A stretch of DNA of 64,000 nucleotides from Alphaproteobacteria bacterium (GTDB taxonomy: Bacteria > Pseudomonadota > Gammaproteobacteria > Burkholderiales > Burkholderiaceae_C). The DNA is taken from the NCBI GenBank assembly GCA_030054175.1, contig JASGCM010000012.1:1-64000 (forward strand), written 5' to 3'. The translations under genes and the position numbers were made by a program. Under the pieces are notes generated by a model. It searched no databases. It saw only the letters and a program-made list of their open reading frames with translations, and was not told the origin of the DNA. The first letter of the stretch is position 1. Every line of letters begins with the position of its first letter. Shown in pieces: positions 1 through 64,000 of the stretch.

Positions 1-47
1 ATTTTCAACGTGTAAAGCTCGGAAATTGGCTCAGATTTGGTTGTGAT

Positions 48-197
48 TCAACACCCTTCACCGTAGGGCGTAGTTGGAAGCCCTTCCCGAACCCTGTCGA
101 GATCGATGTGCGCAGCCTTCTCCTCATCGGCAACACGCATCCAACGCAGGATCATGTTCGCCGCTTTGCTTGGGGTCAGGTCTAAGCTGCCACTCAA
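48..197 (-). CDS. small hypothetical protein downstream of XRE regulator
   Basis: A 49-codon frame begins at a TTG that overlaps the stop of the upstream regulator gene by three bases. A GAGGA ribosome-binding-like sequence lies about ten bases before the TTG. The product is hydrophilic and probably helical, with a middle part containing SKAANMILRWMRVADEEKAA. I do not recognise a domain. The overlap and the Shine-Dalgarno sequence argue for translational coupling with the regulator, but the non-ATG start and short length make it a tentative gene. Confidence 0.35.
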   Translation of the reverse strand: MSGSLDLTPSKAANMILRWMRVADEEKAAHIDLDRVREGLPTTPYGEGC

Positions 198-541
198 CGC
201 TTGGGTTCCTCTTGTGCAGTGCCGGGGAACATCAGCTTCATCATGTCTTGAACGCGATTTTTCTCATCATCCGACATGGTTGCGTACTGGCGGAAGAAAG
301 CCACATCTTCAACCGTGGCCTCAGGGACCTGCTCGTTTGATTCGTTCATGAGGTCCTCCATTGTGACCCCCAGAACCTTGGCCAGCAGGTGAATCCGCTC
401 GGCAGAAGGGCGTTGGCCCTCCTTCATTTCCAGTTCCCAGATGTATGCCTTGGTGCAGCCAACCGCATCGGCTACTTGCTGCAATGTCAGCTTCTTGGCC
501 TCTCGTAAACGCCGTAAACGCGCCCCTAAGGTCGTTGCCAT
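194..541 (-). CDS. XRE-family (Cro/C1-type) transcriptional regulator
   Basis: A 115-residue DNA-binding protein. Residues about 4-60 form a classical Cro/C1 helix-turn-helix: LGARLRRLREAKKLTLQQVA, then a turn and a recognition helix in CTKAYIWELE, followed by LLAKVLGVTMEDLM. The C-terminal half is acidic and probably mediates dimerisation or partner binding. The ATG at 541 has a good AGGAG site 8 bases upstream. It is divergent from the three-gene KAP operon starting at 759 and shares its intergenic region, so it probably represses that operon and itself. A TATACT -10-like hexamer sits at 576-581 on this strand. Known family role is certain; the target is inferred. Confidence 0.85.
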   Translation of the reverse strand: MATTLGARLRRLREAKKLTLQQVADAVGCTKAYIWELEMKEGQRPSAERIHLLAKVLGVTMEDLMNESNEQVPEATVEDVAFFRQYATMSDDEKNRVQDMMKLMFPGTAQEEPKR

Positions 542-620
542 GGCAAAGCTCCTATCTGAATCAAGTCAGCCTAAAAGTATAGCACCAAGATACACCACTC
601 ACCCAGATGTTCTACGTGGT

Positions 621-649
621 TTGACAAGCGGAAATAAGCGGGACACAAT
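621..649 (+). promoter_or_regulatory. sigma-70-type promoter for the KAP operon
   Basis: A consensus -35 TTGACA (621-626) is separated by 17 bases from CACAAT (644-649, 4 of 6 matches to the -10 consensus). It points towards the gene starting at 759 and leaves a leader of about 100 bases. The surrounding 542-758 region is non-coding and must also carry the regulator's own promoter and operator. Confidence 0.55.
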
Positions 650-758
650 TACGCTGTATCTCGCCACTTTACTTTGATGGGATATTTGTTTACCACCCGT
701 CGGCCAGCGCCAGCATCCCCTGCACGCAGAACACCGACATTTCACAAGGACCAAGAAA

Positions 759-2003
759 ATGAAAAAAACCTTTGTCGATGTGCTGCTTGAGCTGCCCGTA
801 GACACCACTTTGCAGACCTTTTTGGCGGCCAATGGCTTGCCTTTGCCCGATGACCTCTCCTGGTCTGATGGCCAAGAGGTCACCCAAACCGTGATCGAGG
901 CCATCCGGTCATGGACCGATGAGATCGCCCGCGACCAACTCATTGCCAAACTCATGGCAAGCGTTGGTCTCGGGGATGCGGCGGGCAAACAAGCAATGTT
1001 TCAGGTGGCCAGGCAAAACGGTGCAGCCTTGATGGGGCTCGTTGCCAACCAAAGTGACATTCATCGCTCGTTTTGGCTGTACGTGAACCACCCTGAGCTC
1101 TTTGATCTGGCCGGGGATGTGGACTTCTTTGAGCGCCATGGCACACAGGCTCAGCAAAACGATCTGGGCGTCAAGCGAAAGCCCAACACCTCCGATGCCG
1201 CCATGCTCGGCATGCGTCAAGCCATCTCGGCGTTCTATCAGAAGGAATTGCAGTGTGGCGACGGGAGCGTGGCATACGTGCTCGAGCGCTCCCCCGATGT
1301 CTATCTGCTGACCGTTCACGTCAAGGACCTGGCGATGCTGCGTCTTGAGTTCGAAGGTTCGAATCTGACCAGACGTGTCGGCAATCCCAACATTCACATG
1401 GTGCTGGAGTACTCGGCCAAGACCGGTGTCGCTCGCACCTTGGTCAAGGGTGGAGTCAAGTACCACACCATGATGTTGGAGGCTTTCGCCGAACATCTGC
1501 TGGGCACGAAGGTCGATGCCCACCGCATCAAACCACCCACTCTTGACTTGTCTGCGTTGCGGCTGGGTTTCGATGTGCCACAGGCGCTGACCACCGACGG
1601 GTTCATGGCGCTGCAAGTCAAAACCCTCACGCTGCTCAGCCCCCACGGCGACCTCAAGATCGAATGCACAGCAACCGCATCAAGCGACCAGCAGTGCGTG
1701 ACTGAGTTGATCGCCGAGTCCTTCCCCAACGAAAACCCGCTCAAGCGTAACTGGCAGATCAACTCGGCGCACATCAACCTGTACTACCCCCCCGAGCCCG
1801 GCAAGATGCGAGCGAAGGTCATTACCATTGAGATCACCCGCAAAGGCCGACTGAACCTTCACAAGTTCGACGCCAAGATGCAGGCACAGCTCGAAGGCTA
1901 CCTGGTTGCCCTCGGCATTCTGGGTGCCGATCAAACGCTGAGCGCCAACGAGCAGCAACCCGGTGAAGATGCCTTCCAGGCCGAACCCGCGTACCAAGAG
2001 TGA
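759..2003 (+). CDS. hypothetical protein, first gene of KAP-ATPase operon
   Basis: A 414-residue soluble protein without signal peptide or membrane segment; I do not recognise any domain. The N-terminal third is helical, the middle is mixed alpha/beta (DVYLLTVHVKDLAMLRLEFE), and the C-terminal part has strand-rich sequence (KVITIEITRKGRLNLHKFDA). No nuclease or nucleotide-binding motif is visible. Its stop overlaps the start of the next gene, so the two are probably co-translated, and both sit ahead of a KAP ATPase under one promoter. The operon layout (regulator divergent, two unknown proteins, P-loop ATPase) resembles uncharacterised defence cassettes, which is inference only. Confidence 0.7.
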   Translation: MKKTFVDVLLELPVDTTLQTFLAANGLPLPDDLSWSDGQEVTQTVIEAIRSWTDEIARDQLIAKLMASVGLGDAAGKQAMFQVARQNGAALMGLVANQSDIHRSFWLYVNHPELFDLAGDVDFFERHGTQAQQNDLGVKRKPNTSDAAMLGMRQAISAFYQKELQCGDGSVAYVLERSPDVYLLTVHVKDLAMLRLEFEGSNLTRRVGNPNIHMVLEYSAKTGVARTLVKGGVKYHTMMLEAFAEHLLGTKVDAHRIKPPTLDLSALRLGFDVPQALTTDGFMALQVKTLTLLSPHGDLKIECTATASSDQQCVTELIAESFPNENPLKRNWQINSAHINLYYPPEPGKMRAKVITIEITRKGRLNLHKFDAKMQAQLEGYLVALGILGADQTLSANEQQPGEDAFQAEPAYQE

Positions 2004-2944
2004 GCATGAACTCACATCATGCTTGGTCGTTGGTGTGTCGCTTGTTCGCTGAGGGAACGCACGTCCACCGCTGGGCGTTGTCCCCTCACGAGCTGGCTGC
2101 ATGCACCTTGCTCGGCTCCGCCATAAAGCCAGCGCCCGTCAATCAGCAATACGTACTTTGCCCACATTGCAACCTGCACCGTGGGCAAGTCGTCGGTGAT
2201 GGCAAGGGCGGCAGGCTTTGCCATTGCCCCGAATGCGGCCCCGTCCAAATCGAACCACAGGATCTGGCTGCGGTCGTGCTCAACGAGGATTGGCTGCGCC
2301 AGAAGTTGCGCTTGGCCTTAGAGATCAACAGCCGCGACGGTATCGATCAGGTTGGCCCGGGCATTTGGCGGCTGGGAGATGCCAGGCAGGGACCGGTCAT
2401 TCTGGCTCGCAACCTGTCCACCCTTGTGCGCGCGCCTGCGATCTTGGATGGCTTCCGGGTCAAGGGTGCGAGCCTGCGGGTCATCACACCCAAGCCCATC
2501 GACCAGACTGCACACCCGTTCACTGCCGACATCGAATGGCTGCCACTTCAGGAGCGGTTCGCCTTTTACGGCGACGGCATCACCTTTATCGCCCCACAGG
2601 GTCACCGCCCGGAAGAAACGCCACGTGAGCCCGCTAACCCGGTTTACGGCCCTTTCGCGGACGACTTCCGCACGGTGCTGCTGCCAGAGCATGGCCACAT
2701 CAACCTCACCGAGGCGCAGGCTTCGGTGTTCCAGTCGCTTTGGTCGTTCAAGGGTGAGCCCATGCGAGCCGAGCGAATCATGGCCAAGGCTGGACTTGAA
2801 AGCGAGAAACCCATCGATGTGTTCAAGGTGAAGACCCGGGACAAAGGAAAACCGGGAGCCGATCGTCCGTTGCTTGCGTACCGGGAGTTGGTGGTCACTC
2901 AGCAACGGCAAGGAATGTATTCCATGCCCTGTGCAGCTCAGTGA
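2000..2944 (+). CDS. zinc-ribbon protein of unknown function
   Basis: A 314-residue protein with a CPHC ... CPEC four-cysteine zinc ribbon at about residues 54-79, followed by an alpha/beta region. The C-terminal region (LTEAQASVFQSLWSFKGEPM and following) has the look of a winged helix. The GTG at 2000 overlaps the upstream TGA; an ATG at 2006 with AAGAG upstream is an equally good start. It lies 29 bases before the KAP ATPase. The zinc ribbon and possible winged helix suggest nucleic-acid or protein-partner recognition for the operon; I cannot name a family. Confidence 0.65.
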   Translation: MSMNSHHAWSLVCRLFAEGTHVHRWALSPHELAACTLLGSAIKPAPVNQQYVLCPHCNLHRGQVVGDGKGGRLCHCPECGPVQIEPQDLAAVVLNEDWLRQKLRLALEINSRDGIDQVGPGIWRLGDARQGPVILARNLSTLVRAPAILDGFRVKGASLRVITPKPIDQTAHPFTADIEWLPLQERFAFYGDGITFIAPQGHRPEETPREPANPVYGPFADDFRTVLLPEHGHINLTEAQASVFQSLWSFKGEPMRAERIMAKAGLESEKPIDVFKVKTRDKGKPGADRPLLAYRELVVTQQRQGMYSMPCAAQ

Positions 2945-2973
2945 TCTAGGTATATTTGAGAAAAGAGGTGGAT

Positions 2974-5259
2974 ATGCTCAAACTTTTTATTAAGAAATTC
3001 GTCAAGGGCTCTACGCCTCCAGCAGAAGCGAGTATCGAAGACGAGGCTGCTTCGGCGACGCTGCCTGAAACTGAAATTAATGACCAGTACATTGCGGATC
3101 AACCCATTACCGGCAAAGCTGAAGATCGATTCAATCGCGTATTTTTCGCCACGCGAATAGCCGAAACCATCGCTACTAGAGCAGATCCGTCCAGCATAGT
3201 TCTTGGCCTATTTGGTCCATGGGGCGACGGCAAAACCTCGGTGCTCGAGATGATGCAGGAGGTACTGAATTCGCATCCCAAAGTCATAGTCGTTCGTTTC
3301 AACCCTTGGCATTTTCAAAACGAAGACCTTTTGCTGCGAGGCTTTTTTGCGACTCTCGCTGATGCAATGGGACGGTCTCTTCCAAACATGAAAGAGAAAG
3401 CTGGCGATTTGCTTAAAAGATACGGCAGCATCCTCTCTCTTGCATCGTTGACTGTTGGAGGCGTTCTCCAAGTCAAGCCAGGTGACGCGGCAAAAGGGCT
3501 TGGCGAGGCCATGTCAAATGTTGGCCTGGATGAACTTCGAACTCGAATTGAACAAATGCTCGATGACGCCAACAAGCGTCTCGTCATTTTGATTGACGAT
3601 ATTGATCGCCTAGATCGGGAAGAGACTCACGCCATTTTCAAGCTGGTCAAGCTATCCGCCAGCTTTAGACATACTTCCTACATCCTTGCCTTTGATGACG
3701 CCGTAGTTGCAGCGGCCCTTGGTGAACGGTATGGCGCTGGTGGTTCACCCGCTGGGCGTGCCTTTCTTGAAAAAATTATTCAAGTGCCACTTCATCTGCC
3801 ACCAGCAGATGAAAACAGCCTGAGACAACTTGCACTAGAAGGCGTAGACAACGCTCTAGCGCAAGCTGGAATTAAGTTGACACAACCTCAAATTGACGCT
3901 TTCGTCAGATACTTCGACGATGCACTTCTTCCGAGACTTGAAACACCACGACGCGCGAAATTATTTTCTAACGCACTAATGTTTGCCCTCCCAATTCTCA
4001 AGGGAGAAGTCAACCCTGTCGACTTAATGCTCATCGAGGGAATACGGGTCATCTATCCGAACCTCTACACCGCGATAAGAGAGAATCCCGCGCTTTTCCT
4101 TCGAGGCGAGCGAGATGATGGGGGTGCCACTCGTCGCGGCACACCGAATCGAATCGATGAATTAATTGAACGCGCGATTCCTGAATCGACCCCAGACGAA
4201 AGAGAAAGAGTGACATCACGCCTTCTTGCGCCCCTGTTCCCACGCATCGGCAGCATGATTTATGGGGGTGAATGGGACAAGATTTGGGAGGCCGAACAGA
4301 AAGTCAGTTCAAGCCAATACTTCAAGCGTTACTTCACATACAGCGTACCGGTTGGTGACGTGCCAGACACGCAGGTTGCAGCACTTTGCGAGGCAGCTCC
4401 GTCTGCTTCCGATGCCGAAATGCGAACGCTGTTGGAAGCATTTGCGTCTCGACATGGCTTGCCACGCGTTATTGCAAGACTTCGTCAACGAGAAGAATCT
4501 CTATCGCAAGATCAAGCCTCGGCGTTGATCACTGCCTTTGCCTTAAACGGAAACCTCCTTCCCCGTGAGCGCGGCATGATGGTTTGGACTGATACCCGAG
4601 CGAAGGCTGGGATGCTTATTGCTGGTCTTTTGCGTCAAGTGCCCGCAGGGGAATTACGGCAAGCTGAAGCTGAACGGGCTATTCAAATTGCAATGCCTAT
4701 CGGTTTTGCGATGGAATGTATCCGCTGGATCCGAAGCTATGCAGACACACCGCCAGAGAGAAAAGTTCTGACTGATTGTGGCGAGGCACCACTGACAGCA
4801 ATCCTAGCTGCGCGCATTCAAGAATCTAACACTCAGACGCCTCTGTTCATCGCACATCCGAAAGACGCCCCCCATCTTTACAGGACATGGGCCGACGCAA
4901 CTTCTGTAGCGCAGGTTCGGCAAAAGCTGGAGTCCGTCTTTGATTCAAATCCTGAACAGTTAGACAATTTTCTCGCTTGTTACGTAGGAGAGGCTTGGGG
5001 TATGGAGAGCGGCCTTCCAAGTCCAGCCGACTTCGCCAGGGAGCAGTACAACTCTGTGACCTATCTGATTTCTGGCGAATACGTGGCGGCAAATTTGCGA
5101 CTTCGGTTTGGCGAGGAACTTGCATCCCCTCAATTCCATCCCTCTGACACCATGGCGCAGTCTCGGCGAGTCGCGCATCAATTCATGGCTGTGCATCAGT
5201 ATGTTTTGCAAGCCCAGTCAGCAGCTTCTGTGCCTGCGACAGGGAATGAATTGGATTAA
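2974..5259 (+). CDS. KAP family P-loop ATPase
   Basis: A 761-residue KAP-type NTPase of the STAND-related AAA+ group. The Walker A motif GPWGDGKTS is at residues 81-89, the typical KAP signature RFNPWHF follows, and Walker B LVILIDDIDRLD is at about 203-214. A modestly hydrophobic stretch (about 150-170) may be membrane-proximal; otherwise no clear membrane helices. The ATG at 2974 is preferred over an upstream TTG (2956) because AGAGGTG sits 5-6 bases before it. KAP ATPases are recurrent in phage-exclusion and other defence loci. Base composition is clearly lower in GC than the prophage genes, consistent with horizontal origin. Confidence 0.85.
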   Translation: MLKLFIKKFVKGSTPPAEASIEDEAASATLPETEINDQYIADQPITGKAEDRFNRVFFATRIAETIATRADPSSIVLGLFGPWGDGKTSVLEMMQEVLNSHPKVIVVRFNPWHFQNEDLLLRGFFATLADAMGRSLPNMKEKAGDLLKRYGSILSLASLTVGGVLQVKPGDAAKGLGEAMSNVGLDELRTRIEQMLDDANKRLVILIDDIDRLDREETHAIFKLVKLSASFRHTSYILAFDDAVVAAALGERYGAGGSPAGRAFLEKIIQVPLHLPPADENSLRQLALEGVDNALAQAGIKLTQPQIDAFVRYFDDALLPRLETPRRAKLFSNALMFALPILKGEVNPVDLMLIEGIRVIYPNLYTAIRENPALFLRGERDDGGATRRGTPNRIDELIERAIPESTPDERERVTSRLLAPLFPRIGSMIYGGEWDKIWEAEQKVSSSQYFKRYFTYSVPVGDVPDTQVAALCEAAPSASDAEMRTLLEAFASRHGLPRVIARLRQREESLSQDQASALITAFALNGNLLPRERGMMVWTDTRAKAGMLIAGLLRQVPAGELRQAEAERAIQIAMPIGFAMECIRWIRSYADTPPERKVLTDCGEAPLTAILAARIQESNTQTPLFIAHPKDAPHLYRTWADATSVAQVRQKLESVFDSNPEQLDNFLACYVGEAWGMESGLPSPADFAREQYNSVTYLISGEYVAANLRLRFGEELASPQFHPSDTMAQSRRVAHQFMAVHQYVLQAQSAASVPATGNELD

Positions 5260-5375
5260 GCACAAAGCATATCTTTTTACCCCAAAACATTTGGATAATT
5301 TCTCAAGATACTGTGTGCGACAACACACAAACCTCATGGTTTGCCTCAGCAAGTCGATAGCAAAACCTTCGTATC

Positions 5376-5591
5376 CGACACACGCGTAAGTTATTGCCGT
5401 GAAAGGCGTTCTGCGTGTGCCACAGCGTGAGGGTTTGCAGAAGTTTCGTGAGAAGAGAAGGCGGAATATGAGATTTGGGGTTCAATACCGCCTCAAGTAC
5501 TGGAGGGGGTTGGCACACGTAGAATTGCGCCGCACCCCGCGTGCTCTGGGGATGGCCCAAATGAAAACGCCCAACTGAGAACAGTTGGGCG
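5376..5591 (+). repeat. structured non-coding element, copy A
   Basis: A 216-nt intergenic element homologous to 8084-8301. The first 49 bases match copy B at 40 of 49 positions without gaps. Further shared landmarks, in the same order, are GTGAGAAG (5448), GGCACACG (5512), a CCCC..GGGG hairpin (5535-5551) and a GCCCAAC/GTTGGGC terminator-like hairpin. The segment GCGTGTGCCA could pair either with upstream CACACGC or with downstream TGGCACACG. Together with copy B it brackets the prlF-yhaV-recombinase module. The 5260-5687 gap contains no gene I can support. Confidence 0.7.
5568..5591. terminator. bidirectional hairpin terminator at end of copy A
   Basis: A perfect 9-bp stem CGCCCAACT / AGTTGGGCG with a 6-nt loop. 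It has AAAA on its left flank and a T-containing right flank, so it could work in both directions. It lies at the 3' end of structured element A and about 100 bases beyond the leftward yhaV gene. Confidence 0.6.
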
Positions 5592-5687
5592 TCTTGGATT
5601 GGTGGCAAAGCGGAATGTGAACAGTTCCGTAGCAAACCCTCCTGAATCCGCGCAAATCAGAGGGTCAACGGGGGAGAAATCGGAATA

Positions 5688-6140
5688 TCACTTCCAATCA
5701 GCCCGACTTGCCGCCACCAGCGCAGCCCAGTCATCTGGCGGGTGACCCCGCTCGAGCATGCGCTGAAACACGTTGTAGGGGTCACTCTTGCTGCCCGACG
5801 AGCGCAAGGTGTTTTCATCATTGACCCACGCAAAAATGATGATCCGGGTCTTGGAGTCGAACCGAAAAAACAACCTAAAGCGCCGACCGATTTTGGCGCG
5901 CCGCCAATGCCGATACCCCGCCCCCATCGTGTTGCCTTGCCGGTACTCCTCCCGGTTCGGGTCGCTGGGCACCGCATCAAAGATCAATTTCGACAGGGCT
6001 GCGAACAGCCGCACGTTGGCGTTGGACTCAAAGCCTTGCGGGTCTTGCTGCTGCGCCCGCTCAGCGGCGGCCTGCAGTTTTTGCAGCTGCTCGGATAAAC
6101 ATTCGTGAAAGAGCAGGTTCCACCCGTGACGCTGGATCAC
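5688..6140 (-). CDS. yhaV: type II toxin YhaV (ribonuclease)
   Basis: A 150-residue toxin of the YhaV family, a RelE-superfamily ribosome-associated mRNA interferase. Recognisable features are the start MIQRHGWNLLFHE, the central DPNREEYRQGNTMGAGYRHW and RLFFRFDSKTRIIIFAWVND, and the C-terminal DPYNVFQRMLERGHPPDDW, all characteristic of the family. It follows prlF with a four-base ATGA overlap, the usual antitoxin-first order. Activity is known for the family, and the protein appears full length and intact. Confidence 0.93.
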   Translation of the reverse strand: MIQRHGWNLLFHECLSEQLQKLQAAAERAQQQDPQGFESNANVRLFAALSKLIFDAVPSDPNREEYRQGNTMGAGYRHWRRAKIGRRFRLFFRFDSKTRIIIFAWVNDENTLRSSGSKSDPYNVFQRMLERGHPPDDWAALVAASRADWK

Positions 6141-6457
6141 AGCGCCACATCGCCTTCGATCTCGGCGTCCAGATCAACCGGCTGGGTCAGTGTGGCCAGC
6201 ATGGCCTGCACCAAGTTGTCTGGCAAAGCGCACAGGTGCTGGCCGGTGCGGATGTCTTTTTCCAGTAAGGCCAGAAATGAGCCAATGGCCGGGTCCTCAT
6301 GCGCCGTCTCATCAGCACGCGTGACGATGACCTGCGAGCCCCGCAAGTCAAACGCGACCTTACCGCCATAGTCCACGCCCAGGGCCTGGCGGATGGGCTT
6401 GGGCAAGGTGATCTGCCCCTTGGAGGTGATGGTGGCAACTTCATGAATGGCGGGCAT
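6137..6457 (-). CDS. prlF: type II antitoxin PrlF (AbrB-like)
   Basis: A 106-residue antitoxin. The N-terminal 50 residues form a swapped-hairpin AbrB-type DNA-binding domain (ATITSKGQITLPKPIRQALG), and the acidic C-terminal part should wrap and neutralise YhaV. A strong AGGAG lies 7 bases before the ATG. It is the first gene of the TA operon and presumably autoregulates through the perfect palindrome at 6483-6504. It is divergent from the serine recombinase, sharing a 118-bp intergenic region. Confidence 0.93.
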   Translation of the reverse strand: MPAIHEVATITSKGQITLPKPIRQALGVDYGGKVAFDLRGSQVIVTRADETAHEDPAIGSFLALLEKDIRTGQHLCALPDNLVQAMLATLTQPVDLDAEIEGDVAL

Positions 6458-6481
6458 GGCTTTTCTCCTGGATAGGTGTTT

Positions 6482-6510
6482 ATGGTAAGGATGTTTCCTT
6501 ACCAGGTCAA
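6482..6510 (-). promoter_or_regulatory. prlF promoter with embedded PrlF operator
   Basis: On the minus strand a -35 TTGACC (6505-6510) and a -10 TACCAT (6482-6487) are separated by exactly 17 bases. The spacer lies within a perfect 9-bp inverted repeat, TGGTAAGGA / TCCTTACCA with a 4-base centre (6483-6504), which also overlaps the -10. A dimeric antitoxin bound there would block RNA polymerase, so this is very probably the autoregulatory site. Confidence 0.75.
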
Positions 6511-6575
6511 GTGTCTGGCTTCCCGCATCTTCGGCCAGGGTAGCTGATCACACCATTGCCTGAGATCATTGGGGC

Positions 6576-8045
6576 ATGTCGCTCATGCCTGCGCCAGCCC
6601 CCGCTTCTACCCAGCACCAGCACCAGCCCCCACCCATGCGCTGTGCGGTGTACGCGCGCCTGTCCAGCAATGACGACCCTGGCCAGTCGTTTGGCTCCAT
6701 CGAAGCCCAGACGCAGGCGTGCCTGGCGTACATCACCAGTCAGCGCGGCCTCGGGTGGCAAGCCATAGAGCACCACTATGCCGACACGGACATTTCTGGA
6801 ACTGTGTTGCAGCGCCCAGGCCGGCAGCGTTTGATGACCGACATCGAAGCGGGCAAGGTGGCCAAGGTGGTGGTGCACAAGCTCGATCGGCTCTCCCGCA
6901 GTGTGAAAGATTTCACGCAGCTGATGGCGTTTTTTGATCAGCACGAGGTGGGCCTGGTGTCGGTGACCCAGCACTTGAACAGTCAAGATTCGATGGGCCG
7001 CTTGGCCATCCATACCTTGATGAGCTTTGCCGAGTTTGAACACGATCTGATCAGTGAGCGCAGGCGCGACAAGATGGCAGCCACGCGTCGCAAAGGCTTG
7101 TGGGTCGGCAGCGTCCCGCCGCTGGGCTATGTGCGCCAGGGACAGCGGTTGGTGGTCGAGCCCATGGAGGCCAAGCAGGTGCGGCAGATTTTTGAGCGAT
7201 TCGTGGTCTTGGGCTCGATGGTGGCCTTGGTGCAAGAACTCACCGCCCAGGGCGCGACCACCAAAGCATGGGTCACGCGCACCGGCAAAGCGCGGGGTGG
7301 GCAACCGATTGACAAGACCTATGTCTACAAGCTCTTGAACAACCGCTTGCTGATTGGTCAATTGCAAATCGACGACGTCTGGCAACCGGCAGTCCATGCG
7401 CCGATCATCAGCGACGAGTTGTGGGAGCAGGCTCAGGCGCTGCTCGGCGAGCGTCGCCGCTCACGCAAGCGCCCACCCTCAACGGGTACCGCTGATGACG
7501 ATGGCTTTTTGCTGCGGGGGCTGATCTTTGGTGAAGACGGTCGCGCCTACTCACCCTGGACATCAAGCCTGCGGCGAAACCGCTTGTACCGCTACTACGT
7601 GCCGCAAAAAGACATTGCCCTGGGCGGTGGGACATCGGGCCTACCCAGGCTCAATGCTTTTACGGTCGAGCAGATGGTCATTCAGCACGTCCATGAGCAG
7701 TTGCAGTCACCCGCTGGCGTGCTGGCACAGTTGCCCGATTGGATGCGTGCGCATCCGGAATACGACGAGCAGAAATTTGCCTCGGCGCTCACCACCATCG
7801 CTGAGGTCTGGGAGTTGCTGTTCCAGCACTTTAAGAACCGCATCGTCAAACAAGTTCTCGAGCGGGTCACCGTTCACCCCCATGAGATCAGCGTGCGCCT
7901 GAGCGTTGACGGATTTGTCGTCCTCATACGCGCTCATCTGGAAGGCGAGACCCTGCAACTGACGATCCGCGACATGCTGGACAGGCCACCGCCCAAAAAG
8001 TCACCTAAAACAACTCGCGGATGCACTCAGCAGCACCCAATTTAA
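6576..8045 (+). CDS. large serine recombinase / site-specific integrase
   Basis: A 489-residue recombinase. The N-terminal resolvase domain has YARLS with the probable catalytic Ser30, followed by the arginines of KLDRLSRS and FAEFEHDLISERRRDKMAA. A recombinase domain follows (WVGSVPPLGYV to ISDELWEQAQALL). The zinc-ribbon domain usually placed next lacks its cysteines (LLRGLIFGEDGRAYSPW, then YRYYV), as in one branch of the family. It could integrate a prophage or island by single-strand-independent serine chemistry. Nothing in the window directly shows its att sites, but the flanking elements A and B are candidates. The first in-frame ATG is used; only a weak GGGG precedes it. Confidence 0.88.
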   Translation: MSLMPAPAPASTQHQHQPPPMRCAVYARLSSNDDPGQSFGSIEAQTQACLAYITSQRGLGWQAIEHHYADTDISGTVLQRPGRQRLMTDIEAGKVAKVVVHKLDRLSRSVKDFTQLMAFFDQHEVGLVSVTQHLNSQDSMGRLAIHTLMSFAEFEHDLISERRRDKMAATRRKGLWVGSVPPLGYVRQGQRLVVEPMEAKQVRQIFERFVVLGSMVALVQELTAQGATTKAWVTRTGKARGGQPIDKTYVYKLLNNRLLIGQLQIDDVWQPAVHAPIISDELWEQAQALLGERRRSRKRPPSTGTADDDGFLLRGLIFGEDGRAYSPWTSSLRRNRLYRYYVPQKDIALGGGTSGLPRLNAFTVEQMVIQHVHEQLQSPAGVLAQLPDWMRAHPEYDEQKFASALTTIAEVWELLFQHFKNRIVKQVLERVTVHPHEISVRLSVDGFVVLIRAHLEGETLQLTIRDMLDRPPPKKSPKTTRGCTQQHPI

Positions 8046-8083
8046 GAGTGCTCCTCCACGAGACAAGTCAAACTCTGCGGAAG

Positions 8084-8301
8084 CGACACACGCATAACTT
8101 GTTGCTTTTAAAGGGGATGTGCGTGTGCCACATGGGACGAATTGCTTACCTTCTTGTGAGAAGGATGGGCGGCAGAGAATCGAACTGGGGCTGATTTCTG
8201 GCGCACGTAAAAAGTGCTGGCACACGCAACTTGGCGGGCTTCCCCGCGTGGCGCAGGGAAATCCAGAAATAAAAAAGCCCAACCGAGGAGGGTTGGGCTT
8301 T
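8084..8301 (+). repeat. structured non-coding element, copy B
   Basis: A 218-nt element homologous to copy A at 5376-5591: the same opening CGACACACGC, TGTGCGTGTGCCACA at 8118-8132, GTGAGAAG at 8156, TGGCACACGC at 8218-8227, a TTCCC..GGGAA hairpin (8240-8260) and a terminator hairpin. GCGTGTGCCA and TGGCACACGC form a 10-bp long-range stem. The 8046-8468 gap holds only this element; no convincing gene is seen there. Confidence 0.7.
8274..8301. terminator. bidirectional terminator hairpin, end of copy B
   Basis: An 11-bp stem AAAGCCCAACC / GGTTGGGCTTT with a 6-nt loop and A/T tracts on both sides. It is positioned downstream of the serine recombinase and at the 3' end of element B, exactly as the equivalent hairpin in copy A. 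Confidence 0.7.
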
Positions 8302-8468
8302 AAATATGGTGGTGCTGAAGCGACCCCACGCGGCCTATCAAGGATACACCCACTTTCATTTGCCGATTTTCGACGCGAATGGGCGGGCGTTGGCCTTGAC
8401 AGCCCGTGATTTCACTTGCCAGACATGGGTTTCAGCGCCTTCATCGTGACCATTCACCGGAGGTAACG

Positions 8469-8747
8469 ATGAGCGAACAATTCCTTTCCGAAGTCGATTT
8501 GGCCGCCCGCTGGGCGATGAGTAGCAAGCCCCTGACACGCTGGCGCGGTAAACGACGCGGGCCGCCCTTCGTCAAGTTGGGCGGCGCGGTGCGCTACGCG
8601 ATGAGCGACGTGCTCGAGTTTGAGCGCACAGGCCTGCGCAAGCCCCTGCCTAGACAGGTCACGCCAGGCGAACCAACCCCGCCCGAGGTCATCCAAAATC
8701 TGACTGTCCGCGATGTGGTGGCAGTCCTCCGCGCAGACGTGCAGTGA
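8469..8747 (+). CDS. small helix-turn-helix DNA-binding protein
   Basis: A 92-residue AlpA/excisionase-like protein. The core (FLSEVDLAARWAMSSKPLTR then PPFVKLGGAVRYAMSDVLEF) is the winged helix-turn-helix used by phage-type excisionases and HTH_17 proteins. The ATG at 8469 has a textbook GGAGG 5 bases upstream, so the upstream in-frame ATG (8406) is discarded. Such proteins regulate or assist excision of mobile elements, which fits its position next to a recombinase; the actual target is unknown. Confidence 0.75.
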   Translation: MSEQFLSEVDLAARWAMSSKPLTRWRGKRRGPPFVKLGGAVRYAMSDVLEFERTGLRKPLPRQVTPGEPTPPEVIQNLTVRDVVAVLRADVQ

Positions 8748-8788
8748 TCACGTCCGGACCAAGGGACGAAGAACCCAGCTGCAATAAC

Positions 8789-8829
8789 TGTGGACGCGGG
8801 TTCAATTCCCAAGCACGGAATCGAACTGC
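8789..8829 (+). repeat. tmRNA 3'-end-like fragment 1 (possible attachment-site remnant)
   Basis: GTGGACGCGGGTTCAATTCC (8790-8809) looks like the T-arm of a proteobacterial ssrA gene, but the sequence diverges right after it. A reverse-complement T-loop (GGAATCGAAC) follows, so the two halves form an imperfect hairpin. Two related copies occur at 11950 and 14040, each at a border between gene modules. Confidence 0.5.
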
Positions 8830-8852
8830 ATTTTTGATCGGACTTTAACGAG

Positions 8853-9368
8853 CTATTTTTCTGACTCAGCCCAACGGCTCACTTCTTTTGCCATTGCCGC
8901 ATCGAGCGCCGTGAGAGCTTCGCTGGCTGAATCAAATTCAGCAGTCTCCAATGAATCTGCATCCACAACGGTGACGTTGGCGCCAATAGCCCTAAGATTC
9001 TCTATAAGCGTATTTGCCAATTTCATCCTTCGGCCACCCTCCCAGCTGTATGGCTTGCTCAGAAGTACATCGATCGGAATCTTCTGGCTCACAGCATATT
9101 CGGCCGCAAATGTCGCCATCGCGCTACCAGCCTTCCCGCCTGCGCCGACAACCAAAAGCACATTCTCAGCATCGTCGAGCAGCGCTTTCAACGCTTCGCG
9201 ATCAAAGTCCCAGCCGTCAAGCCCAGTCTTATAGGCGTCGAGTGTTGAGATGCGAATGGCGTGATGGTTGGCATGCACGAAAGAATCGGCTTCATACCCT
9301 TGGATCAACCGTGTTGCTCCCGTGCCGAATCCCAAAATGAGGTGCGTCTGCATAGCGGATTTATTCAT
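8853..9368 (-). CDS. miniature FtsZ/tubulin-like protein
   Basis: A 171-residue protein whose order of elements resembles the FtsZ/tubulin GTPase core: GFGTGATRLIQGY near the start, VLLVVGAGGKAGSAMATFAA in place of the GGGTGTG loop, then VLLSKPYSWEGGRRMKLANT, closely like the FtsZ strand with Phe/Tyr-Ser-x-Glu-Gly-xx-Arg. It is about half the length of FtsZ, and the phosphate-binding loop is altered, so GTP hydrolysis or polymerisation is doubtful. The ATG at 9368 overlaps the upstream TAA and has GGGAGAGAG before it. It is the last gene of a leftward operon with an unknown protein and a macrodomain. Confidence 0.6.
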   Translation of the reverse strand: MNKSAMQTHLILGFGTGATRLIQGYEADSFVHANHHAIRISTLDAYKTGLDGWDFDREALKALLDDAENVLLVVGAGGKAGSAMATFAAEYAVSQKIPIDVLLSKPYSWEGGRRMKLANTLIENLRAIGANVTVVDADSLETAEFDSASEALTALDAAMAKEVSRWAESEK

Positions 9369-10204
9369 TATTTCGCTCTCTCCCAAACTCCAACGTTCCC
9401 GATGCCACCATAGGGATACCAGCCCAAGTGGTTCGAGTACCCAGGCCATGGTGCTGGAAGATTTTTGTGAGATCCCATGCCACCAGAAACGAAAACGTCT
9501 GGCACACCAGCAGGATTGCCCATGACCACGCGCGCAAGTACAGCCTGAGGATCTGTAAAGTCAGTCCAGTTAAAGCCAAACCCGTGTCCTGGCTGTATGA
9601 CAGCAATGGCACCTGCGCACAGCGCGTTCCCGGTGTACAGAGCCTCATAGGCTGCAGCACCATCTGCGTTGAGGTAGAGCAAGCTAAATCGCGCGGGTCC
9701 ATGATTTTCAGGTGCTGACGCATTCCGTTCCATAACTACCCACTCGCAAAATGGTTCTCCTGACCTGCGATCTGCGTATTGGGTCGCTTGCTCAGCCTCC
9801 GTCTCTGTCAATCTTGGCTGACTCCACCCATTCGGTACCAGCTCGCAAAGTGAGACGCCCCGCCGTCCCAAAACTTGATATTTGCTGAAGGGTCTCGTTT
9901 CCAACTCATTGATGAAATTTTCACGTCCATATCGATAATCGACGTAGACGAAACTGTGAAACCATCGCCCTAAATATTTGACCGGCCCACCATCATTTCC
10001 GCAAGCCGGGTAATAGAGCGAACCAGCCAATATCTCCCGCAGAGGGAAGGGTTCGTCCACGATCGTTTTTTCATCAAGACATGCCAACCACTCTGGCAAA
10101 AATAAAGAAGCATCACTCAGAGTGAGTTGTCCAGATTTAGTCTTCTTTGCCACGCGATATTCCAAAAATGACTCACGCAAACGCCTGAACCAAAGCCTTC
10201 TCAA
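9368..10204 (-). CDS. unknown protein of macrodomain/FtsZ-like operon
   Basis: A 278-residue protein with no signal peptide or membrane helix that I do not recognise. The C-terminal half is rich in Gly, Asn, Trp and Phe (GHGFGFNWTDFTDPQAVLAR; NLPAPWPGYSNHLGWYPYGG), and conserved-looking charged positions lie in the middle (EWVVMERNASAPENHG). The TTG start at 10204 is preceded by GGAAG and overlaps the macrodomain gene by 32 bases; a GTG lies a little further in. Its place between a macrodomain and an FtsZ-like protein suggests one joint system. An ADP-ribosyl or nucleotide-linked activity is a guess from that neighbour only. Confidence 0.6.
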   Translation of the reverse strand: MRRLWFRRLRESFLEYRVAKKTKSGQLTLSDASLFLPEWLACLDEKTIVDEPFPLREILAGSLYYPACGNDGGPVKYLGRWFHSFVYVDYRYGRENFINELETRPFSKYQVLGRRGVSLCELVPNGWSQPRLTETEAEQATQYADRRSGEPFCEWVVMERNASAPENHGPARFSLLYLNADGAAAYEALYTGNALCAGAIAVIQPGHGFGFNWTDFTDPQAVLARVVMGNPAGVPDVFVSGGMGSHKNLPAPWPGYSNHLGWYPYGGIGNVGVWERAK

Positions 10205-10685
10205 AAACTTCCTTCAGCGCAGTCGATGTGACGCAGATGCGCACACGCTGCAGTGGAGATCCGTTTGCTGAATGCCATGCCAGTGCGCGTGCGGTGTAGT
10301 CGGCCGACAGCTCAGGTGGGCAACGGAACACGCCCGTTCCTATGGCAGGCATCGCCAGCGATTGAATGCCATGCTCAGTGGCGAGTCGAAGCGCAGAGTC
10401 AATGGCCAACGCCAGCACTCGATCCGCTTCTGGGTTGTCTAGGAAGGACTCAGCTACTGTGTGAATCACCCAGCGGTTAGGCAAATTAAAGCCAGGCGTG
10501 ATAACCGCCCTGCCACGGGCAACGGGTGCAAGCGTTTCACAGTAGTCCTCCAACTCCGGCCCTGCAGCCATGTGAATGGCTCCAGCCACACCCGAGCCCA
10601 TCCGCAGATTGGGATTCGCGCTGTTGACCACCGCCTCAATGTCGGCCTGGCGGGCAATGTCCCCAATGACGACTTCGACCTTCAT
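10173..10685 (-). CDS. macrodomain protein (ADP-ribose binding/hydrolase)
   Basis: A 170-residue single macrodomain. Diagnostic features are GDIARQ near the start, EAVVNSANPNL (adenosine-site Asn), the GSGVAGAIHMAAG phosphate loop and the C-terminal SLAMPAIGTGVFRCPPE loop. Macrodomains bind or remove ADP-ribose, and in bacterial conflict systems they often act as antitoxins to ADP-ribosyltransferases. The start at 10685 makes a four-base ATGA overlap with the upstream membrane-protein gene; 10691 is an alternative. No canonical DarT partner is visible next to it. Confidence 0.9.
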   Translation of the reverse strand: MKVEVVIGDIARQADIEAVVNSANPNLRMGSGVAGAIHMAAGPELEDYCETLAPVARGRAVITPGFNLPNRWVIHTVAESFLDNPEADRVLALAIDSALRLATEHGIQSLAMPAIGTGVFRCPPELSADYTARALAWHSANGSPLQRVRICVTSTALKEVFEKALVQAFA

Positions 10686-10945
10686 GCCCATTCAGCCGCC
10701 TTCGCCTTACGGTACGCCACAGCCCCCAGCAACCACAGGCCACGCAAAGCGTACACGGCAACGGCAACGATTCCCGTCAGAAAAAGAGAAATCGCTGGCA
10801 AGGCTGTTTTTGATACACCATGTGTGATCAAATCTTGGTCCGTCATTCCAGCGGTATCTGTTGCATACCACTGAAAGTACCCGAAGACTATTAGCGCCAA
10901 GTTCGTCAGGAGGTAGGCCCAGAAGAACTTTTTGTGGAAGCTCAT
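10682..10945 (-). CDS. small two-helix membrane protein
   Basis: An 87-residue protein with two hydrophobic segments (FFWAYLLTNLALIVFGYF and AISLFLTGIVAVAVYALRGL) and a basic C-terminus. The start is uncertain: an in-frame ATG at 10978 and a GTG at 11020 exist, but their extra codons do not look coding. It is the first gene of the operon with the macrodomain and FtsZ-like proteins, so it may anchor that system at the inner membrane. Confidence 0.6.
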   Translation of the reverse strand: MSFHKKFFWAYLLTNLALIVFGYFQWYATDTAGMTDQDLITHGVSKTALPAISLFLTGIVAVAVYALRGLWLLGAVAYRKAKAAEWA

Positions 10946-11051
10946 GGCTGGTCGAGGTATTTTGTCAAGAGACGTCATAGGGCTACTAAGAAGATGCAGT
11001 GTCTTTGGACTGACCGACACTGCGGGGCGGAGGTCGTTCTAATATTGGAAT

Positions 11052-11080
11052 ATCCTATCCCGCGACATTTTGAACGTCAA
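11052..11080 (-). promoter_or_regulatory. promoter of the macrodomain operon
   Basis: On the minus strand a -35 TTGACG (11075-11080), a 17-base spacer and a -10 TAGGAT (11052-11057) fit sigma-70. It lies in the short divergent space before the metallophosphoesterase and would start transcription near 11045, just upstream of the membrane-protein gene. Confidence 0.5.
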
Positions 11081-11100
11081 CACACGCCCTGCGCCTTCAA

Positions 11101-11925
11101 ATGAATTTCAGTCTCTTGCCCGCCCGCCTATGGATCACTGCGGTTCTTTTCATACTATCCTTGATGGGCATGGCTGTGTTTGTAGTGCCTGCAAGCCTGG
11201 AAGTACTGCAGCATGATCTGCGGGCCGCCTCTCAACGACCTAGACCTGGCCTGCGGGTGGTTCAACTTTCGGACCTGCATTTACACGCCGTGGGCGATCA
11301 TGAGCGGAAGGTTGTTCAACATATTCAGGCCCTGCGACCGGACCTCTTGGTGCTGTCGGGTGACATGGTCGATCGCCCCGATGCCTTGCCAGTGCTGACG
11401 GAGTTTTTGGCGGCGGTAGGTCCTGTGCGCACGGTGGCCGTCCCGGGTAATTGGGAGCACTGGAGTGATGTGGATTTTGTGGCTCTGCAAGCACTCATCC
11501 AATCACGCCCAGATGGGCGATTTCTACTCAACGAACGCTGGTCGTTCAAGCATGGCGGTCGCACCGTCGAGGTGATCGGGCTGGACGACTTCACTGCTGG
11601 CCAGCCAGATCTCCAGATGCTCGCGCCAAGTGGCGGATCGGATGTGTCGCTGCTGGTTCAGCACTCGCCGGGTTTTTTCGATAACGTCGAAGTGGGCCGG
11701 CGCATGGGTGGGGTGCGATTTGACTTGTGCCTGTCCGGGCACACCCACGGCGGCCAGATTGCATTTTGGGGGTGGGCACCATTTCGGCCCGTGGGCAGTG
11801 GCCATTTTGTGACTGGCTTCTATGATGTGCCCGGCTGTCGCCTATTTGTGTCCAAAGGCGTGGGTACCTCGGTGCTACCTGTGCGTTGGGGGGCAGCGCC
11901 CGAAGTGGTGGCGTTCGACCTCTGA
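11101..11925 (+). CDS. membrane-anchored calcineurin-like metallophosphoesterase
   Basis: A 274-residue protein with an N-terminal membrane anchor (residues about 10-32), followed by a metallophosphoesterase domain: VQLSDLHLH (D58, H60), LLVLSGDMVD (about 84-91), VAVPGNWEH (about 112-120), HSPGFF and SGHTHGGQI near the C-terminus. These are the metal ligands of the YkuE/YaeI branch, whose members act on membrane-linked phosphodiesters such as UDP-diacylglucosamine or lipids. The substrate here is unknown. It is divergent from the macrodomain operon. Confidence 0.88.
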   Translation: MNFSLLPARLWITAVLFILSLMGMAVFVVPASLEVLQHDLRAASQRPRPGLRVVQLSDLHLHAVGDHERKVVQHIQALRPDLLVLSGDMVDRPDALPVLTEFLAAVGPVRTVAVPGNWEHWSDVDFVALQALIQSRPDGRFLLNERWSFKHGGRTVEVIGLDDFTAGQPDLQMLAPSGGSDVSLLVQHSPGFFDNVEVGRRMGGVRFDLCLSGHTHGGQIAFWGWAPFRPVGSGHFVTGFYDVPGCRLFVSKGVGTSVLPVRWGAAPEVVAFDL

Positions 11926-11948
11926 CCTCTCAAAGCTCGGATGCCTTT

Positions 11949-11990
11949 TGCGGACGCAGGTTCAATTCCCAAATCCGAATTGAACTGACT
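11949..11990 (+). repeat. tmRNA 3'-end-like fragment 2
   Basis: GCGGACGCAGGTTCAATTCC (11950-11969) resembles the ssrA T-arm and is followed at once by GAATTGAAC, a perfect 9-bp inverted match to GTTCAATTC. It lies between the convergent ends of the phosphoesterase gene and the Fic gene, filling the intergenic space. See the copies at 8789 and 14039. Confidence 0.5.
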
Positions 11991-11993
11991 TCG

Positions 11994-13043
11994 TCACTTC
12001 AACCCATACCATACGCCGCGCCCGCTGCCGTGCTGCTCCAGATGGTTGCGCTCGGTCAGGTCACGGAAGTGCTGCTTCAGTGTGTTGCGGCTGGCTCCGG
12101 TCAATTTGATGGCATCCATCATCGTGACGCGCCCGTGCTCGCGGGCGAATTCCACGATCTGCAGTGACAGTTCCGGCAGTGCCGCCAGCACGATCTTTTC
12201 ACGCTCGACCTTCTTCTCCAGGCGCCGAACCTGTTCGGCCAGTGAGCGCAAGAAAAACACCAGCCATGGCTGCCAGTTGGGTGCTTCCGTACGGATGGTG
12301 CCCTGTGTTTGGCGCAGCGCCAGGTAATAGGCTTCCTTGTTCAGCTCGATCACGCTCTCCAGCGAGTTATACGGCACATAGGCGTAACCGGCTTGGATCA
12401 GTAGCAGGGTCGTCAGCACCCGGCTCAAGCGCCCGTTGCCATCCTGGAAGGGGTGTATTTCCAGAAACACCACCACGAAGATCGCGATGATCAATAAGGG
12501 GTGCAGATGCCCGTTTTCTCTCTCGCTGTTCACCCAGGACACCAATTCGGCCATCAACCGTGGCGTGTCAAACGGCGTGGCGGTTTCAAAGACGATACCG
12601 ATCTGCGTACCGTTTTTATCAAAAGCGGCGACGCTGTTCGAGTTGGTCTTGTACGCCCCCCGGTGGCGCACATCCTTTTCGCTGTGGCGCAACAGGATCT
12701 GGTGCAACTGCTTGATGTGGTTTTCGTTGAACGGGATGTCCTGCCACGAGCTGAACACCAGATCCATCAGCTCGGCGTAACCAGCCACTTCCTGTTCGTC
12801 GCGGGTGTCGAAAGACTGAATGGCCAGGTTGGAGAGCAGGCGCTCCACTTCCCGGTCAGTCAGCTTGCTACCCTCGATACGGGTTGATGAGCCAATGCTT
12901 TCTATGGTCGCCACCCGCCGCAGCGCTGAGAGACGCTCGGGCGCGAGTGTGCCCAAGGCCCGCCATGCGCCTTTGAACTCGTCGATCCGAGCAATCAGGC
13001 TCAGGATCTCGGGGGTGATCTGTGGGGTATCTGAACGCAGCAT
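11994..13043 (-). CDS. Fic/DOC-domain protein with C-terminal winged helix
   Basis: A 349-residue Fic protein. The active-site motif HPFQDGNGR is at about residues 197-205 and should catalyse AMP (or other nucleotide) transfer to a target hydroxyl. The N-terminal inhibitory helix carries STRIEG (residues 53-58), matching the (S/T)xxxE(G/N) motif of self-inhibited class II Fic proteins. The C-terminal part (VTMMDAIKLTGASRNTLKQH) is a winged helix suited to DNA binding and autoregulation. The internal ATG at 13043 is preferred because the earlier ATG at 13073 lies inside the repeat operator. Confidence 0.9.
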   Translation of the reverse strand: MLRSDTPQITPEILSLIARIDEFKGAWRALGTLAPERLSALRRVATIESIGSSTRIEGSKLTDREVERLLSNLAIQSFDTRDEQEVAGYAELMDLVFSSWQDIPFNENHIKQLHQILLRHSEKDVRHRGAYKTNSNSVAAFDKNGTQIGIVFETATPFDTPRLMAELVSWVNSERENGHLHPLLIIAIFVVVFLEIHPFQDGNGRLSRVLTTLLLIQAGYAYVPYNSLESVIELNKEAYYLALRQTQGTIRTEAPNWQPWLVFFLRSLAEQVRRLEKKVEREKIVLAALPELSLQIVEFAREHGRVTMMDAIKLTGASRNTLKQHFRDLTERNHLEQHGSGRGVWYGLK

Positions 13044-13055
13044 GCAACCAATATT

Positions 13056-13113
13056 ACACCCATTAACACCCATTTAAAAGTCGCACGACCTTGAAATGGG
13101 CGTAAACGGGTGG
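13056..13113. promoter_or_regulatory. inverted-repeat operator upstream of fic
   Basis: Two 20-bp arms (13056-13075 and 13094-13113) match as inverted repeats at 16 of 20 positions around an 18-base centre. Each arm itself holds a tandem pair of an ACACCCATT-like unit, so four related half-sites are present. The site lies directly before the fic start and probably binds the Fic protein's own winged helix. Confidence 0.55.
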
Positions 13114-13141
13114 TTTTTTGGTTTGCTCGGGATCGAACGCG

Positions 13142-13807
13142 CTATGCGTCGGCTTCGTCAAGGTCGTAGTAGCTGTCGTCGACACCAGCGCCAATGTCGA
13201 GCTCCATGTCGTTCATGAGACAGACCCGACCAGCTTTCCAGACTCGCACAACACCTTTGACCAGGATGTTGTCGCCGCTGAAAGGCTTATCAGGGTCTTG
13301 ATCCATGCCGACGTTGCCTTCGACGGGAATCTCCCAAAACTCGCGGGAGTCCTTCAATGCCTCATCGGGTTCAGTCACCTCGAGGCAGGCGCCTTCGAAG
13401 TAGGCGTTCGTATTGGCGGCAGCGTCGGACACGGCATCGTGATCCATCACCGTGTCGTTGGCAAACCGGCCTGCAACATCTTCGATGAAGTCAAGCGTGG
13501 TCAGGAAAACGGCTGGTGGCTCAGGATCACTCTTGATGGCGGAGGCAATCGCATCGGTGATCTGATCCGATACAGAGCTTAAACCAAGGGATGCCGCCCG
13601 AGCGGACAGGCCTGCCACGTCCAAGACGACAAAGTCTGCCCCGGCAATACCGGGTGCTTCTTCGGTTGATGACTGAATTGCCGCCAAGCTGCCATACCCA
13701 AGGCTGGCCGCAAGCAACTGCTGTGTATGACCAAGCGAGATGGAAATGCCAGACACCACGAGGTTTTGGCGGAAGACAAACGCGAGGGAACTGAAGTCGG
13801 ACTTCAT
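13142..13807 (-). CDS. hypothetical protein with glyoxalase-related-like N-terminus
   Basis: A 221-residue acidic protein (many Asp/Glu near the C-terminus, ending DDSYYDLDEADA). The N-terminal SLGHTQQLLAASLGYGSLAA resembles the short helical motif His-x-x-x-Leu-x-x-x-Gly-Tyr-x-x-x-x-Ala found in the so-called glyoxalase-related domain of plasmid and island proteins; I place it there only tentatively. No catalytic residues are visible. It stands alone between a Fic gene and the restriction island. Confidence 0.65.
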   Translation of the reverse strand: MKSDFSSLAFVFRQNLVVSGISISLGHTQQLLAASLGYGSLAAIQSSTEEAPGIAGADFVVLDVAGLSARAASLGLSSVSDQITDAIASAIKSDPEPPAVFLTTLDFIEDVAGRFANDTVMDHDAVSDAAANTNAYFEGACLEVTEPDEALKDSREFWEIPVEGNVGMDQDPDKPFSGDNILVKGVVRVWKAGRVCLMNDMELDIGAGVDDSYYDLDEADA

Positions 13808-14038
13808 TGAAATTCTCCAAATTCTGCGCGGGACGTTGAGCGATTACGCATCCAGCACAGTGGGAATCCCAATGGTCGGATGAAAACTTCGGGGTGCAAG
13901 ATCCTTTTTTGAGTCGCTCACAACTCAGGCGGGTGCCTGGACAAAATTTTACGCCAACGGATCGAGGGATTCACGCCAACACCATCCGTTTTCGTGTCGG
14001 GGACCTGGAGTTCGATCTTGCTCAAATGGTTGATCAGT

Positions 14039-14078
14039 TGTGGACGCGGGTTCAATCCCCCAAACAGGAGTCGAACTC
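14039..14078 (+). repeat. tmRNA 3'-end-like fragment 3
   Basis: TGTGGACGCGGGTTCAATCC (14039-14058) is the third ssrA T-arm-like fragment, again followed by a reverse-orientation T-loop (GGAGTCGAAC). It lies just outside the promoter of the restriction/Thoeris operon, in the 13808-14108 gap. I see no supported gene in that gap, though a 66-codon frame at 13894-14094 might be a relic. Confidence 0.5.
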
Positions 14079-14108
14079 GCCTCCCAAGGGGTAGCTGCCA
14101 CATCCGTG

Positions 14109-14153
14109 TTGTTGCAGTCCACGTTGTGGCGCATAATGTCATCAGTTTGATGA
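14109..14153 (+). promoter_or_regulatory. promoter and palindromic operator of the defence operon
   Basis: TTGTTG (14109-14114) and CATAAT (14132-14137) are 17 bases apart and form a plausible promoter. Immediately downstream, TCATCA gtt TGATGA (14139-14153) is a perfect 6-bp inverted repeat overlapping the expected start of transcription. BrxR/CapW-type WYL repressors bind such sites to silence defence operons, so this is the likely self-operator of the next gene. Confidence 0.65.
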
Positions 14154-14230
14154 TGTGAACCGCCTAGCAATGGACAAACATAAAACCAATCGCAGTCTTT
14201 CGGTCGTCTGTCTTGGATGAGGAGCCTTCG

Positions 14231-15139
14231 GTGACTCAACCCCAACGTGTCGAGAACCTGAGCCACGCCCAGCGCGAGCGGCTGGCTTACATCGACTTTC
14301 GTCTCTACTTTTTCGGTGAGATCGGTCGCCCTGACCTGATCGACCGATTCGGAGTGGCACCGGCGGGGGCAACGCGCGACTTGGCGCTGTACCGGGAAAT
14401 CGCGCCGCAGAACATCACCTTTGACGGTAGCAACAAGATCTACCGGATCGGGCAGGCGTTCTCCCCGCTGTTCGACCACGCATCGCAGCGCGTGCTGTCG
14501 GCGCTGGCTCTGGGCTTCGGCGATGGTGTGAACGGCGCAACGCAGCCGCTGCTGCCGTGCGAGTCGCCCACCGCCCTGAGCAACCCCAGGATGGATGTGC
14601 TGGCCCCGGTCTGCCGAGCGATCCACGCCAAGCGGCCAGTCGCCATCCGCTATCACTCGATGAGCAGCGGCGAGTCCGAGCGAGTCATCGTGCCCTTCGC
14701 GCTGGTGGATACCGGCCTGCGCTGGCACGTCCGTGCCTTTGATCGCAAGAGCGGAGAGTTTCGGGATTTCGTCGTTACCCGCATCGAAGCGCCAACGTTG
14801 CTCGACGAGGAGCCACAGGCCAACGAACGGCCGGACAACGACATCCAGTGGACGCGCATCGTTGAGCTGGACTTTGTGCCGCACCCGCGCCTTGAACGCC
14901 CCGAGATCATCAAGATGGACTATGGGATGACCGACGGCTCGATCCGGATGCGTGTGCGCGCAGCGGTCGCGGGCTACATGCTGCTGCGCTGGAGCGTGGA
15001 CTGCTCGCCCGACCATCGCCTCAAAGAAGAACAGTACCGCCTGTGGCTCAGCGATCCGCTGGCGCTATACGGCGTTGAGAACGCAAAACTCGCGCCGGGA
15101 TATCAAGCCCCAGCAGGAAAGACATCACGTAAAGGTTAA
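14231..15139 (+). CDS. WYL-domain transcriptional repressor (BrxR/CapW-like)
   Basis: A 302-residue regulator: N-terminal winged helix (about residues 10-75, [20 protein letters not shown]), a central WYL domain ([20 protein letters not shown], then [20 protein letters not shown]) and a C-terminal WCX-like part. This is the architecture of BrxR and CapW, which repress BREX, CBASS and restriction operons until a ligand is sensed. The GTG at 14231 is chosen over the TTG at 14213 because GAGGAG sits 6 bases before it. It precedes hsdM by 7 bases and is probably the first gene of the operon. Confidence 0.85.
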
Positions 15140-15146
15140 AAACACA

Positions 15147-16686
<1,540 letters not shown>

Positions 16687-16694
<8 letters not shown>

Positions 16695-17376
16695 GGCATT
16701 CTTAGATCATCCTGCTGGGTGGAAGGTTATTACGCTGGAACCCAGGAATGGCTCTGGCTACATTGAGCGAGTGGAAAGCGGAGGAACCCCTAGCACATCC
16801 GTTGATGAGTATTGGGATGGTGATGTTCCTTGGCTAACACCAAAGGAGATTACAAGGGGTAACGGTGCTCTCTATGTATCCAGCACTGAACGCAATATTA
16901 CCGACTTGGGCGTTCAGTCAAGCGCAGCAAAGCTGATGCCTGTTGGTACGGTAATGCTTACAAAGAGAGCGCCTGTCGGTGCCGTGGCGATTTCCACCGT
17001 TCCGATGTGTACCAATCAAGGTTTTCTCAACTTCATCTGTGGTGAGAAACTATTGCCAACTTACCTTGCGTATTGGCTTGTCGCCAACAAGAAGTATCTT
17101 GATGCTGTCGCCAATGGATCTACCTACCCTGAGCTGTACAAAGGCGATCTATTTGAGTTCCAAATGGCGGTGCCTTCGATTGAGCAACAAAAAGAAATAT
17201 TACGCACGATTTCGTCTGCAAAGCAACTCGCACTTTGTCTTGATGCCACGTCCCACTCTGCAATTGAAGTTGCAGATGTCCTGAAGCTTCAAAAGCTACG
17301 TGATCGGATCGACCACTTCTATTCCGCACTGCTCCCGATCATTCTTTCGGGACGTTTTGCTGGAGGTAGCGCATGA
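16687..17376 (+). CDS. hsdS: half-size type I specificity subunit
   Basis: A 229-residue HsdS with a single target-recognition domain ([20 protein letters not shown], then [20 protein letters not shown]; conserved SIEQQKEI at the start of the helical spacer). Normal HsdS proteins have two such domains and about 400-450 residues. A single-domain subunit is expected to work as a dimer and recognise a palindromic bipartite site. The end is natural, not a frameshift: the TGA overlaps the next ATG. The sequence is less GC-rich than hsdM and hsdR, typical of recombining hsdS genes. Confidence 0.85.
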
Positions 17377-18548
17377 GCCTGTGTCTACAAAATGGGTGTC
17401 GAAAGCTATCGGGACACAGAGGCCTGCACGATCCGTATTCGCCCGCGCCTTGGGCATTCATGGGGGCAAAGGATAAGGACAAGCTATCCAAAGCGGGCTT
17501 CGCCACACCTCGCGGGGGAGCAAAGGGCGCATATCAAAATCACGTGCTCCGCAGCAACAAAGTGATCGTCCCCTATGAACGCCGTGCGCAAGCACCCCTT
17601 GCCAGTTACCAGGATGGTTACGTATTCCGTCTTTTCCCGGATCAGTATTTCGACAGCCCTGGCCAAGTAAAAGCGGAATTCAGCCAACCCAATGCACCCC
17701 AGGTTGGCGCAAACGCTTTCGTTTTGTATCGGACGCACAGTCAGCTTGCGAACTTCCCGCCTCTAGCTGGATGGCGTGTTCGGTCACTGCTATTGAATGG
17801 CCAACCGGTCACAGAACGCGTGGCTGGGGCAGTGGATGTAGGAGAGTACGTGCTGAGAATAGCGGCACACGGGAATAACGCCGCGAGAACTGAAGGCCCA
17901 CCGCAGGGGATATTTGCGCCTGAGTACGCAACGGAAAACACCAACTATCTAGCCAAGTGCATGCTCGCTTGGTTAACGGCGCATACGGTCGACAGTCCTT
18001 ACGTTGCAGCACAAGCGCAGCACCTTGAGAAAATTCTTCAGGAAGCGGGGCTATTTCAGCCGCGGGAATGGGAGGCAATGGGCTTACTGCGGAGTGGCCA
18101 CACGTCATGCCCACTCTGCATGAAGCATATCAAGTATTCCGAGTTGCACGATCAAGTGTCATTCGCAGACGAGGCGTCACTCCTAAACGCCTCTGAGCAG
18201 GTTGAGAATGCAACGAGATCAACGGTGGTGAACCTTTTCCATATGGTTCCGCTTACATACTCCGACATTGAACACATTCCCCAAAACGTTGCATGGGGGC
18301 ACGCAATTTGCAATACAAAACTGGGGCAACGCAAATGCTACCCCCTTTCGGAACTAATCGCCGGAGGAAGCAAAGTTGGAGTTGTCGATGAGGCGGGGGC
18401 GATTGCGACGTTTGGGTGGATCTCACAAAGCCTTGAGATGATTAGATCACCCGCAGGTGCTGTGTGGATTCGAATCGTTGAAGATCACTTGAGTGCAGAG
18501 GATCAGGCGGCCCTGACCGATTTCTTGGAAGAATACAGAGGGCACTGA
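17373..18548 (+). CDS. putative HNH-type zinc-finger nuclease inside R-M operon
   Basis: A 391-residue protein starting with an ATGA overlap with hsdS. The region about 249-320 has CPLC, a gap, then [20 protein letters not shown] and [11 protein letters not shown]; this Cys-Cys ... His ... Asn/His pattern is compatible with an HNH/beta-beta-alpha-metal fold. An endonuclease also accompanies HsdM- and HsdS-like subunits in BstXI-type systems, so it may be an extra restriction enzyme guided by the same specificity subunit. The N-terminal 240 residues are unrecognised. The nuclease call is inference from pattern and position. Confidence 0.5.
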
Positions 18549-18549
18549 A

Positions 18550-21693
<3,144 letters not shown>

Positions 21694-21694
21694 G

Positions 21695-23137
21695 ATGGAT
21701 GATCGGGAAATTGAACTGTTCATTAAGGACTTCCTGAAGGAAATCCGGGAGGACAATGCGGCCATTTTTGCAGGTGCTGGTTTGTCAGCGTCAGCTGGCT
21801 TTGTGAATTGGCGCGAGCTGCTTCGGCCAATCGCCGACGAACTGCGCCTCGACGTGGATAAGGAAAGCGATCTAGTGGCAATAGCTCAGTACCACTGCAA
21901 TGAAAACGCTGGCAACAGGCATCGACTCAATCAAGCCATCATTGATCAACTTTCGGTCGGTGTTGCGCCTACAGAAAACCATCGAATTCTGGCTCGTCTT
22001 CCCATCAGCACCTATTGGACAACCAATTACGACCAACTAATTGAGGCCGCTCTGAAGGGGGCTGGAAAGATTCCGGACGTCAAGTACACGACAGAGCAAC
22101 TCGCCACCACTAGAGCCCGGCGTGATGCCATTGTTTACAAGATGCACGGTGATGTAGAGCATCCTCACGACGCAGTCCTTATCAAGGATGACTACGAGAA
22201 GTATCACGTCAAACGTGGCGCATTTATCAACGCGCTCGCGGGCGATCTCGTATCGAAGACGTTTCTGTTCATAGGGTTCAGCTTTACTGATCCAAACCTT
22301 GAGTACGTCCTTAGCCGAGTCCGAGTGACGTTTCGTGAGAACCAGCGGCGGCACTACTGCATCTTCAAGAAAAGGACAAAGCAGGATGATGAAAGCAATG
22401 CTGAATTTGAGAATGCGCAGATCAAGCAACGACTAGCAATTGAAGATCTCAAAAGATTCAACATCAAGACTCTGTTGATCGATGATTACGCGCAGATTAC
22501 TGGGATGCTGGCGAGAATTGAACGGCAATATCGCCAGAGGACGATCTTTATTTCTGGCAGCGCTGAAGAGTATGGCGCGTGGACAAAATCGACGACTGAA
22601 GAGTTCTTGCGCGACCTGAGTCGTGCGCTAGTGCACCAGGGCTATCGCGTTGCAACCGGTGTGGGCCTGGGGGTTGGTGACGCCATCATTACGGGTGCAA
22701 TTGAGGAGATCTATCGCGCCCGAACTGGCCACATAGAAGATTCGCTGGTTATGCGCCCATTTCCACGAGCCAACCCTGACGAGGCGGTTCGCCAGCGTCT
22801 GTGGGAAGACTATCGCCAGGACTTGATTTCAGCGGCGGGCATCTGCCTTGTAGTTCTTGGCAATAAGCGAGTTGACGGGCAAATCGTGTCCGCTGGCGGT
22901 GTACGACGAGAGTACGAAATTGCATGCCAGCACGGTTTGAATGTGGTTCCCCTCGGGGCAACCGGATATATGGCCAACGAGATTTGGTCTGAAATGTCTT
23001 CGACGTTTAACACGCATTACCCGAATGCAAAGACAGGTCTGCGTGAACAATTCAGCAGACTTGGCGAGGCGGCAGAAAAGCCAGCCGAACTCATTTCTCG
23101 CACGCTTGATTTCATCGGACTAATTTCCAAGGAGTAA
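21695..23137 (+). CDS. thsA: Thoeris effector ThsA (SIR2-STALD NADase)
   Basis: A 480-residue protein. The N-terminal SIR2-like domain contains FAGAGLSASAGF (residues 25-36), TTNYDQLIE and YKMHGDVEHP, the NAD-binding and catalytic-His region. From about residue 284 a SLOG/STALD domain follows (TIFISGSAEEYG, ATGVGLGVGDAIITGAIEEI, ICLVVLGNKR, SAGGVRREYEIA). In type I Thoeris this domain senses a cyclic ADP-ribose isomer made by ThsB, and the SIR2 domain then depletes NAD+. ATG 21695 follows hsdR by one base and has GGAGG upstream. Length agrees with known ThsA. Confidence 0.93.
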   Translation: MDDREIELFIKDFLKEIREDNAAIFAGAGLSASAGFVNWRELLRPIADELRLDVDKESDLVAIAQYHCNENAGNRHRLNQAIIDQLSVGVAPTENHRILARLPISTYWTTNYDQLIEAALKGAGKIPDVKYTTEQLATTRARRDAIVYKMHGDVEHPHDAVLIKDDYEKYHVKRGAFINALAGDLVSKTFLFIGFSFTDPNLEYVLSRVRVTFRENQRRHYCIFKKRTKQDDESNAEFENAQIKQRLAIEDLKRFNIKTLLIDDYAQITGMLARIERQYRQRTIFISGSAEEYGAWTKSTTEEFLRDLSRALVHQGYRVATGVGLGVGDAIITGAIEEIYRARTGHIEDSLVMRPFPRANPDEAVRQRLWEDYRQDLISAAGICLVVLGNKRVDGQIVSAGGVRREYEIACQHGLNVVPLGATGYMANEIWSEMSSTFNTHYPNAKTGLREQFSRLGEAAEKPAELISRTLDFIGLISKE

Positions 23138-23141
23138 AAAT

Positions 23142-23633
23142 ATGGCACGACGTGTATTTTTCAGTTTCCATTTTGAACGCGATGTCTGGCGTGCTGGCCA
23201 AGTCCGCAACAGCTGGGTTACGAAGGCTGACAGAGAATCGGCGGGTTTCTGGGATGCCGCTGATTGGGAGGAGGTCAAGAAAAAGGGTGACGAAGCAATC
23301 AAGAAATGGATCGATAAGCAGTTGGAAGGAACATCAGTTACGGCAGTTCTCATCGGAGCAGAAACCTCTGAGCGCGAGTACGTCGGATACGAAATATCGC
23401 AAAGCCATAAGCGCGGAAACGGATTACTTGGGATTTACATCAACAAGGTCAAAGATTCATCCGGCAAGACGGATGTGAAGGGAAAAAATCCTTTCGATAG
23501 CTGGTACGTCACGGTTAATGGCCAGCGACGTTATTTCTCTGAGATGTACAAGACTTACGATTGGATCGAGGACGACGGCTACAACAATTTCTCGAAATGG
23601 GTGGAGACAGCCGCAAAAGCAGCTGGCCGTTGA
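23142..23633 (+). CDS. thsB: Thoeris sensor ThsB (TIR domain)
   Basis: A 163-residue single TIR-like domain. The family signature is RRVFFSFHFERDVWRAGQVR at the N-terminus, then VTAVLIGAETSEREYVGYEI, which carries the putative catalytic Glu, and a helical C-terminus. ThsB proteins recognise phage infection and synthesise a cyclic ADP-ribose signal from NAD+. An AAGGAG lies 8 bases before the ATG. It directly follows thsA, the standard Thoeris order. Confidence 0.93.
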   Translation: MARRVFFSFHFERDVWRAGQVRNSWVTKADRESAGFWDAADWEEVKKKGDEAIKKWIDKQLEGTSVTAVLIGAETSEREYVGYEISQSHKRGNGLLGIYINKVKDSSGKTDVKGKNPFDSWYVTVNGQRRYFSEMYKTYDWIEDDGYNNFSKWVETAAKAAGR

Positions 23634-23649
23634 GCGCGAGGAGTAAGGG

Positions 23650-25512
23650 ATGAGTACTTTCGACAGCACCAAGCGGTTATTGCCTGAGATCCTTGCAGAA
23701 ATTGTCAAGGCAAAAATTCAGTTACCAGACTTCCAACGCGGGTGGGTATGGGATGACCAGCATATTCGGAGCCTGCTGGTGAGCATCGCCAGGTCGTTCC
23801 CTGTGGGGGCGGTCATGCTGCTGGAGACCGGCGGCGAAGCCAAATTCCAGGTGCGCCCAGTGGAGGGGATTGCGCAACTGCCCGATTCGTCAGACGCGGA
23901 GCTGCTTATTCTCGACGGCCAACAACGCCTAACCACCCTGACGCAAGTCTTGGCCACAAAGGATGCAGTGAAGACTCGCACTGAAAAGGGCAAGCCCATA
24001 CGACGCCACTACTACTGGAACATCGAGGTGGCGTTGGAAGGCGGGGATCACTTGGAAGACGCCATCGAGGCGATCGAAGAGGACAAGATCAAACGCTCCA
24101 ACTTTGGCCGACAGATCGACCTCGATTTGACGACGACTCAGAAGGAGTGCGAGCAGCTGTACTTTCCGTGCGATCAGATTCTTAACTCGGATGCATGGGA
24201 AGAAGCGTTGCAGGAGTACGCGCCCGAAAAATTCGGCCTGTACATGCAGTTCCGTCGGCAGGTATTGAATGCCTACCGCAACTATCAGCTACCCGTTATT
24301 CAGCTGGGTAAGGCCACGACGAAGGAAGCAGTTTGCCTAGTCTTCGAGAAAGTGAACACCGGTGGCGTCCCCCTCAACGTGTTCGAATTGGTCACTGCCA
24401 CCTACGCGGCTGACGGCTTCAACCTGCGCGATGACTGGCATGGCAACGCCGCCAGAAATGTTTCGGGCCGGTATCAGCGCTTGTGCAAAGAGGCACTTCT
24501 GTCGCAGGTGGAGTCCACAGACTTCCTGCAGGCCGTATCCATGTTGCACACGCTGGAGTTGCGCCGCGCCGATGTGGCTTCGGGGAAAACCGGCAAATCC
24601 GTGCAGCCGGTGAGTGCAAAGCGTGTCTCGATACTTGCGATGTCCTTGAGCGCGTATGCCAAATGGGCAGACGAAGTCGAGGCGGGTTTCCTTCTCGCAG
24701 CAAAGTTCCTGCGCAAGGAGTGTGTAAAAACCCCGCGAGAGCTGCCCTATCGAACACAACTGGCTCCGCTCGCATCGGTACTTGCGCACCTGCGCGAGCG
24801 CTGGCTTGAGCCGCGCATTTACCAGAAACTCTCTCACTGGTACTGGAGTGGCGTTCTCGGCGAACTCTACGGCAGCGCCATCGAGACCAGGATCGCGAAC
24901 GATGTCGAGGATCTTCTGCAGTGGATCGACAGTGACGCCGCAATTCCTCGAACGATTACGGATGCGGCGTTTAGCCCCGACCGCCTGGACACCATGACAT
25001 CGCGCCTGTCAGCCGCGTACAAAGGCCTGAATGTGCTGGTACTTCGTGAAGGCGCACAAGACTTCTTCTGGAAGGCAAAGATCCAGGAGCTCGACGACGA
25101 GGAGCTTGCTCTGGATATTCATCACATCTTTCCGCAGGACTGGTGCGAGAAGAACGGCATTAAGCGCGCTGTCTACAACACGGTCGTCAACAAAACCCCG
25201 ATTTCCTACAAGGCAAACCGGATGATCGGCGGGCATGCGCCATCGATCTATTTGTCAAAATTGCAGGCTCATACGCAGGTTCAGCTTGCAGACGCCCAGA
25301 TGAACGCCATTGTCGGGTCGCACCTCATCGATACGACCGCGCTCCGAGCGGACGACTTCGACAGCTTCTACAAGAGCAGAAAGGCCGCCCTGGTCAAACT
25401 GGTCGAACGGGCTATGGGTAAAGCGGCGGCGGTTGTTGCGGACGGAGCTGATCCTGGCGATGCTGAAGAGGATGAGAGCGATCAGCAGCAAGTCATTTCG
25501 CCAGTCGGGTGA
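23650..25512 (+). CDS. GmrSD-type (DUF262-DUF1524) restriction enzyme
   Basis: A 620-residue fusion. The N-terminal DUF262/ParB-like NTPase domain has LPDFQRGWVWDDQHIRSLL, LDGQQRLTTL (residues 88-97) and FEKVNTGGVPLNVFELVTAT. The C-terminal DUF1524 HNH domain has DIHHIFPQD (about 490-498) and NTVVNKTPISYKANRMIG. Fused GmrSD/BrxU-like proteins restrict DNA carrying modified bases such as glucosylated hydroxymethylcytosine. A GAGGAG precedes the ATG and the gap to thsB is 16 bases, so it is likely the last gene of the defence operon. Its 3' end overlaps the convergent prophage gene by 20 bases. Confidence 0.9.
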   Translation: MSTFDSTKRLLPEILAEIVKAKIQLPDFQRGWVWDDQHIRSLLVSIARSFPVGAVMLLETGGEAKFQVRPVEGIAQLPDSSDAELLILDGQQRLTTLTQVLATKDAVKTRTEKGKPIRRHYYWNIEVALEGGDHLEDAIEAIEEDKIKRSNFGRQIDLDLTTTQKECEQLYFPCDQILNSDAWEEALQEYAPEKFGLYMQFRRQVLNAYRNYQLPVIQLGKATTKEAVCLVFEKVNTGGVPLNVFELVTATYAADGFNLRDDWHGNAARNVSGRYQRLCKEALLSQVESTDFLQAVSMLHTLELRRADVASGKTGKSVQPVSAKRVSILAMSLSAYAKWADEVEAGFLLAAKFLRKECVKTPRELPYRTQLAPLASVLAHLRERWLEPRIYQKLSHWYWSGVLGELYGSAIETRIANDVEDLLQWIDSDAAIPRTITDAAFSPDRLDTMTSRLSAAYKGLNVLVLREGAQDFFWKAKIQELDDEELALDIHHIFPQDWCEKNGIKRAVYNTVVNKTPISYKANRMIGGHAPSIYLSKLQAHTQVQLADAQMNAIVGSHLIDTTALRADDFDSFYKSRKAALVKLVERAMGKAAAVVADGADPGDAEEDESDQQQVISPVG

Positions 25513-25753
25513 ACTGCGCTTGAGCGTTGGCGATCAGGTCTAGGCGAAGGTTTGGTGCAATGCCAGTCGCCAAGTAATTCAGTGTCCAGTTGAGCGCATC
25601 AGCCTTCCTGGCGGGGCTATCGGCTGCGTCGAACTTCTCGATATATGAATCGAGTTCATGAAGGGCACGGATCAACGTGGCACGCGCGTTTGCAAGCGCG
25701 TCCGCGGCGTTTTGCTCTGCAATCTGGGGCTGCCATTCGGTTTCATTTTTCAT
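25493..25753 (-). CDS. hypothetical prophage protein downstream of lysis genes
   Basis: An 86-residue, largely helical protein beginning MKNETEWQPQIAEQNAADAL; GAAGAAG precedes the ATG at 25753. I do not recognise it. It is the most distal gene of the leftward prophage cluster and overlaps the convergent GmrSD gene, so the boundary between prophage structural genes and defence genes is very tight. Confidence 0.6.
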   Translation of the reverse strand: MKNETEWQPQIAEQNAADALANARATLIRALHELDSYIEKFDAADSPARKADALNWTLNYLATGIAPNLRLDLIANAQAQFTRLAK

Positions 25754-25840
25754 GATGTGCTTCTTCGAGTGGTTGGTGGTGTGGATGACATGAACGCGCT
25801 GTTCAGCAGTAAAGCCAAGCTCTTTCGCGTGCATCTGCAG

Positions 25841-26308
25841 TCAGACGTTGCGAAGCAGCAAAGCGGCCTCAGCCTCGCGCCGCGTGACGAGTCCCGGCAG
25901 CACTTTTCCTCCGCCGTAGACCCAACGGCGCAGCTCCGTTGCGGCGGCGGCCCAATCCCGCTGATTGACGCGCCGACGCAGCGTTGATGTCTGCAACCGC
26001 CCTGCGCCAAGGTTGAAAGTGAAGTCAGCGATGGCCACGAGCCGTCCCTGGGGCTCGGTAGCCAGCACAGGACAGTAGCGCAGCGTCGCGTTCAACGCCG
26101 TAATGAGATCGGTGGCCAGGTAGCCCTCGGCTTCCGCCTCCGTGATCGGCGGATGCTTTGCATCGCAGAGGTGACCGTAGCCTATAGTCCAGTAGCCTGC
26201 TGGGCAGATGTAGGGAATGGCCGTGATCTCTGTGCCGCGCTTCACCTTGCGCTCGAATCCCTCGAATCGCTTGGCAAGCTCAACGGCCGCTTGTGGGACC
26301 GCAATCAC
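25841..26308 (-). CDS. phage lysozyme (GH24 endolysin)
   Basis: A 155-residue T4-type lysozyme. The N-terminal KRFEGFERK carries the catalytic Glu; YWTIGYGHLCDA matches the substrate-cleft TxGYGH; DFTFNLGAGRLQTSTLRR and LVTRREAEAALL are also typical. It cleaves the glycan chain of peptidoglycan at lysis. There is no signal-anchor-release segment, so it needs the holin encoded just upstream (4-base overlap). Confidence 0.92.
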   Translation of the reverse strand: MIAVPQAAVELAKRFEGFERKVKRGTEITAIPYICPAGYWTIGYGHLCDAKHPPITEAEAEGYLATDLITALNATLRYCPVLATEPQGRLVAIADFTFNLGAGRLQTSTLRRRVNQRDWAAAATELRRWVYGGGKVLPGLVTRREAEAALLLRNV

Positions 26309-26781
26309 GGCCGCACCCGGTCGAACACACGCCCTAGGAACCAGAAGTTCAGCACCCCGGCCCAGAGCGCTTGGTCAGCCTCCGTCCAGGCATGCAGGAT
26401 GGCAGTTCCCCAGCCAGCGCCAGCGGTCACCGCTGCCGCAAACGCTGCCGTCTTAGCCGCGCAATACAGCGCCATGAACCAGTAGGTGATGACCGGCCGA
26501 ACGCTGATCGACAGGGCGTCGGCCCAGCGCACACCGGAACGCTGCCCCTGGGCGGAGACAGCCTCTCGCAACGCATCGATGGCCCCGACGTTCCACGCCG
26601 CGTCGGCACTTGCACCGATCTCTGCCATCCGCTGCGCGCCACGCAGCTTTTCAAACTCCAGCGCCTTGTCCTGCATCGCCAACTCGTGGCCACGCTCACC
26701 CTTGCGATCAAGCCATTTGAGAATTTCGGGTGCCAGACGGAAAGCCCCGCCGAACAGGCCACCAAGCAAGGTTTCGATCAT
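26305..26781 (-). CDS. 3TM-type phage holin
   Basis: A 158-residue protein starting MIETLLGGLFGGAFRLAPEI. A charged helical stretch (residues 25-60) separates the N-terminal amphipathic/hydrophobic part from two C-terminal membrane helices (VITYWFMALYCAAKTAAFAA and ALWAGVLNFWFLG). This layout is that of the 3TM holin family, which forms inner-membrane pores to release the endolysin. It overlaps both lysis neighbours by four bases. Confidence 0.85.
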   Translation of the reverse strand: MIETLLGGLFGGAFRLAPEILKWLDRKGERGHELAMQDKALEFEKLRGAQRMAEIGASADAAWNVGAIDALREAVSAQGQRSGVRWADALSISVRPVITYWFMALYCAAKTAAFAAAVTAGAGWGTAILHAWTEADQALWAGVLNFWFLGRVFDRVRP

Positions 26782-27074
26782 TGCGTGCCTCCCATGAGCT
26801 TGAACTTGATGGCAGCACCGACCACGATGATGGCAAGCAGCCCGGTGGTGACCACCTTGATCACTGTTTGCCATGCCGTGTGCCGTGCCTCGCGCCACGC
26901 CTCCAGCAGATCGCGCAGTTCGCGAATGTCCCGCGCCGCATGGCCGTTTTCCAGGCCGAGGTGAGCGAGACAACGCTCGGCACCGCGTTCGGCGGCGCGG
27001 GTGAGCAGGTCGTCCAGGTCTTCGGGGCGCAGGGTGATGGCTGCATCGGGTTCTGTGAGGTGGATTTCAGACAT
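26778..27074 (-). CDS. DUF6127-like single-pass membrane protein
   Basis: A 98-residue protein: an acidic start (MSEIHLTEPDAAITLRPEDL), a helical charged middle and one C-terminal membrane helix (TVIKVVTTGLLAIIVVGAAI). This resembles the DUF6127 family found beside holins in prophages. It is the first gene of the lysis cassette and may tune holin timing or aid the spanin step; that role is inferred. ATG 27074 is preferred over the long upstream extension. Confidence 0.7.
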   Translation of the reverse strand: MSEIHLTEPDAAITLRPEDLDDLLTRAAERGAERCLAHLGLENGHAARDIRELRDLLEAWREARHTAWQTVIKVVTTGLLAIIVVGAAIKFKLMGGTQ

Positions 27075-27148
27075 TTTCGGTCTCCAAAACAAATGGCCCG
27101 CGCAGTCTTCCCTGGCAGGCCGTGGTGAATGAATGGTTTGGCGGGGAT

Positions 27149-29440
27149 TTACTGATCGGCGGTATGAACCGCCGGGTGCTCGGCCACGCAAGTCAACTCA
27201 ACCTGCTCAGCCCTGGGCTTGACGCTCATGACACGCGCCAGCTGGGACCAGGACTGGCCCACACCAAAAGCAAAGTGCGTTCGCTCTCGGTCAGCACCGA
27301 CCTGCGGCTCATAGCCGGGTAGAGATTTCAGGATGGCGTGGGTGGCTGTTGCGCCCGGCGTGACCTCGATGGCATCGGAGACCGAGCCATCGGGCTTTCG
27401 TAGAACGAGGTAATGAACGGCTCCTGACTGCCAACCCAGCGGCTCAGAGCACCGCACTGTTCTCGACTGGCTGTCCCAGCTCAAGACCTCACCACTCACA
27501 CCCCAACGGGGAATGTCATGGCTCAGGGCAATCAGGTCGCCATAGGTCGGGATCAAACCTTCCAGCTCAGTGCGAAAGGTGACGATCCGTCGGCGATACC
27601 GATTAGCCGCCGCGATGTATTTCCCCTCACGGATACCCTGCGACTTATCGGTACAGCCAAACAGCCTCACGCGAGCGGGCTTAGCAGCCTGGGATCCAGG
27701 TAAGGCCACTGTGAACTCGTCAGGCTTCCAGCTCTTGGGGTTGACGTATTCGATCGTGACCGCATCCGCCGTGGCATCGCCTGGCATCAGGTACTGAATC
27801 TTCAAGCTGTTGCGCACGATGTTTCGCGCAGAAAAAAGTGCCACCGGGACGGTCTTGGGCTCATCGCGAACGACACGAACGACCCCACCTTGCAAGAACG
27901 GGACCGCACGCCCCGTCCGAGCAATCTGTCCCAAGGCATCCCACACCGTCTGGTTCTGATCGAACACGGCATTGAAGGTATCCCCGCGCGCCGACCACAC
28001 AGCATCCAACCGTGCCAAGGCCTCCAAGTCCAACTGCCGGTCAGGCAACCCTGCGCCATAGCTGGACTTGGCCGCATCTGCAAACGCCCACGCAATCGAG
28101 CGAGTGGGCTGCGGTGCAGACCATCCAGTGTCCGGATTCCAGATGGGAAGCATGCGCGTTACCAGACAGTTGACCAACCTTGAGGATCGCTGCGACAGGT
28201 TGTCGGTGGCGCGCATTCTGATCGCCAAATAAGTCAGGTCCGTGGGCAGACTCGATCCCGCCAAATAGCCTTTGGCCTGCCCCCAGCGCAGCTCGTGACC
28301 AACCCGATTGCTGGTGTCTCGTGCATCAAGGCGTTGCAGGCGAATCTCATAACGCCCAGGCGCCACCGAATACTTGAACGACAGGCGTTGCGCAGTGTTG
28401 GTGGCCGCCGAGTAGGTTTCGTCTGCCACATGGAGCCAGCCTGAGGTGGCGTCGCCATCGTCATTGATGCTTCGTACCTCAACCCGCCATTGCACCGAGC
28501 GGCTTTCCAATGCCCCACTGTCGTTGGCGTAATACAGACCGCGCAGCATAACCACATCGACACCGACCTGATTGATCTGTGTACCCACCGGATTAAGGGC
28601 AAAGGGACCAACGATGGCACCGGCGTCGCTGACAGCAATCAATTCCTGACCGGACACCTCTGGGGCCGTGACCACATCGGGGTTGAACAAGGTGTTCTGT
28701 CCGCCAGGCTCAATCACCTGCGCCTGCACCTCGGCAAACGAGCTGATCGGGCTGTCATCAATGGACAGCTCCTCAAACTGAAACTGACCCACGCCAATGA
28801 CGTGCAACTGATGCAGATATTCCTCGTTGTTTTCGTACTCGGTATAGGGCATGGTGGCCAGATCCGGGTACACCAAATGATGGCCATAAATCACGGGGAC
28901 TGGTTGCGACAGACGTCCATAGTTGCCGCGCGCCTGCAATGAGTACGTCGGGCTGGGGGATGTCATGTTGGCCGATGCCGAAGGCAGGGTCTGATTCGGC
29001 AATGGCACCAGCGCATTGACGAGCACCGAGCCCGTGACTGCGATCGCAGTGGAGGCCACCGCAGTGGCCAGCGTGCCTGAATACCCCATCGAGGCAGCCA
29101 GTGCGCCGCCATATGCATTGGCGACGACCAGGACGGCGATCATGAGCACGGTTCTCAGCGGGTTCTTACCACCATCCCCACCGCCTTGCGGCAAGGTGAC
29201 CAGCGCCACGACATCACCCGCATCGATCTGCGTCACTGCCCTGTGTGCCATCAGCACCGGCTGACCATTTTTCAGGATCAAGGTGGGCTGGTCGAACTCA
29301 ATGCCATCACGACTCATCCACTGTGCAATCGTGGGCGAGCCAAACACATGGCTCACCTGCCTATCACTGGGTTCGAATGGATTTCGCATCCAGATGACCA
29401 GTCCAGGACTGGGCAGGCCTGACATGCAAGCGCTTGTCAT
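27149..29440 (-). CDS. tail tip/host-specificity protein (TipJ family)
   Basis: A 763-residue protein corresponding to lambda gpJ. The N-terminus carries a hydrophobic region (LMIAVLVVANAYGGALAASM) of this subfamily; tail-tip beta domains follow (VPVIYGHHLVYPDLAT, QFQFEELSIDDSPI), then fibronectin-like segments (SVQWRVEVRSINDDGD, APGRYEIRLQRLDARDTSN) and the C-terminal receptor-proximal part. It should form the tip that contacts the host receptor. The ATG at 29440 makes a 4-base overlap with the upstream NlpC/P60 gene. Confidence 0.88.
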   Translation of the reverse strand: MTSACMSGLPSPGLVIWMRNPFEPSDRQVSHVFGSPTIAQWMSRDGIEFDQPTLILKNGQPVLMAHRAVTQIDAGDVVALVTLPQGGGDGGKNPLRTVLMIAVLVVANAYGGALAASMGYSGTLATAVASTAIAVTGSVLVNALVPLPNQTLPSASANMTSPSPTYSLQARGNYGRLSQPVPVIYGHHLVYPDLATMPYTEYENNEEYLHQLHVIGVGQFQFEELSIDDSPISSFAEVQAQVIEPGGQNTLFNPDVVTAPEVSGQELIAVSDAGAIVGPFALNPVGTQINQVGVDVVMLRGLYYANDSGALESRSVQWRVEVRSINDDGDATSGWLHVADETYSAATNTAQRLSFKYSVAPGRYEIRLQRLDARDTSNRVGHELRWGQAKGYLAGSSLPTDLTYLAIRMRATDNLSQRSSRLVNCLVTRMLPIWNPDTGWSAPQPTRSIAWAFADAAKSSYGAGLPDRQLDLEALARLDAVWSARGDTFNAVFDQNQTVWDALGQIARTGRAVPFLQGGVVRVVRDEPKTVPVALFSARNIVRNSLKIQYLMPGDATADAVTIEYVNPKSWKPDEFTVALPGSQAAKPARVRLFGCTDKSQGIREGKYIAAANRYRRRIVTFRTELEGLIPTYGDLIALSHDIPRWGVSGEVLSWDSQSRTVRCSEPLGWQSGAVHYLVLRKPDGSVSDAIEVTPGATATHAILKSLPGYEPQVGADRERTHFAFGVGQSWSQLARVMSVKPRAEQVELTCVAEHPAVHTADQ

Positions 29441-29859
29441 GGCAATTCCTTCCATCGGTAATACCCCTCCACCTGCCAGCCGTGACTGGCCAGAGAGCTC
29501 AATTGCTGAAACACCACCCCGATCTGTTGGGCGCAGTGCAACACTCCACCGCCGTCCGCATCAACCCAAACGCCAACATGCACGGGGTGTCGTGACTGAC
29601 GCATCAACACCGCATCGCCCTGCTTGGGCAAATCGACCGCCGCCCAACGCTTTCTTTCCGGGTGGTTTTTGAACGTATGAAGGACCGTTCGCAGATTCAG
29701 CGCGTCCACCGGGATCACCGGCAAGTCACGACCGAAGTGGGTCTTCTGGACCCAAAGAAAAAGGCCCCAGCAGTCAAATGACTCGGGGCCTCTCTCACCT
29801 GCTATCCACGGACGACCGATGTACTGAATCGCCCAACTCGGTGAATCTTCATCTGTCAT
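29437..29859 (-). CDS. NlpC/P60 tail-tip peptidase (gpK-like)
   Basis: A 140-residue NlpC/P60 domain with the catalytic Cys in ESFDCWGLFLW and the His in HPVHVGVWVDADGGGVLHC. Tail-tip members cut peptide cross-links in peptidoglycan during DNA entry. It lacks the JAB domain fused in lambda gpK. Its position between DUF1833 and TipJ is the normal tail-tip order, and it overlaps both neighbours by four bases. Confidence 0.88.
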   Translation of the reverse strand: MTDEDSPSWAIQYIGRPWIAGERGPESFDCWGLFLWVQKTHFGRDLPVIPVDALNLRTVLHTFKNHPERKRWAAVDLPKQGDAVLMRQSRHPVHVGVWVDADGGGVLHCAQQIGVVFQQLSSLASHGWQVEGYYRWKELP

Positions 29860-30398
29860 CGGGCCAATCCTGGAAATTCGGTTGCGGTGTACAGGCGTGA
29901 CGGAAAGGTCTTGTTTCCAATGTCCGCCATGCGTGCCTTGGCAGTGACCCGCTGCACGTCGGCCTCAACTTCGGTGATCACGAGCGTGATCGGTGGATCC
30001 ATCTGCGGACCACTCAGATCGTTGGACAGGTACGGGCGATAGGTCACCTCTATGGGTGACTCCGAAACCGATGCCTCGTCCAAGTGCTTCACGATCTCCC
30101 GGGTGACGTTGTCCAGGGTGATCGCGATTTCAGGAACAGGCGCGATATCCACCGGCGGCAGATCCAGCTCAAAGCCCATGGCCACGAACTGGACCTGCTG
30201 CCCGGCATTGATTGGCGCTGACGCCTCAAGCCTTGCCAGCAAGTCTTGCTGATCTCGCACCACCCGGATCGCCGTCGAGTTACCTGCATCGTCTTTGAAA
30301 TCCGGGTGCCGGATCTCCAGCGTATGCAGGATGACGACATTGCTCGGAGCGCTTGCATAGGCTTCCCGCAGCGCCTCAGAAAGTGCTGCATCAGGCAT
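29856..30398 (-). CDS. DUF1833 tail-tip protein
   Basis: A 180-residue protein of the DUF1833 family, functionally equivalent to the gpL-type tail-tip component. Features are the start ALSEALREAYASAPSNVVIL, then HTLEIRHPDF, VQFVAMGFELDLPPVDIAPV and ITLDNVTREIVKHLDEA. It is a structural virion protein. It overlaps the radical SAM gene by 8 bases, so the unusual modification genes are transcriptionally fused to tail-tip genes. Confidence 0.82.
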   Translation of the reverse strand: MPDAALSEALREAYASAPSNVVILHTLEIRHPDFKDDAGNSTAIRVVRDQQDLLARLEASAPINAGQQVQFVAMGFELDLPPVDIAPVPEIAITLDNVTREIVKHLDEASVSESPIEVTYRPYLSNDLSGPQMDPPITLVITEVEADVQRVTAKARMADIGNKTFPSRLYTATEFPGLAR

Positions 30399-31812
30399 GC
30401 GTCACCCGCACAGGAAATGGTTTGACGGGACGCTCTGGCGGCACAACCGTGCTCATATCGCCATGGCTTTCTACAAATCCGAGATGAATGACATCCATCG
30501 CAGTGACATCTTCACGGCGGATGGCTTCGCCTTCTATGCGTGTGAGGATCAACCCCTGTGTCTGGTAGTAGAGTGCCGCCGCCAACACAGCCAGGTTGTG
30601 GCTGAAGGAGTTGTCGCACGCGGCCTCCCAGTAACCTTCCTCCAGGAACAGGCATGCGCCTTTGCAAAGCTGCACCACGGGACAACGAGGACATTCGCTT
30701 CGCGTGCTGAAGTGGTAGGCCGTATTGAGGCTGATGTCTTCAAACTGATCGACGTGACCGATCTTGTGGTTCGTGGAGGCACTCATGTTCTGGCAAGTCA
30801 TCACGTTGCCTTTCATGTCCACCGCGATCGAATCATCGCGATCCATTCCGCACTTCTGGCCCAATGCAGCCAATGGACGTGACTGCGCTTGGGACCGTAT
30901 GAATTCATCCACTTTGTCCCGCATGGTCCCAACGGCCATTCCTGAGCCCGTGACCAGCTCCCAGAACATCTGGTGCAAATAGCGGGTTTGATCATTCCCA
31001 TAGAGGGCCAAGGACAGTCCGCTCTGATCGTAGGGAAGCATCACCTCCTCAGTCGAAAGCACCACGGCCTGCATCGGAAGATCCAGCTTTTCAGCAAAGT
31101 ACAGGCGCACCGCCTTGAGCGACTGGTTGTGACGATGCAAGACCGTGTTGAAACTCATGCGGTCAATCGACATGCGCCGAGACACCCAGCGTTTGATCTG
31201 AGCCAGACTTTCGGGGTCGTTCAGTGGATCAGGACCACGGTAAGACTGTGCAGGACCGTCATGCGACAGACCGATGCCCACATCAAGGGTCTCGACCCAA
31301 GCGAGCTTTTCGTCATCGAAAAGGGAACCGTTGGTGACGATGGACAACTGCGCGTGCGGATAGCGCGCCTTGACCGCTTCTCCCAGCGGCTTGAGGAGCT
31401 TCCAATACACGAAGGGCTCGCCGCCCCAAAATTCAATCTTGACGCCAGCACCCTTGCCATCGTCGCCACCAGCAAACCAGCCTTCGAGTTGCTGCATGAA
31501 TGGGGCGACGTCGTCCGGGTGTCCATCAATGTCATGGGGCTGGTGCGCCTGAGAGCAATACTGGCAGGCGTAGTTGCACTTGAGCCCCAATTGCAGCTTG
31601 AGGTGCCTGATGGCTTTGGATTTGCCAGCCGGGTTGCTGGGGTGATGCAGATGCCAAAACGGCGGCCACTGCATGTCTTCTTGCTTTGGAAATGCCTGCG
31701 GCAGCGGCAAAGGCTCTTCGTTGTCAGCCCAGACCAAACTGGAATCCTCCGGGTCGTAGAGCGCCTGTCGCACAAAACCATGCTGGCCATTGAGGGTGAG
31801 GGTGAATTTCAT
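30391..31812 (-). CDS. radical SAM/SPASM peptide-modifying enzyme
   Basis: A 473-residue enzyme. The radical SAM cluster motif CNYACQYC is C79, C83, C86, and GGEP is at 130-133. The C-terminal SPASM domain has the complete seven-cysteine layout: C321, G335-x4-C340, then C374-x2-C377-x5-C383-x3-C387 and C399, enough to hold two auxiliary Fe-S clusters. SPASM enzymes modify ribosomal peptides or proteins (thioether or C-C links, epimerisation, formylglycine). The ATG overlaps the stop of the 69-residue gene by four bases. It lies in a tail operon 2.5 kb downstream of an Asn-Cys repeat protein, the obvious candidate substrate. No phage structural role is known to me for such an enzyme. Confidence 0.9.
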   Translation of the reverse strand: MKFTLTLNGQHGFVRQALYDPEDSSLVWADNEEPLPLPQAFPKQEDMQWPPFWHLHHPSNPAGKSKAIRHLKLQLGLKCNYACQYCSQAHQPHDIDGHPDDVAPFMQQLEGWFAGGDDGKGAGVKIEFWGGEPFVYWKLLKPLGEAVKARYPHAQLSIVTNGSLFDDEKLAWVETLDVGIGLSHDGPAQSYRGPDPLNDPESLAQIKRWVSRRMSIDRMSFNTVLHRHNQSLKAVRLYFAEKLDLPMQAVVLSTEEVMLPYDQSGLSLALYGNDQTRYLHQMFWELVTGSGMAVGTMRDKVDEFIRSQAQSRPLAALGQKCGMDRDDSIAVDMKGNVMTCQNMSASTNHKIGHVDQFEDISLNTAYHFSTRSECPRCPVVQLCKGACLFLEEGYWEAACDNSFSHNLAVLAAALYYQTQGLILTRIEGEAIRREDVTAMDVIHLGFVESHGDMSTVVPPERPVKPFPVRVTHA

Positions 31813-32018
31813 GGAATGAGGTCCTCAAACGCGATGGGATAGGCCTCGCGACACACCTTGGCCAAATCGGCACCGGGTAGCGTCTTGAGGTTGAAGATGT
31901 GACGGCCAGAAGCCTTGCCGTCGGGATTGGCGACCAGGACGGTCATCACCAGGTTCGATTCATCGACCTGGACCACTTCGACGGCATAGCCCTGACGGAC
32001 TGAAAGATCGAGACTCAT
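31809..32018 (-). CDS. 69-residue protein coupled to radical SAM gene
   Basis: A small protein with a strand-rich N-terminal part (YAVEVVQVDESNLVMTVLVA) and a helical end (GADLAKVCREAYPIAFEDLI). I know no family for it. A GGAG lies 8-9 bases before the ATG, and the gene overlaps the radical SAM start by four bases, so the two products are made together. It could be a substrate-binding adaptor comparable in role to PqqD-like recognition elements, or a second substrate; both are inferences from position and size only. Confidence 0.6.
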   Translation of the reverse strand: MSLDLSVRQGYAVEVVQVDESNLVMTVLVANPDGKASGRHIFNLKTLPGADLAKVCREAYPIAFEDLIP

Positions 32019-32053
32019 TGAATGGGCTCCATGGGATTGTTTGGGTGCGGGTA

Positions 32054-32755
32054 CTAGATCTGGGCTTTGGCGTGCGCACGGATTTGTTCGGCTGACCAGG
32101 TCTGGTCACCACCACGGTCATCACGGTGCGTGAAGCGCACATTGGTGACGATGGCAACCTTGTCGCTCTGCGGGTCGAACAGAGGAAACGTGGAGTGCTC
32201 CAGATAGCCCGGAAAAATGAACAACGCCCCTTGACGGGGCGTTTGTGCGAAGAGCTTGTTTTCATGTCGGAGCATCCAGTTGGCCTGCACCGGTCTGGGA
32301 TCGTGAAAACACAGTGCCCCGGGCAAGCCAACGGCATCTCGCCCTTCGTTGGCCCCGAGGTGGACTCGGGGGTAATAGGTGGCCACCAACTGATTACCAA
32401 CATGGCGGTGCGGGATGGCCCACTTGCCCAGTCCACGCTGGCGATTCACGAACGTGTTGTAGGTGATGGACAACTCGCAAGGATCGAGCGATGGGTACGC
32501 TTGCCGCACATAGGCGGCCACCCTCAGTTCGATGGCGTCCAGCAAACGCAACAGCGCCTGGCTGGGTTGCTCACGCATCATGGACACGGTGTCGGCTCGA
32601 TGCGCCATCTTGGCTGACGTTTGGGTGTGGCACTCGTAGAAGGTTGCAGCCTCCTGCGCCAGAGTCTCCCGCACGTCATCCAACTCTGAGAGTTGATCGA
32701 TCAGCACATGACTGGGCCAGAGGCTCAGCAGCTGACATGAATTGCTTGGCGTCAT
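32054..32755 (-). CDS. putative Fe(II)/2-oxoglutarate-dependent oxygenase
   Basis: A 233-residue protein resembling the TIGR02466-type 2OG-Fe(II) oxygenases: KWAIPHRHVGNQLVATYYPR gives an H-x-H metal site and the start of the jelly roll, ALCFHDPRP follows, GALFIFPGYLEHSTFPLFDP supplies the distal His, and KVAIVTNVRFTHR the 2OG-binding Arg region. It would hydroxylate a protein or peptide side chain. It overlaps the preceding hydroxylase-like gene by four bases and is followed by the radical SAM pair. Confidence 0.75.
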   Translation of the reverse strand: MTPSNSCQLLSLWPSHVLIDQLSELDDVRETLAQEAATFYECHTQTSAKMAHRADTVSMMREQPSQALLRLLDAIELRVAAYVRQAYPSLDPCELSITYNTFVNRQRGLGKWAIPHRHVGNQLVATYYPRVHLGANEGRDAVGLPGALCFHDPRPVQANWMLRHENKLFAQTPRQGALFIFPGYLEHSTFPLFDPQSDKVAIVTNVRFTHRDDRGGDQTWSAEQIRAHAKAQI

Positions 32756-33546
32756 CGGGTCAAATCTCCATCAAAAATCATCTGAATCGGGTGCTTGCAG
32801 CCGTAAAAGCGGTTCGGTCTATACGTCCTTGTTGGATGGTCGAACTCGATCCATGGCCAGACGCTGAAATGCACGCTGCAACGACTTCCCAACCAAGAAT
32901 GCCGATTGACCAAGGTGTGCTCGTAGCCCGAACAGTTCATCCACAGGCACTCACCCGGGTTGAAGCTCAGGTCATCCTGCCCATCAATCGACAGAACCAC
33001 ACCCGGTGACACAGCTAGGCAAATGTCCAACCTGAGCTCCTCAAAAATCGAGGTATCTCGGTGTGGATGCACCAGAGGAACACCCCGAGGATTGGGCGGG
33101 ACCAACACTGTCAGCCGCCCCGACCCAATGGTCAGGGTGAACTGATCGAGCATCGTCCCGATGGCCAGGTATCGCCCCACCTCCGAGCGATGCGCAAACG
33201 CCAAATGGTCGGCACCGCTGTACCGACATGGGTCCTGGCACAAATAAGGGTCCATCGCCTCAACGGGATGCCCCGTGTGGGCCAACGACAGGTTGCGAAA
33301 CAGGCCCGGACTGGCTGCACTGACTTGGGACTCCCAGATCAGCGAATCGAAACGATCAAATGCAGCGGCGAATGCATGGTCCAGATTGGATGGCACCGTC
33401 ACACCAGGCACGTCCCTGATCGCCACGAGACGCTCAAGTTCCGGATCTGAAACAGCCTTGATGGCTGCCTCAAAATCTGTCTCGCGCCGCAGGTATGTGG
33501 CAACCGTCATGTGGCTTGGGATGTCGTCCGCATGCACCGCCCACAT
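32752..33546 (-). CDS. aspartyl/asparaginyl beta-hydroxylase-like protein
   Basis: A 264-residue protein. The segment VHPHRDTSIFEELRLDICLA contains H-x-D followed by a strand with Arg-Leu; LSIDGQDDLSFNPGECLWMN and GYEHTLVNRHSW supply a distal His and Arg in the order found in Asp/Asn beta-hydroxylases. The substrate class of that family (Asn or Asp side chains) fits the Asn-rich repeat protein encoded 0.8 kb upstream. The start at 33546 forms a TGATG overlap with the previous gene. The family call is by pattern, so moderate. Confidence 0.6.
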   Translation of the reverse strand: MWAVHADDIPSHMTVATYLRRETDFEAAIKAVSDPELERLVAIRDVPGVTVPSNLDHAFAAAFDRFDSLIWESQVSAASPGLFRNLSLAHTGHPVEAMDPYLCQDPCRYSGADHLAFAHRSEVGRYLAIGTMLDQFTLTIGSGRLTVLVPPNPRGVPLVHPHRDTSIFEELRLDICLAVSPGVVLSIDGQDDLSFNPGECLWMNCSGYEHTLVNRHSWLGSRCSVHFSVWPWIEFDHPTRTYRPNRFYGCKHPIQMIFDGDLTR

Positions 33547-34349
33547 CAAACCACCTCCACAGCCGCACCGACCTTGTGGCTGAAATACTTGAAGCCCACC
33601 TTGATCAGTCCCTGATCCTGCGGCTCCAGCCCCAACGCCATCCATTTGAAACTTGCAACACCACCAACGATCGGCACCTTGGTCTTGGGCAGAAAACCGG
33701 CCTCGCACTCCAGGTACAGAACACCACTGCGCGTTTCGATTGCAGGCATGCCTTCAGTTTCATAGACGGGCTGAATGAGCCTGACCGTGCAAGTGATAGT
33801 TTCACCTGCGGCACAGGAATTCGGGACGTCCAACTCCAGCGAGGGCAGCACGGCGTTGTAGAGCGACACACGCGACCGAACTTCGAGAAACTCGGCAAAG
33901 CCTTCGGGTGCCATGGTTTGCGGCGCGTAAACCAGGACTGCCACCTCCTCGATCGGGCTGTCCTCAAAGGGGACGAAGAACAACACCGTGCGTGGATGCA
34001 GGGGACGCCCAAGTAAGAACGGGTTTTTATGCAGATTCGTCTGCGGGAAAACGGAATGCAAATGCCCCAAATCTTCCCAACCAAAGCGGGCCTCCAATGC
34101 CCAGTTGGTATGGATGCCCCAATGCTTTCCTAGGTCAATGTGCTGCCTGATGGCCGCCGGATCAAACACGAAGGGGCGTGAGCCATATTCCTTCTCATTC
34201 GTCTCAGGGTTGGTGCGCCAAGGAGTCACCGTGATCGTCTGAGCTTGCACGTCCCGCTCAACCCGGTAGCTCACAGGAAAGGCCCCAAACGATTCGGCTG
34301 GGGACGGGATGTTGAACAGGCGACCACCAACGGTAGTTGAATTTGTCAT
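33546..34349 (-). CDS. putative virion protein of the modification cassette
   Basis: A 267-residue protein without recognisable catalytic motifs. The first half is aromatic- and His-rich (HWGIHTNWALEARFGWEDLG); the second half is strand-rich and Ig-like (ITCTVRLIQPVYETEGMPAI, GLIKVGFKYFSHKVGAAVEV). It has a GGAG 9 bases before the ATG and sits 11 bases after the Asn-Cys repeat gene. It may be a tail accessory protein, a fibre chaperone or an adaptor for the modifying enzymes; I cannot decide. Confidence 0.6.
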   Translation of the reverse strand: MTNSTTVGGRLFNIPSPAESFGAFPVSYRVERDVQAQTITVTPWRTNPETNEKEYGSRPFVFDPAAIRQHIDLGKHWGIHTNWALEARFGWEDLGHLHSVFPQTNLHKNPFLLGRPLHPRTVLFFVPFEDSPIEEVAVLVYAPQTMAPEGFAEFLEVRSRVSLYNAVLPSLELDVPNSCAAGETITCTVRLIQPVYETEGMPAIETRSGVLYLECEAGFLPKTKVPIVGGVASFKWMALGLEPQDQGLIKVGFKYFSHKVGAAVEVV

Positions 34350-34360
34350 CTCTCAACTCC

Positions 34361-34957
34361 TCAGCAGTCGGTGCTGCAGTTGCAATTGCAGTTGCAATTG
34401 CAATTGGTTCGGCAATTGAAGGCGGTGGAGCCACAGTTGCAGTTGGAGTAGCTGCCGCAGTTACAGTTGCAATTGCAGGCTCGGTACCAGCGGTGGTACT
34501 CCGCGCCACCGATTTCGTCTTGCGCCAAGTAGTAGCCGTCATAGTTCAGACCAACGGAAGGGACGGCGTAGTTGGCATAACTCGTTCCACCGACTCCATC
34601 GTACTGGCCACTGTTGGCGCAATAGTTAAACCCCAGGCCCCATGTCCACCAGTTCACATTGGGGGGAACCCAGTTGGCGTTGCTTGCGCAATTGCCATTG
34701 GGCAGATAGCCATTGCAGTTGCTGGCACGGTCGTCGTAGTACTGGCTCGAGCGCCCCATCTCTCCGATGTCCTGTCCGTCTCCCATCTTGTAGCCCGTGT
34801 TGCGAGCATCGTCACTGGTCACACTGCTTTTGAAGAGTGCTCCGTTGGACATGGTGAGGGTGCCGGTCATGGTCCCACCGGCCTTGTCCAACTTGCCGTT
34901 GATTTCAGTCTGCAAGGCATCATCCAGCCCCGCCTTGGGGATGCGCGTAATCGCCAT
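34361..34957 (-). CDS. tail-fibre-like protein with C-terminal Asn-Cys repeats
   Basis: A 198-residue protein. Residues 1-45 are a phage-fibre leader with the common GGTMTGTLTMSNGALF repeat. The middle (75-158) is rich in Asn, Gly, Tyr and Trp. The last 38 residues (161-198) hold 13 Cys, 11 of them as Asn-Cys dipeptides: C161, 163, 165, 167, 172, 174, 182, 186, 188, 190, 192, 194 and 198. Three more Cys (81, 90, 113) occur upstream, two of them close to NGN/ASN. It is placed directly after the main fibre gene and before two oxygenases and a radical SAM enzyme, making it the likely substrate. A metal-binding or disulfide-locked tip is the simplest alternative. Confidence 0.85.
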   Translation of the reverse strand: MAITRIPKAGLDDALQTEINGKLDKAGGTMTGTLTMSNGALFKSSVTSDDARNTGYKMGDGQDIGEMGRSSQYYDDRASNCNGYLPNGNCASNANWVPPNVNWWTWGLGFNYCANSGQYDGVGGTSYANYAVPSVGLNYDGYYLAQDEIGGAEYHRWYRACNCNCNCGSYSNCNCGSTAFNCRTNCNCNCNCNCSTDC

Positions 34958-34969
34958 GATTTCTCCTAG

Positions 34970-37678
34970 TTAGATGTAACGCACCACAATCCGCGCGCTG
35001 GCGGCTGGTGCTGATGTGAATCGCAAAGTCGCCCCGGAATTGACCAGGACGTAGGCATCGAGTGAGTCCTGCACCACGTAATTGACCGTCACGATCAATT
35101 TGTGGACGCTGGACGCTGCAGTGCTCAGACTGAAGTCCGTCGCCGAACCATTGCCAGTAAAGACCTGTGGGGCGACGTTGGAGCCGCCCGCCGCAGCGGC
35201 ATACCCCTGCGCTTGGCTCATGTAGCTCTGAGCCTGTGTGGCCGATGCTGCTGAAGCCGTCGCAGAATTCGCCGATGCGGTGGCACTGCCAGCCGATGCC
35301 GTTGCCGAATTCGCCGCACTGGTTGCTTGCTGACTGGCCGTCGCTGCATTGGCAGCAATGGACTGTGCGTAGTACTTGGCCGAATACTCGGTCGATCCTG
35401 AAACAGGACCCGACGTCTTGTTCGCCCATTCCTCGGCTGCGGCTGCGCCAGACTGCGCTTCCTTGTCCAGGTAGCGAACGCTGATCACAACGCCACTGGC
35501 AGGGGCCGAACTGAATCTGAGCGTTGTTGTGGCTGGTGTGGTGTAAGCATCCAAGGGCGCTTGAGGCACCCCGGCAACTGTCACCATCAATGCACCGGGA
35601 TACCCGACTGGTCGACTGATTGTGAAATCCGTCTTCACGCCATCACCGGTGAACACATCGGCGGGGATGACCGTATTGGCCGTCACCGCCGCTGCCGATC
35701 CTGCCGCTTGCCCTGCCCAGTATTTGGCTGAGTAACCGCTGCCGTCGACCGTACCGGTGGTCTTTTGTGCCCAATCAGAAGCCAGAGCTGCTTGCGCCTG
35801 TGATGCCGTCAACGACCCTGCTGCGCTTGTGGCACTGCCTGCCGCCGCAGTCGCCGAATTAGCAGCGGAAGTTGCACTCGCCGTTGCATCCCCAGCTTTA
35901 GTCGTTGCCGTTGTGGCTGCCCCAGCTGCCGACGTGGCCGAAGTTGCTGCATTGGTGGCACTCGTGCTGGCGTTGCTGGCCGAGGTTGCTGCCGCTGTGG
36001 CACTGTTGGCTGCGTCCGTCGCTTTGCCACTTGCGGTGGTGGCCGAACCTGCCGCTGCAGTAGCGGAGCTCGCCGCATTCGTGGCTGAGGTTGCCGCTGC
36101 AGCCGCCTGCGTACTGGCGGTACTGGCAGAAGTCGCTGCATTGGTCGCCGACGTTGCGGCATCCGAGGCTTTGGTCGAGGCGGTACTTGCTGAACCAGCC
36201 GCAGCCGTTGCACTGGCCGCCGCATCTGTTGCCTTTTGCGTGGCGGTTGATGCCGAAGCCGAAATCGACTGCGCGTAGTACTTGGCCGAATAGTCACTGC
36301 CACTGACAGTGCCTGTCGTCTTCGTCGCCCAATCCTGCGCAAGACTGGCACTGCCAGATGCGCTACTGGCTGAACTTGCCGCTGCTGTTGCGCTGCTGCT
36401 TGCATCGGTGGCCTTAGCTGTTGCCGTTGTCGCAGAGGCAGATGCACCGCTGGCACTGCTGGCTGCATTGGCCGCCGATGTCGCAGCGTCGCTGGCCTTG
36501 GTACTGGCAGTGGTGGCTGAAATCGCCGCATTGGTGGCCGACGTCCCTGCATCGGCAGCCTTGGTCGTGACCGTGGTTGCAGATCCTGCAGCCGATATCG
36601 CACTGCCAGATGCCGCCGTCGCAGACGAAGACGCCGAAGTGGCACTCGCAGCAGCTGCCTGGGCGTGGTACTTGGCCGAATATTCCGTCGAGCCGGAGAC
36701 CACACCGCCGGTTTTGGTGGCCCACTCCTGTGCAGACGCTGCGCCAGATTGAGCCTCCTTGTCGAGATACCGAACACTGATGCCCACACCTGTTGCCGGT
36801 GCGGACACAAAGCGCAGGGTCGTACTTGCGGGGACCGAGTACGAATCTATCGGTGCTTGAGGAACTCCAGCCACCGTCACCAACACAGCACCCGGATAGG
36901 CCACGGGATGGCTGAGGGTGAAATCCGTCTTGACGCCATCCCCTGCAAACACATCAGCCGGAATCACCGTATTGGTGGTCACCACTGCTGCCGAGTTGGC
37001 TGCCTGACCGGCCCAATACTTCGCCGAATACCCAGTGCCGTCAACGGTTGCAGCGGTTTTTTGCGCCCAGTCAGACGCCAACGAAGCCTGCGACTGAGCC
37101 GACGCCAAAGCGGTCTGTGCATCTGTTGCCTTACTGCTGGCCGTGGAGGCGGAGCTCGCCGCCGAACTGGCACTGGTGGCCGCATCGCTGGCCTTTTGCG
37201 TCGCGGTGGTGGCCGAGGCTGCCGCCGCTGTTGCCGAGCTCGCTGCATTGGTGGCACTGGTGGCCGCATTGGTTGCCGAGGTAGCCGCTGCCGTTTTGCT
37301 GCTGCTGGCATCACTGGCTTTGGTACTGGCAGTGGTTGCCGAGGTCGCCGCAGCCGTCGCAGAACTTGCCGCACTGGTTGCAGAATCACTGGCCGCACTC
37401 GCCTTGGTACTGGCTGTTGTGGCTGATGTCGATGCACTGCTAGCCGATTGCGCAGCATTGCTTGCTTGTTGGGTGGCCGTAGCCACCTGATTGGTCAGAT
37501 CTTGGCGGGACGCATCAAGTTGGGTTTGAACCCCATGTATGACGTTGGCCACGCTCTTGACCTGGCCACCTTGCGTGGTCACGGTCGTCTGATCATCCCC
37601 GTGGACGATCTCATGGAGCAGTTGGGCATCCCCCTCGATCGTTCCCACAGCTTCATCCAGCCGGGTCTTGAGGGTCAT
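34970..37678 (-). CDS. large side-tail-fibre-like protein
   Basis: A 902-residue fibre. Residues 60-200, 340-630 and 775-820 are low-complexity Ala/Ser/Thr heptad-like repeats with periodic Lys/Asp, as in lambda Stf, expected to form long triple coiled coils. Two copies of a globular unit of about 141 residues (200-340 and 631-772) each contain YSAKYWAGQAA, VIPADVF, VTVAGVPQAP and SVRYLDKEAQSGA. A third, shorter version of the beta unit ends the protein (QVFTGNGSATDFSL to RIVVRYI). It probably attaches at the baseplate and carries or precedes the Asn-Cys tip protein. Confidence 0.85.
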   Translation of the reverse strand: MTLKTRLDEAVGTIEGDAQLLHEIVHGDDQTTVTTQGGQVKSVANVIHGVQTQLDASRQDLTNQVATATQQASNAAQSASSASTSATTASTKASAASDSATSAASSATAAATSATTASTKASDASSSKTAAATSATNAATSATNAASSATAAAASATTATQKASDAATSASSAASSASTASSKATDAQTALASAQSQASLASDWAQKTAATVDGTGYSAKYWAGQAANSAAVVTTNTVIPADVFAGDGVKTDFTLSHPVAYPGAVLVTVAGVPQAPIDSYSVPASTTLRFVSAPATGVGISVRYLDKEAQSGAASAQEWATKTGGVVSGSTEYSAKYHAQAAAASATSASSSATAASGSAISAAGSATTVTTKAADAGTSATNAAISATTASTKASDAATSAANAASSASGASASATTATAKATDASSSATAAASSASSASGSASLAQDWATKTTGTVSGSDYSAKYYAQSISASASTATQKATDAAASATAAAGSASTASTKASDAATSATNAATSASTASTQAAAAATSATNAASSATAAAGSATTASGKATDAANSATAAATSASNASTSATNAATSATSAAGAATTATTKAGDATASATSAANSATAAAGSATSAAGSLTASQAQAALASDWAQKTTGTVDGSGYSAKYWAGQAAGSAAAVTANTVIPADVFTGDGVKTDFTISRPVGYPGALMVTVAGVPQAPLDAYTTPATTTLRFSSAPASGVVISVRYLDKEAQSGAAAAEEWANKTSGPVSGSTEYSAKYYAQSIAANAATASQQATSAANSATASAGSATASANSATASAASATQAQSYMSQAQGYAAAAGGSNVAPQVFTGNGSATDFSLSTAASSVHKLIVTVNYVVQDSLDAYVLVNSGATLRFTSAPAASARIVVRYI

Positions 37679-37699
37679 GATTGGGTTCCTTAAATTGAT

Positions 37700-38200
37700 C
37701 TACCAGTAATCAGCCGCCGCCATGGATTGGTTGAGCCAGGTGTGCAGGCGCTCGCCCAGCGCAATGGCATCCGGCCCCAGCACCGCAGCGACTTGGGTTT
37801 CATCGGCTGTGAGCCGTGGAAATTCCTGCACTTCCAATTGCGCTTTGACTTGCCAGCGGTTGCCGGGCAACAGCTCGGTGTCCCACGGCGCAATGAAGCG
37901 GGACTGCACCGCCTGAACACCCAAGCCACCCGCCAAGGGCATCGCAAACCAGAGAACGCCTTGGTTGAGGGCATGCATCCACCAGGCATCAAACACGGCA
38001 AACGCCTCTTGTGAGAAACGCCACTCCGCGCGCACCCGATAAAGCGTGCTCGTGGAGCGCAAGCGCATCCGAGCCGCCCCGGCATCGATGTCCGTCCGCA
38101 CCGCATTCGATTGCGGAGCCAGCCCATAGCCCTCGATACGTGGCAGCGGCAAGGTGTCCGGCCAAACAGGGATGCCAACAGGCAAGGTCACATCACTCAT
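37700..38200 (-). CDS. tail protein between tape measure and fibre
   Basis: A 166-residue Trp-rich protein (GIPVWPDTLP, RAEWRFSQEAFAVFDAWWMH, LLPGNRWQVKAQLEVQEFPR). Its position after the tape measure is where lambda-like phages encode minor tail/distal tail proteins (gpM region). I do not recognise the exact family. It overlaps the tape-measure gene by four bases. Confidence 0.7.
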   Translation of the reverse strand: MSDVTLPVGIPVWPDTLPLPRIEGYGLAPQSNAVRTDIDAGAARMRLRSTSTLYRVRAEWRFSQEAFAVFDAWWMHALNQGVLWFAMPLAGGLGVQAVQSRFIAPWDTELLPGNRWQVKAQLEVQEFPRLTADETQVAAVLGPDAIALGERLHTWLNQSMAAADYW

Positions 38201-40836
38201 CGCAAAGCTCCTACCGCTGGGTTAAGCCCATACCGACGCTCAAGCGTGGGGGCAATGCCCACACCCTGGTTGATGGAACGATTCATGCGCGCCTCGATCT
38301 GCTCGACGATCACATCCAGCCGAGTACTACCGTCGGGTTGCTGAGTGGTTTGAACTCTCGCGTCTACGCCCGGGGCATGGTTGGTCACATTCACCAGCAC
38401 CTTGACCGGCGACGGATTGTTTTTTGCCAATGCACCACCCAAGGCGCGCAACTGGCCCGGCGTGAATACCGCCTCACCCGGCTGCGCGATGATGGGCACC
38501 TCGCCAGCAACGATGCCACCGGTGTGCAAACGCGGGGCACCGCTGAACACGCCGGGATTCACAGTTCGGTTGACCAGTGCGTCCATTCCGATGACACCGC
38601 CGCTGTGCGCGACATTGGCCATAGTGCCCATCAGGTCGCTTGAGCCCAGTGGCATGGCAGATCCAGTCGTTGCGCCACCCATGCCTGGGATCACACTGCC
38701 CAGCCAGTTGGCCAGCGGCAAGGTAATCGACCGCTGAATCTGGATGCGCACCAGGTCCGCAATGATCGAATCGGCCATGCTTTTGAAATCCAGCTTCCCC
38801 GTCATCACGAATTTGGTCAGCGCATCCTCCATGGACCGGAAGGCATTGGTCGTCACCTGCTGTGCGCGTTTGGCAGCGTTGGTCGCGTCGTCGATGTAGG
38901 TCCGGAGTGCAGACTTGGCGCCGTATTCGAAACTGCGCTGGTACTCGGCATTGGCCCGCACCAGGTCTTCGACAATGGGCAGCTGACGCACCAAGGCGTC
39001 GTTGATCGCTTCAATCGTCTGCGCACGCAGTCCGGGATCTTCGATCTGGTTGGCTTCCTTGCGCGCGGCTGCGGCAGACTTTTCCAGATCGGTGCGCGCT
39101 TGCAGGGCAGCCTTCTCGCCATCGGTCATGTCCAGCATCTGGCGCTGCAGTTGCAAAGCTTCGATGCGCTGGCGGTTGCTGCCGATCAGGCCCTCGGTGA
39201 TCTTGCGCGAGGCAGCGGACTCTTTTTCAAAAGCGTCGAAGGCTTTGTCTTTTTCTTTCTGGCGCTCGATGGCTTCGAGCACCTGGATGTATTGCTCGGC
39301 CTCGGCCGCGACGCCCTTGTAGCCCTTGGCCTCAATCTGCAGGGCACGGGCGCGCAACTCAGCGGCTTCACCGTCCTGCACCCGAGTCAGGCGTGAGCGC
39401 AGTTGGTTCAGGAAGGCTTCGCCTTCGTTGAGCTTTTCTGCGGGCTTGGGTTTCTCGAATCCAGAGAGGTCAAGTGCCGCGCGCGGCTTGCGCGGCAGCG
39501 TGGGCAGGAACTTGTCGTAGATGGCCTGCACTTCCTTGGCTTGCGCCTCGGTGTCGAGCACGAATTTCTGGCCCATGACGCGCACCGTGCGCCGCTGCTC
39601 ATCGAAGAACTTGGCGACGCGGTCCACATAGCCGGGGTTCTGGTTGATGTTGAAGAGCCGGTCGTTGGCCGCACGTACGTAATCGTCCCGCGCAGTTTCC
39701 AGCTTGGCGATCTCGGCGTCGATGACCTTGGGATCCAGCCCCATGGCCTTGCCTGAACGCAGGAGGTCCGTCTTGAACCAGGTCTCAATGTCTTTGCCCA
39801 CCACCGACAGGCTGTCAAAGGGCTGCGCAATCACCCGTTTGGCGAGCACCGCGGATTCAGCGATAAAGGCCAGGCCCTTGGCCACGGCCTCCAGGAATTC
39901 GAGGATGGCTGCCCGGTTGGCACTGATGCGCTGTAGCTCGTTGCTGAAGCTGCCCGTTTGCCCCTGCGCCAAGATCACCTCTTCGGTGAAGTCGGCCAGG
40001 ATGGGAATGACAGCGGCGCCGATCTGCCGCTGCACGCCCTCGAGCACCGCCGACAGACGTGTCAGGTTGTCGTTGAAGGCTTCGGATGCACGGGCAGCAT
40101 CTTCGGACATGACCAGGCCGAGCCTTTGGGCCTCATCCATCAAGCCGGCAATGCCTTCGCGCCCCTGATTCAGGAACGGCACGATGGCCAGGCCTTCCTT
40201 GCCGAAGATCTTGACGGCCAGGGCCGCTTTGTCGGCCCCATCGGGCATGGCGGCAAACTTGTCGGCCAGGTCCAGCAGGACTTGTTCGGTGGGACGCATC
40301 TGGCCAGCGGTATCGGTGGCCGTCACGCCCAAGGCCTTCAACGCTTTGCTGCCTTCGGCACCTTCAAACTGGCTGTCGAACATGGCGATCGACAGTTTTT
40401 GCATGGCCTTGGTCAGACCCTCGGTGCTGACATCGGAGAGCTTGGCGGCATAGTCCAGCGCCATCAGCGCCTCGACCGAGACGCCGGTCTTTTGCGAGAG
40501 CTTGAAGAACTCGTCACCGACGCGGGCCACGGGCATGACCAGGGCCGTGATGCCCACTCCCAGTGCTGCGATGCTGGCACCGGCAATCAGACCCGCGGGG
40601 CCGAGTTTTCCCAATACCGAGCCCAGCATGCCGAGCCGGTCGGTAGCCGCCTGTAACTGAAACTTGGCGTCGTTGGCCGCCGAGGACAACAGCTTCAGAC
40701 CACTGGAGGCCGGGGTAGCCGCCGCCTCGATTTTTTTGAGCGAGCGCTCCCCCTTCTCACCGATCTCGGACAGCTCGGCCTTGACCTTGCCGCCGTCGAC
40801 CACGGACAGGCGAATGGAGAGGTTGCGTTCAGCCAT
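38197..40836 (-). CDS. tail tape measure protein
   Basis: An 879-residue tape measure. The N-terminus is coiled coil (GGKVKAELSEIGEKGERSLK), with a hydrophobic region at about 80-110 (LGPAGLIAGASIAALGVGIT), long helical coil-rich central parts and a C-terminal lambda-type tail domain (FRSMEDALTKFVMTGKLDFK, SMADSIIADLVRIQIQRSI). The length should set a tail of roughly 130 nm by the usual 0.15 nm per residue rule. It is the largest helical protein of the tail block, as expected. Confidence 0.92.
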   Translation of the reverse strand: MAERNLSIRLSVVDGGKVKAELSEIGEKGERSLKKIEAAATPASSGLKLLSSAANDAKFQLQAATDRLGMLGSVLGKLGPAGLIAGASIAALGVGITALVMPVARVGDEFFKLSQKTGVSVEALMALDYAAKLSDVSTEGLTKAMQKLSIAMFDSQFEGAEGSKALKALGVTATDTAGQMRPTEQVLLDLADKFAAMPDGADKAALAVKIFGKEGLAIVPFLNQGREGIAGLMDEAQRLGLVMSEDAARASEAFNDNLTRLSAVLEGVQRQIGAAVIPILADFTEEVILAQGQTGSFSNELQRISANRAAILEFLEAVAKGLAFIAESAVLAKRVIAQPFDSLSVVGKDIETWFKTDLLRSGKAMGLDPKVIDAEIAKLETARDDYVRAANDRLFNINQNPGYVDRVAKFFDEQRRTVRVMGQKFVLDTEAQAKEVQAIYDKFLPTLPRKPRAALDLSGFEKPKPAEKLNEGEAFLNQLRSRLTRVQDGEAAELRARALQIEAKGYKGVAAEAEQYIQVLEAIERQKEKDKAFDAFEKESAASRKITEGLIGSNRQRIEALQLQRQMLDMTDGEKAALQARTDLEKSAAAARKEANQIEDPGLRAQTIEAINDALVRQLPIVEDLVRANAEYQRSFEYGAKSALRTYIDDATNAAKRAQQVTTNAFRSMEDALTKFVMTGKLDFKSMADSIIADLVRIQIQRSITLPLANWLGSVIPGMGGATTGSAMPLGSSDLMGTMANVAHSGGVIGMDALVNRTVNPGVFSGAPRLHTGGIVAGEVPIIAQPGEAVFTPGQLRALGGALAKNNPSPVKVLVNVTNHAPGVDARVQTTQQPDGSTRLDVIVEQIEARMNRSINQGVGIAPTLERRYGLNPAVGALR

Positions 40837-40864
40837 GGACTCAAGAAAAAATGTGGATTAAGAT

Positions 40865-40886
40865 ATGCGCACACTTAAATGCGCAT
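40865..40886 (+). promoter_or_regulatory. candidate CcdA operator
   Basis: ATGCGCA / TGCGCAT, a perfect 7-bp inverted repeat with 8 bases between, lies 11 bases before the ccdA start codon. TAAGAT (40858-40863) just upstream could be the -10. TA operons of this type are autorepressed at such sites by the antitoxin-toxin complex. Confidence 0.5.
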
Positions 40887-40896
40887 GGAGATTGCT

Positions 40897-41160
40897 ATGC
40901 CTGCCACACAAACCGCTCGACGCGTGCGCACCTCAATGCCAGGTAAACGCGCCACCAACCTGAGCCTAAGCAGCGACGTCCTGGACGCAGCCAAGCATCT
41001 GGAGATCAACATCTCCCAGGTTTGTGACAACTATTTGCGTGAAGTCGTGCGCCGTGAGCAGGAACGCAAATGGCGTGAAGATCACGCCGATTTCATTGCG
41101 GCCTACAACGCAACCATCGAAGCAGAAGGTCTGCCACTGGATGAGTGGAGAAGCTTCTGA
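40897..41160 (+). CDS. ccdA: CcdA-like antitoxin
   Basis: An 87-residue antitoxin. The N-terminal ribbon-helix-helix (KRATNLSLSSDVLDAAKHLE, INISQVCDNYLREVV) binds DNA, and the C-terminal tail ends FIAAYNATIEAEGLPLDEWR, the conserved CcdA segment that strips CcdB from gyrase. ATG 40897 has GGAG 7 bases upstream; two earlier in-frame ATGs lie in the operator. It is antisense to the tail genes around it. Confidence 0.9.
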   Translation: MPATQTARRVRTSMPGKRATNLSLSSDVLDAAKHLEINISQVCDNYLREVVRREQERKWREDHADFIAAYNATIEAEGLPLDEWRSF

Positions 41161-41477
41161 TGGCGCGCTTCGATGTCTATGCCAATCCAGGCAAGCACGC
41201 AGCTGCCACCCCCTACCTGCTGGATGTGCAAAGCAATCTGCTCGATGATCTGGACAGTCGGATGGTGATCCCGCTACGCAGTCTTAAAGCATTCCCGAAG
41301 GTCAAGTTGTCAAATCGCCTGACGCCCATCTTCACCATCAAAGGCGAAGAATTTCTGCTGGAAACGCCAAAGATGGGCGCAGTGCCCCTGCGGGTGCTGA
41401 AGGAGCCTGTCACTTCGCTGGCAGATGAGCAGAACCAGATCACGGCAGCACTGGATTTTTTGTTCCAAGGTTACTGA
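41160..41477 (+). CDS. ccdB: CcdB-like gyrase-poisoning toxin
   Basis: A 105-residue toxin of the CcdB family, close to the 101 residues of the F-plasmid protein. MARFDVYANPG, TPYLLDVQSNLLDDLDSRMV and the C-terminal EQNQITAALDFLFQGY (including the Trp/Gly-Ile-like tail region that contacts GyrA) are recognisable. TGATG coupling links it to ccdA. Its 3' end overlaps the convergent tail chaperone gene by 7 bases. Confidence 0.92.
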   Translation: MARFDVYANPGKHAAATPYLLDVQSNLLDDLDSRMVIPLRSLKAFPKVKLSNRLTPIFTIKGEEFLLETPKMGAVPLRVLKEPVTSLADEQNQITAALDFLFQGY

Positions 41478-42120
41478 TCTGTCTGGATGACTTCCAGCAA
41501 ACCCGCCTCGACCGCCGGAAACAAGTCAATCGCCGTGGCCTTGTCCAGCCCGGTGCTTTCACAGGCCAGCATCCAGGCGTTCAGATCCAACCCCACCACC
41601 CGACCTTGCGCCATGCGCAACTGGCTGGCACAGACTTCAATCGCACTGGCGGCTTGCCAGCCGTCCAGACTTTGGGGCGCGTTCATGGTGTACGGGCACT
41701 CGGGACACGGTTCGGGGCAGGCATTGCAGTAAGTCGGCCCGCCACCGAAGTGCCACGCGGTACGAGCCTTCAGACGTTTTTTTCAGCATCCAGGGCGTAG
41801 AGGCCGGCGAGGTATTCACGCTCGAATGCATCGGCCAGCAGCCAGTGCTCCATCAGGGCGGCGACACCTTCAGGGGTAACGACAGCCGGTTTACCCTTGT
41901 CGTCGGCCACGCCCTCCCATGCCAGGACTGCCAGCTTGGCGAGTTCGGTGATGAGGGTGGCGGTGCGCTCACCGGCGGCAGCGGTGTCGGTGCCAGCCAC
42001 TTTGGAGGCGGCATGGCGCGCAGCCATGACCAGGGCAGTCGTGGCAGGTCGGACCTGCAGGCGTACGCCAGCAGCGAGCGTGATCCAGTGCGGTTCACGC
42101 GGAATATTCAGTTTGATCAT
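41471..42120 (-). CDS. GT-type tail assembly chaperone fusion via -1 frameshift
   Basis: The upstream frame (42120 to 41770) carries the slippery heptamer A AAA AAC at 41776-41782. A -1 shift there continues as RLKARTAWHFGGGPTYCNAC and on to the stop at 41471, giving about 216 residues. This reproduces the lambda G/GT arrangement, in which a small fraction of ribosomes shift to make the fused chaperone. The T-like part contains a Cys cluster (CNACPEPCPEC) that could bind zinc. The fused protein would bridge tail tube and tape measure during assembly. Confidence 0.75.
41770..42120 (-). CDS. tail assembly chaperone (gpG-like)
   Basis: A 116-residue protein (MIKLNIPREPHWITLAAGVR ... EYLAGLYALDAEKNV) between the tail tube and tape-measure genes, the invariable place of gpG chaperones. 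It coats the tape measure during tail assembly. Its last codons contain the frameshift signal described for the GT fusion. Confidence 0.8.
   Translation of the reverse strand: MIKLNIPREPHWITLAAGVRLQVRPATTALVMAARHAASKVAGTDTAAAGERTATLITELAKLAVLAWEGVADDKGKPAVVTPEGVAALMEHWLLADAFEREYLAGLYALDAEKNV
41776..41782 (-). promoter_or_regulatory. programmed -1 frameshift slippery site
   Basis: Read in the chaperone frame the bases are GA-A AAA AAC-GTC-TGA, a perfect X XXY YYZ heptamer two codons before the stop. The -1 frame is open for 101 further codons, which are coding-like and contain the separate downstream start MNAPQSL. Confidence 0.8.
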
Positions 42121-42140
42121 GTGAATGTTCTCGTTTGGAA

Positions 42141-43079
42141 TCAGTACGTGGTCACGTCATTGACCAGTTCGACGGTCAGCATCTTGTTGGCCGCTGCGTT
42201 CTTGGCAGCCTGCCATTCAAAGGTCGCCTGGATGCCGCCGGGCCCGGAGATGGAGAGCTTGGGCTTGGGCAAATAGACCTCGTGTGCGATGAAGGTCAGG
42301 CGACGGTCGGCGTCGATCGCATAGCCAAAGGTCAATTCCAGCGGCGTGTTGTTGGTGGCCGCATCGATCAGCGTGGTGTCTGCAAATCGAACTTCCAGAT
42401 TGCCGGTCAGACTGGCCACCGTGGGATCGGCGCCGTCGATCTTGCCGTCCGATCGGATGGTCTCGATCCGTTCCAGGTTGTTGGAATACGTCAGCTGCGC
42501 CGACACCACATTGCCCAGTGCCGCGCCACCTTGCTTGATGGAGCCCTGGAACTGATTGAAGCGGATCAGCTCGCGTGTGGATGGCGTCGCATCCAGCGTG
42601 GCTGCTTGCTTGGCTTCACCCTGGGCAATCAAACCCACCGTGGCATTGGCCGCACCCGAACGGGAGAACCCCACCTGCAGGCTGTTGACCATGACACCGG
42701 AGGCCAGAAACCAGGCCGGGATGTCGGGCAGACCGGTTTCCAGTGACAGGCTGGGCAGGCTGGGTTTTCCGGAAGTGAAGGTGTGCGTCACAACGCCGGA
42801 GCCACTGGTGGCTGCATCACCGAGGAGTGCCTTGAGCCAGATGCCGATGTGGCGCACATCGATGGGCACGACGATGTCGCCCTCAACCTTGATCACATCC
42901 CGAATGGGCGCACTGGGGTCGCGCCCCAGGCCAATCAGGTCGTTGGCAATCAGCCCCTGCTCGGAGCCGAGGGTGGTAGAGACAAAAGGCAGCTTCCAGT
43001 AGTCGCCTACCGGGTTGCTGCCATAGGTGGTTTCGAACGCGGCCAATAAGCTGGCGTTCGCGCCGTAGGCACGGGCCAT
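42141..43079 (-). CDS. phage tail tube protein
   Basis: A 312-residue major tail protein. The start MARAYGANASLLAAFETTYG and sections such as VVPIDVRHIGIWLKALLGDA, SLSLETGLPDIPAWFLASGV and LEVRFADTTLIDAATNNTPL match the tail-tube family of siphoviruses. It polymerises into hexameric rings around the tape measure. The genomic position between the tail terminator and chaperone genes supports this. Confidence 0.85.
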   Translation of the reverse strand: MARAYGANASLLAAFETTYGSNPVGDYWKLPFVSTTLGSEQGLIANDLIGLGRDPSAPIRDVIKVEGDIVVPIDVRHIGIWLKALLGDAATSGSGVVTHTFTSGKPSLPSLSLETGLPDIPAWFLASGVMVNSLQVGFSRSGAANATVGLIAQGEAKQAATLDATPSTRELIRFNQFQGSIKQGGAALGNVVSAQLTYSNNLERIETIRSDGKIDGADPTVASLTGNLEVRFADTTLIDAATNNTPLELTFGYAIDADRRLTFIAHEVYLPKPKLSISGPGGIQATFEWQAAKNAAANKMLTVELVNDVTTY

Positions 43080-43105
43080 GGTTTTTTCTCCTTGGGATAT
43101 GTGAT

Positions 43106-43537
43106 TCAGTTCAGGGGGCCGGAGCTGCTGTAGTGCAAGACCACTGGCAACAGGCAGGCCTTGATGCCACTGGTGCCATCGGGGGCCAGTTCGTCAAATT
43201 TGGGCGGACCGATTTCGGCGTACTCGATGACACCGCCAAGCGTGCGGTCGGCTTCAATCAGGGCAGCCAGTTCGACCAGCAGACCGTCCATGCGCGCATC
43301 GCGCGCACTGGCATCGGGTTCGGCCACGAACAGTTCGATGGCGACTTGGTGCTGCCAGTGGTAGGTCAGCGGTGACAGCGACACCTCGGGCTCGCCCATT
43401 TCGCCGTCGCGCAGGATGGCCATGGCCTGATCTGACACGCGCTCCGGTAACGCCGCATTGCGCTTGACCGTGGCTCCGAGTGACAACTGACCCAGCACTG
43501 CGAACAGTGCACCAACGGCGTCTTCACGTTGGCTCAT
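43106..43537 (-). CDS. putative tail terminator protein
   Basis: A 143-residue protein (MSQREDAVGALFAVLGQLSL, YHWQHQVAIELFVAEPDASA, IKACLLPVVLHYSSSGPLN). Size, alpha/beta pattern and position match gpU-type tail terminators that cap the finished tail for head joining; the family assignment is by position and general resemblance. Confidence 0.65.
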   Translation of the reverse strand: MSQREDAVGALFAVLGQLSLGATVKRNAALPERVSDQAMAILRDGEMGEPEVSLSPLTYHWQHQVAIELFVAEPDASARDARMDGLLVELAALIEADRTLGGVIEYAEIGPPKFDELAPDGTSGIKACLLPVVLHYSSSGPLN

Positions 43538-44196
43538 ACGTTGCCTCCTCGGCGTTCGGCTTCATCGAAACGGTCTGCAATCCGGTTGGCCAGCGTGCTG
43601 ATCCAACGGCGCGAGGCGTTGTCGATGTCGAATTTCTTCTTCAGGGTCACTTGGGGCACGAGCAGGAACATGGGCACGGTGACCAACCCTCGGCCGCTGG
43701 CTTGGGCCTTTTGCGAGGCGGCGGAGAAGCCGCCACGTTTGCCTTGGCGGGCGCGCTGGTTTTCTGCGACGAGGAGCGAGGGTTTGCCCCGGCGATAGAT
43801 GAATCGCAGGCGCTGGCCACGCAGGCGTTCCCACAGACCGGGCGTCATGCGTTTGCCGCGAGGGCCTTTGCCGGCTGCCGGTAGTGGGATCGCCAACCAG
43901 AAGCCGTCTTTGGATCGGATCGTGGCACCATCGCCATGCGCACCGACCACGACCGGTGCCCGGCTGTAGACCAGACCGGCGGCCTTGATGCTCATCTGCC
44001 CTTTGGGGTAGACCTCACCACGCCAGGTGTTGGCCAGGCGCTGGCCCAGGCCGGCATCGATGATCTGGTTGCGCAGTTCCGCCTTCAGCCCATCGGTGGC
44101 TTCGCGAATCGACTGCGTCACCGCCTGCTCGGCGATGCGCACTTCGTCGGCCAGCATCTGGTCCAGATTACCTGTGAGTGCCGCCAAGAGTTTCAT
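43534..44196 (-). CDS. DUF6441-like head-tail/minor tail protein
   Basis: A 220-residue basic protein. RIAEQAVTQSIREATDGLKA, GLGQRLANTWRGEVYPKG and the GRGLVTVPMFLLVPQVTLKK region recall DUF6441, the gpZ-position protein of beta-proteobacterial phages. It probably acts in tail completion. It overlaps both neighbours by four bases. Confidence 0.7.
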   Translation of the reverse strand: MKLLAALTGNLDQMLADEVRIAEQAVTQSIREATDGLKAELRNQIIDAGLGQRLANTWRGEVYPKGQMSIKAAGLVYSRAPVVVGAHGDGATIRSKDGFWLAIPLPAAGKGPRGKRMTPGLWERLRGQRLRFIYRRGKPSLLVAENQRARQGKRGGFSAASQKAQASGRGLVTVPMFLLVPQVTLKKKFDIDNASRRWISTLANRIADRFDEAERRGGNV

Positions 44197-44501
44197 AGCG
44201 GTGCTCCGGTCAAAGTCCAGATCAGGCGATCGCGATCAGCCAAGGGCTCGCCCACCACCTGGTAGGTTTGTCCGTTGACCGTGAAACGCTCGCCGTCTTT
44301 GGGCTTAGCCACGTCGCGGGTCATCACATCAAATCGATGCGTGGCCAGGGCAAGGCGGGTGTCACCGAAGGTTTCGACCACATCGGCCTGCTTGCTGATG
44401 AAACGCACAGCGATCTCACGGCCATCGGCCAGCCGGTAGGTGCCAGGCACCCCCAGGCGGGCGAACAGGCGCGAGACCGCCCGCTCGAAAGCGGCTTGCA
44501 T
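44193..44501 (-). CDS. head-tail joining protein
   Basis: A 102-residue strand-rich protein (MQAAFERAVSRLFARLGVPG, GERFTVNGQTYQVVGEPLAD, RLIWTLTGAPL). The closing motif and the position after the capsid gene match the gpFII-type head-tail connectors of lambda-like phages. Confidence 0.75.
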   Translation of the reverse strand: MQAAFERAVSRLFARLGVPGTYRLADGREIAVRFISKQADVVETFGDTRLALATHRFDVMTRDVAKPKDGERFTVNGQTYQVVGEPLADRDRLIWTLTGAPL

Positions 44502-44504
44502 GGA

Positions 44505-45506
44505 TCAGGCGGTCAGCTTGATCAGCACACCTGGACGGTGGCACATGGGCAGCGGGTTGCTCTGCGTGTGCAGATCGGTGCCACGTTCGAACTGGCGCGG
44601 TGCCTGCTTCGCGTATAAGGGCTGGCCCAGTGTGTTGACCGTTTCGTTGAAATCCGCTGGGGCGAAATAGGTTCCGAAGGTGTCCACCGTACCCACCGGG
44701 AAGCAATGCGCTTCGCCATCGGCGATGAACTTGCGAACCGTGCCATCGGCCGAGCTGGCTTGGCCCCGGTATTCCTCGAAGGTGATGCCGCCGTAGGTGA
44801 AACCGGTGCGCACGTCTTCGCGCAGCCAGGCCCCCTCTTGGAAGCGGGAGTACGAGTCGAGCACATTGGCGTGGCTGGTCAGCGCTTCGAAGAACGACGG
44901 CGAACACAGGCAGTGCACGCCGGTCATGAATTCACCCTGCAGGGCTTGTTCCATCTCGCTCAGGACCTTGACGCACTTGTTGCGGATATTGGCTTTCGCA
45001 TCGGCAAGGCCCAGCGACATCGTGGTGGCACCGATCTTGAACTCGTCGTAGAGGTTGTAGATGGTGGAACCATCGGCATCCAGGATCTCACCCTTCAATG
45101 CCCCCATGCGCAGGTGCTCCAGCGTGATCGCATGCTTGTTGCGCATCGTTTCCAGATGGCGGGCCAGCACACCGGCCAGTGTTTCCAGCTCGGTTTCGGA
45201 GCCAAAGGCACGGATGCCTTGAACTTCCTCGGGCAACACCACGTCGTCATGCGGGATGTGAGGGATGACGAAGGAGCGCACCTTGCGCTTGCCACGCGTA
45301 CCAACCGTGCCGGGCGAGCCCGGGGGCATGGTGGGCAGCAGGTTCAGCACGCCGTTGCGCTCTTCAATGATGATTTGGCGAAAGCGCGTCGGCTTGGCCG
45401 GGAACAGGTTCAGGCTTTCCAGCCGCCCGTAGCGGTTGGGCACCAGGTTGATGGCGGCGGTGAGGTTGGCCGTGTTGAAGGCCGGGTTGTCAAAGAGGTT
45501 CTGCAT
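44505..45506 (-). CDS. major capsid protein (lambda gpE type)
   Basis: A 333-residue capsid protein. LVPNRYGRLESLNLFPAKPT, RKVRSFVIPHIPHDDVVLPE, EVQGIRAFGSETELETLAGV and ITLEHLRMGALKGEILDADG are diagnostic for the gpE family with HK97 fold. ATG 45506 has a GGAG 7-8 bases upstream, so the ten-codon longer version is discarded. A hairpin in the leader (45527-45560) may affect expression. Confidence 0.93.
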   Translation of the reverse strand: MQNLFDNPAFNTANLTAAINLVPNRYGRLESLNLFPAKPTRFRQIIIEERNGVLNLLPTMPPGSPGTVGTRGKRKVRSFVIPHIPHDDVVLPEEVQGIRAFGSETELETLAGVLARHLETMRNKHAITLEHLRMGALKGEILDADGSTIYNLYDEFKIGATTMSLGLADAKANIRNKCVKVLSEMEQALQGEFMTGVHCLCSPSFFEALTSHANVLDSYSRFQEGAWLREDVRTGFTYGGITFEEYRGQASSADGTVRKFIADGEAHCFPVGTVDTFGTYFAPADFNETVNTLGQPLYAKQAPRQFERGTDLHTQSNPLPMCHRPGVLIKLTA

Positions 45507-45526
45507 GTGGGGCTCCAGAAATGTAA

Positions 45527-45560
45527 GAACCCGCACAGGCCAAGAGGCCAGGCGGGTTCA
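45527..45560 (-). terminator. hairpin between decoration and capsid genes
   Basis: GAACCCGC / GCGGGTTC, an 8-bp stem with an inner GGCC/GGCC stem and TCTT loop, in the leader of the capsid gene. The following bases (TTACATTTC) are only weakly U-rich, so this may be a processing or mRNA-stabilising hairpin rather than a full terminator. Confidence 0.45.
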
Positions 45561-45593
45561 AGGAATGAATGAGGTGTGGGTTTAGAACATGGG

Positions 45594-45971
45594 TCAGGCA
45601 GATTCACGCACCAGGACGCCACGCTCGGCCAGTTGCTGCTCGTAGCCCGTGCGTTGGGCGCCGCTGAGCGCAATCGGCCAGACCAGCGCCGTCTTGGCCA
45701 CGACGGCATGGCGGGCAATCAAGATGGCGTCGCTGCGGTCGGCATTGGTGGCATCGATCTCGTTGGCCAGCACGCCGATGGCGGTTTCCGTGCCATCGGT
45801 CGCACCGGGATCAATGGCGTAGTGCTTGCCATCATTGGTGTTGCGGCCAAGCACCGTGCCCAAGGGCAGGTTTTGGCCAGCGGCGATGGTGGCGACGTCA
45901 CGCGAATAGCGGTTGGGGGCTTCGTACTTCAAGAGGTCGCCGAGGTTGTTTTGTTCGGTAATGGAAGGCAT
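45594..45971 (-). CDS. head decoration protein (gpD-like)
   Basis: A 125-residue protein (NNLGDLLKYEAPNRYSRDVA, TIAAGQNLPLGTVLGRNTND, AIGVLANEIDATNADRSDAI). This is the family that forms trimers on the outside of the expanded capsid. It lies between the protease/scaffold and the capsid gene, as in lambda. Confidence 0.88.
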   Translation of the reverse strand: MPSITEQNNLGDLLKYEAPNRYSRDVATIAAGQNLPLGTVLGRNTNDGKHYAIDPGATDGTETAIGVLANEIDATNADRSDAILIARHAVVAKTALVWPIALSGAQRTGYEQQLAERGVLVRESA

Positions 45972-45998
45972 GGGTCAATCCTTTCTGAATGTCGTGTA

Positions 45999-46343
45999 TC
46001 AGGCTTGGGCCGAGAGTTTTTTGACGGCGGCCACGATGGGCGAAGTTTCGGGTCGATCGAGCGATTGCGTCCCCGCATCGACCGTTATGGTCGATCGGAT
46101 ATCGGCGGCATCAGACTGCGCGGCTCGTGCATCAATCAGCACACGGCGCACATCGGCTTGCGATTTGCCAGCGGCGATGAATTCGGCGGCGCGCTCGGGA
46201 CAGCCGGCCAGCAGGCACAACTCGGCAATCGCCTGCGCCGACTGCATCACTTCGCGCCTGGCTTCGGCCACCAGTTTTTCGGCTTCGGCAACGTCGATGG
46301 TTTCGGTGATGGGGTCTTGAAGAATGTCCTGGGAATCAGGCAT
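45999..46343 (-). CDS. nested in-frame scaffolding protein (Nu3-like)
   Basis: An internal ATG (46343) in the protease frame follows a perfect AAGGAG with a 7-base gap. It would yield 114 residues (MPDSQDILQDPITETIDVAE ... AAVKKLSAQA), acidic and helical as expected for a scaffold. In lambda the scaffold Nu3 is made in exactly this way from the 3' part of gene C. Confidence 0.72.
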   Translation of the reverse strand: MPDSQDILQDPITETIDVAEAEKLVAEARREVMQSAQAIAELCLLAGCPERAAEFIAAGKSQADVRRVLIDARAAQSDAADIRSTITVDAGTQSLDRPETSPIVAAVKKLSAQA

Positions 46344-47255
46344 GGAAATCTCCTTGTGGGGATGTGCCGCCTCAGCACGGATGACGCCCCGCACCTGAGA
46401 CGGCGGATGGATAAGGGCGTTGTTTTTGGCGTTGATGAATTGGTGGAAATCACTCAAGGTGGCTTCCAGCGTCTGGATGCCATCGGCTAGGCCTTGGCTA
46501 ACCGCATTGATGCCGAAGTACAGGCCGGCCTCAGTGGCGCGCACAGCCTCGAGGTCCAGGCCACGCATGGCCGCCACGTGCTCGGTGAACATGGCGTAGA
46601 GCCGATCCACCTCGCCTTGCAGTTCAGTCTTGGCGCTGTCCGACAAAGGCTCGTGCGGGGAGTAATCGTTCTTGTGGGCACCGGCGGTCACAGCGGTGAA
46701 CCGGTAGCCGTCCTTGGCGTCTTTCACCGACTGGTCGACATGCAGTGCGATGACACCAATGGAGCCGACGCCACCCGTTTCCGTCACGAACAAGCGTTGG
46801 GCGCTGGCGGCAATGGCATAGGCCGCTGAATACGCGGCGTCATTCGCAACCGCCCAGACGGGTTTCACAGCAGCCACTTCGCGCACACGCCGGGCCAGCT
46901 CGAAACTGCCCGAGGCCTCGCCACCGGGTGAGTCGATGTCGAGCAAGATGCCACTGACCTGCGGATCGGCCAGTGCCGCATCCAGCATGGCGGCAATCTC
47001 ACCGTAGGAGGTCAGACCCGAGGCCGCCTCCATGCCGAGCGAACGCTTGACCAGTGACCCGTGGATCGGGATCATCGCGATGCCATCCGGTGCACTGGCT
47101 GCCGGTGGGCGTTGGTACACGGCCATGTCCATGGTGGGCATGGACGGCATGTCAGCCATGCCGATGCGCTGGCCGACCACCGACAGGATCACATCCAGCT
47201 TGGGTCGATGAATCAGCAGGGGCGTCCCGAACAGGCGGGAGGCAAGGTAAGTCAT
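45999..47255 (-). CDS. S49 (SppA-like) prohead protease
   Basis: A 418-residue gpC-type protease. SGILLDIDSPGGEASGSFEL, then VWAVANDAAYSAAYAIAASA with the nucleophilic Ser, TETGGVGSIGVIALHVDQSV, and AGAHKNDYSP with the Lys of the Ser-Lys dyad. The protease part ends near residue 270; the remainder is the helical scaffold region. It cleaves scaffold and portal termini during head maturation. It overlaps the portal gene by four bases. Confidence 0.9.
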   Translation of the reverse strand: MTYLASRLFGTPLLIHRPKLDVILSVVGQRIGMADMPSMPTMDMAVYQRPPAASAPDGIAMIPIHGSLVKRSLGMEAASGLTSYGEIAAMLDAALADPQVSGILLDIDSPGGEASGSFELARRVREVAAVKPVWAVANDAAYSAAYAIAASAQRLFVTETGGVGSIGVIALHVDQSVKDAKDGYRFTAVTAGAHKNDYSPHEPLSDSAKTELQGEVDRLYAMFTEHVAAMRGLDLEAVRATEAGLYFGINAVSQGLADGIQTLEATLSDFHQFINAKNNALIHPPSQVRGVIRAEAAHPHKEISMPDSQDILQDPITETIDVAEAEKLVAEARREVMQSAQAIAELCLLAGCPERAAEFIAAGKSQADVRRVLIDARAAQSDAADIRSTITVDAGTQSLDRPETSPIVAAVKKLSAQA

Positions 47256-48784
47256 ATTGGGGTGTCCTGGTTGTCGTTGGCAGTGCTCACCGGATCAGTG
47301 GACTGCACGTTGTTGGGGCCGATGGCCGTTGTCAGCGGCTGGTCATGCCGGGCATCGGAATCAAAGACCAAGCCCAGTGCATCGGCACGGGCGTTGTCCG
47401 CTGCGATTTCCCGGTCCACGTCCTCGGCGTCGTAGCCGTTGCCCGATATCGCTTCCGACCGGCTCATGAGGCCGGCACGGATGGCGAGCTTCATGGCGTT
47501 GAATTCCTTCTGCGGATCGACCCAGCTCCAGCCCTGCGGGATCCACTTGGCCGACTGGTACTGCCGTTTGTCTTTGCGATAGCCAGGCAAATCGAGTGCA
47601 CCTTCCAGCACCGCCTGATCCATCCAGGCTCGCCAGATCGGTCGACACAACTGGTGCACGATCACGCTGTGCTGCAAGGCTTCGCAGCGGCGGCGGAATT
47701 CCAGCAGACCCGCCCGGATCGAGGAGTAGTTCACTTGCGTCAAGTCGCCGGTGAGCATCTCGTAGGTGATGCCCATGGCAGCGGCCACCGCGCGGAACTG
47801 CTGGCGCATGAATTCAGCGTAGGAACTGCCGACATCAGCAGGGGCTGAGAACTTGATGTCTTCTCCTGGCTCCAGGATCTGCAGCGTGCCGGGTTCCATG
47901 CCCGCCATGGCCACACCATTGGCGTCGGCGGCCGACTCGCCCATCAGGTTGTCCTCGGGGGCCATGCGGGTGATGAAACCGGCGAACATGGCAGCGGTTT
48001 TCTTGCGCACCAGTTCGGCGTCGTCATACTGGTCCAGCTCGTTGAGTTTGACCAGCGCACGGGTCAGCCAAGGCTCGCCCCGGATCTGACCCGGCCGGAG
48101 TGGGCGGAACAGGTGGATCACCTCGCTGGCATCCACCCGAACGTTGTCAATGCCACCGCCGCCAGCATTGCCGGACATCGGGGCTAACAAGCCGTCATTG
48201 GGATGCGAGCGGTACAGGTGGTACGCCACCCGGCGACCCAGCTTGTCGAATTCGATGCCGGACCGGATGACGTTGCCACCCGGCAGATCCCGGTTCATCG
48301 CGTTGGGCAGGTGCTCTGCTTCGAGCACCTGAATCTGCAGCGCCACCGGCAGACCATCCTCGGCACGTCGGTAGCGCAGCCGGATCAGTGCCTCGCCGCC
48401 TTCAAGCATGGCGCGCGTGGCCAGTGCCTGCAGGCCGTAAAAGTCGGTCAGACCCGCCGCATCGGCCTGCTCACACCAGTCCCACCACAGGCTGTGGATG
48501 GCCTCGCGCATGGCTTGGTCTTGCACCATGCTCTGGGGCTTGATGCCGGTGCCGATGGCGTTGGCCACAAAGGCTTCGATGCCAGCCGCTGCCCAGGCGT
48601 TGCGCCGCACGAGATCACGGCTCTTGGCGCGCAGTTCGTCTTGAGCGAGCGACAGCGCCGAAACCGCACCCGGGTTGCTGGGCATCCAGGCCAGGGCTCT
48701 GCGGCCACCGCCGGTGCCGTCGTAGACCGGCGTGCCGCCGAACATGCGCCGGCCAATCCGGCTCATGGTTTTGAGCCATGCCAT
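47252..48784 (-). CDS. portal protein (lambda gpB family)
   Basis: A 510-residue portal. LSLAQDELRAKSRDLVRRNA, WAAAGIEAFVANAIGTGIKP, EHLPNAMNRDLPGGNVIRSG and VIHLFRPLRPGQIRGEPWLT are hallmark gpB segments. Twelve copies form the ring through which DNA enters and leaves. A C-terminal low-complexity tail is probably processed. Confidence 0.93.
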   Translation of the reverse strand: MAWLKTMSRIGRRMFGGTPVYDGTGGGRRALAWMPSNPGAVSALSLAQDELRAKSRDLVRRNAWAAAGIEAFVANAIGTGIKPQSMVQDQAMREAIHSLWWDWCEQADAAGLTDFYGLQALATRAMLEGGEALIRLRYRRAEDGLPVALQIQVLEAEHLPNAMNRDLPGGNVIRSGIEFDKLGRRVAYHLYRSHPNDGLLAPMSGNAGGGGIDNVRVDASEVIHLFRPLRPGQIRGEPWLTRALVKLNELDQYDDAELVRKKTAAMFAGFITRMAPEDNLMGESAADANGVAMAGMEPGTLQILEPGEDIKFSAPADVGSSYAEFMRQQFRAVAAAMGITYEMLTGDLTQVNYSSIRAGLLEFRRRCEALQHSVIVHQLCRPIWRAWMDQAVLEGALDLPGYRKDKRQYQSAKWIPQGWSWVDPQKEFNAMKLAIRAGLMSRSEAISGNGYDAEDVDREIAADNARADALGLVFDSDARHDQPLTTAIGPNNVQSTDPVSTANDNQDTPI

Positions 48785-48993
48785 CAGAGTGCCTTGCTGG
48801 TGGTGACGCGGATCTGGCGCGATTTGGCTGCGCCGGACTCACGGGCGATAGTGGCTTCGACCTCAGCAATCGCGGCCTTGAGATCGGCCACGCTGCGGTA
48901 TTCGATGCTCTTGCCGTCGTAGGTTACGCGGTGTTCGCCGCTGGCCAGCGCTTCGCGCAGGGCCTGCAGGTGTTCAGGGGTGTAAGTGGTCAT
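48784..48993 (-). CDS. gpW-family head-tail joining protein
   Basis: A 69-residue protein (MTTYTPEHLQALREALASGE, VTYDGKSIEYRSVADLKAAI) with the typical two-helix, one-hairpin gpW pattern. ATG 48993 overlaps the terminase stop as TGATG; a longer start at 49005 is possible. gpW seals the portal after packaging. Confidence 0.85.
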   Translation of the reverse strand: MTTYTPEHLQALREALASGEHRVTYDGKSIEYRSVADLKAAIAEVEATIARESGAAKSRQIRVTTSKAL

Positions 48994-50981
48994 CAGGTCA
49001 TCCATCGGCTGCGCACCACCCGACGCGGGTTCGGTTTGGCTGCGCCAGAAGTAACGAGGCCACCGTCGAATTGCTGTTCTCGGGTGGCCTCAGGTGTGTC
49101 AGTAGGTATGGCGGTGGCCGGAGGGCCTGCGCCGAGTTGTTTTTCGAGTTCTTGCCAGTGGCGGTCTTCGAAGCGGTCCAGGCCAGCAGCGGCAGCTGCC
49201 GCCCGGGCGTAGACGTAACAGTCCAAACCCTCATTGCGCTCTCGCATCTTTTGCCACTCGCGGTGGGCAAAGCCGTTGCGGTCACGCCGGGTGATCAGTT
49301 GTTCGGCGCACAGCTGCTGCAGGTATTCGGCGTCGACCTTGGGCAGGTGTACGAAACCGCTCGGATAGATGGTTGTCACACCGTCTTCCGCCACCTCGGC
49401 GCTCTTACGCAGGTTGTTGTAGAACTCCAGCTTGGCAATGCCGCCAGCCACCGGAAACACCTTGATGCCCCGGCGCAGCTTCTTGCCACTGGCCGTGGCG
49501 TCCACCGCTGTGGGCGTACCGATCAGCGCCGCGCCACCGCCAATACCTTTGATCGGCATGAGGCGCGTATCCCGCATACCGCGCACGAAGGCATAGGCCT
49601 CCTGGGTGGCGTAACCCGTGTCGAGTGCCAGTCGCGCCAAGCTCAGTTGACAGCCACTGCGGTGCGTCCAGGTCTCGCCCATCAACTTCGCCAGCGATGA
49701 CCACACCTCGGTGCGGGCGGTGTCACCCATCAGCACGCGGTGTTCGACCAGCCAGGATTCTTTGCCACGCCCGTAAACCCAAACCGAAACCTCAATGCGA
49801 TCCTTCTGCACGTCGGCGCCGGCGGTGAGCAGCAAGCCGCCCGCGGGCACGGTGCCGATGCGGTAGTCCTCACGCCGCTCCAGCAAACGCTGCCAATCCG
49901 GCGCTTCGCCTTCCTCGACCCAGGTCTCACCCAGCTCGGTGTTTTTGAAGGTCTTGATGGCGGAGGCTGACCGGGTGTCGGACATGGCGGCCGACTCCCA
50001 GGCCCGGGCAATGTCTGCCCAACTGCGCCAACCCACCGGGCTGTACAGGGATGACAGATGAAACCCGGCTGTGCGCCCCGCACTCTCCGGTGCACATGCC
50101 TGCCACTGGCCGTTGTCCAGCATCCAGGTCTTGTGATGCTCGGCGATCGAGTTTTCACATGACTCGCAGATGTATGCCGCTGTTTCCGGCTGACCACGTT
50201 CCCAGCGCAACTGCTCGAACCGCAGCCACTGGCGGTGGTCGCAGTGCGGACACGGCACAAAGTAGCGGCGCTGGTCAGACGCTTCGAATTCACGATCAAC
50301 CGCACTGGCCCCGGCAATGGTCGGGGTCGAGACGATCAGGATCTTGCGTCGGGCAAAGGTGCGGGTACGTGCCTCAGCCAACGAAATCGCATCGCCTTCA
50401 CCTTCCACATCCAGCGGGTAGCCATCGACCTCGTCCAGAAACAGATAGCGCACCGGCATGGAGCGCAAGCCCACCGCGCTGTTGGCACCAGTCATCACCA
50501 GCACCCCACCGTGGAATTCCTTGGCCAGGATGGTGTTGCCCGAATCGCGACTGCGCGCCGGGGCAATCCGTTCCTGGATGGCGGGGCTTTCTTCGATCAG
50601 TGCGTCAATCCGCTGTTTCGAGGCCCGCTTGGCCATCTCGACCGTGGGCCACACCGCCATCATGGGGCCCGGGGCATGGTGGATCACGTAGCCCACCCAA
50701 TTCAGGCCCAACTCGGTACCGCCCACCTGCGCACCCTTCATGAACACCACCCGCTCGATCGGCGACATGGGAGACAAGCAGTCCATGATCTCGCGCAGGT
50801 AAGGTGTGCGGCTGGTGCGCCAACGGCCGGGTTCTGATGCCGCCTTGCTAGACAGCACCCGGTGTTTATCAGCCCACTCCGACACGGTCAGCAGTGGATC
50901 GGGCGTGAGGCCCTCGCGCCAGGCGCGCTCAATGGCATCCCATCCTTCGTAGAAGAAATCGTTGTTACCGTCCTTCATCAA
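48993..50981 (-). CDS. terminase large subunit (GpA family)
   Basis: A 662-residue terminase. The ATPase part has VVFMKGAQVGGTELGLNWVG (Walker A variant), YLFLDEVDGYP (Walker B) and the zinc-finger pair CPHC / CESC. The nuclease part begins LLTAGADVQKDRIEVSVWVY with the first catalytic Asp. It cuts concatemers at cos and pumps DNA into the prohead. The acidic C-terminal tail binds the portal. Confidence 0.95.
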   Translation of the reverse strand: MMKDGNNDFFYEGWDAIERAWREGLTPDPLLTVSEWADKHRVLSSKAASEPGRWRTSRTPYLREIMDCLSPMSPIERVVFMKGAQVGGTELGLNWVGYVIHHAPGPMMAVWPTVEMAKRASKQRIDALIEESPAIQERIAPARSRDSGNTILAKEFHGGVLVMTGANSAVGLRSMPVRYLFLDEVDGYPLDVEGEGDAISLAEARTRTFARRKILIVSTPTIAGASAVDREFEASDQRRYFVPCPHCDHRQWLRFEQLRWERGQPETAAYICESCENSIAEHHKTWMLDNGQWQACAPESAGRTAGFHLSSLYSPVGWRSWADIARAWESAAMSDTRSASAIKTFKNTELGETWVEEGEAPDWQRLLERREDYRIGTVPAGGLLLTAGADVQKDRIEVSVWVYGRGKESWLVEHRVLMGDTARTEVWSSLAKLMGETWTHRSGCQLSLARLALDTGYATQEAYAFVRGMRDTRLMPIKGIGGGAALIGTPTAVDATASGKKLRRGIKVFPVAGGIAKLEFYNNLRKSAEVAEDGVTTIYPSGFVHLPKVDAEYLQQLCAEQLITRRDRNGFAHREWQKMRERNEGLDCYVYARAAAAAAGLDRFEDRHWQELEKQLGAGPPATAIPTDTPEATREQQFDGGLVTSGAAKPNPRRVVRSRWMT

Positions 50982-50989
50982 TCCACTCT

Positions 50990-51571
50990 TCAGTCCACTT
51001 TCGGCTGCACATCGCCCAGGTCTTGCAACTGCTCGCGCACGGCAGCGTCGAGTGCCACGTGCAAGGCATGCGGTTCCACACCCAATCCAGCGGCCATCTG
51101 CGCGGAGATGCGCGCCGGCCAGTTGAGCCAGGCATCGCGTTCGGCCCTTGCCAGCTTGAACACATGGGCCACTGCCTGTGACCGATCCACCAGTTCACCT
51201 TTGAGCTGGGCCAGGCGCACTTTGTTGGTCTGCGCCTTGACCACCTCGTTGACGGTGCGAGCCTGCAGCAGTGAGGTGCCACCAGAGGACAGCGCTGTTG
51301 TTGGTGGCTCTGGCGCGTCTCGCACCACCTTTGCGGAAGCCCGCGGAATCTCACGGGCTGGGGCGGAAACCTGGGGGGCAGGTTTGTCGCTGGTTGCGTC
51401 CGCTACCGACCGTCGGGTCGGCGTGGTGTTGGCCGCCCACTGAGCATCGGCCACCACCGGATCGATGGTGCCGTCCGGCAACTGGCTGATTCGCCCGGTG
51501 TCGATGGCCTTCTTGACGGCCACGTGCGACACGCCTCGGTGGCGCGCGTAGGCGCGAATGGACAGTCCCAT
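50990..51571 (-). CDS. terminase small subunit (Nu1-like)
   Basis: A 193-residue protein with an N-terminal winged helix (MGLSIRAYARHRGVSHVAVK, TGRISQLPDGTIDP), a Pro/Ala/Ser linker and a C-terminal helical part (LVDRSQAVAHVFKLARAERD, AWLNWPARISAQMAAGLGVE) that resembles the small-terminase region contacting GpA. It recognises the packaging site. It lies 8 bases before the large subunit. Confidence 0.85.
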   Translation of the reverse strand: MGLSIRAYARHRGVSHVAVKKAIDTGRISQLPDGTIDPVVADAQWAANTTPTRRSVADATSDKPAPQVSAPAREIPRASAKVVRDAPEPPTTALSSGGTSLLQARTVNEVVKAQTNKVRLAQLKGELVDRSQAVAHVFKLARAERDAWLNWPARISAQMAAGLGVEPHALHVALDAAVREQLQDLGDVQPKVD

Positions 51572-51730
51572 GGTGTTGATCTACTCAGTGCAAATGGGTG
51601 GCCTCCTGGATGCGATTGGTCAGGCAAAGGCGAGTGAATCACCCGGGATAAGAAAGAGCTTGGCTTCGGGTTGGAACAGCGCGTCAATCACATCGTCCTC
51701 AACACAACCGGCAATCGAAAGGCCAAGACG

Positions 51731-51940
51731 ATGAAGAAGCAAAACCCCAAGGCCATCCAAGACCTGCTTGAAAAGATCGCCCTCGATCACCTTTTCATCC
51801 AGACCCTGGAAACACAAATGAGCGACCGCCTCGACTTTCATGAGGTCAGCGTTTGGGGCGTCAAAAGCGCCCTCCAAGCCGCCTTTGAAGCAGGCCGCAT
51901 GGCCGCCACGCAATCCCCCACCCAAACAAACCGCAACTGA
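51731..51940 (+). CDS. small hypothetical protein on opposite strand
   Basis: A 69-residue helical protein (MKKQNPKAIQDLLEKIALDH). The ATG at 51731 is chosen because the upstream part of the frame lacks coding character. It is the first of four rightward genes set against the prophage direction. No domain is recognised. Confidence 0.55.
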   Translation: MKKQNPKAIQDLLEKIALDHLFIQTLETQMSDRLDFHEVSVWGVKSALQAAFEAGRMAATQSPTQTNRN

Positions 51941-51950
51941 AAGGACCAAC

Positions 51951-52430
51951 ATGACCACCCAACTCACACCCGCCCAGCACACCATCCTGGACCACGCCCA
52001 CCGGCACACCGAGGGCAAGATTGAATGGTTCCCTGACAACATCAAAGGCGGCGCACGCCAGAAGGTGATCGACGGCTTGTTCAAACGCGCCCTGATCACC
52101 TACGACGGCAAGGACTGGTTCCTGGCCGCAGAGAGCTATGACGCCCTGGGTGTGCCACGCAAGGCACCCGTGAGCGCCCAGGTCATCGACGCGGTTATCG
52201 AGGCAGCAACCACAGAGAAACCGCGCACCCGAGACAACAGCAAACAGGCGCAGGTGATCGCCATGCTCAAGCGTCCCGAGGGCGCCACGATTACCCAAAT
52301 CTGCGAGACGACCGGATGGTTGCAGCACACAGTGAGGGGAACGTTTGCCGGCGCCTTCAAAAAAAAGCTGGGCCTGCAAATCACATCGACGAAGGAGGCT
52401 GGTGGACAGCGGATTTACCGCGTCGCCTGA
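51951..52430 (+). CDS. DUF3489 domain protein
   Basis: A 159-residue protein. The C-terminal part (QAQVIAMLKRPEGATITQIC, ETTGWLQHTVRGTFAGAFKK, KLGLQITSTKEAGGQRIYRV) is the DUF3489 winged-helix-like domain, common in proteobacterial plasmids and prophages. Its N-terminal half (LTPAQHTILDHAHRHTEGKI) resembles a second winged helix. Likely a DNA-binding regulator. AAAGGA precedes the ATG. Confidence 0.82.
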   Translation: MTTQLTPAQHTILDHAHRHTEGKIEWFPDNIKGGARQKVIDGLFKRALITYDGKDWFLAAESYDALGVPRKAPVSAQVIDAVIEAATTEKPRTRDNSKQAQVIAMLKRPEGATITQICETTGWLQHTVRGTFAGAFKKKLGLQITSTKEAGGQRIYRVA

Positions 52431-52444
52431 ACAGGAGCCAGGAT

Positions 52445-52804
52445 ATGAAAACAATGACCATCACAATCGATCGCAAGCCTCTGACCATCACGTTTGATGG
52501 TCAGGAGGTTCAGGTTGAAGAATTGAGTATTCGACTGCCCTTTGGACGCAAACCCGCGGATATGAAGGACATCGCCGCCAGCGGCGACTACGCGGTCTAC
52601 GTCACTGAAACCAGGACCATGACGCCGGAGGAATTCGACGGCTTTGCCATGAACCTCTACAAGTCACGCGACTGGCTCAAGGGCAAGGGCGGCTATTTCA
52701 TGCAGGGCCGACTGTGCGTGGAAGTCCACGCGCCGGGTCGACCCTATTTGTTCATCGACCCATCTGGCGGGGACTACCCGAGGTACGTTGCCAAGATGGG
52801 ATAG
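52445..52804 (+). CDS. hypothetical protein
   Basis: A 119-residue strand-rich protein (MKTMTITIDRKPLTITFDGQ ... GRPYLFIDPSGGDYPRYVAK). ATG 52445 has AGGAG upstream and follows the DUF3489 gene by 14 bases. No family recognised. Confidence 0.6.
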   Translation: MKTMTITIDRKPLTITFDGQEVQVEELSIRLPFGRKPADMKDIAASGDYAVYVTETRTMTPEEFDGFAMNLYKSRDWLKGKGGYFMQGRLCVEVHAPGRPYLFIDPSGGDYPRYVAKMG

Positions 52805-52910
52805 TGACGCCACGGCCACGGCTTGAACCTTCTTCGTTCAGGCCCTTGGCTTTTTGATTGAAGAGCGCATAACTACGGGTGTCGCAACGATTCACGAAAG
52901 GCAGAACCCC

Positions 52911-53279
52911 ATGGACACCAGCAAACAGATTCCCGCGCCCACCGTCACGGATTGGGGCTACTGGGGCACGATGCAAGACCATGCTGAAGCGGCCTGGTCC
53001 ATCGCCATGACGGCGATTTCGGATGCCACCAACCAGCCCCTCGAATCGGTTTGCGCATTTTTGGACAGCCGCCACGGACGCCACTTTGCTGACGATGTGC
53101 ACAACGGTCTTTTCGCCGGGGCAAAACTCCAGGATGCCATCGAGCACGCCACCCAACGCTGGATGGGATGGACCATCGGCCGCCAGACCAGCAAGCAATA
53201 CGGCATCCCCAAAGGCATGCCTTATTTGACCGGCTTTGTGATTCACTGCGAGATCATGAAAGAGTCGCTGTCTGAGTGA
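52911..53279 (+). CDS. hypothetical protein
   Basis: A 122-residue protein (MDTSKQIPAPTVTDWGYWGT; FADDVHNGLFAGAKLQDAIE; MPYLTGFVIHCEIMKESLSE) preceded by AAAGGCAG. I recognise no domain. Its 3' end overlaps the convergent regulator gene by 26 bases. Confidence 0.6.
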   Translation: MDTSKQIPAPTVTDWGYWGTMQDHAEAAWSIAMTAISDATNQPLESVCAFLDSRHGRHFADDVHNGLFAGAKLQDAIEHATQRWMGWTIGRQTSKQYGIPKGMPYLTGFVIHCEIMKESLSE

Positions 53280-53652
53280 TCCCGATGCCGCGTTGATAGC
53301 GGTAGCCAGGAACAAAGTGCTTCTCAACGTCGCGCAAAGCTTTGAACCCAAACCCGTGAATCGTCAGTAGCTCTTGCGCGAAATATCGCTCGACCACTTG
53401 TTGTACCGTGTTCAGCCCTGACAACTTCAGTATGCGAGCGGTATTTGGCAGGATTCGTTCGAATGGATTGGTGCTCCGCTCCATTTGTTGTTGCTGTTGG
53501 GTGTGCTGAATTCGCTTTCTGACGTTTTCCAGACTCATGCCAAAGTCCCGTGCGATGTCGGCATATGACTTGCCCGCAGCACGCAAAGCCATCATGGCCT
53601 CATCACGTTGACGAAGAAGCTTGCGTTCGCGGTCAATGTCATCAACGATCAT
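53254..53652 (-). CDS. HTH protein with RNA polymerase alpha-CTD-like domain
   Basis: A 132-residue protein. Residues about 20-50 (MALRAAGKSYADIARDFGMS, then LENVRKRI) form a sigma-like helix-turn-helix. The C-terminal half (LPNTARILKLSGLNTVQQVV, ELLTIHGFGFKALRDVEKHF) resembles the helix-hairpin-helix alpha-CTD of RNA polymerase (compare [20 protein letters not shown]). It overlaps the methyltransferase gene upstream and is the last gene before the four opposite-strand genes and the terminase. Such a chimera could recruit polymerase or mimic alpha for late transcription; this is inference. Confidence 0.65.
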   Translation of the reverse strand: MIVDDIDRERKLLRQRDEAMMALRAAGKSYADIARDFGMSLENVRKRIQHTQQQQQMERSTNPFERILPNTARILKLSGLNTVQQVVERYFAQELLTIHGFGFKALRDVEKHFVPGYRYQRGIGITQTATLS

Positions 53653-54943
53653 CGTCACCTGCAGTTGTAGTGTGGACTTTGGGCGTCGGCGTCGCCTGTT
53701 CAAGCAGATCATCAAAGGCCACACCATCGGATTCACGTACTGTACGTTGTCCCGTCCAATCTTGCCAGCGGCGCACGATCACGTCCACGTATTTGGGATC
53801 GAGTTCGATCAGCCAACCGATACGGCCTGTTTTTTCAGCAGCAATGAGGGTGGTACCGGATCCACCGAAGGGATCCAACACGATGTCACCTGGGCGGCTG
53901 GAATTGCGAATCGCACGTTCCACCAACTCCACCGGTTTCATGGTGGGATGCAGATCGTTCTTCTGTGGCTTCTTGATGTTCCACACGTCGCCCTGGTCAC
54001 GGTCGCCGCACCAGTGACGGTTTTGACCTTCGGGCCAGCCGTAGAGGATGGGCTCGTACTGGCGCTGGTAGTCGGCGCGCCCGAGCGTAAAGGTGTTCTT
54101 GGCCCAGATGATGAAGGTGGACCACTTGCCACCAGCCACCCGGAAGGCCGACTGCAGCGTATCCAACTCACTGGATGACATAGCCACGTAGATGGCACCG
54201 CTGCAGCGCTCCAGCATTGGCGTCAATGCGGCCAGCAGGAAGTCGTAAAAGCCTTCGCCCAGGTTGTCGTTCAGGATTGGGCGGTCCTTGCCGCGCATCT
54301 TGTCCTTAGCGCTGTTGGCGTAGTCCACGTTGTACGGTGGATCGGTGAAAACCATATCCGCCTGGGCATCGGCCATCAGCAGCTCGTAGCTCTTGGGGTC
54401 CGTGGCATCGCCGCACACCAATCGGTGCTTGCCAAGCTCCCAGACATCTCCTGGCCGGGAGATCGGAGTGGCCGACACTTCGGGCACCGCATCGTCATCC
54501 GTCTGGCCATCCACTGTGGTCTCTTCGCCATCCATGATCTCGGCCAATGCGTCGGCATCGAAGCCGGTGATGTCCAGGTTGAAGCCATCCTCCTGCAAGG
54601 ACTGCAGTTCGATACGCAGCATGGTGTCGTCCCAGCCGGCGTTTTCGGCAATTCGGTTGTCCGCAATGATGAGCGCGCGGCGCTGGGTGTGCGTCAGATG
54701 ATCGAGGACGACCACGGGCACGGTGTCGAGGCCCAGCTTTTGTGCAGCGGCCAGCCGTCCGTGACCGGCGACGATCACGCCGTCTGACCCAGCGAGGATC
54801 GGATTGGTGAAGCCGAACTCGACTATGGAGGCAGCGATCTGTGCCACCTGCTCTTCGGAGTGGGTACGGGCATTTCTTGCATAAGGCACCAGCTTGGCTG
54901 TCGGCCAGCGTTCAATGTGTGAGGAAAGCCAAGGTTCAGACAT
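53642..54943 (-). CDS. ParB-like plus DNA methyltransferase fusion (DPPY type)
   Basis: A 433-residue protein. Residues 10-90 are a ParB/Srx-type nuclease-like domain (AKLVPYARNARTHSEEQVAQ, AGSDGVIVAGHGRLAAAQKL). The C-terminal part is an N6-adenine/N4-cytosine methyltransferase: MVFTDPPYNVDYANSAKDKM, HPTMKPVELVERAIRNSSRP, VLDPFGGSGTTLIAAEKTGR. ATG 54943 overlaps the stop of the other methyltransferase gene. It may modify phage DNA against restriction and so counter host systems like the type I enzyme nearby. Confidence 0.88.
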   Translation of the reverse strand: MSEPWLSSHIERWPTAKLVPYARNARTHSEEQVAQIAASIVEFGFTNPILAGSDGVIVAGHGRLAAAQKLGLDTVPVVVLDHLTHTQRRALIIADNRIAENAGWDDTMLRIELQSLQEDGFNLDITGFDADALAEIMDGEETTVDGQTDDDAVPEVSATPISRPGDVWELGKHRLVCGDATDPKSYELLMADAQADMVFTDPPYNVDYANSAKDKMRGKDRPILNDNLGEGFYDFLLAALTPMLERCSGAIYVAMSSSELDTLQSAFRVAGGKWSTFIIWAKNTFTLGRADYQRQYEPILYGWPEGQNRHWCGDRDQGDVWNIKKPQKNDLHPTMKPVELVERAIRNSSRPGDIVLDPFGGSGTTLIAAEKTGRIGWLIELDPKYVDVIVRRWQDWTGQRTVRESDGVAFDDLLEQATPTPKVHTTTAGDDDR

Positions 54944-56342
54944 GGGTGGATTCGCTTTGTCTTTGTTGAGCGATGGATTCAAAGGTCTCGCCTGTGGCGG
55001 CCAGGGTGACTGGCACACCAGGGAAGTTCTGTTGGAAACGGATCAGCGCCACGTCGACGTACTCGGACGCGATCTCCATGGCACGGCCAATGCGACCGGT
55101 GCGCTGCGCGGCCATCAGCGTGGTGCCGCTGCCGCAGAAAGGTTCGAACACGATCTCGCCTTCATCGGTGTAGGCCTTGATGACCTCGACCGGCAGCGTC
55201 ACCGGAAAGACTGCCGGGTGATCGATGTCCTTGCCGATTTTTCCCTTATGGCGCATGACCCGGATGACCGAGTCGGGGATGCGGTGGTCCTGCGTCGGCT
55301 GACCCGCAGCGGTCCAGCCATTGACCTGGCCATCCTTGCCACGCATCGCGGTCGAGGATCCGTCGGCGCGCAGATGGGTCTCCTGGCCAGCGAACTTGCA
55401 AGGCACAGTCTTGTTGGGTTTGCGCGTCTGCCGGTTGAAGTGAAAGATGAATTCGAAGCTGGGTGCGAGACGTCCTTGCCAGTCACCGGGCATGCCCGGC
55501 CCCTGGTCCCAGACGTAACAGGCAAAGCGCCGCCAGCCTTGGCTGCGCATCCAATCGAGCCAATGGTCCCAGTACGGGATGAACTCGTTGTCGCGGTGAA
55601 TCAGCCCCAGATTGACCAACACCTGGCCATCGGCAGCCATGGGCACCTGTGCGAACACGCCGCGCATCAGGCCATCCCAGTCGGAAATGCCGCCGGACGT
55701 GTAGTCGCGCTGGTTGCCATAGGGGGGCGAGGTGAAACACAGGCTGGCCTGCTCGCCCTGCATCAGGGTGACGACCACGGACGGATCACTGGCATCGCCG
55801 CAGATCAGGCGGTGCGGGCCCAACTGCCAGACATCTCCAGGGCGGGAGATCGGCTGCTTGGGTGGTTCTGGGACATCGTCGTCTGTTTCGGCATCCGATT
55901 CGTCATCGGCACCGTCAGCATCAGGCTCGTCCAAGTCGGCCAGAATCTTGGCCAACTCGTCATCTTCGAAGCCAGTGAGCTGCAGGTCGTAACCGGCCTC
56001 GGACAGTTCCGCCAGTTCAAGGGCCAGCAACTCGTCATCCCACCCGGCGTCCAGCGCCAGGCGGTTGTCGGCGATGACGTAGGCGCGCTTTTGCGCCGGG
56101 GTGAGGTGACCCAGTTCGATGACCGGGACCTCGGCCAGTTCCAGCTTGCGCGCGGCGGCCAGACGACCATGGCCGGCAATGATGCCGTTGTCGCCATCGA
56201 CCAGCACCGGACTTGTCCAGCCAAACTCCACGATGCTGGCAGCGATCTTGGCAATCTGCGCCGGCGAATGGGTGCGGGGATTCCTCGCATACGGCAGCAG
56301 CGCATCAATCGCGCGGTATTCGATCTGCAGGTTGGGCGTCAT
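54936..56342 (-). CDS. ParB-like plus DNA methyltransferase fusion (SPPY type)
   Basis: A 468-residue paralogue of the next gene with the same ParB-like N-terminus (DALLPYARNPRTHSPAQIAK, DGDNGIIAGHGRLAAARKL). The methyltransferase motif is TSPPYGNQRDYTSGG, typical of N4-cytosine or related enzymes, and VFEPFCGSGTTLMAAQRTGR is the SAM site. Thus two tandem copies have diverged in catalytic motif and presumably in target. An acidic linker (DADGADDESDAETDDDVPEP) joins the domains. It begins 8 bases after an intrinsic terminator. Confidence 0.88.
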   Translation of the reverse strand: MTPNLQIEYRAIDALLPYARNPRTHSPAQIAKIAASIVEFGWTSPVLVDGDNGIIAGHGRLAAARKLELAEVPVIELGHLTPAQKRAYVIADNRLALDAGWDDELLALELAELSEAGYDLQLTGFEDDELAKILADLDEPDADGADDESDAETDDDVPEPPKQPISRPGDVWQLGPHRLICGDASDPSVVVTLMQGEQASLCFTSPPYGNQRDYTSGGISDWDGLMRGVFAQVPMAADGQVLVNLGLIHRDNEFIPYWDHWLDWMRSQGWRRFACYVWDQGPGMPGDWQGRLAPSFEFIFHFNRQTRKPNKTVPCKFAGQETHLRADGSSTAMRGKDGQVNGWTAAGQPTQDHRIPDSVIRVMRHKGKIGKDIDHPAVFPVTLPVEVIKAYTDEGEIVFEPFCGSGTTLMAAQRTGRIGRAMEIASEYVDVALIRFQQNFPGVPVTLAATGETFESIAQQRQSESTHV

Positions 56343-56349
56343 GGAATTG

Positions 56350-56381
56350 AAAAACCCGCCGAGCGTTGCCGCCGGGCGGGT
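56350..56381 (-). terminator. intrinsic terminator just upstream of methyltransferase operon
   Basis: On the minus strand ACCCGCC pairs with GGCGGGT around an inner GGCG/CGCT stem with a GCAA tetraloop, followed directly by TTTTTC. It ends only a few bases before the ATG at 56342, so it would cut early-region transcription before the methyltransferase and late genes unless antitermination or a nearby promoter acts. Confidence 0.75.
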
Positions 56382-56399
56382 GAAGAAAATTGTGTGGTT

Positions 56400-56455
56400 G
56401 GTAACTGTCGTTCGGGGTGGTAACCGCAGCCCGGTAACCTAGCCGGGTGGTAACC
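56400..56455. repeat. cluster of four GGTAAC(C) repeats
   Basis: GGTAACT at 56400 and three GGTAACC copies at 56419, 56433 and 56449, spaced 19, 14 and 16 bases start to start. GGTAACC is palindromic apart from its centre. They lie in a 448-bp non-coding stretch (56343-56790) upstream of the methyltransferase operon, and could be operator or methylation sites. No reliable gene is seen in that stretch. Confidence 0.5.
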
Positions 56456-56790
56456 TGTTTTTACGGTCAGACGCTATCGAAATCTCGCGCTGTTGCCCCC
56501 CGCATAGCGGAGGCGACCGGAAGGACCCATGAAATCTACGTCGGATATGTCAGATGCGTCAGACTTTTGATGGCATCTGCGTCTTGCGCTTCTTTCCTGA
56601 CCATAGCCGAAACTGTACGCTCAAATGGGGCTTCATGCTGCATGCTCAAAATCCGCCCATGGGTGCGCGTTGCAGCTGATTGATGCTCACACACGACCAA
56701 AGACATCAGAACACCCTGCGTCGACACTGGGAAGAGGTTTGATCACGGGCATTGCCGTAGGAAATCTTGCCAGCATCAACAGCTGCCCAA

Positions 56791-57180
56791 TCAACCAGAG
56801 TTGAGCCTGTACGCCACCAACTCCATGACCCGGTGCCAGCGCCGCGAGGCTGTGTTGCGGTCACAGGCGAACCGCCTGCCGATCTGCTGCCACTCGTAGC
56901 GGTTGGCGCGCATCCACACCAGATGGCGCTGCTCCACCTCCAACCACTGCACCCAGCGCATGGTCTCGAGCATCCGATCCACGGCCTGCGGACTGGGTGG
57001 CATGGACCGGTACACCCGTTCGGGGTCGGGATAGCGCTCGGGCACCTGCATGGCCAGCGTCATCCAGGGGTTGAAGTAGCCAGCAGGACGCACGCGTGGC
57101 AGCTTATGCGCTGTCTCGGCAGCCTCAGCGAACCGGGCCGCCACGGCATCAGCCGTCCATTGGGTTAGGGATTCAGCCAT
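56791..57180 (-). CDS. DUF6362-like regulatory protein
   Basis: A 129-residue protein. The C-terminal WQQIGRRFACDRNTASRRWH is a clear helix-turn-helix, and WVQWLEVEQRHLVWMRANRY precedes it, as in DUF6362 phage proteins. The ATG at 57180 is selected by the natural start MAESLTQW, overlapping the upstream gene by 8 bases. A possible regulator of the adjacent methyltransferase/late region. Confidence 0.72.
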   Translation of the reverse strand: MAESLTQWTADAVAARFAEAAETAHKLPRVRPAGYFNPWMTLAMQVPERYPDPERVYRSMPPSPQAVDRMLETMRWVQWLEVEQRHLVWMRANRYEWQQIGRRFACDRNTASRRWHRVMELVAYRLNSG

Positions 57181-57382
57181 GGCGCTTGCATCCCTCGCCG
57201 TAAAGGCGCTCACCCAGCCTGCACACGAACTGCTTTTCGATCCAGTCCAGGCGCTCGTCCTGTTCTGACACCACCAGGATGTGGTCATTGCGCCAACACT
57301 CGCGTTTGACAGCATCCTGGTCCGGCGTGGTGGGCTGCATATTGCCCAGCGGGCAGCGGTAGCGGTGTTGTGGAATCTTCAT
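57173..57382 (-). CDS. hypothetical phage protein
   Basis: A 69-residue protein (MKIPQHRYRCPLGNMQPTTP ... CRLGERLYGEGCKRHG) with four Cys, perhaps metal-binding. It fits snugly between the RuvC-like and DUF6362 genes. No family recognised. Confidence 0.6.
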   Translation of the reverse strand: MKIPQHRYRCPLGNMQPTTPDQDAVKRECWRNDHILVVSEQDERLDWIEKQFVCRLGERLYGEGCKRHG

Positions 57383-57383
57383 C

Positions 57384-57854
57384 TCACACCTCCATGGCCG
57401 AGTCGATGGCCAGGTACAGCAAGGCGATGGCGTCGGCTTCGTTGTCATCGGCCGGGGTGTGGCCACGGGCACGGACGGCTGCCACCATCTCGTCCTTGCT
57501 GGCATTGCCCTTGCCGGTGGCGTGCTTCTTGATCGTGCCAACCGGGATGCCCTGGTAAGGGATCTGGTGGTGCTCGCACCAGGCAGTCAGCTGGCCTATG
57601 AAGCCACCGTAAGCATGAGCGGCGTCGACACCGACGTGGCGGCGGACCTCTTCGAACACCACTTGGTCGATGCCGTCATTGCACTGCTTGATGTCGGTAA
57701 GCCAGCGCTTGAACCGCAAGAAGCGCATGCCACCGCCTTCGAAGCGTTGGGGTTTGAAGGATTGGCTGCCACTGCTGATGCTGCCGTCGCGGCAGGCCAG
57801 TGCCCAGCCCGTGGTGGTGCCCAGATCGAGGGCGAGGATGGTCGTTGTGTTCAT
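57384..57854 (-). CDS. RuvC-like Holliday-junction nuclease
   Basis: A 156-residue RNase-H-fold protein. ILALDLGTTTGWALACRDGS supplies the first Asp, DQVVFEEVRRHVGVDAAHAY the Glu, and DDNEADAIALLYLAIDSAM the C-terminal acidic pair, matching phage RuvC-type resolvases. It should resolve branched replication intermediates before packaging. ATG 57854 is chosen since the upstream 95 codons run through a repeat-rich non-coding stretch. Confidence 0.85.
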   Translation of the reverse strand: MNTTTILALDLGTTTGWALACRDGSISSGSQSFKPQRFEGGGMRFLRFKRWLTDIKQCNDGIDQVVFEEVRRHVGVDAAHAYGGFIGQLTAWCEHHQIPYQGIPVGTIKKHATGKGNASKDEMVAAVRARGHTPADDNEADAIALLYLAIDSAMEV

Positions 57855-57876
57855 GTTGTCAGTCCTTGTTTGATCG

Positions 57877-57976
57877 GGTCTGACGCAGCTGACACGGCTT
57901 ATCGATACCCTCCGTGAGGCGCGCACGCACGCGCACGCGTAAGAGTTACGACAAACTGCGTCAGCTGCGTCAGACC
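57877..57976. repeat. 17-bp inverted repeat around a Z-DNA-prone tract
   Basis: GGTCTGACGCAGCTGAC (57877-57893) and its exact reverse complement (57960-57976) are 66 bases apart. A 22-base alternating purine-pyrimidine tract lies between (57919-57940). A close direct relative of the right arm (15 of 16 bases) recurs at 56549-56564. The position between the primase-helicase and RuvC-like genes would suit a replication-origin or regulatory element. Confidence 0.55.
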
Positions 57977-57993
57977 GCGTGGTTTTCATGGGG

Positions 57994-60288
57994 TCAGTTG
58001 TCCGCGTAGGGGGTGTAAGCTGGCGTCGGCGGGTGTTTGAGGCCAATGCCCTGGAACCCGCGCACGCCCATCCCGTTACGCCATTTGTCCATCCCGCGCG
58101 TGATGAGCAGATCGGAGAAGCGGCGTTGTGCGCCGACAAACTCGCCAGCGGCTTCAGCCCACTGTTTCCAGTCGTTGAACAACTCGGCGGTCAGCGACTT
58201 GGCGTTGGCCACGCGCACGCAGCGCTCATCCAGCCAGCGACCCAGAGCGTCCTCAGCTTCGAAATACTCCTCGGTCGCTTCCACCACACGCTGCGGTGGG
58301 GCGAGCCGTCCGTGGCGCTGCCAGTCGAGGCAGCCCTGGACGGCCCACGCGAGAATGCCGTCACGTTCGGCCAGGAGCTTCTGTTGCAAGTTCTTGTCTC
58401 GCTGCTGCGGCGGCACGGTGATCGTGAAAGGGATCAGGTGCAGCCTGCGTTTCATCGCCTCGTCGATGTTGCGAATGGCGGGCTTGTGGTTGCCCGCCAC
58501 GAACAACTTGAACTGTGGGAAGAACTCGAAGAAGTCCTGGCGCATGAAGCGCGCCGAGATTTTGTCGCCACCGGTGAGGTTCTTGAGCTTGGACTCGGCC
58601 CAGCGTTTGCCCTGTTCAGTTTCGATGGCCGCCACGAAGCGTGCGCCGCGCAGTCCCGCCATATCTGTCGGGTGCCGGTCGGTGCGCGTCTCCATGAAGG
58701 TGTCCATCGGCGCATTGGTCGCGTAATCACCCAGGATGGTGGCCAGCGTGTTGACGAACACCGACTTGCCGTTCGCGCCCGTGCCGTACAGGAAAAACAG
58801 TGCGTGCTCCTGCGTCGACCCGGTCAGCGCGTAACCGACCATCCGTTGCAGGTAGGACTGCAGTTCCTTGTCGCCACCCGTAACCTCGGCGATGAACTGC
58901 CGCCAGGTAGGGCAGTCGCCACTGGGCGTGGCGGTGGTGATCTTGGTCATCCGGTCGGCGCGTTCGTGCGGGCGCATCCTGCCTGTCTTGAGATCGACCA
59001 CACCGCCCGGCGTGTTGAGCAGCCACGGATCTGCATCCCATTCGTCGGTGGTCGCCGCGTGCCTGCGGTCTGCACGCGCCAAACGTTCCACACCGCCGAC
59101 CGTTCCTGCGCTGGCCAATTTGGCGGCGACCTTGGGGTTGTCGGCGCGCACAGCCGTCTGGCGGCAGACGCTGCGGATCAAGTCCGTGGCCGCCAGCGTG
59201 TCCTCGGTGCGCCAGCGTTGCCCGTCCCACACCAGCCACTTGCCCCAGCCGGACACGTATCGCCAGTCACGGTGGTAGCGGCGCGTGAAGGACAGCGCCA
59301 GCGCATCCTCCGTACCCCAGACGGATTCGTCGCTGCTGACGACTGGATCAACGTCATCGGCCACGTCGTGCATCTGCAGGCGCGGCCCGTGGGTGAGGAA
59401 GGTGGCGACATCAAAGCCTTCGGCAATGGCGTCCGCCACGTCCCATCCCTCTGCAGCCTCTTCGGGCGGATAGAGGACGTGGCAGGACTTGGCCCCCGAC
59501 GACAAGATGGCCTGTGCCGCATGCGTGGCGTACTCCCAGCCCGGCTTGTCGCGGTCGGGCCAGATCAGTACGGCCTTGCCGGACAACGGCGACCAGTCGG
59601 TCTTGTCGACCGGAGCGTTCGCGCCGTGCATTGCCGTGGTGGCATTGACGCCCGCGTCGATCAGGGCCTGCGCGCATTTCTCACCCTCAACCAGCACCAC
59701 CTGCGCGGCGCTGTTCATCCCTGGCTGGTTGTAGAGCGGGCGCGGGTCGGGCGGTGCCATCTTGCGACGCTTGGCATCCCATGGCCGGAACTGCTTCTTC
59801 TGCCCAGGCGGGTCGTAGCGGTAGACGACGGCAATCAGATGGCCTTGGGCGTCGAGATAGTCCCACTTCGCGGTGGCGGGGCCGAGTTCGTCGACGGGCA
59901 CGGCTTTCTTGCCGGATCGGCGCACTGGCATCTCGCGGGTGCGACCGAGCAGATCAGCCGCCGTATCCAGCACACGATTGAAGTCGGTGTGGATGTCGAG
60001 CGCCGAATGCCCAGCGATCAAGGAGAAGATATCGCCGCCATCGCCCGTCGCACGATCCGTCCACAACCCAGCTTTCTCACCGTCCAGCACCACCTCAAGG
60101 CTGTCTCCAGGGCTGCCCAACACGTCCCCGATCAGGAACTTCCCCCGGCGTCGCTTGCCAGCTGGGAACATCGTGGCCAGCACCGAGGAAAGGCCAGCAA
60201 TCAGTCCGGCACGCAGCGCCTCGCGTTCACTGTCATCGAGGATGCGTCCGGCCTCGACTGGTTTTGGAGTGTCATTGAAGTCAAGCAT
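57994..60288 (-). CDS. TOPRIM primase - SF3 helicase (D5/P4 type)
   Basis: A 764-residue replication protein. Residues about 50-110 resemble a primase zinc/fold region; the TOPRIM part has [17 protein letters not shown] and [15 protein letters not shown]. The C-terminal SF3 helicase has [20 protein letters not shown] (Walker A), [20 protein letters not shown] and [13 protein letters not shown]. Together they make an initiator-type primase-helicase. It is the largest early gene. It overlaps the sigma-like gene by 8 bases. Confidence 0.93.
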
Positions 60289-60877
60289 CGGTGGCCCCCC
60301 CGATCACATCGGCGATGCCAGCCAATTCGTGCGGAATACGAGATTCGTGTCGCAACTTTCGTAGCGCCTTCCCCTCGATCTGGCGAACGCGCTCGCGCGT
60401 GACTTCCATCTTCTCGGCAACCTCATCGAGTGACGACCCGACAAAGAAGCGCTCGCGGATCACGTCCGCCTCACGCGGCGTCAGCGTATCGAGTGCATCC
60501 TGAATGATGCGACCTGCCTGCGCGTGGCTGGCCAGCCGCAGTGGGTCGGCGGATGCCGTTCCACAGGCCAAGGCTTGCACGCTGTCAGCATCCAGATCGA
60601 TGCTGGAATGGTTGGTTTCCAGCGGCTGGAGCTGAGCATCCGACCACAGATCGGATGGGGATGCGTTCAGGAAGTCACACAGGTTCCACGCGCATTCCCG
60701 CAACAAGCCATCCGGCCTCAGCGGCGAACGCGTGAGGTTGATGTAGGGCAACAGCGCCCCGTAGTAGCTGATGCCGACGACGGCGGCGAACGGAGCGCCC
60801 GGCCTGTGACCCGCCCGTTCGATGGCACGCAGCAGACGGGCATTGCGCACGGTGACGCGCACACGGTAGTCACTCAT
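60281..60877 (-). CDS. sigma-70 region 4-containing regulator
   Basis: A 198-residue protein. The C-terminal part ([54 protein letters not shown]) is a sigma region 4 almost identical in pattern to host RpoD. The N-terminal 110 residues show a possible second HTH ([20 protein letters not shown]) but no sigma region 2, so it cannot melt a promoter alone. It may redirect host polymerase or act as a transcription activator or anti-sigma-like factor for phage genes. Confidence 0.82.
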
Positions 60878-61082
60878 GTGCCCCTCCTTGCGAGACTGCC
60901 CATGCCCTGAGTTCTGACATCCGGAAGCGAACCATCTGGCCGACCCGGTAGTGCGGAATCCGCTTCGAAGCGCGGCAACGCGGTTTGGTGAAAAAATACG
61001 GCGGAAGGTTAAGCAGACACGCCGCGTGGCGTGCCCCCACCATTGGTTCTGCCGCTGGTGCTTGTGATTGGGTGTTGTTCAT
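60870..61082 (-). CDS. excisionase-like HTH protein
   Basis: A 70-residue protein ([54 protein letters not shown]) with the winged-HTH layout of excisionases/HTH_17. The ATG at 61082 overlaps the nuclease stop by four bases. Likely a DNA-bending regulator or recombination directionality factor. Confidence 0.75.
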
Positions 61083-61813
61083 TGCATCCTCCAGCAGCGG
61101 TCTTGCCACGCGCACATCCGGCATTCGAAGTGGGTTGAGTCATGGAAGGCACGCGGCAGCAGTTCGCCAGATTCAGTCGCCGTGATCACCTTCACCGCCC
61201 GATCCGACATGCGCTGGGCAAGTGCCGCGTCAAAGGGCACGAGCTCGGTATAGATCTCCATCGTGTCGGCGTTGATGGCCGTAAAGATTGCCGGGTGCTC
61301 GTGCAGTTCGAGATAGGCTTGGTAAATCGCCACCTGCGCGGCATAGATGGGCTTGGAGATGGCCAGCCCCTTTTTCTCAAGATCGCTCCAGGATTTATTG
61401 CCCAGGCACTTGCACTCCCATAACGCGGGATAGGCGAAGCCTTCGGGGCCTCCGACAATGACGCCGTCAACGTGCCCCTGCAGGCGACCATCGGCCACCG
61501 AGAAACCGAACTGCTCGCCGTCCGCTTTGCGTGTGCGCAGGTCGAAACCCGCGTCCCGCAGCCACGCGACCATGCAGTCCTCTATTACATGGCCACGCTC
61601 GAAGATGCGCAGCATCCGGCCCGGGGTGTCTCGCCCGTGGTCGATGGGAGCCTTGGCGTACTCGAACTGCAGCGCGCGCTCGCAGGCCACCCCGAGGCGC
61701 GACGCCCCGAGGTACTGGCGCTCAGGCTCGCGGGCGCGGGCCTGCTGCAACCCGGCGTCGATCAGGGCTGTGACCTGGCCCGCGATGCTCGATGAGGAAT
61801 TGAAGTCCATCAT
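61079..61813 (-). CDS. PD-(D/E)xK exonuclease (Cas4/RecB-like, Fe-S)
   Basis: A 244-residue nuclease. GASRLGVACERALQFEYAKA provides the first Cys; GRLQGHVDGVIVGGP the Asp; ALWECKCLGNKSWSDL the Glu-x-Lys; YAAQVAIYQAYL the Gln-x3-Tyr; and FECRMCAWQDRCW the three C-terminal Cys for a 4Fe-4S cluster. It is probably the phage recombination exonuclease, as it is encoded with a probable partner set (208-residue protein, DUF6511, P63C). Confidence 0.87.
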   Translation of the reverse strand: MMDFNSSSSIAGQVTALIDAGLQQARAREPERQYLGASRLGVACERALQFEYAKAPIDHGRDTPGRMLRIFERGHVIEDCMVAWLRDAGFDLRTRKADGEQFGFSVADGRLQGHVDGVIVGGPEGFAYPALWECKCLGNKSWSDLEKKGLAISKPIYAAQVAIYQAYLELHEHPAIFTAINADTMEIYTELVPFDAALAQRMSDRAVKVITATESGELLPRAFHDSTHFECRMCAWQDRCWRMQ

Positions 61814-62310
61814 GGCTTCTTCCCCTTCGGTTCTTCCCAGGGCAGGTCATCCTCCATATCCGCGAACGGATTGGCGGTATCGGGTGCCAGCGGATCGGGC
61901 GTGGGCGGCAAGCCCCGCACGGGCGGAAACTTGCTGGACTCGTGGTGCGCGACCATTGCGTCCGACCAGCAGGTGACTATTGATTCGATCACCCGCAGCG
62001 CTTGCGCCTCGGAGTAGTCGCCCAGCGGCTTGGTGAAGCCGATCTCGCCCGCTGCCTCACCGAAGGCCTTGAGGCACTGACGCATGGCGGCCAGTTCGAC
62101 ATCAGACGGATCAATCATGGCGACCTCCGTCTTGTCGATGCGACCTTCCTTGGCCCGCTGCCAGTTGCCGTACAGCGCGTGAAACGCGTCCTGGCAGCGC
62201 CGCGAACAGAACACCCAGTCGATGGGGTAGCGCCGGGGATCGCCCACACCGTGGCGATTGTCGGTGTGGCCGTAGCCCCGGGCCTGTCGTTTGCAGACCC
62301 AGCATTTCAC
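61810..62310 (-). CDS. DUF6511 zinc-finger protein
   Basis: A 166-residue protein with an N-terminal treble-clef-like finger (MKCWVCKRQARGYGHTDNRH, IDWVFCSRRCQDAFHALYGN) and a C-terminal Pro/Asp tail (PDPLAPDTANPFADMEDDLP) reminiscent of single-strand-binding protein tails. This matches DUF6511 in phage recombination clusters. Confidence 0.78.
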   Translation of the reverse strand: MKCWVCKRQARGYGHTDNRHGVGDPRRYPIDWVFCSRRCQDAFHALYGNWQRAKEGRIDKTEVAMIDPSDVELAAMRQCLKAFGEAAGEIGFTKPLGDYSEAQALRVIESIVTCWSDAMVAHHESSKFPPVRGLPPTPDPLAPDTANPFADMEDDLPWEEPKGKKP

Positions 62311-63161
62311 ACCTCCTCCTCGAGTTCATCGAGCAGAAGGCCCAACTGCAAGGCTGCGCCAGCGAAGGCGGCCTCGCAGCGGCGCTTGAAGTCGGGGTAG
62401 CTCATCGAGCTGCGCGCAATCGCCGTAACCGCGTGAATCTGCGATTCCAGATGCGCGAGTCCTTGATCGGACAGCCACTGGTGGTGCTTCTGCGAAATGC
62501 CCTTGCGGTTGCGGATCTCGCCCAACAAGTCCTCTGGCAGCACCGGCCCGTAGACCCAGCGCAGCGTGATCTGGCCGACCACGTGCGGAGGGTTTTGGTC
62601 GTGGCCTTGGTACTTCCAGCCAAACAGGCGGTAGATCGCGCGGTAGTAGTCCGGGTGAAAGCGCCGCTCCCAGGATGCGCAGGACTGGCGCAGCAACTTG
62701 GAGATCAACTCCTGCAGTGCGTCCGGCGCGCGATGGTGCTGGTAGCCGGTGGCCTCGTCGATCAAAGCGACCTCGCCTGTGGTTGCGAGAGCGCGCATGA
62801 TCTTCATACAGTTTGGCACGAGCTTTTGCCGGGCACGGTGCAGTGTCCGGCTGAGTGCAGCGTCGATTACGCCGGACGCGATCATGGTGATGACGCCTGC
62901 AGGAAAAAACTGCGCCCGGCGACCGTTCGGAAGGCAAATCGGTGAGTCAAATTTATCCAACTCTGACAATGAGTTAGGCGCGTAATCAGCCAAAATTTGC
63001 CGAAAACGGTGACCCGTGTTGTTTTCGTGGAAGCCGAGCAGCTTGGCCAGTTCCTTGCGGACGTAGCCGCGCTCGCCGCTGGTGAGCACGACCGCTTCGC
63101 AGTCGAGATCGCCGAAATGCACGACGCCGTAGTGGCTGGCAGTGAGAATGGGAGTTTTCAT
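62307..63161 (-). CDS. P63C domain phage protein
   Basis: A 284-residue protein. The N-terminal part (MKTPILTASHYGVVHFGDLD) resembles Bro/KilA-type phage antirepressors, and the C-terminal P63C domain has ATTGEVALIDEATGYQHHRA, DYYRAIYRLFGWKY and GQITLRWVYGPVLPEDLL. Function is unknown; such proteins are frequent in prophage early regions. ATG 63161 is chosen because the longer open frame upstream is the shadow of the next gene. Confidence 0.82.
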   Translation of the reverse strand: MKTPILTASHYGVVHFGDLDCEAVVLTSGERGYVRKELAKLLGFHENNTGHRFRQILADYAPNSLSELDKFDSPICLPNGRRAQFFPAGVITMIASGVIDAALSRTLHRARQKLVPNCMKIMRALATTGEVALIDEATGYQHHRAPDALQELISKLLRQSCASWERRFHPDYYRAIYRLFGWKYQGHDQNPPHVVGQITLRWVYGPVLPEDLLGEIRNRKGISQKHHQWLSDQGLAHLESQIHAVTAIARSSMSYPDFKRRCEAAFAGAALQLGLLLDELEEEV

Positions 63162-63172
63162 GGCGACCTCCC

Positions 63173-63799
63173 TTACTGCGCCCACGACGGTTTGCCCGTC
63201 ACGGGTGCGCGTTGCGGGGCCGGGGCCTGATACGCGGGTGCTACCTGCGCCGGAGCGCCGGACGTGCCGCCACCAGGCGACTTGGGTGGCACGCCCATCA
63301 ACTTGGCGTAGTCGGGATGATCGGGTTCGACCGCGACCTTGACCACGTTGCGCTCTTGGCCCTTGCTGTCCTTTTCGATGTCCACACGGGCCAAGAACTC
63401 CAGACCATCCAGTTCGTGGAAGCCCTGGATGCGGCGTGCGGCGGCGGCCTGAGGGCTGTTGTCCTGCGGGTGAACATTGCGGGCGCTGTTGAGCGCGGCG
63501 CGGATGAAGCTGCGCCCCATTTGCCCCCAGGTCGGCCCCTTGGGCGAGGACAGGCCGATGTTCGACCACAGTTTGCGCTTCGCGTACTCACCACCGGTGA
63601 TCACAAACTCGGCAGAAAGGAAGACCGCGCCGGTATCGAACGACTGGGTGGCATAACCACCCGTCCAGCCCTGGCTCTGGTCGTCATAGCCGCCCGGTTT
63701 GACGGTCAGGCGCATGGGCGCGATGACGCCCTTCGGGATCAAATCAAAGCCAGACTGTTGGGGATCGGCATCCTGAAAATCAAAGTAGTTGGAAGACAT
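63173..63799 (-). CDS. hypothetical protein of recombination cluster
   Basis: A 208-residue protein (MSSNYFDFQDADPQQSGFDL, LIPKGVIAPMRLTVKPGGYD, SFDTGAVFLSAEFVITGGEY). A strand-rich core is followed by a Pro/Gly/Ala tail. Its pattern and its place beside the Fe-S exonuclease resemble phage single-strand-binding or annealing accessory proteins, but I cannot name a family. Confidence 0.65.
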   Translation of the reverse strand: MSSNYFDFQDADPQQSGFDLIPKGVIAPMRLTVKPGGYDDQSQGWTGGYATQSFDTGAVFLSAEFVITGGEYAKRKLWSNIGLSSPKGPTWGQMGRSFIRAALNSARNVHPQDNSPQAAAARRIQGFHELDGLEFLARVDIEKDSKGQERNVVKVAVEPDHPDYAKLMGVPPKSPGGGTSGAPAQVAPAYQAPAPQRAPVTGKPSWAQ

Positions 63800-63804
63800 G
63801 GCGA

Positions 63805-64000
63805 TTACTCCTGGGATTCGGTGGGGGTCGTGGTGGTGGCGTTTGCGGGCGTGATGGATGTGCCCGCGCACTTGGCGATCAGCGAGCCGAGATGCGGCGG
63901 CTCCAGCAGGTCAAGGCGACCGCTGCGGTCTTTGGCCGGGAAGCCGTAGGGATTGACGGTGTGCGTGACAAAGGCGCGGTAGGCACTTCCGTCGTCGGCC
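63805..64000 (-). CDS. partial phage gene, runs off window end
   Basis: The last 64 codons of a leftward gene: YRAFVTHTVNPYGFPAKDRS, GRLDLLEPPHLGSLIAKCAG and a Thr/Pro-rich tail ending ESQE. It stops 5 bases before the start of the next gene. The codon usage is coding-like; the 5' end is outside the window and no family can be named from this part. Confidence 0.65.
   Translation of the reverse strand, partial: ADDGSAYRAFVTHTVNPYGFPAKDRSGRLDLLEPPHLGSLIAKCAGTSITPANATTTTPTESQE

Follow-up and report, generated by a model that had tools for sequence, protein, structure and literature searches.

What a radical-SAM enzyme, together with two oxygenase-like proteins, might do among the tail genes of a phage is the question raised by a prophage tail operon of Limnohabitans, which we analyzed within a 64,000-nucleotide stretch of DNA (hereafter, the window). 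The open reading frames of the window and their profile matches bear out the gene set and order of the original prediction, with all genes from the large tail fiber to the TipJ-type protein on the minus strand (Table 1). The seven junctions from the fiber to the DUF1833 gene comprise four overlaps of 1 to 8 bases and three gaps of 11 to 35 bases.

Table 1. Genes of the tail operon in transcriptional order (positions within the window)
Feature	Position	Strand	Profile match
Large tail fiber, 902 aa	34970-37678	-	Tail fiber PHROGs, best phrog_3279, E = 1.5e-26
Fiber-like protein with (Asn-Cys)n C-terminus, 198 aa; putative substrate	34361-34957	-	
267-aa protein; putative helper or fiber component	33546-34349	-	
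Asp/Asn-hydroxylase-like 2OG oxygenase, 264 aa	32752-33546	-	
2OG oxygenase-like protein, PF13759 type, 233 aa	32054-32755	-	
69-aa protein	31809-32018	-	
Radical-SAM/SPASM enzyme, 473 aa; putative maturase	30391-31812	-	
DUF1833 minor tail protein (context)	29856-30398	-	PF08875, E = 1.9e-43
NlpC/P60 tail protein (context)	29437-29859	-	PF00877, E = 2.6e-8
TipJ-type tail tip protein (context)	27149-29455	-	NF040662, E = 4.9e-151, above cut-off

The 198-aa protein carries 13 Cys within its last 40 residues, 11 of them as Asn-Cys (counted by eye), as had been predicted for the C-terminus of a fiber-like protein. Its tail-fiber match is weak (phrog_8443, E = 0.0046), it is encoded between the fiber and the tail-tip genes, and tblastn searches against the phage collection returned no match for it or for one small tail protein. 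Visual inspection of the phage tail proteins revealed no removable leader. Comparison of its last 60 codons with those of locus L008 revealed 32 silent and 3 replacing changes; judged by its codons, the Asn-Cys tail is under conservation at the protein level. We collected 162 tail records, representing 148 loci (some contigs being counted twice) and 127 distinct heads, in which the spacers between Cys residues are Asn in 543 cases, Ala in 76, Asp in 55, and other residues in 15. The heads that carry the tail fall into 14 clusters without a BLAST link between them, one of which still unites 102 of the 127 heads, perhaps via shared fiber repeats.

A CX3CX2C motif combined with a seven-Cys SPASM domain is the criterion for radical-SAM/SPASM enzymes. 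Both are retained in 57 to 58 of the 58 relatives of the 473-aa protein, which confirms that the SPASM domain is complete, as originally predicted. This protein matches phrog_1802 (E = 1.9e-54), lies above the cut-off of the SPASM domain model TIGR04085, and falls just below that of the Pfam Radical_SAM family (28.9 versus 29.5 bits). Its closest curated NCBIfam profiles, among the 25 of 44 matches listed, are the nif11-type, PapB (63.6 versus 340 bits needed), and QhpD (52.3 versus 453) maturases, all far below cut-off. Profiles of cyclophane, sactipeptide, and ranthipeptide makers were matched too, likewise below cut-off in that list, and the RumMC model was far below it (26.7 versus 720 bits needed). 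Since the SPASM domain model alone reaches its cut-off among these 25 of 44 matches, we rejected assignment to a known maturase family. Structure 5wgg, which we take to be CteB, is among the nearest matches. Viperin was also rejected, the PADLOC match (E = 1.1e-14) being partial and confined to the radical-SAM core.

We then examined the pairing of tail and enzyme by a scan of viral contigs that ignored the head, i.e., for DNA encoding NCNCNC-x-C regardless of the rest of the protein, and scored whether an enzyme of this radical-SAM family lay no more than 5 kb downstream, leaving aside loci with fewer than 2,500 bases downstream. Among the matches listed, such an enzyme accompanies 66 of 69 tail loci, and it still accompanies 27 of the 29 left when the set is clustered at 50% identity. 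Restriction to new contigs, i.e., after removal of ten contigs, picked by eye, that were in the earlier locus set, gave 58 of 61 testable loci among the matches listed, the three without an enzyme being L128, L197, and L218. By the same test, and again among the matches listed, repeats of Asn-Ser (0/30), Ser-Cys (0/9), and Asp-Cys (0/19) are never accompanied by the enzyme, as against 63 of 67 Asn-Cys repeats. With the Ser-Cys and Asp-Cys controls negative among the matches listed, we rejected a generic effect of Cys repeats. Four of 43 Asn-Cys loci were scored as enzyme free, of which two are antisense frames (L086 and L088) and two have the enzyme beyond 5 kb (L083 and L087). In cellular genomes, the enzyme is near only 5 of the 13 long frames that end in such a tail and have room downstream (among the matches listed). 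The pairing is shown to be specific for Asn-Cys among the repeats tried and independent of the head.

The converse search started from the enzyme. It left out the weak relatives L033 to L039, L041, and L042, the fragment L057, and the Campylobacter phage matches, and it recovered an Asn-Cys tail upstream of 26 of the 35 radical-SAM matches having at least 4 kb upstream. The original prediction had named the wide occurrence of the enzymes without a Cys-rich protein nearby as an observation that would speak against it; for the most part, this is not what we found. The nine matches without a tail trace to a single cut contig and to four loci on chromosomes. At L488, L083, L137, and L144, an Asn-Cys tail is present, in part at a greater distance, on the opposite side, or at the edge of the contig. 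As the four chromosomal loci lie outside recognizable tail operons, the enzyme family also acts elsewhere. In the genome from which the window derives, all five genes for the enzyme have an Asn-Cys tail upstream. It is strongly supported that the enzyme and the Asn-Cys tail form a conserved pair across different fiber heads in many phages.

The genes between tail and enzyme vary. The original prediction of a set comprising the radical-SAM enzyme, the hydroxylase, and the Asn-Cys protein stands for the pair and fails for the oxygenases, which are present in only 95 of the 162 tail records and vary or are missing in others; in 10 of the 162, tail and enzyme follow each other with no intervening gene called. 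The commonest partner is the 267-aa family (114/162), which had no role in that prediction and which is the sole intervening gene in 19 of the 162 records. The 69-aa family is found in 34 of 162, some phages have a second radical-SAM enzyme, and one has a desaturase. The 267-aa protein of the window matched no Pfam family; its structural model (pLDDT 87) has an Ig/intimin-like C-terminal part and resembles uncharacterized phage proteins (TM up to 0.76), and the PDB folds that it matched were just Ig/intimin-like ones at low TM. The 69-aa protein recovered no family above cut-off among the Pfam, PHROG, and NCBIfam profiles. Sequence searches of PDB with the 264-aa, 267-aa, and PF13640-type families returned one insignificant match apiece.

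As for the oxygenases, the 264-aa protein displays the hallmarks of a 2OG-Fe(II) enzyme, namely, an HxD...H iron triad and a 2OG-binding Arg (H162-x-D164, H210, and R222, all without variation in the 9 relatives) on an AspH-like, double-stranded beta-helix fold. Five models of it were obtained, with pLDDT from 44.7 to 79.2, and the best PDB fold matches are to Asp/Asn beta-hydroxylase (E = 6.8e-7; probability, 1.00), with a TM of only 0.43. No Pfam match was recovered up to an E value of 1, including PF05118, which we take to be the Asp/Asn beta-hydroxylase family, so that the likeness is one of fold only. A longer, GTG-started version of this frame (318 aa) is offered by the open reading frame listing, and four relatives that share the start M[M]W[AE]VHAD support the shorter version. 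The 233-aa protein matches phrog_81 (E = 1.2e-13) and falls just below the cut-off of PF13759 (E = 1.7e-5; 25.6 versus 27 bits), a domain matched by 22 of the 26 members of its family at E values up to 0.01.

In some phages, including two Achromobacter phages in culture, JWF and 2-1, the Asn-Cys tail is followed by a Hint-like domain, which in some cases begins at, or directly past, the last Cys of the tag. The six proteins scanned matched PF05203 at E values from 0.021 to 3e-12, with L001 alone passing the cut-off. JWF and 2-1 share the pair with the window: the JWF fiber ending NCNCDCNCNCSC is followed by the Hint-like domain and then the enzyme. The tail protein of these phages is annotated only as a Hint-family or hypothetical protein, and the enzyme only as a sulfatase-maturating or radical-SAM protein. 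In contrast to the window, their annotation places no oxygenase gene in the interval from tail to enzyme, and their putative helper belongs to a different family. Since cultured phages carry the pair, the proposed maturation is directly testable. At a chromosomal relative (L490), the family enzyme is adjoined by a protein with a leader-like N terminus, presumably a nif11-like leader, a GG site, and a Hint domain.

Association of tail and enzyme is not by itself proof of a substrate. We infer that the Asn-Cys tail is the substrate of the enzyme, which very probably alters the tip chemically, and consider it probable that the cassette makes and matures a fiber tip in which the enzyme cross-links (Asn-Cys)n into a covalently stapled structure. 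The 198-aa protein would be a fiber or adhesin whose alternating Asn and Cys serve as a modification tag, recognized by the radical-SAM/SPASM enzyme without a removable leader. Cys sulfurs would then be joined to carbons of neighboring Asn (or Asp or Ala) residues in a chain of thioether links, which our analysis suggests as the most likely type of cross-link. The 267-aa protein, as the usual helper, may hold or present the fiber end, while the 2OG oxygenases, where present, might hydroxylate side chains of the linked residues or of others close by, which would add a layer that differs among phages; in some phages, the Hint-like domain would cut itself off behind the tag. The stapled tip, if distal, could benefit the phage through receptor binding or armoring. 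More tentatively, though still as a serious possibility, we propose a general phage strategy in which a transplantable (Asn-Cys)n tag is made into a polycyclic, protease-proof, host-facing needle, with swappable oxygenases and, in some phages, Hint self-cleavage.

The foremost alternative, which we regard as unlikely, is that the enzyme performs other chemistry on the tail, such as epimerization, carbon-carbon linkage, methylation, or Asn oxidation, leaving Cys free or in disulfides. SPASM enzymes indeed catalyze several reactions, as the mixture of below-cut-off profile matches reflects, and Asp/Asn-hydroxylase-like partners are frequent; however, this would not account for a strict Cys at each second residue, and two of the three best curated profiles (among the 25 of 44 matches listed) are those of PapB and QhpD, both thioether makers. 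Somewhat less likely still is a metal-binding tip, in which the CxCxC strands of a trimeric fiber line up to coordinate iron or zinc or to carry an Fe-S cluster, much as in the HxH iron needle of the T4 long tail fiber, and the enzyme tunes only a few residues or acts otherwise. The protein is tail-fiber-like, and Cys at every second residue would leave all Cys pointing to the same side of a strand. Yet a metal site alone would need neither a radical-SAM enzyme alongside, as seen in 58 of 61 loci (among the matches listed), nor Asn as the main spacer, and no enzyme accompanies the Asp-Cys or Ser-Cys repeats among those matches. We consider it very improbable that the locus is a phage-borne RiPP pathway in which the excised tail acts as a small bioactive peptide: the L490 arrangement and the shortness of some tail proteins (only 95 to 162 aa) are compatible with this, but the genes sit among tail genes, no protease, export, or immunity gene was seen between tail and enzyme among the named gene clusters of the phage loci, and a cut by a Hint domain placed after the tail would leave the tail on the fiber. 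Chance, i.e., hexamer repeats happening to lie near a radical-SAM gene, is practically negligible, for although (NC)n-encoding hexamer microsatellites are common in cellular genomes and pure hexamers make up 28 of 38 enzyme-free frames there (both among the matches listed), they make up 1 of the 162 enzyme-linked tails, the other 161 have mixed codons, the changes are mostly silent, and the repeat controls are negative.

To our knowledge, no structural protein of a virus has been described as matured by a radical-SAM enzyme; the stapled tip, if real, would be the first such case. It would also provide a concrete substrate for orphan phage radical-SAM genes (phrog_1802) and for some orphan phage 2OG-oxygenase genes, and, as a general strategy, it would mean that phages face their hosts with chemistry beyond the twenty amino acids. 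It further suggests a leaderless tag, accepted on many proteins by one enzyme family, that may be useful in protein chemistry.

Among known systems, the iron needle of T4 gp37 has metal-binding His (HxH) as alternate residues of the fiber tip. The tail described here is alike in this spacing and differs in using Cys rather than His; we know of no dedicated enzyme for the T4 needle. In the open-access literature searched, we found no description of enzyme-modified Asn-Cys phage tail tips. The ranthipeptides (NxxcA/NxxcB, freyrasin PapA/PapB, and SCIFF CteA/CteB) are comparable in that a Cys-rich ribosomal substrate is encoded beside a radical-SAM/SPASM enzyme, and PapB- and CteB-type profiles are among the nearest matches of the window enzyme, none at a curated cut-off. 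NxxcB is reported to link Cys with the Asn beta-carbon (PMC13361665 and PMC8326336), Asn being the acceptor that we also favor here, while the thioether maker PapB is reported not to accept Asn in place of Asp (PMC8172795). The sactipeptide ruminococcin C, made by RumMC, likewise has closely spaced Cys, which are reported to be linked to the alpha-carbons of Asn and Ala (PMC8172795). Unlike in ranthipeptides and ruminococcin C, the putative phage substrate is the C terminus of a tail protein, and neither a leader nor export nor release of a peptide was observed. QhpD, reported to be a radical-SAM maker of Cys-Asp/Glu thioethers in a non-RiPP protein, resembles the phage enzyme in acting on a whole protein, with a profile match far below cut-off, and differs in that its target is an enzyme subunit rather than a virion protein.

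On the minus strand, the large fiber is followed by the 198-aa fiber-like protein with its Asn-Cys C-terminus (hereafter, the Asn-Cys tail) and then, in order, by a 267-aa protein, the 264-aa Asp/Asn-hydroxylase-like protein, the 233-aa second 2OG-oxygenase-like protein, a 69-aa protein, the 473-aa radical-SAM/SPASM enzyme, DUF1833, NlpC/P60, and TipJ. Every gene of the original prediction is present on that strand in its predicted place. Four of the seven block junctions are overlaps, and at the other three the genes are 11 to 35 bases apart. An Asn-Cys tail gene lies upstream of every one of the five radical-SAM genes of this family in the window's genome. Past the phage tail genes lies a 620-aa protein that, in its N-terminal part, matches the PADLOC candidate defense model PDC-M55C (E = 8.6e-30).

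Coordinates of the features discussed, in the window and in the loci fetched for comparison (L)
Feature	Sequence	Coordinates	Strand	Remark
Large fiber	window	34970-37678	minus	first of block
198-aa fiber-like protein	window	34361-34957	minus	13 Cys in last 40 residues, 11 as Asn-Cys
Radical-SAM/SPASM enzyme	window	30391-31812	minus	
620-aa protein	window	23650-25512	opposite to tail genes	
Fatty-acid-desaturase-like protein	L091	13270-13995		
Solo family gene, genome G124	L492	14968-16332		
Solo family gene, genome G553	L489	3256-4659		
Family gene and 313-aa protein, genome G623	L490	3478-5780		
Distant radical-SAM gene, Campylobacter phages (e.g., WX1)	L003	6016-7119		
Small ..HTHxFxDDYST.. 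protein	L132	11426-11671		

Relatives of the enzyme were gathered from viral contigs, phages, and genomes, and relatives of the tail protein were gathered independently. Among these, the block recurs as a tail protein, usually a member of the 267-aa family, zero to six more genes, often the 69-aa protein, and the radical-SAM gene. Of the 43 tail-protein loci in which 4 kb or more follows the tail, 39 have the enzyme within 5 kb downstream; the other four are two antisense frames and two loci with the enzyme farther along. The block stands ahead of DUF1833/TipJ in some phages and behind TipJ in others and thus behaves like a cassette. An identical kind of C-terminus is found on tail proteins with different heads (the part before the Asn-Cys tail): among the matches listed, the heads of enzyme-linked tails form 14 clusters without a BLAST link at an E value of 1e-4, the largest holding 102 of 127 distinct heads.

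We also scanned the viral collection blind to the head, with DNA encoding NCNCNC-x-C as the sole condition (at least 120 stretches). Loci were counted if they had an in-frame ORF, at least 45 residues ahead of the tail, and at least 2,500 bases downstream; the enzyme, detected with a profile built from loci gathered prior to the scan, was sought on the same strand within 5 kb. Among the matches listed, it lies downstream at 66 of 69 loci, at 58 of 61 once ten contigs already in the relatives' set were removed, and, with the tails clustered at 90, 70, and 50% identity, in 48 of 51, 40 of 43, and 27 of 29 clusters. Of the 12 loci listed with fewer than 45 residues ahead of the repeat, 1 had it. 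Under the same rule, control repeats had it downstream at none of the testable loci (0/30 for Asn-Ser and 0/9 for Ser-Cys among the matches listed; 0/19 for Asp-Cys), and the Asn-Cys repeat, run alongside in one script, had it at 63 of 67 (among the matches listed); the input was 117 of 120 Asn-Cys and 114 of 120 Ser-Cys stretches. At one Ser-Cys and one Asp-Cys locus, a family enzyme is present but does not follow the repeat. The pairing of tail and enzyme is far above chance.

Over its last 60 codons, the window's tail and that of L008 show 32 silent differences and 3 replacing ones, and other comparisons give a similar pattern (silent/replacing: L007, 12/0; L009, 29/3; L010, 32/3; L059, 12/0). 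Among the spacers between the cysteines, N is the most frequent (543), ahead of A (76), D (55), Y (7), T (6), and S (2). Pure hexamer repeats account for only 1 of the 162 records of enzyme-linked tails, versus 28 of 38 enzyme-free (NC)n frames of cellular genomes (among the matches listed). A five-Cys pattern scan of genome contigs found in-frame repeats in at least 108 loci, mostly short frames; among the matches listed, the enzyme is downstream in seven cellular loci (L284, L318, L321, L330, L347, L351, and L354) and in 5 of 13 long frames that end in the tail with room downstream. Hexanucleotide repeats reading (Asn-Cys)n occur without the enzyme in L253, L274, L327, L344, and other loci of cellular genomes (e.g., Noviherbaspirillum and Granulicella). 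Separately, a recurrent viral protein of ~233 aa (L607, L612, L620, L631, and others) contains a run of Asp-Cys within its sequence (..PECEC..DCDCDCDC..); the tested loci have no family enzyme downstream.

In the alignment of enzyme relatives, CX3CX2C and the seven SPASM cysteines are conserved in 57 to 58 of 58 rows. The window's enzyme scores above the cutoff of the SPASM domain model; none of the maturase models (best 25 of 44) reaches its cutoff, the top ones being nif11-type, PapB, and QhpD. No Pfam family matches the 264-aa protein, and its own family has H162, D164, H210, and R222 invariant in 9 of 9 rows, the residues with which 2OG oxygenases bind iron and 2OG; its structural model (mean pLDDT, 79; five models span 44.7 to 79.2) has an aspartyl/asparaginyl beta-hydroxylase as its top PDB match (E = 6.8e-7; TM, 0.43). 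The 233-aa protein is PF13759-like, itself under the cutoff with 22 of 26 relatives matching, and a third oxygenase family in the relatives' loci is PF13640 (8/8 matched).

The genes between tail and enzyme vary. The 267-aa family is present in 114 of the 162 records and is alone in 19, an alternative family occurs in 16, the 69-aa family in 34, and no gene is called in 10. Any of the three oxygenase clusters occurs in only 95, so the original prediction, in which the radical-SAM enzyme and two oxygenases modify the tail as a set, is right in outline and wrong in fixing the set. A second, shorter radical-SAM protein is present in 13 records (PF04055 above the cutoff in the one scanned); it has 335 to 340 aa and precedes the main enzyme in L023, L086, L090, L093, and L096. 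The desaturase-like protein (PF00487; E = 1.8e-13) appears once. The 267-aa model is confident (pLDDT, 87); its PDB matches are Ig/intimin-like with low TM, and it matches functionally uncharacterized phage proteins well; we infer a fiber or presenting protein.

Eleven loci with the enzyme downstream have an extension of more than 40 residues past the tail, in 10 of which it presumably is a Hint domain. All six extensions scanned match PF05203 (E = 0.021 to 3e-12, one above the cutoff), beginning at the tail's last Cys or within about six residues beyond. Achromobacter phages JWF and 2-1, both cultured, have the Hint form. The eleventh locus, L108, has a different extension (..ICTxLxxxGxM..), not Hint-like by eye, as do L085 and L137.

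In reverse, with weak relatives left out, an Asn-Cys tail lies no more than 6 kb upstream of 26 of the 35 radical-SAM hits for which 4 kb of upstream sequence is available. The nine others are a truncated cassette (L020), two entries for the same G124 locus (L051 and L492), one each at G553 and G623, and four at G581. By reading of neighborhoods, the bacterial loci among them have no tail operon; hence, the family is also used otherwise. At E values up to 1e-30, 398 genomes sampled phylum-wide yield 1 with the family, and 399 from the order yield 7 (counting the window's own). The G124 and G553 genes are solo chromosomal ones without an Asn-Cys tail, the former in surroundings that we read as flagellar. 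The G623 gene adjoins a 313-aa protein that we read as a nif11-like leader, a GG site, and a Hint-like domain, with apparent export genes as neighbors; this ties the family to peptide maturation, and the set may be a bacterial RiPP system related to that of the phages. Campylobacter phages have a distant radical-SAM gene (15 records; the alignments cover a quarter of the query at ~28% identity). Small proteins ending ..HTHxFxDDYST.CNCNCNCNC.. (L132, L188, L138, and L230) have several divergent radical-SAM genes downstream; the one tried had no match in the phage collection.

Because the tail is what the varied heads have in common, it is, judged from sequence, the likely substrate of the enzyme. 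The C-termini of fibers are usually distal, and the modified product would therefore be a stapled fiber tip. We know of no precedent for such maturation at phage tail tips. With Cys alternating with Asn, Ala, or Asp and with makers of Cys thioethers among the nearest profiles, thioether links are our first choice: the enzyme would join the tail's Cys in such links. Cys is linked to the Asn beta-carbon by the enzyme NxxcB (PMC13361665 and PMC8326336) and, in ruminococcin C, to the alpha-carbons of Asn and Ala (PMC8172795). Against Asn thioethers, PapB did not accept Asn for Asp (PMC8172795); it does accept Cys-Xn-Asp with n of 0 to 6 (PMC9413430). Searches of an open-access library, which excludes preprints and most subscription papers, yielded no recognizable description of radical-SAM modification of a phage tail protein; PMC7159879 and PMC12114271 name radical-SAM and tail genes in unconnected contexts. 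We place the system with the radical-SAM-matured Cys-rich polypeptides, with phage tail tips as its setting.
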